Under the pieces are notes generated by a model. It was not told where the DNA came from. It ran no database searches and saw nothing but the letters and a program-made list of their open reading frames with translations. The position numbers and the translations under genes were made by a program. From contig JAFTLD010000094.1 in the NCBI GenBank assembly GCA_017452945.1, positions 1 to 13,466 on the forward strand: a stretch of 13,466 bases of DNA, given 5' to 3'. This DNA is from Clostridia bacterium (GTDB lineage: Bacteria > Bacillota_A > Clostridia > Oscillospirales > CAG-272). Within the stretch, counting starts at the first letter, position 1. Each line of letters opens with the position of its first letter. Shown here piece after piece: positions 1 through 13,466 of this stretch.

Positions 1-29
1 ATAGTCGCAGGTCGCACCCGTGCGTTTTA

Positions 30-2105
30 TCAATATTCTCTGTAAAGATAATTGAATCTGCCGATGGGGGCGGTATCGCCGTTGACGTAGAAGTCCATGA
101 CGTCGGGGCTCTGCATGTTGTCGCTCCACTTGAACTCAAAGCAAAGGGGAGGAAGCACGCCAAGTGCTGTGCGGGGGACAGACAGCGTTAGTGTTTTGCC
201 GTTCACGGCGATTTCTGCGTCGGCCACCTTGGTCCAGGTAAAGCTCTTCGGATCAACCGTGCGCTCGTAACGCTCAATGGCTGTCTTGCCGTTCACGGGA
301 GCTGTGCGGTTGACAACAAAGTCGTAGCCCTCCCAGCCGTTGGTCTTGACGCGGTCGGTGTCGATAAAGAGCGTCATCCAGCCGCTCTCTGTCGGCTCTG
401 TAATGTCGTTTGCGCACTCAACGTAGAAGTAGATGTTGGTGTCGTCACGCGCCACCTTGGCAGCGACGATGTCGTTTCTGCCTGTGAAGTTTTGATAATG
501 CGTACCCTTGAAGCCGTCGTGATCGCGATGTACGGTGGTACCCTTATCGCAGACGTAGCGCGGGGAAACGTCATCCCACTGTTCGGTCGAGCCGTCCATG
601 ATAATGGTCTTGGGGGCGGACAGCTTTTGACGCTGGGTAGCACCCTTGAAGCGGCGGATGTTGGAGCAAAGCTGCAGGTAATAGGTATCGAGATAGCCGT
701 CACGGTCGGGCTCGATATCGCGGCTGTACTCGCGATTGTACTGGTCGACCATGGCAAGCTGGGTGGAATCGTTATCACTCAGCCACGGCTCATGCCACTG
801 TCCCATGATCCATTCGTTCCAACCGGTCACGAATGCAATATCGGGGCCAATATCCAGCACTCTTTCCCATTGCTCCTGGATATTGTAGCCGTATTTGTAG
901 GATTCTTCATCTACCAGCTTGTGACCGAATTTCTTGGTGTAGCTGCGTCCGAAGGTTTCCTTGTCGTTGAAGTGGGTGCAGATACGATCCTTGTTTGCGT
1001 TCTGGCCAACGCCGACCGTCATCATTTCGCAAGAGCCGTCGGGGCGCGCACCGTACTTATGCTGCGGGAAGATCTCCAGCCAGCCCCAATGATCCTGTCG
1101 GCTCGGGCCGCAGCCGTAGCCGGGCTGACCGGGACGGAAGGTGAAGAAATTGCGGATTTCGTCCAGCATCTTGGTTTCGGCCTCGCAACAGCCCTTTTCG
1201 GGCAAGGATTCGGGATAGCCCATGATCATGGGCTTGCCGTCCAGCATATACCAAAGGTCGGAATAAAGCCCGGGCGCGTAAAGATTCTGATACAGCGCGC
1301 GCAGCATAACGTCCGAGGTGGGGCAAGGGCAGAAGTTGAGCATAAAAGCAACCTTGGGGGTGTCCACGCCATCTTCTCTCATTTTGCGCATCTCTTCAAA
1401 CAGGGGCTCGTAAGCCATACGCCAAAGCAGAGCACCGTTGGTGCAGTCAAACAAGAGGAAATCCACACCTGCGTTGTGCAGCATGGACATGTGGTGACGG
1501 ATGATATAGGGGTCAATATCCTGATAAAAGCCGTACAGCGGCTCGTGCCAGAAGCACTGGAAGGGGTGCTCACCCCATGCAGGGTGATCCTTACGGTATT
1601 CGGCAGCGGGGAACTTATCAAGCACGTCCACTACGTCCACAGGGCGCAGATGGGCATGCTGCTGGTGCCACGTCCAGTAGAAGATACCGACCTGTCTGTC
1701 ATTCTTGGGACCCACGTCCTCGACCGATGCAACCGGTCTGCCCAGCATATCCACAGCCTCCCACGTGTCCGAGTCAATGTGGCGGATGGCGCTGTCCGGC
1801 ACGGGGGTATAGGTGACCTGTTCATATGCAGGGGTGTCCAAAAACGAAATGGAGTGGATCTTGGCGTGGCTGTGGACCACGACCTTAACGTCCTGCACGC
1901 CTGCGGCTTTTGTGATGTTACAGTAAGCCACGTCACGCGCATCCTTATTGTTGAGCGCAACGACACCGATCGGTGTGTTGCCTACGTAGATGGTGGCAAG
2001 ATCCGCATTTTCAGCACCGCTGAATTCGACCTTCGCGCAGATTGCACCTGCACCGAAGTCACAGCCGGGGAAGCGGAAGGTTCTTGCATCGTTGACATTT
2101 GACAT
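30..2105 (-). CDS. GH71/GH99-like glycoside hydrolase with CBM6-like and CBM9-like domains
   Basis: A 691-residue protein of three parts. Residues ~8-90 resemble a CBM6-type beta-sandwich (FGAGAICAKVEFSG, then a valine-rich strand pattern ending ISFLD). Residues ~137-480 look like the TIM-barrel catalytic region of the GH71/GH99/WbsX-like group: FYWTWH at ~142-147, FDCTNG at 219-224 and the hallmark GWNEW at 428-432, where Glu431 is a candidate catalytic or substrate-binding residue. Residues ~499-691 match a CBM9-like domain (IIMDGS, YQNFTGRNDI, WMTLFIDTD, GWEGYDFVVNR). No signal peptide or membrane segment is visible, so the enzyme should be cytosolic and would act on imported or intracellular glycans; the exact substrate cannot be read. 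The ATG is well placed behind TAGGAGG (2120-2114). It is divergent from the downstream ATPase. The family assignment is by remembered motif similarity; the exact GH family number is uncertain. Confidence 0.8.
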   Translation of the reverse strand: MSNVNDARTFRFPGCDFGAGAICAKVEFSGAENADLATIYVGNTPIGVVALNNKDARDVAYCNITKAAGVQDVKVVVHSHAKIHSISFLDTPAYEQVTYTPVPDSAIRHIDSDTWEAVDMLGRPVASVEDVGPKNDRQVGIFYWTWHQQHAHLRPVDVVDVLDKFPAAEYRKDHPAWGEHPFQCFWHEPLYGFYQDIDPYIIRHHMSMLHNAGVDFLLFDCTNGALLWRMAYEPLFEEMRKMREDGVDTPKVAFMLNFCPCPTSDVMLRALYQNLYAPGLYSDLWYMLDGKPMIMGYPESLPEKGCCEAETKMLDEIRNFFTFRPGQPGYGCGPSRQDHWGWLEIFPQHKYGARPDGSCEMMTVGVGQNANKDRICTHFNDKETFGRSYTKKFGHKLVDEESYKYGYNIQEQWERVLDIGPDIAFVTGWNEWIMGQWHEPWLSDNDSTQLAMVDQYNREYSRDIEPDRDGYLDTYYLQLCSNIRRFKGATQRQKLSAPKTIIMDGSTEQWDDVSPRYVCDKGTTVHRDHDGFKGTHYQNFTGRNDIVAAKVARDDTNIYFYVECANDITEPTESGWMTLFIDTDRVKTNGWEGYDFVVNRTAPVNGKTAIERYERTVDPKSFTWTKVADAEIAVNGKTLTLSVPRTALGVLPPLCFEFKWSDNMQSPDVMDFYVNGDTAPIGRFNYLYREY

Positions 2106-2136
2106 AGTGAGTACCTCCTATCCTGTCTTTGTGGAT

Positions 2137-2165
2137 ATAATACCATTATTTTACCGAAATGTCAA
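2137..2165 (-). promoter_or_regulatory. Sigma-A-type promoter of the glycoside hydrolase gene
   Basis: Reading leftward, TTGACA (2165-2160) is a perfect -35, followed by a 17-bp spacer and TATTAT (2142-2137) as the -10. The start codon lies about 32 bp downstream of the -10 with a strong ribosome binding site between them. Nothing comparable reads rightward toward the ATPase. Confidence 0.8.
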
Positions 2166-2171
2166 TCGGTA
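2152..2171. promoter_or_regulatory. Palindromic operator candidate over the -35
   Basis: TACCGA (2152-2157) and TCGGTA (2166-2171) form an inverted repeat with an 8-bp centre that covers the whole -35 hexamer of the glycoside hydrolase promoter. The size and place fit a dimeric repressor site that would block RNA polymerase, as expected for a substrate-induced carbohydrate gene. The regulator is unknown; this is inference from position and symmetry. Confidence 0.45.
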
Positions 2172-2312
2172 TGGCGAAAATAGACAAAAAGAAATGCGGA
2201 GTGAAGTTGCCAAGGGCTGCTATCACAAGCACCGAGCGAGACTTCCGATGGGCTTGCTCAACGTCTGCACAGGCATTGAACTGTTCTTGATGTATGGAGT
2301 GAACGTGATGCG

Positions 2313-2432
2313 ATCTGTCGGTAGGGGCTGACGTCCTCGACAGCCCGGGCAGTCACAAAGACCTTATTACAATTGCAAAAAGATAATTTTTGTAGGACGG
2401 GCTGTCGAGGACGTCAGCCCCTACCGACAGAT
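2313..2432. repeat. Perfect 35-bp inverted repeat with 50-bp loop (REP/MITE-like)
   Basis: The arms 2313-2347 and 2398-2432 are exact reverse complements over 35 bp, separated by 50 bp (2348-2397). Each arm also folds alone: GGGCTG and CAGCCC flank an inner ACG-TCCT-CGA with an A:A mismatch. It lies between divergent genes, so it is not placed as a terminator for either. GC-rich palindromes of this sort are dispersed in many gut Clostridia genomes and resemble REP or MITE-type elements. No clear target-site duplication is seen at its edges, and no transposase is nearby. Confidence 0.75.
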
Positions 2433-2514
2433 TGGTTGCTTTTTCTTTGTCTATCGCATATTGAACGTAATTTTGGCAGGCAGTGTTTCGAAAAATGATG
2501 CAGATTCCGCGTCG

Positions 2515-2563
2515 CGCAGGGATATGATTCGATGTCATCCCGGTCGAGGCTGCTATCCCTGCG
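2515..2563. repeat. Second palindrome, 10-bp arms
   Basis: CGCAGGGATA (2515-2524) pairs exactly with TATCCCTGCG (2554-2563) across a 29-bp loop containing TCATCCCGGTCGAGG. It lies 60 bp upstream of the ATPase start. It may be another dispersed repeat or a structured leader of the ATPase mRNA; the sequence does not decide between these. Confidence 0.4.
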
Positions 2564-2622
2564 TGCATTTCTCTTTTGTTTTTCGCATATATTCAAATGA
2601 AGAGGCATTGGGGGTGTGGAAT

Positions 2623-5280
2623 ATGAAAGCTGCGGTCATGCAAGGGTTGACTGAAGAGCAGGTGGACGCGGCGCGCAAGGCGTACGGAGCCAACGTGCTC
2701 AGTCAAAAAAAGCGAAAAGGGTTTATCCGTCAGTTTGTCGGAAATTTGGGAGATCCTATTATCAAGGTGCTGCTTTGCGCGCTGGGGATCCACGTAATAT
2801 TGATGTTTCGGCAGGCGGATTGGTTTGAGACCGTGGGCATTGCCATCTCGGTGTTTTTGGCTACGCTGATCTCCACCTTGTCCGAATACGGCTCGGAGGC
2901 TGCGTTTGCCAAGCTCAGTGAGAGCTGTCGCATGGGGGAGTGCCGTGTGCGCAGGGACGGTCACGTGCGGCAGATATCGGCAGACGATATTGTGGTAGGG
3001 GACGTGGTGCTTTTGCAAGCGGGGGAGATGATCCCGGCTGACGGCAGATTGCTCTGGGGGACTTTGTCGGTGGATCAATCCAGCATGACCGGAGAGAGTG
3101 CTGCCATGCAAAAAAGACCGGGACACGGCGGTGAGCATATACCGCAGAATCCTGCGTGTGTTTTTGGCGGTTGCACTGTGCTGCAAGGAGAGGGCGAGAT
3201 GCTGGTGGAGGCAGTGGGGGACGCTACCTTTTTGGGCGGCATATCGGGTGAAGTGCAGACCGAAGTGCGCGATAGCCCGTTAAAGGTGCGGCTTGGCAAG
3301 CTGGCGCAGCAGATCTCGCGCATGGGGTACACGGCAGCCGTGCTGGTAGCGGTGGTGTACCTGATCCATGCGTTTGTGCTGGACGCGGGATTTGACGCAG
3401 AGATCATGATGCACCGCCTGCGCGATTGGCAATTCGTGCTGGAGCAGTTGTTTCGCGCTCTGACGCTTGGGCTGAGTGTCGTGGTCATGGCTGTCCCGGA
3501 AGGACTTCCAATGATGGTGGCGGTGGTGCTTTCCTCCAACGTAAAGCGCATGATCCGCGATCACGTGCTGGTCAGAAAGCCCGCAGGCATTGAGGCCGCG
3601 GGCAGTATGAATATTTTGTTTACCGATAAGACGGGTACGCTGACGTACGGAAAAATGCGGGCAACTGCGCTGCATCTCGGCACAGGTGAGGTGCTTACGC
3701 TGCCGCTTTTGCGAAAAGGTGAGCTGTCCGACGTATATGCATGCGCTTGCCTGTGTAATACCTCCGCCATGGCCGAGCGAGATGCAAAAGATGGGAGCGT
3801 GCGTGCCATTGGCGGAAACGCCACGGATCGCGCCTTGTTCGAAAGCGCTTTGTCTGACGGAAAAAAACTGCCGACTGTCGGTGCAGCGGCTTGGAAGCTG
3901 CCGTTTGAAAGCGAACGCAAATATGCGGCCGCCATGTGCGACGGACAGGTACACCTAAAGGGTGCTCCCGAGCGCATTTTGCCTTTTGTGCGGCGCGTGC
4001 TTGATAAGAATGGGCGTGAGGTTGCTGCGGATTCTGCAGCATTACAGACACTTTCACGGGATCTGGCGGCCAAAGGCAAGCGCGTGTTAGCATTGGCTTT
4101 TTGCCGTGAGAAGGGAACCGAGGCGCAGTATGCAGCGGGGGACTTCGGGCCTTTGGTGCTGATCGGATTGGCCGTCTTGGAGGACGGCTTGCGTAAAGAA
4201 GCTCCGAAAGCCGTAGCTGAGCTGCGCGGAGCGGGGGTGCAGGTGGTCATGATCACGGGGGACGGCAAGCAGACCGCCGAGCGCATTGCACGCGCATGCG
4301 GCATTTTGGGGAGCGGTGTGGATACTGTGTTGGACGGTACCGAGCTTGCCGCCATGAGTGACGAAGTGCTGCGTGAGCTGTTGCCTCGCATCGGTGTGGT
4401 GGCGCGTGCGTTGCCTTCTGATAAAAGCCGGCTTGTGCGGTTGGCTCAGGAACGTGATCTCGTTGTGGGTATGACGGGGGACGGCATCAACGATGCCCCC
4501 GCTCTGCGCAAGGCTGACGTTGGCTTTGCTATGGGGGACGGTACGCAGGTTGCCCGCGAAGCAGGGGACATTATCCTACTAGATAATAATCTTGCCTCGG
4601 TGGTCAACGCAGTGCTGTACGGGCGCACCGTATTCAAAAGCATCCGCAAATTTATCGTGTTGCAGCTGACCATGAATTTCTGCGCTGTAGGCGTTTCCAT
4701 GATCTGTCCGTTTTTGGGCTACGATGCGCCCGTGACCGTGGTGCAAATGCTGTGGATCAATATGATCATGGATACGCTGGGCGGCCTTGCCTTTGCGGGC
4801 GAAGCACCCAAGGCATTTTACATGAAGGAGCCGCCCAAGCGGCGTGATGAGCCGATACTCAATGGGTACATGATCTTTCAGATTTTTTGGCAGGGACTTG
4901 CCACGGTGGTCGTGTGTCTTTCTCTTTTGATCATGCCTGCCATCACGGGGCGGTTCCGTCCCGCTCCCGACAATATATATCTGCTGACCGCCTTTTTCGC
5001 ACTGTTCATTTTCATGTCGGTGTGTAATTGCTTCAACGCGAGAACCGATCGGCTGCGACTTTTGGCGGGTATTGGGAAAAACCCCGGCTTTATCGGTATA
5101 ATGCTGGCCGTGACCGTCATTCAGATCGTATTTGTCTATCTTGGCGGCAGCGTGCTGCGCACAGCTCCTTTGACGCTTTCCGAGCTTGGCTTTACCTTCT
5201 CTCTTGCGCTTTTGGCCATCCCCACCGAGCTTTTGCGCAAGATCGTGTGGCGCCTTTGCGGCAAAAAAACGGGGTATTGA
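2623..5280 (+). CDS. PMCA-type (P2B) calcium-transporting P-type ATPase
   Basis: An 885-residue membrane pump that would use ATP to export Ca2+. The N-terminal cation-ATPase domain (GLTEEQVDAARKAYGANVL) leads into M1/M2. Key motifs: TGES in the actuator domain (156-159), PEGLP in M4 (292-296), DKTGTLT with phosphorylated Asp335, KGAPE in the nucleotide-binding domain (446-450), TGDGIND hinge (618-624), and N713/D717 in M6 (WINMIMDTLGG). M5 reads FIVLQLTMN, like PMCA pumps, and lacks the acidic residue of SERCA site I, so one Ca2+ per cycle is expected. Four C-terminal membrane segments follow. Start choice: the frame is open from 2461, but the ATG at 2623 follows a GGGGGTG ribosome binding site (2610-2616) and begins where family similarity starts; the upstream 54 codons overlap a palindrome. 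Ion specificity is inferred from motifs only. Confidence 0.9.
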   Translation: MKAAVMQGLTEEQVDAARKAYGANVLSQKKRKGFIRQFVGNLGDPIIKVLLCALGIHVILMFRQADWFETVGIAISVFLATLISTLSEYGSEAAFAKLSESCRMGECRVRRDGHVRQISADDIVVGDVVLLQAGEMIPADGRLLWGTLSVDQSSMTGESAAMQKRPGHGGEHIPQNPACVFGGCTVLQGEGEMLVEAVGDATFLGGISGEVQTEVRDSPLKVRLGKLAQQISRMGYTAAVLVAVVYLIHAFVLDAGFDAEIMMHRLRDWQFVLEQLFRALTLGLSVVVMAVPEGLPMMVAVVLSSNVKRMIRDHVLVRKPAGIEAAGSMNILFTDKTGTLTYGKMRATALHLGTGEVLTLPLLRKGELSDVYACACLCNTSAMAERDAKDGSVRAIGGNATDRALFESALSDGKKLPTVGAAAWKLPFESERKYAAAMCDGQVHLKGAPERILPFVRRVLDKNGREVAADSAALQTLSRDLAAKGKRVLALAFCREKGTEAQYAAGDFGPLVLIGLAVLEDGLRKEAPKAVAELRGAGVQVVMITGDGKQTAERIARACGILGSGVDTVLDGTELAAMSDEVLRELLPRIGVVARALPSDKSRLVRLAQERDLVVGMTGDGINDAPALRKADVGFAMGDGTQVAREAGDIILLDNNLASVVNAVLYGRTVFKSIRKFIVLQLTMNFCAVGVSMICPFLGYDAPVTVVQMLWINMIMDTLGGLAFAGEAPKAFYMKEPPKRRDEPILNGYMIFQIFWQGLATVVVCLSLLIMPAITGRFRPAPDNIYLLTAFFALFIFMSVCNCFNARTDRLRLLAGIGKNPGFIGIMLAVTVIQIVFVYLGGSVLRTAPLTLSELGFTFSLALLAIPTELLRKIVWRLCGKKTGY

Positions 5281-5295
5281 AATACGATCCGAGCA

Positions 5296-5320
5296 GGGCG
5301 GGGCTTTGTGTCCCGCCCTT
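5296..5320 (+). terminator. Hairpin after the calcium ATPase
   Basis: GGGCGGG (5296-5302) pairs with CCCGCCC (5312-5318) over a 9-nt loop, starting 15 bp after the ATPase stop. The T-run is poor (TTGCAT), so it may be a weak terminator or an mRNA-stabilising hairpin. A separate promoter for the recombinase follows. Confidence 0.5.
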
Positions 5321-5332
5321 GCATATTGGGGA

Positions 5333-5361
5333 ACGACATCCGGCAAGACTTATGCTATAAT
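5333..5361 (+). promoter_or_regulatory. Extended -10 promoter of the recombinase
   Basis: A perfect TATAAT (5356-5361) carries the TGN extension (TGC at 5353-5355), with ACGACA 17 bp upstream (5333-5338; 4 of 6 to TTGACA). Transcription would start near 5368, giving a short leader before the AAAGGAG ribosome binding site. The promoter lies outside the invertible segment, so recombinase expression should not depend on switch orientation. Confidence 0.7.
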
Positions 5362-5382
5362 GCGAACAAAGGAGATGATGGG

Positions 5383-6222
5383 ATGTTGATTTTGACGGCA
5401 GAGCTGACGGATGCGTTTGAAAAGGCTTTGAGAGAGCAGGAAAGAGCCGTGGCCACGATTGAAAAATATATGCGAGATTTGCGTGCGTTTTGGGAATACG
5501 TGGGGGACGGGGATATAAATAAGCAAGCCGTGCTTGATTACAAGGCACATTTGCAGAGAAAATATGCCACCGCCAGCGTGAACAGCGTGCTGTCCTCGTT
5601 GGGGGCTTTTTTTGTATTCTGTGAGCGCAGAGATCTGTGCGTCAAGCGCATCAAGCAGCAGAAAAACGTGTTTGTAGCCAAGGAAAAGGAGCTGTCACGC
5701 GCGGAATACGAAAGATTGCTGCAAGCCGCGCAGGATAAGGGCAACCGCCGCCTGTATTTGCTTATGCAGACCGTGTGCGGCTGCGGCATTCGCGTGTCCG
5801 AACTGCAATTTATCACGGTTGAGGCGGTCGCGTGCGGATATGCGGACATTGCCTGCAAGGGCAAAAGACGGCGCGTGTATTTGCCGGGAGAATTGTGCCG
5901 TCAGCTGAAAAACTACGTGAAGGAAAAGGGGATCAGATCGGGCGCGGTGTTTGTCACGAGAAGCGGCAAGCCCTTGGATCGCTCGAATATCTGGTTGGAT
6001 ATGAAAAAATTATGCCAAGCGGCGCGTGTAGCGGAAAGTAAGGTGTTTCCGCATAACCTGCGCCACCTTTTCGCGCGCACGTTTTACTCCATCCACAAGG
6101 ATATCGTGCGCCTTGCCGACATTCTTGGACATTCCACCGTGGACACCACGCGCATTTATACCATGGAAAGCGGTGACGTCCATTGCAAGCAGATCAACCG
6201 CTTGAATTTGGTGCGATGTTAG
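5383..6222 (+). CDS. Tyrosine recombinase, probable invertase of the adjacent switch
   Basis: A 279-residue integrase of the Xer/phage-integrase fold. The N-terminal core-binding (SAM-like) domain spans ~1-95 (ATIEKYMRDLRAFWEYV). The catalytic domain, ~105-279, keeps the full catalytic set: Arg137 (GIRVSEL), Lys159 (KGKRRR), His224 and Arg227 (HNLRH), His250 (LGHSTVDTT) and nucleophile Tyr259 (RIYT). Length is typical for stand-alone Xer-like invertases; there is no arm-binding domain as in large phage integrases, and no excisionase or phage gene nearby. The ATG is 8 bp after AAGGAG (5369-5374); the upstream in-frame ATG has no ribosome binding site. The gene ends 23 bp before the left recombination site. 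I infer that it inverts the neighbouring segment; it could also act at other sites in the genome. It is unlikely to be the housekeeping XerC/D, given its position. Confidence 0.9.
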   Translation: MLILTAELTDAFEKALREQERAVATIEKYMRDLRAFWEYVGDGDINKQAVLDYKAHLQRKYATASVNSVLSSLGAFFVFCERRDLCVKRIKQQKNVFVAKEKELSRAEYERLLQAAQDKGNRRLYLLMQTVCGCGIRVSELQFITVEAVACGYADIACKGKRRRVYLPGELCRQLKNYVKEKGIRSGAVFVTRSGKPLDRSNIWLDMKKLCQAARVAESKVFPHNLRHLFARTFYSIHKDIVRLADILGHSTVDTTRIYTMESGDVHCKQINRLNLVRC

Positions 6223-6236
6223 CCCAAAAACAGGGC

Positions 6237-6270
6237 AAAAAAAGCACCACATAATTCGCATTATGTGGTG
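6237..6270 (-). terminator. Left site doubles as leftward terminator (OFF state)
   Basis: Read leftward, the 26-nt palindrome 6270-6245 (10-bp stem, 6-nt loop) is followed by C and then seven T (6243-6237), the form of an intrinsic terminator. It would stop transcripts from the internal promoter about 50 nt after their start when the segment is in the orientation seen here, keeping them out of the recombinase gene in antisense. Read rightward the hairpin is followed by AAAATA and should not terminate. Confidence 0.6.
6246..6269 (+). repeat. Recombination site, left (IRL)
   Basis: The 9-bp arms ACCACATAA and TTATGTGGT flank the asymmetric 6-bp spacer TTCGCA (6255-6260). This is the usual form of a tyrosine-recombinase core site: two inverted monomer-binding arms around a crossover region of 6-8 bp. 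The arm symmetry extends one more pair (C/G) outward. The identical sequence occurs in reverse orientation at 6466-6489. Confidence 0.9.
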
Positions 6271-6292
6271 AAAATATTTGATTACATAAAAA

Positions 6293-6321
6293 ATTATACA
6301 GAAAAAAGTGGTGGTTGTCAA
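6293..6321 (-). promoter_or_regulatory. Perfect consensus promoter inside the invertible segment, facing left
   Basis: On the minus strand TTGACA (6321-6316) and TATAAT (6298-6293) are separated by exactly 17 bp, matching the sigma-A consensus at all 12 positions. As written it fires toward the recombinase 3' end. After inversion (coordinate x becomes 12735-x) the -35 would sit at 6414-6419 and the -10 at 6437-6442, with a start near 6449 and a leader of about 60 nt before the lipoprotein ATG. A second TTGAC lies 12 bp further upstream (6333-6329). Confidence 0.88.
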
Positions 6322-6372
6322 CCCAAAAGTCAATAAAAGTGCAGTTATTTTCAGAAAAATCCGCGACAAACC

Positions 6373-6419
6373 GACCAATGAGAGAAAAATTTTCGAAAAT
6401 CTTTCTCATTGGTCCTTTT
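6373..6419 (+). terminator. Internal hairpin, probable insulator terminator
   Basis: GACCAATGAGA (6373-6383) pairs perfectly with TCTCATTGGTC (6404-6414). The middle contains the palindrome ATTTTCGAAAAT (6389-6400), and CTTTTC follows on the plus strand. In the present orientation it lies between recombinase and lipoprotein gene and would stop read-through. After inversion it would lie upstream of the promoter, with the weaker GGTTTG tail. It may instead bind a protein; terminator efficiency is not established. Confidence 0.55.
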
Positions 6420-6465
6420 CTGCACTCAAAATCGCGAGAGGTTTTATTTTTTTGTCAGGCAAATT

Positions 6466-6489
6466 ACCACATAATGCGAATTATGTGGT
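6466..6489 (-). repeat. Recombination site, right (IRR)
   Basis: The same arms, ACCACATAA and TTATGTGGT, flank spacer TGCGAA (6475-6480), the reverse complement of the left spacer TTCGCA. The two sites therefore face each other, and exchange gives inversion and not deletion. It ends 21 bp before the lipoprotein start codon, next to the ribosome binding site, so in the ON state the site would be a hairpin in the mRNA leader. No T-run follows, so it should not terminate. Confidence 0.9.
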
Positions 6490-6510
6490 AAAGAGAGAAG
6501 GAGAAAGAAC

Positions 6511-9222
6511 ATGAAAAAAGTGGCTTTAAGAGCAGTTGCAATTGCTTTGCTGGCGGTGCTTGTTGTCATGTGCGTTTCCTGCACAGGCCCTCAGGGCGAG
6601 ACCGGACCGCAAGGTGAAGCGGGCGTACAGGGCGAACAAGGCATTCAGGGCATCCAAGGTGAAGTAGGTCCTCAAGGCCCTCAGGGTGAACAAGGCATCC
6701 AGGGCGAAGTCGGTCCTCAAGGCCCGCAAGGCGAAAAGGGTGACAAGGGTGACACCGGTGCGCAAGGCGAACAGGGCGTACAAGGCGAAGTCGGTCCTCA
6801 AGGCCCACAAGGTGAAAAGGGCGACAAGGGTGACACCGGTGCGCAGGGCGAACAGGGCGTACAAGGCGAAGTCGGTCCTCAAGGCCCTCAGGGTGAGCAG
6901 GGCATCCAGGGTGAAGTCGGTCCTCAAGGTCCTCAGGGTGAACAAGGTATCCAGGGTGAAGTCGGACCTCAAGGTCCTCAAGGTGAACAAGGTATCCAGG
7001 GCGTTCCCGGCAACGACGGTGTGGGTATCACCGATATTTCGTTTGTTTCGTCAGACGGTGTGCAGGATACTTACAGAATCACCTATGCCGATGGCAAAAC
7101 CGTCGACTTTACCGTAACAAACGGTAACAAGGGCGATAAGGGAGATAAAGGTGACAAGGGCGATACGGGTGCTGTTGGTAAATCCGCATTTGAGCTTTAC
7201 TGTGATAAGTATGGCTTTGAGGGCACGGAGGATGAATGGCTTGCAACCATGAACAAGGAGCTGTTCACAAGATACACCGTGACTTTCGATTATGATGGCG
7301 GTACCCCCTCTGATGGCGCAGTAACTGAGCTGTCCGTTCCCGTATATTCGACAATTGAGCTGGATACTCCCGAAAAGGAAGGATATATCTTCCTTGGTTG
7401 GTTTGCGGGAGAAGGCGCAAATGCTGCACAATTCACGTCTGCATCGATTGTCAGTCGTGATATGACCCTGACGGCTAAGTGGGCGCAGCTGTCGTATACG
7501 GTGACGTTTATGGATTATTACAGTGATACCGTAGATGTTGTCACTGTTATGCACGGTGAAGCAGCTAACGCTCCGATCGTTCCTTCGAAGATCAAGGATG
7601 GTACCATGGTTTTCAGCAAGTGGGATGTGGATTACTCTTGCGTCACGCAGGATTTGACCGTTCAAGCGGTGTATGTGATTGATCAGTATACCGTTACGTT
7701 CAACACCAATGGTGGTAGTGAGATTCAAAATGCAACGTATTATGTTGGCACGATCCCGGATATGCCCGAGAATCCCACCAAGGGTGGCTATCATTTCCTT
7801 GGCTGGTATTTGGATGAGGCACTGACTGTGCCGTACGCCTTTGATAGTGCGCTGAACGAGAATACAACGCTGTATGCAAACTTCTCCGAAAGTATGCCAA
7901 TATACACGGCAGAAGATCTGATGAACATTACCAATAACCCCGAGGGCAACTATTATTTGGCAAATGATATTGACTTGGACGGATGTTCATGGACACCTAT
8001 TGAGACCTTCAGCGGAACTTTGGACGGACAAGGACACAGTGTTATGTGCTTTGTTATTTCGTCGCCGGATCATCTTAACTCCGGACTCTTCGGTGTGAAT
8101 AACGGAACGATCCGAAATCTGACCGTTTCGGATTTCATGGTAACAACATCAAACGGTAACGGCACAGATATAGTTGGTGTACTGGTGGGAGAGAACAATG
8201 CTACCATTGAGAATTGCAGCGTTGTGAATGGTGAAATGTCAATGGTTGCTGCACTCACCTATAAGCTGAATAAATATGTACATGTAGACTGCGGCTACGG
8301 GGCTATTGCAGGCATAAATCGTGGTACGATAGATGGGTGCTATGCAGATGTGAGCTTTGGCGCGTCGGGAGAGGTATATGACAATAGTAAGTATCTCAGG
8401 CTTTGTATTGGTGGCATTGCCGGTGATAACTATGCTGTCGTGTCGAATTGCACAAGTGAATGTGACGTGGAATTTGTCGGAAAAGGGCACACCGGCAACA
8501 ATAATGCTGACGTTGCAGGATGCATAGGCGGTATAGTTGGCTATAACCGTAACGGTGGTACAGTACTCGATTGTGAGAGCACGCAGGAAACGAGCATCGC
8601 AGTTTCCGCACAAAGACGCAGAAACACAATGAACCTTGGTTTGTGTGTGGGTCGTAATGACGGAGAAGTATTCACAAGTTCGTCTCAGGGGACGATTCAC
8701 GATGCGGGAAGTGCTACTTTGGCAAGCATCGGTGGATTTGTTGGAGAAAACTACGGTGTGGTCAACGATTGCTATGCTTTGAACGTTACAATCGAGGTTG
8801 CGTCTTCTGATCAAGGCGGTACGGGTGGCTTTGTCGGTTACAACTATAAGACCATTTCTCGCTGCTACAGTTCTGGTAGTGTTGTATCCGCTGCAACGTG
8901 GGGTATCGGTGGTTTTGCCGGCAGAAACCTGAATGGTAGTGCTGTTACGAAGTGCTTTACAAGTTGTAGTGTGCAGTCTAAATCGTCGACCAACGTGAAT
9001 TATCTTGTCGGTGTTATTGAGGATGGCGCAACAGCGCTCAAATGCTATTACAGCGAGTCCATGACCATCACCGTGAACGCAGAAACGTATGTTCCGGAAA
9101 AAACAAATGCAACAGCACAAAATGAAAGCGATTTCTTCACCGAGACATTCATTTGCGGTACTTTGACATGGGATAATGAAATATGGAGTATGAATGGGGA
9201 CGCTTTCCCTGTTCTCAAATAA
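6511..9222 (+). CDS. Collagen-like surface lipoprotein with InlB repeats and GLUG-type beta-helix
   Basis: A 903-residue exported protein. Residues 1-23 form a signal peptide (MKK, hydrophobic core, MCVSC); Cys24 is the likely lipidated residue, though the -3 Cys makes the lipobox unusual. A Gly-X-Y collagen-like stalk starts at once (26-172, 49 triplets), then a short linker domain ([20 protein letters not shown] type), a second Gly-X-Y run (208-223) and the KSAFEL...EDEWLA motif that often follows such stalks. Three Listeria-Bacteroides (InlB B) repeats follow (~255-327, 329-392, 393-460; YTVTF...FLGW). Residues ~464-903 are GLUG-like beta-helix repeats ([36 protein letters not shown]). There is no LPXTG, so the lipid is the anchor. 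The ribosome binding site AAGGAG (6498-6503) is 7 bp from ATG. A role as phase-variable adhesin is inferred; ligand unknown. Confidence 0.9.
6631..6999 (+). repeat. In-frame tandem repeats in the collagen-like stalk
   Basis: A 45-bp (15-residue) unit [15 protein letters not shown] occurs at residues 59-73, 128-142 and 143-157, with partial copies at both ends. A longer 81-bp (27-residue) unit beginning [10 protein letters not shown] occurs twice in tandem at 6730-6810 and 6811-6891. Repeat copies are nearly identical at DNA level, and every unit is a multiple of three, so slippage or recombination would change stalk length without breaking the frame. Confidence 0.85.
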
Positions 9223-9261
9223 GGGAAGACTTGCGTTCTCGCTGATGCAAGATTTATCTAA

Positions 9262-9354
9262 CAATCGAAAGAAGGAGCTGCGATTACGATTGGTACCGAT
9301 AACTCTTATCTGCAAAACGCTACCATTCACTACAACTACGTTCCCGAGGAATAA
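9262..9354 (+). pseudogene. Tail remnant of a BspA-type leucine-rich-repeat surface protein
   Basis: The frame ending in TAA at 9352-9354 encodes about 30 residues with EGAAITIGTDNSYL and ATIHYNYVPEE. This is the typical last repeat and C-terminus of BspA/LRR_5 surface proteins, where lines of the type ITIGSNNSYLTNATI(R/H)YYY recur. There is no start codon and a stop (TAA 9259-9261) lies just upstream in the same frame. I read it as the stump of a surface-protein gene whose 5' part was lost or replaced; it shares the terminator that follows. The assignment rests on remembered motifs. Confidence 0.6.
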
Positions 9355-9367
9355 GTAAATACATAGC

Positions 9368-9400
9368 AAAACCCGCGCCGGTTGGCGCGGGCTTTGTGTT
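9368..9400. terminator. Bidirectional intrinsic terminator
   Basis: CCCGCGCC (9372-9379) pairs with GGCGCGGG (9384-9391) over a GGTT loop. Rightward it is followed by CTTTGTGTTTCG; leftward by TTTTGC. It lies between the convergent lipoprotein locus and spoIIE and can serve both. Confidence 0.85.
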
Positions 9401-9403
9401 TCG

Positions 9404-11914
9404 TCAAGCACTCAGCTTATCGATCCGCATGACTGCGACCGACATATCATCCGTGCTGCCCGACTCGCGTGCGTGCAAGAGGATGGTTTCCTTGAGCACG
9501 GCGGGCTCTGTCCAAGGGGTATTGCCAAGCAGCGAGAGCAGCCAGGGGCAATCCTCGTTGCCGCCTGTGATGCCGTCACTGACCATGACGATGATATCCC
9601 CGCTGGAAAGCTCAAAGGGGATGATCTGTGCCTGTACCGTGTGCAGGATGCCGATGGGCGGTGTGTGCGCCTTGATCTTGAGCAGCTGCTTGCCGCGCAG
9701 CACGTAAGCGGGGACTGCACCGCTTTTGATAAAGTGTGCACTGCCGGTGATCAGGTCAATGCGCACCATATCAACGCCTACCGAGCATTCAGATTCAGGC
9801 TGATCGGAATGCGAACGTAGGTAGTTGTTGAGCATGCGCAACGAGATTTCGGGGCTGTTGCCCGCATACAGCATTTTTTCAAGGAAAACAGTGCAGACCT
9901 CGGCAGAAAAAGCGGCCTGTCTTCCGCTGCCCATGCCGTCGGTCAGAATGCCGTAGAAATACGAGGATTTGCCCGCAAAGCAGGAAAGGGCATCTCCCGA
10001 GGGGGCTTCGGGATCCAGAATTGCTTCGGAAGGAGCGGGAATCACGCCCGTATCAAACGACACGGCAAATTGGTCGCGCGCACACAGCATCATGACCGTG
10101 CTGTCCTTGGAGATCTCAAATACGGGATCGCCCAAGGGGGTGCCGCAGATGTTTTCCAAGGCTTCACGCAACTGATCGGGGGTGGTACGCCCTGCACCGA
10201 ATCCGACACCGCGCGCACAGATGCGCTTGGCACGCACGCCGCTGACCACAATGCTGCCCACGGCAATGCCCTGATCGGTCAGGTATCGGAAAATGCGCTC
10301 ACCCGTTTGCGCGTCCGCGCGAAATTCCTCGTTGTCCTCCTTGAGTGCGTCTGTCAGAAGATCGGCAATGGCTGCGTAATCTGCGGCAAATATGTGCGTT
10401 TTTTCGCTTTGTAAAAGTGAGGCGGTCATGTCGGCACATTGCTCGTTTGCCGCGGTAACGATCCTTTCGGTGCGCGGACAGGCGGAAAGTAAGCTCTGCG
10501 GCAGACAGGTCACGTCAGCCTTGCCCGAAAGGTGCAGAGCAGAGGTCAGCTTGCCAATGCTCTCCAGCGTGGTGCTGTATTCCGAGCCCCAGCAGATCTC
10601 ACGTCTGGGGCAATCAGCGCACGTGCCCTCAAAGGCTCTGTCGCAGATGCGGCGCAAATCCAGAAGGGCGGGGCGACGCAGCTTGTCGCACAGTTCATAA
10701 AAGGTTTCGGAAAGGCTGGTAAAGGCCTGCGCCATGCTTTCTGTGCGCTCCGCAGCACTGAGATTTCGGTTTTCCTGCGTGACCAATCTTGCAAATTCGC
10801 TCTCGCCAGCAAAATCACAGCCTTCACGGTCACATGTAACGGCATCTGCCATGGGTAAAAGCCATTTGTCTGCGGCAAACAGTACCGAACCGCCAAGCAG
10901 AATGGTGGGAAAAGCTGAAACAAAGCCCCAAAATCCACCAAGCAATGCGGTCCAGCCGCCTGCAAAGACCAGCGACGCTGCAAGCGCCAATCGATCGGAA
11001 AGCTGTGCGCAAAGTGTCCACAAAACAAGCCCGATGATAAAAATCGGTGAGTTGACGGGGTCAAAGGCAATGCCGCAACCCACAGCGCACAGCATGGCTG
11101 CGACAAAACCGCGCCGTTTCAATGTCAGATACACAAATGCAGCTGCCAGTATTGGAGAGAGCATGATCCCGAAAAAGGTGAAAGCGCGTACAGCATAGAC
11201 GGCGCCCATACAAACCGCCACAAGTGCAATATATCCCGAGAGGCGGTGTTGCTTTTCGGGCACGAACAGGGGAACGATCAGCCATATGCCAAACGGTACA
11301 CTTACCAGTAAAAAAAGCGTGCCGAACAGATCGTAGTATTGAAATCCTCCGAGCACGATGGCGAAGCCTCCCGCGATCAAAGCACCGATCGCACCGGTCA
11401 TCATACGCAATATGACAGCCTCACCGAAAAGCTGTGGCTTTTGCACGTTGGGCTCTGATTCGGGCAAAGCGGGTCTTGTGCCAAAAAAGCCGCCGTCCTC
11501 AATCTGCAAAAGCGCCCGGCTGAATTTATCATTGGGCAGGGGAGGAAGCTCTCGCAGATTGGCGCGTCCGCTGCCGACCAAAAGCGTTACCGCCACGCGC
11601 AAGGTCAGAATTCCCAGATACGCGCAAAGATAGCCCCATGGCGCGTCGGTAAAGGGCAGGGAGGCGCAAAGCCCCACGAAAATGTAAGGAATGCCTGTGC
11701 TGCCTGCGCAAAGCAGGATCATGCCTGCAGGATAGGTGCCGAAAAAAGCCCCCAAAAGCCCCAACAGCCAGGAGACCAGCATGATCCCGCCGCTGCGCAC
11801 AACGCTAAGCAAGATCTGCCGCCGCCGCACAGCTGAAGCGGTGTGCAGCCTCATTTTTGTCTTCCCAAAGGCTTGTCCCGTATCGGACGGGACGAATTCT
11901 GTCTTTTGTTGCAT
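9404..11914 (-). CDS. spoIIE: Stage II sporulation protein E (SpoIIE), PP2C-type phosphatase
   Basis: An 836-residue membrane phosphatase, close to the 827 residues of Bacillus subtilis SpoIIE. In the family it dephosphorylates SpoIIAA to activate sigma-F in the forespore and works with FtsZ at the polar septum. The N-terminal third (~30-350) is rich in hydrophobic segments, as in the family's ten-helix region. A middle regulatory region has a Cys cluster C424/C432/C435/C441 (CADCPRREICW), possibly metal-binding. The C-terminal PP2C domain (~620-836) has DGMGSG with Asp659, IKSGAVPAYV, VSDGI with Asp780 and STDDMS with Asp822/Asp823, the expected metal ligands. Start: the ATG at 11914 is 7 bp from GGAGG (11926-11922); an upstream TTG at 11929 overlaps that ribosome binding site and is unlikely. 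It indicates an endospore former. Confidence 0.95.
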   Translation of the reverse strand: MQQKTEFVPSDTGQAFGKTKMRLHTASAVRRRQILLSVVRSGGIMLVSWLLGLLGAFFGTYPAGMILLCAGSTGIPYIFVGLCASLPFTDAPWGYLCAYLGILTLRVAVTLLVGSGRANLRELPPLPNDKFSRALLQIEDGGFFGTRPALPESEPNVQKPQLFGEAVILRMMTGAIGALIAGGFAIVLGGFQYYDLFGTLFLLVSVPFGIWLIVPLFVPEKQHRLSGYIALVAVCMGAVYAVRAFTFFGIMLSPILAAAFVYLTLKRRGFVAAMLCAVGCGIAFDPVNSPIFIIGLVLWTLCAQLSDRLALAASLVFAGGWTALLGGFWGFVSAFPTILLGGSVLFAADKWLLPMADAVTCDREGCDFAGESEFARLVTQENRNLSAAERTESMAQAFTSLSETFYELCDKLRRPALLDLRRICDRAFEGTCADCPRREICWGSEYSTTLESIGKLTSALHLSGKADVTCLPQSLLSACPRTERIVTAANEQCADMTASLLQSEKTHIFAADYAAIADLLTDALKEDNEEFRADAQTGERIFRYLTDQGIAVGSIVVSGVRAKRICARGVGFGAGRTTPDQLREALENICGTPLGDPVFEISKDSTVMMLCARDQFAVSFDTGVIPAPSEAILDPEAPSGDALSCFAGKSSYFYGILTDGMGSGRQAAFSAEVCTVFLEKMLYAGNSPEISLRMLNNYLRSHSDQPESECSVGVDMVRIDLITGSAHFIKSGAVPAYVLRGKQLLKIKAHTPPIGILHTVQAQIIPFELSSGDIIVMVSDGITGGNEDCPWLLSLLGNTPWTEPAVLKETILLHARESGSTDDMSVAVMRIDKLSA

Positions 11915-11947
11915 GTATATTTCCTCCAAAGAAGTGTTTTTGCATTT

Positions 11948-11980
11948 ATTATAGCGGAAAAGCAGAGATTTTTTTGTCGG
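11948..11980 (-). promoter_or_regulatory. Candidate Spo0A-activated promoter of spoIIE
   Basis: Leftward, TATAAT (11953-11948) lies ~34 bp before the start codon. The nearest -35-like hexamer, CCGACA (11980-11975), is 21 bp away, too far for an ordinary sigma-A promoter. B. subtilis spoIIE and spoIIG show similar 21-22 bp spacing and need Spo0A~P. The plus strand here reads TTTTTGTCGG, resembling a 0A box (core TGTCGAA, 5 of 7), and a second partial match TTTTGTCAAG is at 12017-12026. Confidence 0.5.
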
Positions 11981-12126
11981 TGCGGCACAGGCAAAATCTC
12001 ATCGGTCGGAGGTGTATTTTGTCAAGGATAGAGGGAAAGCGGAGGATGTTGCCATGGGATAAGTCGGTAAATATCGTATTGTGTCGGGAAAAAGCAGAAT
12101 TTTGTGCACGATTTGTGCAAAAAAGG

Positions 12127-12155
12127 TTTACAAAACAGAACAAATGTGCTATAAT
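12127..12155 (+). promoter_or_regulatory. Promoter of the SLOG-family gene
   Basis: TTTACA (12127-12132), a 17-bp spacer and perfect TATAAT (12150-12155), with TG at 12146-12147 just upstream. The start codon is 27 bp beyond the -10, behind GGGAGG. It reads away from spoIIE, so the 11915-12182 gap is a divergent promoter region. Confidence 0.8.
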
Positions 12156-12182
12156 GATTGCAATACGAAAGGGAGGTTGATC

Positions 12183-12662
12183 ATGCAGGAAAGAACCGTT
12201 TGCTTTACAGGGCACAGACAGATCAGTGCGCAGTATATGATGGCGCTGCCTGCATTGCTCAAAGCCGAGATCGCAAGACAGGCCGAGGCGGGGGCGGTGC
12301 ATTTTCGCGCAGGCGGTGCGATCGGGTTCGATACCTTGGCCGCGCTTTGTGTGTTAGAGCAGAAGAAGCAGCATCCGCACATCAAGCTGGATCTGATCTT
12401 ACCTTGCCGTGATCAGGACGCTGCGTGGAGCGAGCAGGATCGACATGCGTACCACTTTGTGCTCTCACAAGCGGATAGCGTCACATACGTACGCGACCGC
12501 TACAGCGAGGGCTGCATGCTGGAGCGTGACCGCCGTTTGGTCGAGGGCAGCGACGTTTGCATCGCCTTTCTGACTAAAAGTAAAGGTGGCACAGCATATA
12601 CTGCTGCATATGCGCTCAAAAACGGCCTTGAGTTTGTCAATTTGTTTGATGGGATGATGTGA
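12183..12662 (+). CDS. SLOG/DUF1273 (YpsA-like) Rossmann-fold protein
   Basis: A 159-residue soluble protein that appears complete. It begins TVCFTGHR, and continues with GAIGFDTLAA, LDLILPCRDQDAAW, YSEGCMLERDRRLVEGSDVCIAF and a GGTAYTAAYA segment near the end. These are the conserved blocks of the DUF1273/SLOG group, whose Rossmann-like fold is thought to bind nucleotides or related ligands. The biochemical role of this subgroup is not established. The frame is open upstream, but ATG 12183 sits 6 bp after GGAGG (12172-12176) and downstream of the promoter, so the shorter form is right. Single-gene transcription unit: own promoter, terminator 6 bp after the stop. Confidence 0.85.
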   Translation: MQERTVCFTGHRQISAQYMMALPALLKAEIARQAEAGAVHFRAGGAIGFDTLAALCVLEQKKQHPHIKLDLILPCRDQDAAWSEQDRHAYHFVLSQADSVTYVRDRYSEGCMLERDRRLVEGSDVCIAFLTKSKGGTAYTAAYALKNGLEFVNLFDGMM

Positions 12663-12667
12663 AAAAA

Positions 12668-12704
12668 AGGGCAGGAAATCCGCGAAGGAATTCCTGCTCT
12701 TTTG
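12668..12704 (+). terminator. Intrinsic terminator after the SLOG gene
   Basis: AGGGCAGGAA (12668-12677) pairs with TTCCTGCTCT (12691-12700; one G:T pair), followed by TTTG. Leftward it is followed by TTTTTTT (12667-12661), so it may also stop transcripts from the regulator gene on the right. Confidence 0.8.
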
Positions 12705-12749
12705 TATAAAAATTCGGAGTGACCATGCATAACCCGCACGTGGCCCTTA

Positions 12750-12776
12750 CGGAAAATATTCTTTTCCGGCTTTTTT
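12750..12776 (+). terminator. Second hairpin with T-run
   Basis: CGGAAAA (12750-12756) pairs with TTTTCCG (12762-12768) over a 5-nt loop, then GC and six T (12771-12776). It backs up the previous terminator between two convergent genes. Confidence 0.6.
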
Positions 12777-12824
12777 GCTGATCAAGTGATACTTAATCGT
12801 TTGATCACGTGGTGTATAATTCCC

Positions 12825-13466
12825 TCAATTTTCATTGAAGATCTCTTCGTACTCCGCCTCTACCCGAATGTCCTGCAAATAATCTCCGAAGCCCTGTCCG
12901 AAGATGTTAAAGCCGCCCTTATACCGTGCGTCGGGCTTGTTTCCGATGCGGAATACAAAGGTATCGGTACCGTCGAAGTCGGATATTACGGGGGGATGCT
13001 CCCCACCGCAGGGAACGCCGTCTAAGAAGCACCCCGCCTCAGTAACGGTGATCTCCTTCAATTCCCCGAACTGGGTAGCCGTATCCTGCCACCAAGCAGG
13101 ATTAAGCTTGCCTCTTCGCCCACCGAAATCCGAGGGAGAGGTGTAGGTGCAAAGCTCGCGGCCGTTCAGCCAAAAGGTGATGTCGCTCTTCCAGCCCAAT
13201 TGATAGTTGAGTGTCTCGGAGCAGATTTCCAGAGAGAAAGACAGTCGGATAAGCCGTTCGCGCTTATGGGTGTTGGATACAGCGTACTCCACGTATCCCC
13301 CACTGGCCCACAAAAGCCGGGCGTCGGCACGGCGAGGAGTAAAGTAGTTCCCGTCATCGAACATGATCTGCTCGTCGGCGGTGCAGAAGCCCGCCACGAA
13401 CTCCATGCCCGCACCCGTATAAAGTCCCACGGGGATCTCCTGGGTCACCACCGCGTCGCTGATCGA
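12825..13466 (-). CDS. ArsR-like transcriptional regulator, C-terminal ligand-type domain (5' end cut by window)
   Basis: 213 residues, with the frame open to the right edge, so the N-terminus lies outside. A GTG at 13451 could be read as a start, but no ribosome binding site is visible and similarity continues past it (SISDAVVTQEIPVG). The visible part matches the C-terminal beta-rich domain of a group of long ArsR-family winged-helix regulators in Clostridia and Paenibacillus: IPVGLYTGAG, GYVEYAVSN, WKSDITFWLNG, SPSDFGGRRGKLNPAWW, ATQFGELK, FRIGNKPDARYKGGFNIFG, FGDYLQDI. The DNA-binding domain should be encoded beyond the window. The domain looks like a sugar-binding-type beta-sandwich, but the ligand is unknown. 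Without the N-terminus the regulator call is an inference from remembered homologues. Confidence 0.65.
   Translation of the reverse strand, partial: SISDAVVTQEIPVGLYTGAGMEFVAGFCTADEQIMFDDGNYFTPRRADARLLWASGGYVEYAVSNTHKRERLIRLSFSLEICSETLNYQLGWKSDITFWLNGRELCTYTSPSDFGGRRGKLNPAWWQDTATQFGELKEITVTEAGCFLDGVPCGGEHPPVISDFDGTDTFVFRIGNKPDARYKGGFNIFGQGFGDYLQDIRVEAEYEEIFNEN

Follow-up and report, generated by a model that had tools for sequence, protein, structure and literature searches.

A probable self-contained promoter-inversion cassette ahead of a collagen-like lipoprotein gene in a Clostridia bacterium

A contig of a gut bacterium of the class Clostridia carries a tyrosine recombinase gene, a short segment bounded by inverted sites and a gene for a large surface lipoprotein, in this order and within about 4 kb, which raises the question of whether these elements form a complete ON/OFF switch. 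The window considered here is the whole stretch of DNA that was analysed, 13,466 nucleotides in length. The initial annotation had read the locus as a self-contained phase-variation cassette, and the comparison with related loci agrees with it, since segments were found to be inverted between close relatives, the embedded promoters were found in both directions, and the arms of the sites track the adjacent recombinase. Judged from these sequence comparisons, the locus is in all probability a self-contained phase-variation cassette that acts through promoter inversion.

Components of the locus

The features of the locus are as follows.

5283..9407, no strand: unit of recombinase, invertible segment and cargo, ca. 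4.1 kb, missing from the equivalent place in two congeners; boundaries approximate
5333..5361, plus: likely recombinase promoter, fixed: ACGACA-17-TATAAT, its -10 box preceded by TG (10/12, consensus match only)
5383..6222, plus: tyrosine recombinase, likely invertase, 279 aa (Pfam and NCBIfam matches, invariant catalytic residues, arm type tracking the recombinase tree)
6235..6270, minus: left site with its outer T-tract, probably terminator-like toward leftward transcripts (terminator scan; hairpin -14.8 kcal/mol, z -5.25)
6246..6489, no strand: very likely invertible segment, 244 bp with both sites (exact inverted repeats; homologous segments inverted in relatives)
6246..6269, plus: left recombination site, core TCGC at 6256-6259
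6293..6321, minus: predicted invertible promoter, TTGACA-17-TATAAT (12/12; strong promoter similarly placed in most relatives)
6373..6414, no strand: internal dyad, GACCAATGAGA...TCTCATTGGTC (fold -17.8 kcal/mol, z -4.66)
6466..6489, minus: right recombination site, core GCGA (plus strand) at 6476-6479
6498..6503, plus: AAGGAG, resembling a ribosome-binding site, ahead of the lipoprotein start (read from the sequence)
6511..9222, plus: probable lipoprotein, 903 aa, with collagen, Listeria-Bacteroides repeat (InlB-type) and GLUG domains

The recombinase gene is intact, as had been proposed: its frame is open from the start codon at 5383 to a stop codon that ends at 6222, 23 bp before the left site, and its product matches Pfam Phage_integrase (5.8e-23) and an N-terminal SAM-like domain. 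Residues R137, K159, H224, R227, H250 and Y259, which do not vary among 36 aligned homologues, fit the catalytic set of tyrosine recombinases (R, K, H/R, H, Y), so that both the catalytic domain and the residues expected of such an enzyme are present. The TATGCTATAATG stretch of the region of its likely promoter is present in the related locus L002 as well.

The two sites are 24 nt each and 100% complementary to one another, so that the description of the 244-bp segment as bounded by exact inverted sites holds at 6246-6269 and 6466-6489. Each site is a near-palindrome in which an asymmetric 4-bp core lies between 10-bp arms, and a scan of the window that tolerated up to 3 mismatches detected the site pattern twice, vs no occurrence in 200 dinucleotide shuffles.

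The initial annotation had also placed the only good promoter near the lipoprotein gene within the segment, without stating its direction. The promoter at 6293..6321, with a consensus match of 12/12, is indeed the best of three promoter-like sites detected between 5200 and 6600 by a scan in which calls are consensus matches with a threshold of 9/12, but it reads on the minus strand, from 6321 to 6293, and is thus directed away from the lipoprotein gene as assembled. Inversion would place it at 6414-6442 on the plus strand, where the consensus scan found no site of at least 9/12 between 6246 and 6511. The window therefore holds the promoter-away state, presumably OFF, and it shows what is expected of an inverton, namely inverted repeats around a short segment whose promoter reads outward. 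Downstream of the segment, the large probable lipoprotein with collagen, InlB-type and GLUG domains was found as claimed; its frame is open, and its lipobox, CVSC, which was read by eye, is slightly off consensus.

Site pairs and segment orientation in relatives

A set of 81 loci, 80 of them fetched in addition to the window, was used for comparison. A site pair lies behind the recombinase in 70 of the 81; among the other 11, in which no pair was recognised, five break off no more than 75 bp past the recombinase, three showed one site and three showed none. The first pair finder required complementary cores and allowed up to 3 mismatches in 14 per site, and because of this tolerance and this requirement the pairs of L046, L053, L064 and L067 are weak. 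When pairs were defined by their arms, complementarity not being demanded, the cores were complementary in 66 of 66 cases. Erosion of the sites beside a fixed promoter, which had been put forward as evidence against a switch, is not the rule in view of these complementary cores and of the labile orientation described below, yet 6 of the 81 loci have enough downstream DNA and lack a recognised pair. The sites follow the motif ACATAAY-NNNN-RTTATGT, and left cores comprised 41 different sequences, none of them palindromic. The idea that every cassette of a genome has a different core was ruled out, since one core is common to two cassettes in G001 and to four in G002; in G005, four cassettes have four different cores.

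Among 291 genomes sampled from the class Clostridia, 45 have a recombinase match at E <= 1e-70. From the 66 matches listed, 20 stretches were hand-picked as a hold-out; L104 and L105 were left out because they repeat L030 and L024, and 15 of the remaining 18 loci likewise have an exact site pair. Canonical sites were found in the named strains Monoglobus pectinilyticus TSDC17.2-1.2 and Subdoligranulum variabile TSDC17.2-1.1. In viral contigs, the exact site pattern was not detected, nor were recombinase relatives in a search sensitive to close relatives only. At E <= 1e-30, matches to the recombinase appeared in 17 records of a plasmid collection and one of a phage collection, all below 60% identity; among the five of these that were fetched, three (L093, L095, L096) carry canonical site pairs, a different inverted pair occupies the equivalent place in L094, and no inverted pair was reported for L097.

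A search of related genomes for the opposite orientation, proposed as a check on the switch, rendered inverted segments. Those of L063 and L072 match in 248 of 253 columns when aligned in inverted orientation, vs 149 of 280 when aligned directly, and homologous segments are mutually inverted also in the pairs L039/L051, L008/L016 and L005/L007; moreover, within a single MAG, the segment of L011 is inverted relative to those of L003 and L006. Promoter scores of 11 or 12 were reached in 37 of 70 segments, vs 14 of 1400 shuffles, weaker calls (9/12) being frequent in shuffles. With the loci being MAGs that provide one assembled orientation each, the promoter faces the gene in 19 of the 70, faces away in 47 and is unresolved in 4; an early impression, gained by eye from a few loci, that all promoters face away from the gene was thus wrong. 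The two orientations expected of an inverton in nature were found for relatives, and only the promoter-away state was seen in the species and genus of the window, represented by the window, L001 and L002, which alone make up its closest clade among the loci. It is very likely, in view of the relatives, that the segment inverts.

The recombinase tree was built quickly from 80 sequences, after removal of L059, which has a stop in its frame, and has strong support on only 19 of 77 inner branches, with cargo labels assigned partly by eye. On this tree, arm type changes 9 times, vs a shuffled mean of 21.6 (none of 300 shuffles being as low), and orientation, the four unresolved loci being left out, changes 16 times, vs a shuffled mean of 16.1.

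Proposed mechanism and alternative readings

In the mechanism that we propose, the recombinase would bind both near-palindromic sites, and strand exchange within or around their matched asymmetric core would invert the segment between them. In the ON state, the embedded sigma-70-type promoter would transcribe the collagen/InlB/GLUG lipoprotein gene. In the OFF state, the orientation found here, it would be directed at the recombinase gene, and the transcript would probably stop at the left site, with its hairpin and T-tract, while the recombinase would be transcribed from its own promoter outside the segment. On their outer flank, left sites have a run of at least 5 T in 31 of 70 loci, and right sites in 13 of 70. 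The architecture, the opposite orientation of homologous segments in close relatives and the correspondence of arms with the recombinase tree come from comparison of the loci; we infer that this recombinase is the flipping enzyme, that the predicted promoter is functional, that expression of the lipoprotein depends on the orientation of the segment and that the left site acts as a terminator.

It is also possible, although we hold it to be rather unlikely, that the switch is invertible but regulated or strongly biased to OFF instead of freely stochastic, the lipoprotein being silent except under particular conditions and the internal dyad being the target of a regulator. Such a bias would account for the excess of promoters facing away (47 vs 19 of the 66 resolved, binomial p 0.0008) and for the common state of the window, L001 and L002; however, the loci are non-independent, orientation does not cluster on the tree, and the promoter faces the gene in 19 of the 70. 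The dyad itself, in any of three sequence forms, occurs in 37 of 70 loci vs 0 of 1400 shuffles, the patterns having been picked post hoc, and a looser search rendered a modest enrichment (score of at least 8 in 18 of 66 vs 18 of 330 shuffles); the dyad may also be an intrinsic terminator, but its T-tails are weak and vary between loci.

A switch that is locked in the species of the window, with the recombinase or the sites defunct and the lipoprotein permanently off, is very unlikely. It would be in keeping with the single orientation of the three closest-clade members and with the stops in the recombinase frame of some relatives (L059, four matches of the 291-genome sample and one other match), but in the window the recombinase frame and its catalytic residues are intact, the 24-bp sites are exact and the cargo frame is open. 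Finally, the possibility that the inverted sites are merely transcription terminators or regulator sites, beside a recombinase from an unrelated integrated element, can practically be set aside: although the terminator scan picked up the left site together with its T-tract, and the unit as a whole is either found or missing between two genes, this would leave unexplained the inversion of the DNA between the sites among near-identical relatives, the asymmetric cores that are complementary within each pair and the arms that track the recombinase tree, and the 4.1-kb unit is not flanked by these sites.

A family of cassettes and its relation to known systems

The cassette adjoins a spoIIE gene. 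In the two congeners that lack the unit (L091 and L092), an ATPase gene lies directly beside spoIIE, with neither recombinase nor lipoprotein, as judged from junctions obtained by blastn, and in G001/L002 the unit is also found at the equivalent place with a different cargo. Similar cassettes precede very diverse genes in relatives, including surface proteins, regulators and a TIR effector-like protein, so that the arrangement extends beyond this lipoprotein. PADLOC matches were obtained for 3 of 10 downstream proteins, namely a TIR protein (L029), a weak methyltransferase (L069) and a weak ShosA (L030).

Preferring promoter inversion as the explanation of the locus, we put forward tentatively, as a proposal with somewhat less than even chances, that it is one of many plug-in phase-switch cassettes, which form a large family in gut Clostridia. 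Recombinase, switch and exchangeable cargo would be gained and lost as one unit, the 4-bp core would be an address matched within its own pair, not necessarily across cassettes, and the recombinase-side site would serve as OFF-state terminator too. The cargo that would be exchangeable in such a family comprises surface proteins, TetR-like regulators, SLOG proteins, a TIR effector-like protein, an NRPS module, a pilin-like protein and others. Enzyme, sites, promoter and cargo recur together as a compact unit across gut Clostridia, and, if the mechanism were true, sequence alone could predict the subpopulation switching of many gut traits.

Regarding known proteins, the families nearest to the recombinase by profile, and the nearest solved structures by sequence, are XerA, XerC, XerD and XerH. 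Xer recombinases act at dif, whereas the enzyme considered here belongs to an inversion cassette and scores below the XerA, XerC and XerD equivalog cut-offs (130.6 vs 220, 110.7 vs 335.15 and 118.8 vs 329.6 bits, respectively). The cargo has the Pfam Collagen domain, but misses the curated NCBIfam cut-offs of the collagen-like adhesins SclA, SclB and Lcl (100.3 vs 400, 103.3 vs 325 and 99.3 vs 500 bits, respectively).

RecV of Clostridioides difficile, also a member of the Clostridia, serves several unlinked loci, and its site sequences differ from those found here. RecV is likewise reported to be a tyrosine recombinase that inverts short segments upstream of genes, its targets including the switch ahead of the flgB operon, whereas in 70 of the 81 loci the enzyme lies beside its own segment. 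The UpaE element of uropathogenic E. coli is also reported to contain a promoter that is inverted by tyrosine recombinases and switches a surface protein, in another phylum and with another cargo.

The closest counterpart is inverton group 139 with invertase group 35 (Microbiome 2025;13:71, PMC11892184), in which, within the portion of that report considered, a tyrosine-type recombinase lies beside nearly every inverton, 32 of 33 invertons are from Clostridia, and the one example given with coordinates, from Clostridium sp. D5, spans 257 bp with repeats of 26 bp, similar to the 24 and 244 bp found here. The Clostridia host and a tyrosine-type recombinase within 5 kb, which characterise these groups, are both found in our case, the recombinase being 23 bp away, and the cassette family may be the same as group 139/invertase group 35, the comparison being by description. 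Within the same portion of the report, group 139 is described with no mention of private cores, of terminator-like sites, of a unit that is gained and lost or of collagen-like cargo. The suggestion that the combination may be undescribed is thus limited to the particular cargo and the details of the cassette, because the kind is known and the family may already be catalogued; within these bounds, the private 4-bp core of each cassette together with the very diverse cargo are possibly new.

Architecture of the probable switch in the window

The initial annotation had described a self-contained phase-variation cassette at 5383-9222, made up of a tyrosine recombinase, an invertible promoter and a collagen-like lipoprotein, and its coordinates and lengths for the recombinase gene, the 244-bp segment, the exact 24-bp inverted sites and the lipoprotein gene proved to be correct. 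The order in the window is P-ATPase, recombinase, segment, lipoprotein and spoIIE:

2461-5280, frame of a calcium-type P-ATPase gene
5333-5361, likely own promoter of the recombinase gene, outside the segment
5383-6222, tyrosine recombinase gene
6246-6489, 244-bp segment bounded by exact 24-bp inverted sites
6498-6503, AAGGAG before the lipoprotein start
6511-9222, probable lipoprotein gene, 903 codons
9404-11929, spoIIE, on the strand opposite to the other genes listed

Each site is a near-palindrome in which two 10-bp arms flank an asymmetric 4-bp core (TCGC, reading GCGA at the right site), so that direction is set by the core only. None of 200 dinucleotide shuffles of the window contained the site pattern with up to 3 mismatches. 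The recombinase would pair both sites, cut around the core and invert the segment.

The only strong promoter of the segment (TTGACA-17-TATAAT, 12/12) lies at 6321-6293 on the minus strand and points to the recombinase gene, and the promoter scan rendered no plus-strand promoter at its threshold from the left site to the lipoprotein start, so that the window shows the presumed OFF state. The promoter announced by the initial annotation is therefore present in the segment, but as assembled it faces the recombinase and not the lipoprotein gene. By arithmetic, inversion would place it at 6414-6442, 68 bp 5' of the ATG, and the leader would then contain the right site as a hairpin. The -10 region of the recombinase's likely own promoter is also found in L002, the orthologous locus of genome G001.

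Site pairs and inversion among related recombinases

One genome per species was scanned, and the best 80 of 555 confirmed loci, whose records are titled Clostridia, Oscillospiraceae, Lachnospiraceae and similar and are for the most part gut metagenome-assembled genomes (MAGs), were considered together with the window. A site pair (ACATAAY-NNNN-RTTATGT, with complementary cores required and no more than 3 of the 14 positions of a site mismatched) was found behind the recombinase in 70 of these 81 loci. In five of the 11 others the contig stops at most 75 bp past the recombinase (L021, L032, L043, L044, L047), three have one site only (L009, L045, L078), and the same pattern search detected no site in L062, L068 and L075. 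In a hold-out of 20 of 66 matches from an even sample of the class, two of them repeats of earlier loci, 15 of the 18 non-repeat loci carried the pair; as for the misses, L103 has an inverted pair spaced just 120 bp, whereas different inverted repeats occupy the corresponding place in L116 and L117.

When complementarity was not required, the cores were still complementary in all 66 loci with two arm-defined sites. A requirement of inversion for matching cores would account for this perfect match within pairs despite 41 distinct left cores, none of them palindromic (p about 0.07 on 41 cores). Similar enzymes can have different cores: recombinases 93% (L007, L013) and 95% (L008, L015) identical have cores TCTC vs CTTC and TCTC vs TCCT, respectively. 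On a quick tree built from 80 recombinases, 65 of them with clear orientation and with strong support on 19 of 77 inner branches, the core changes 43 times vs a shuffled mean of 59.1, i.e. not randomly, and in some genomes one core is common to several cassettes, so that it would not in every case be the private address of a cassette.

Segments of close relatives, aligned in both directions, are often inverted relative to one another. An example is L063 vs L072, where 248 of 253 aligned columns match with one segment inverted and 149 of 280 as they stand, the 38 bp from recombinase to site being identical. L039/L051, L008/L016 and L005/L007 are further inverted pairs, and the segment of L011 is inverted relative to those of L003 and L006, all three in one MAG; other related pairs share their orientation (e.g. 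L057/L059, L001/L002, L056/L061). The promoter points toward the cargo gene in 19 of the 70 loci and away in 47, with no clear call in four. In 37 of 70 segments the best promoter had at least 11 of the 12 consensus bases, vs 14 of 1400 mononucleotide shuffles, in which scores of 9 are common, so that some single orientation calls are unsure. The excess of away (p 0.0008, the loci not being independent) may reflect an OFF bias. On the tree, orientation changes 16 times (shuffled mean 16.1) and arm type 9 times (shuffled mean 21.6; 0 of 300 shuffles as low), indicating that orientation is labile and that the site arms go with the enzyme. The window, L001 and L002 are all away, so no flipping was seen within this genus.

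A transcript from the promoter in its OFF orientation would run into the hairpin of the left site (-14.8 kcal/mol, z -5.25, in the window) and then the adjoining T-tract; no T-tract follows the hairpin of the window's right site. Five or more consecutive T adjoin the outer side of the left site in 31 of 70 loci, fewer than half, and that of the right site in 13 of 70 (Fisher p 0.002). An internal dyad lies at 6373-6414 in the window, ca. 50 bp upstream of the -35; 37 of 70 loci have it, in three alternative sequence forms, and it may be a terminator, insulator or regulator site.

Downstream of the recombinase, extra tandem site copies, spaced ca. 30-41 bp, flank the left or right site in L010, L023, L024, L026, L039, L040, L041, L050, L051, L057, L059 and L079, and would move from one end to the other upon full-length inversion. 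In L059 and a few further relatives a stop interrupts the recombinase frame, which may mean a locked switch or an assembly error. Canonical site pairs also adjoin the recombinase in L093, L095 and L096, records labelled plasmids; these come from Monoglobus pectinilyticus and Subdoligranulum variabile strains that bear names, which makes them useful material for bench tests.

Cargo genes and gain or loss of the unit

Cargo was picked mechanically as the first frame past the right site that either reached 80 aa or ran open into the end of the contig, and 40 of 66 such frames, the window's own not counted, were scanned against Pfam. Surface or secreted-type domains were found in 15 (LRR_5, List_Bact_rpt, cohesin/dockerin, SLH, collagen, VWA, camelysin, and MACPF among those of L006), and no Pfam match in seven. 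The other 18, several of them with matches below the curated cut-off (L023, L041, L058, L069), include TetR-like, YpsA/SLOG, a TIR effector-like domain with cupin, an NRPS module, UDP-galactopyranose mutase, CheW, SPFH, GRAM/PH, a metallo-beta-lactamase fold, a pilin-like N-terminus, a serine recombinase, and zinc-ribbon and methyltransferase matches. Cargo class, assigned partly by eye, follows the phylogeny of the recombinases only weakly (29 changes vs a shuffled mean of 35.2). The TIR effector-like protein with cupin domain lies behind the cassette of L029 (6266-7810), with the promoter away, and is possibly a phase-variable defence.

By its SpoIIE the window is closely tied to the genus of G001 (spoIIE 85% in G001, 81% in G014, 79% in G015; no match in G013). 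The orthologous place in G001, L002, holds a related cassette with an 82% identical recombinase, the same core and a collagen/GLUG cargo, while in G014 (L091) and G015 (L092) the ATPase and spoIIE genes adjoin at 177 and 48 bp, respectively, and the DNA between them matches neither the recombinase nor the lipoprotein. At this place, therefore, the unit (ca. 5283-9407) is either there or missing as a whole. A single recombinase relative (55%) is found elsewhere in G015, and G013 and G014 have matches of only ca. 32%. The fragment 9262-9354, 3' of the lipoprotein gene, has a translation ending in ATIHYNYVPEE, an ending that resembles that of the LRR lipoprotein cargo of L001; the fragment is a likely leftover and hints at the swapping of cargo. 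Between genes, at 2313-2432, the window has a long palindrome-like repeat whose two arms of 60 nt are 80% complementary, and L091 has similar palindromes, rich in CCCCTAC, in the gap from its ATPase gene to spoIIE.

Relation to known invertible promoters

Promoter inversion by tyrosine recombinases has long been known. The cassette and switch mechanism put forward by the initial annotation hold as far as comparison of sites and of inverted segments in relatives reaches. In the open-licence literature, no paper was found that joins collagen-like cargo with invertible phase variation, nor, judged by title or abstract start, any other on this cassette family than the following. The nearest published item found, on a defined gut community, describes inverton group 139 and invertase group 35; of the 33 group 139 invertons, 32 are in Clostridia, nearly all with the invertase close by, and one in Clostridium sp. 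D5 changed orientation across passages (PMC11892184). From this description it is plausible that the family belongs to the group. The kind of switch is already known, and it is the family that is most interesting, since one compact design with matching cores stands before many genes unrelated to one another.
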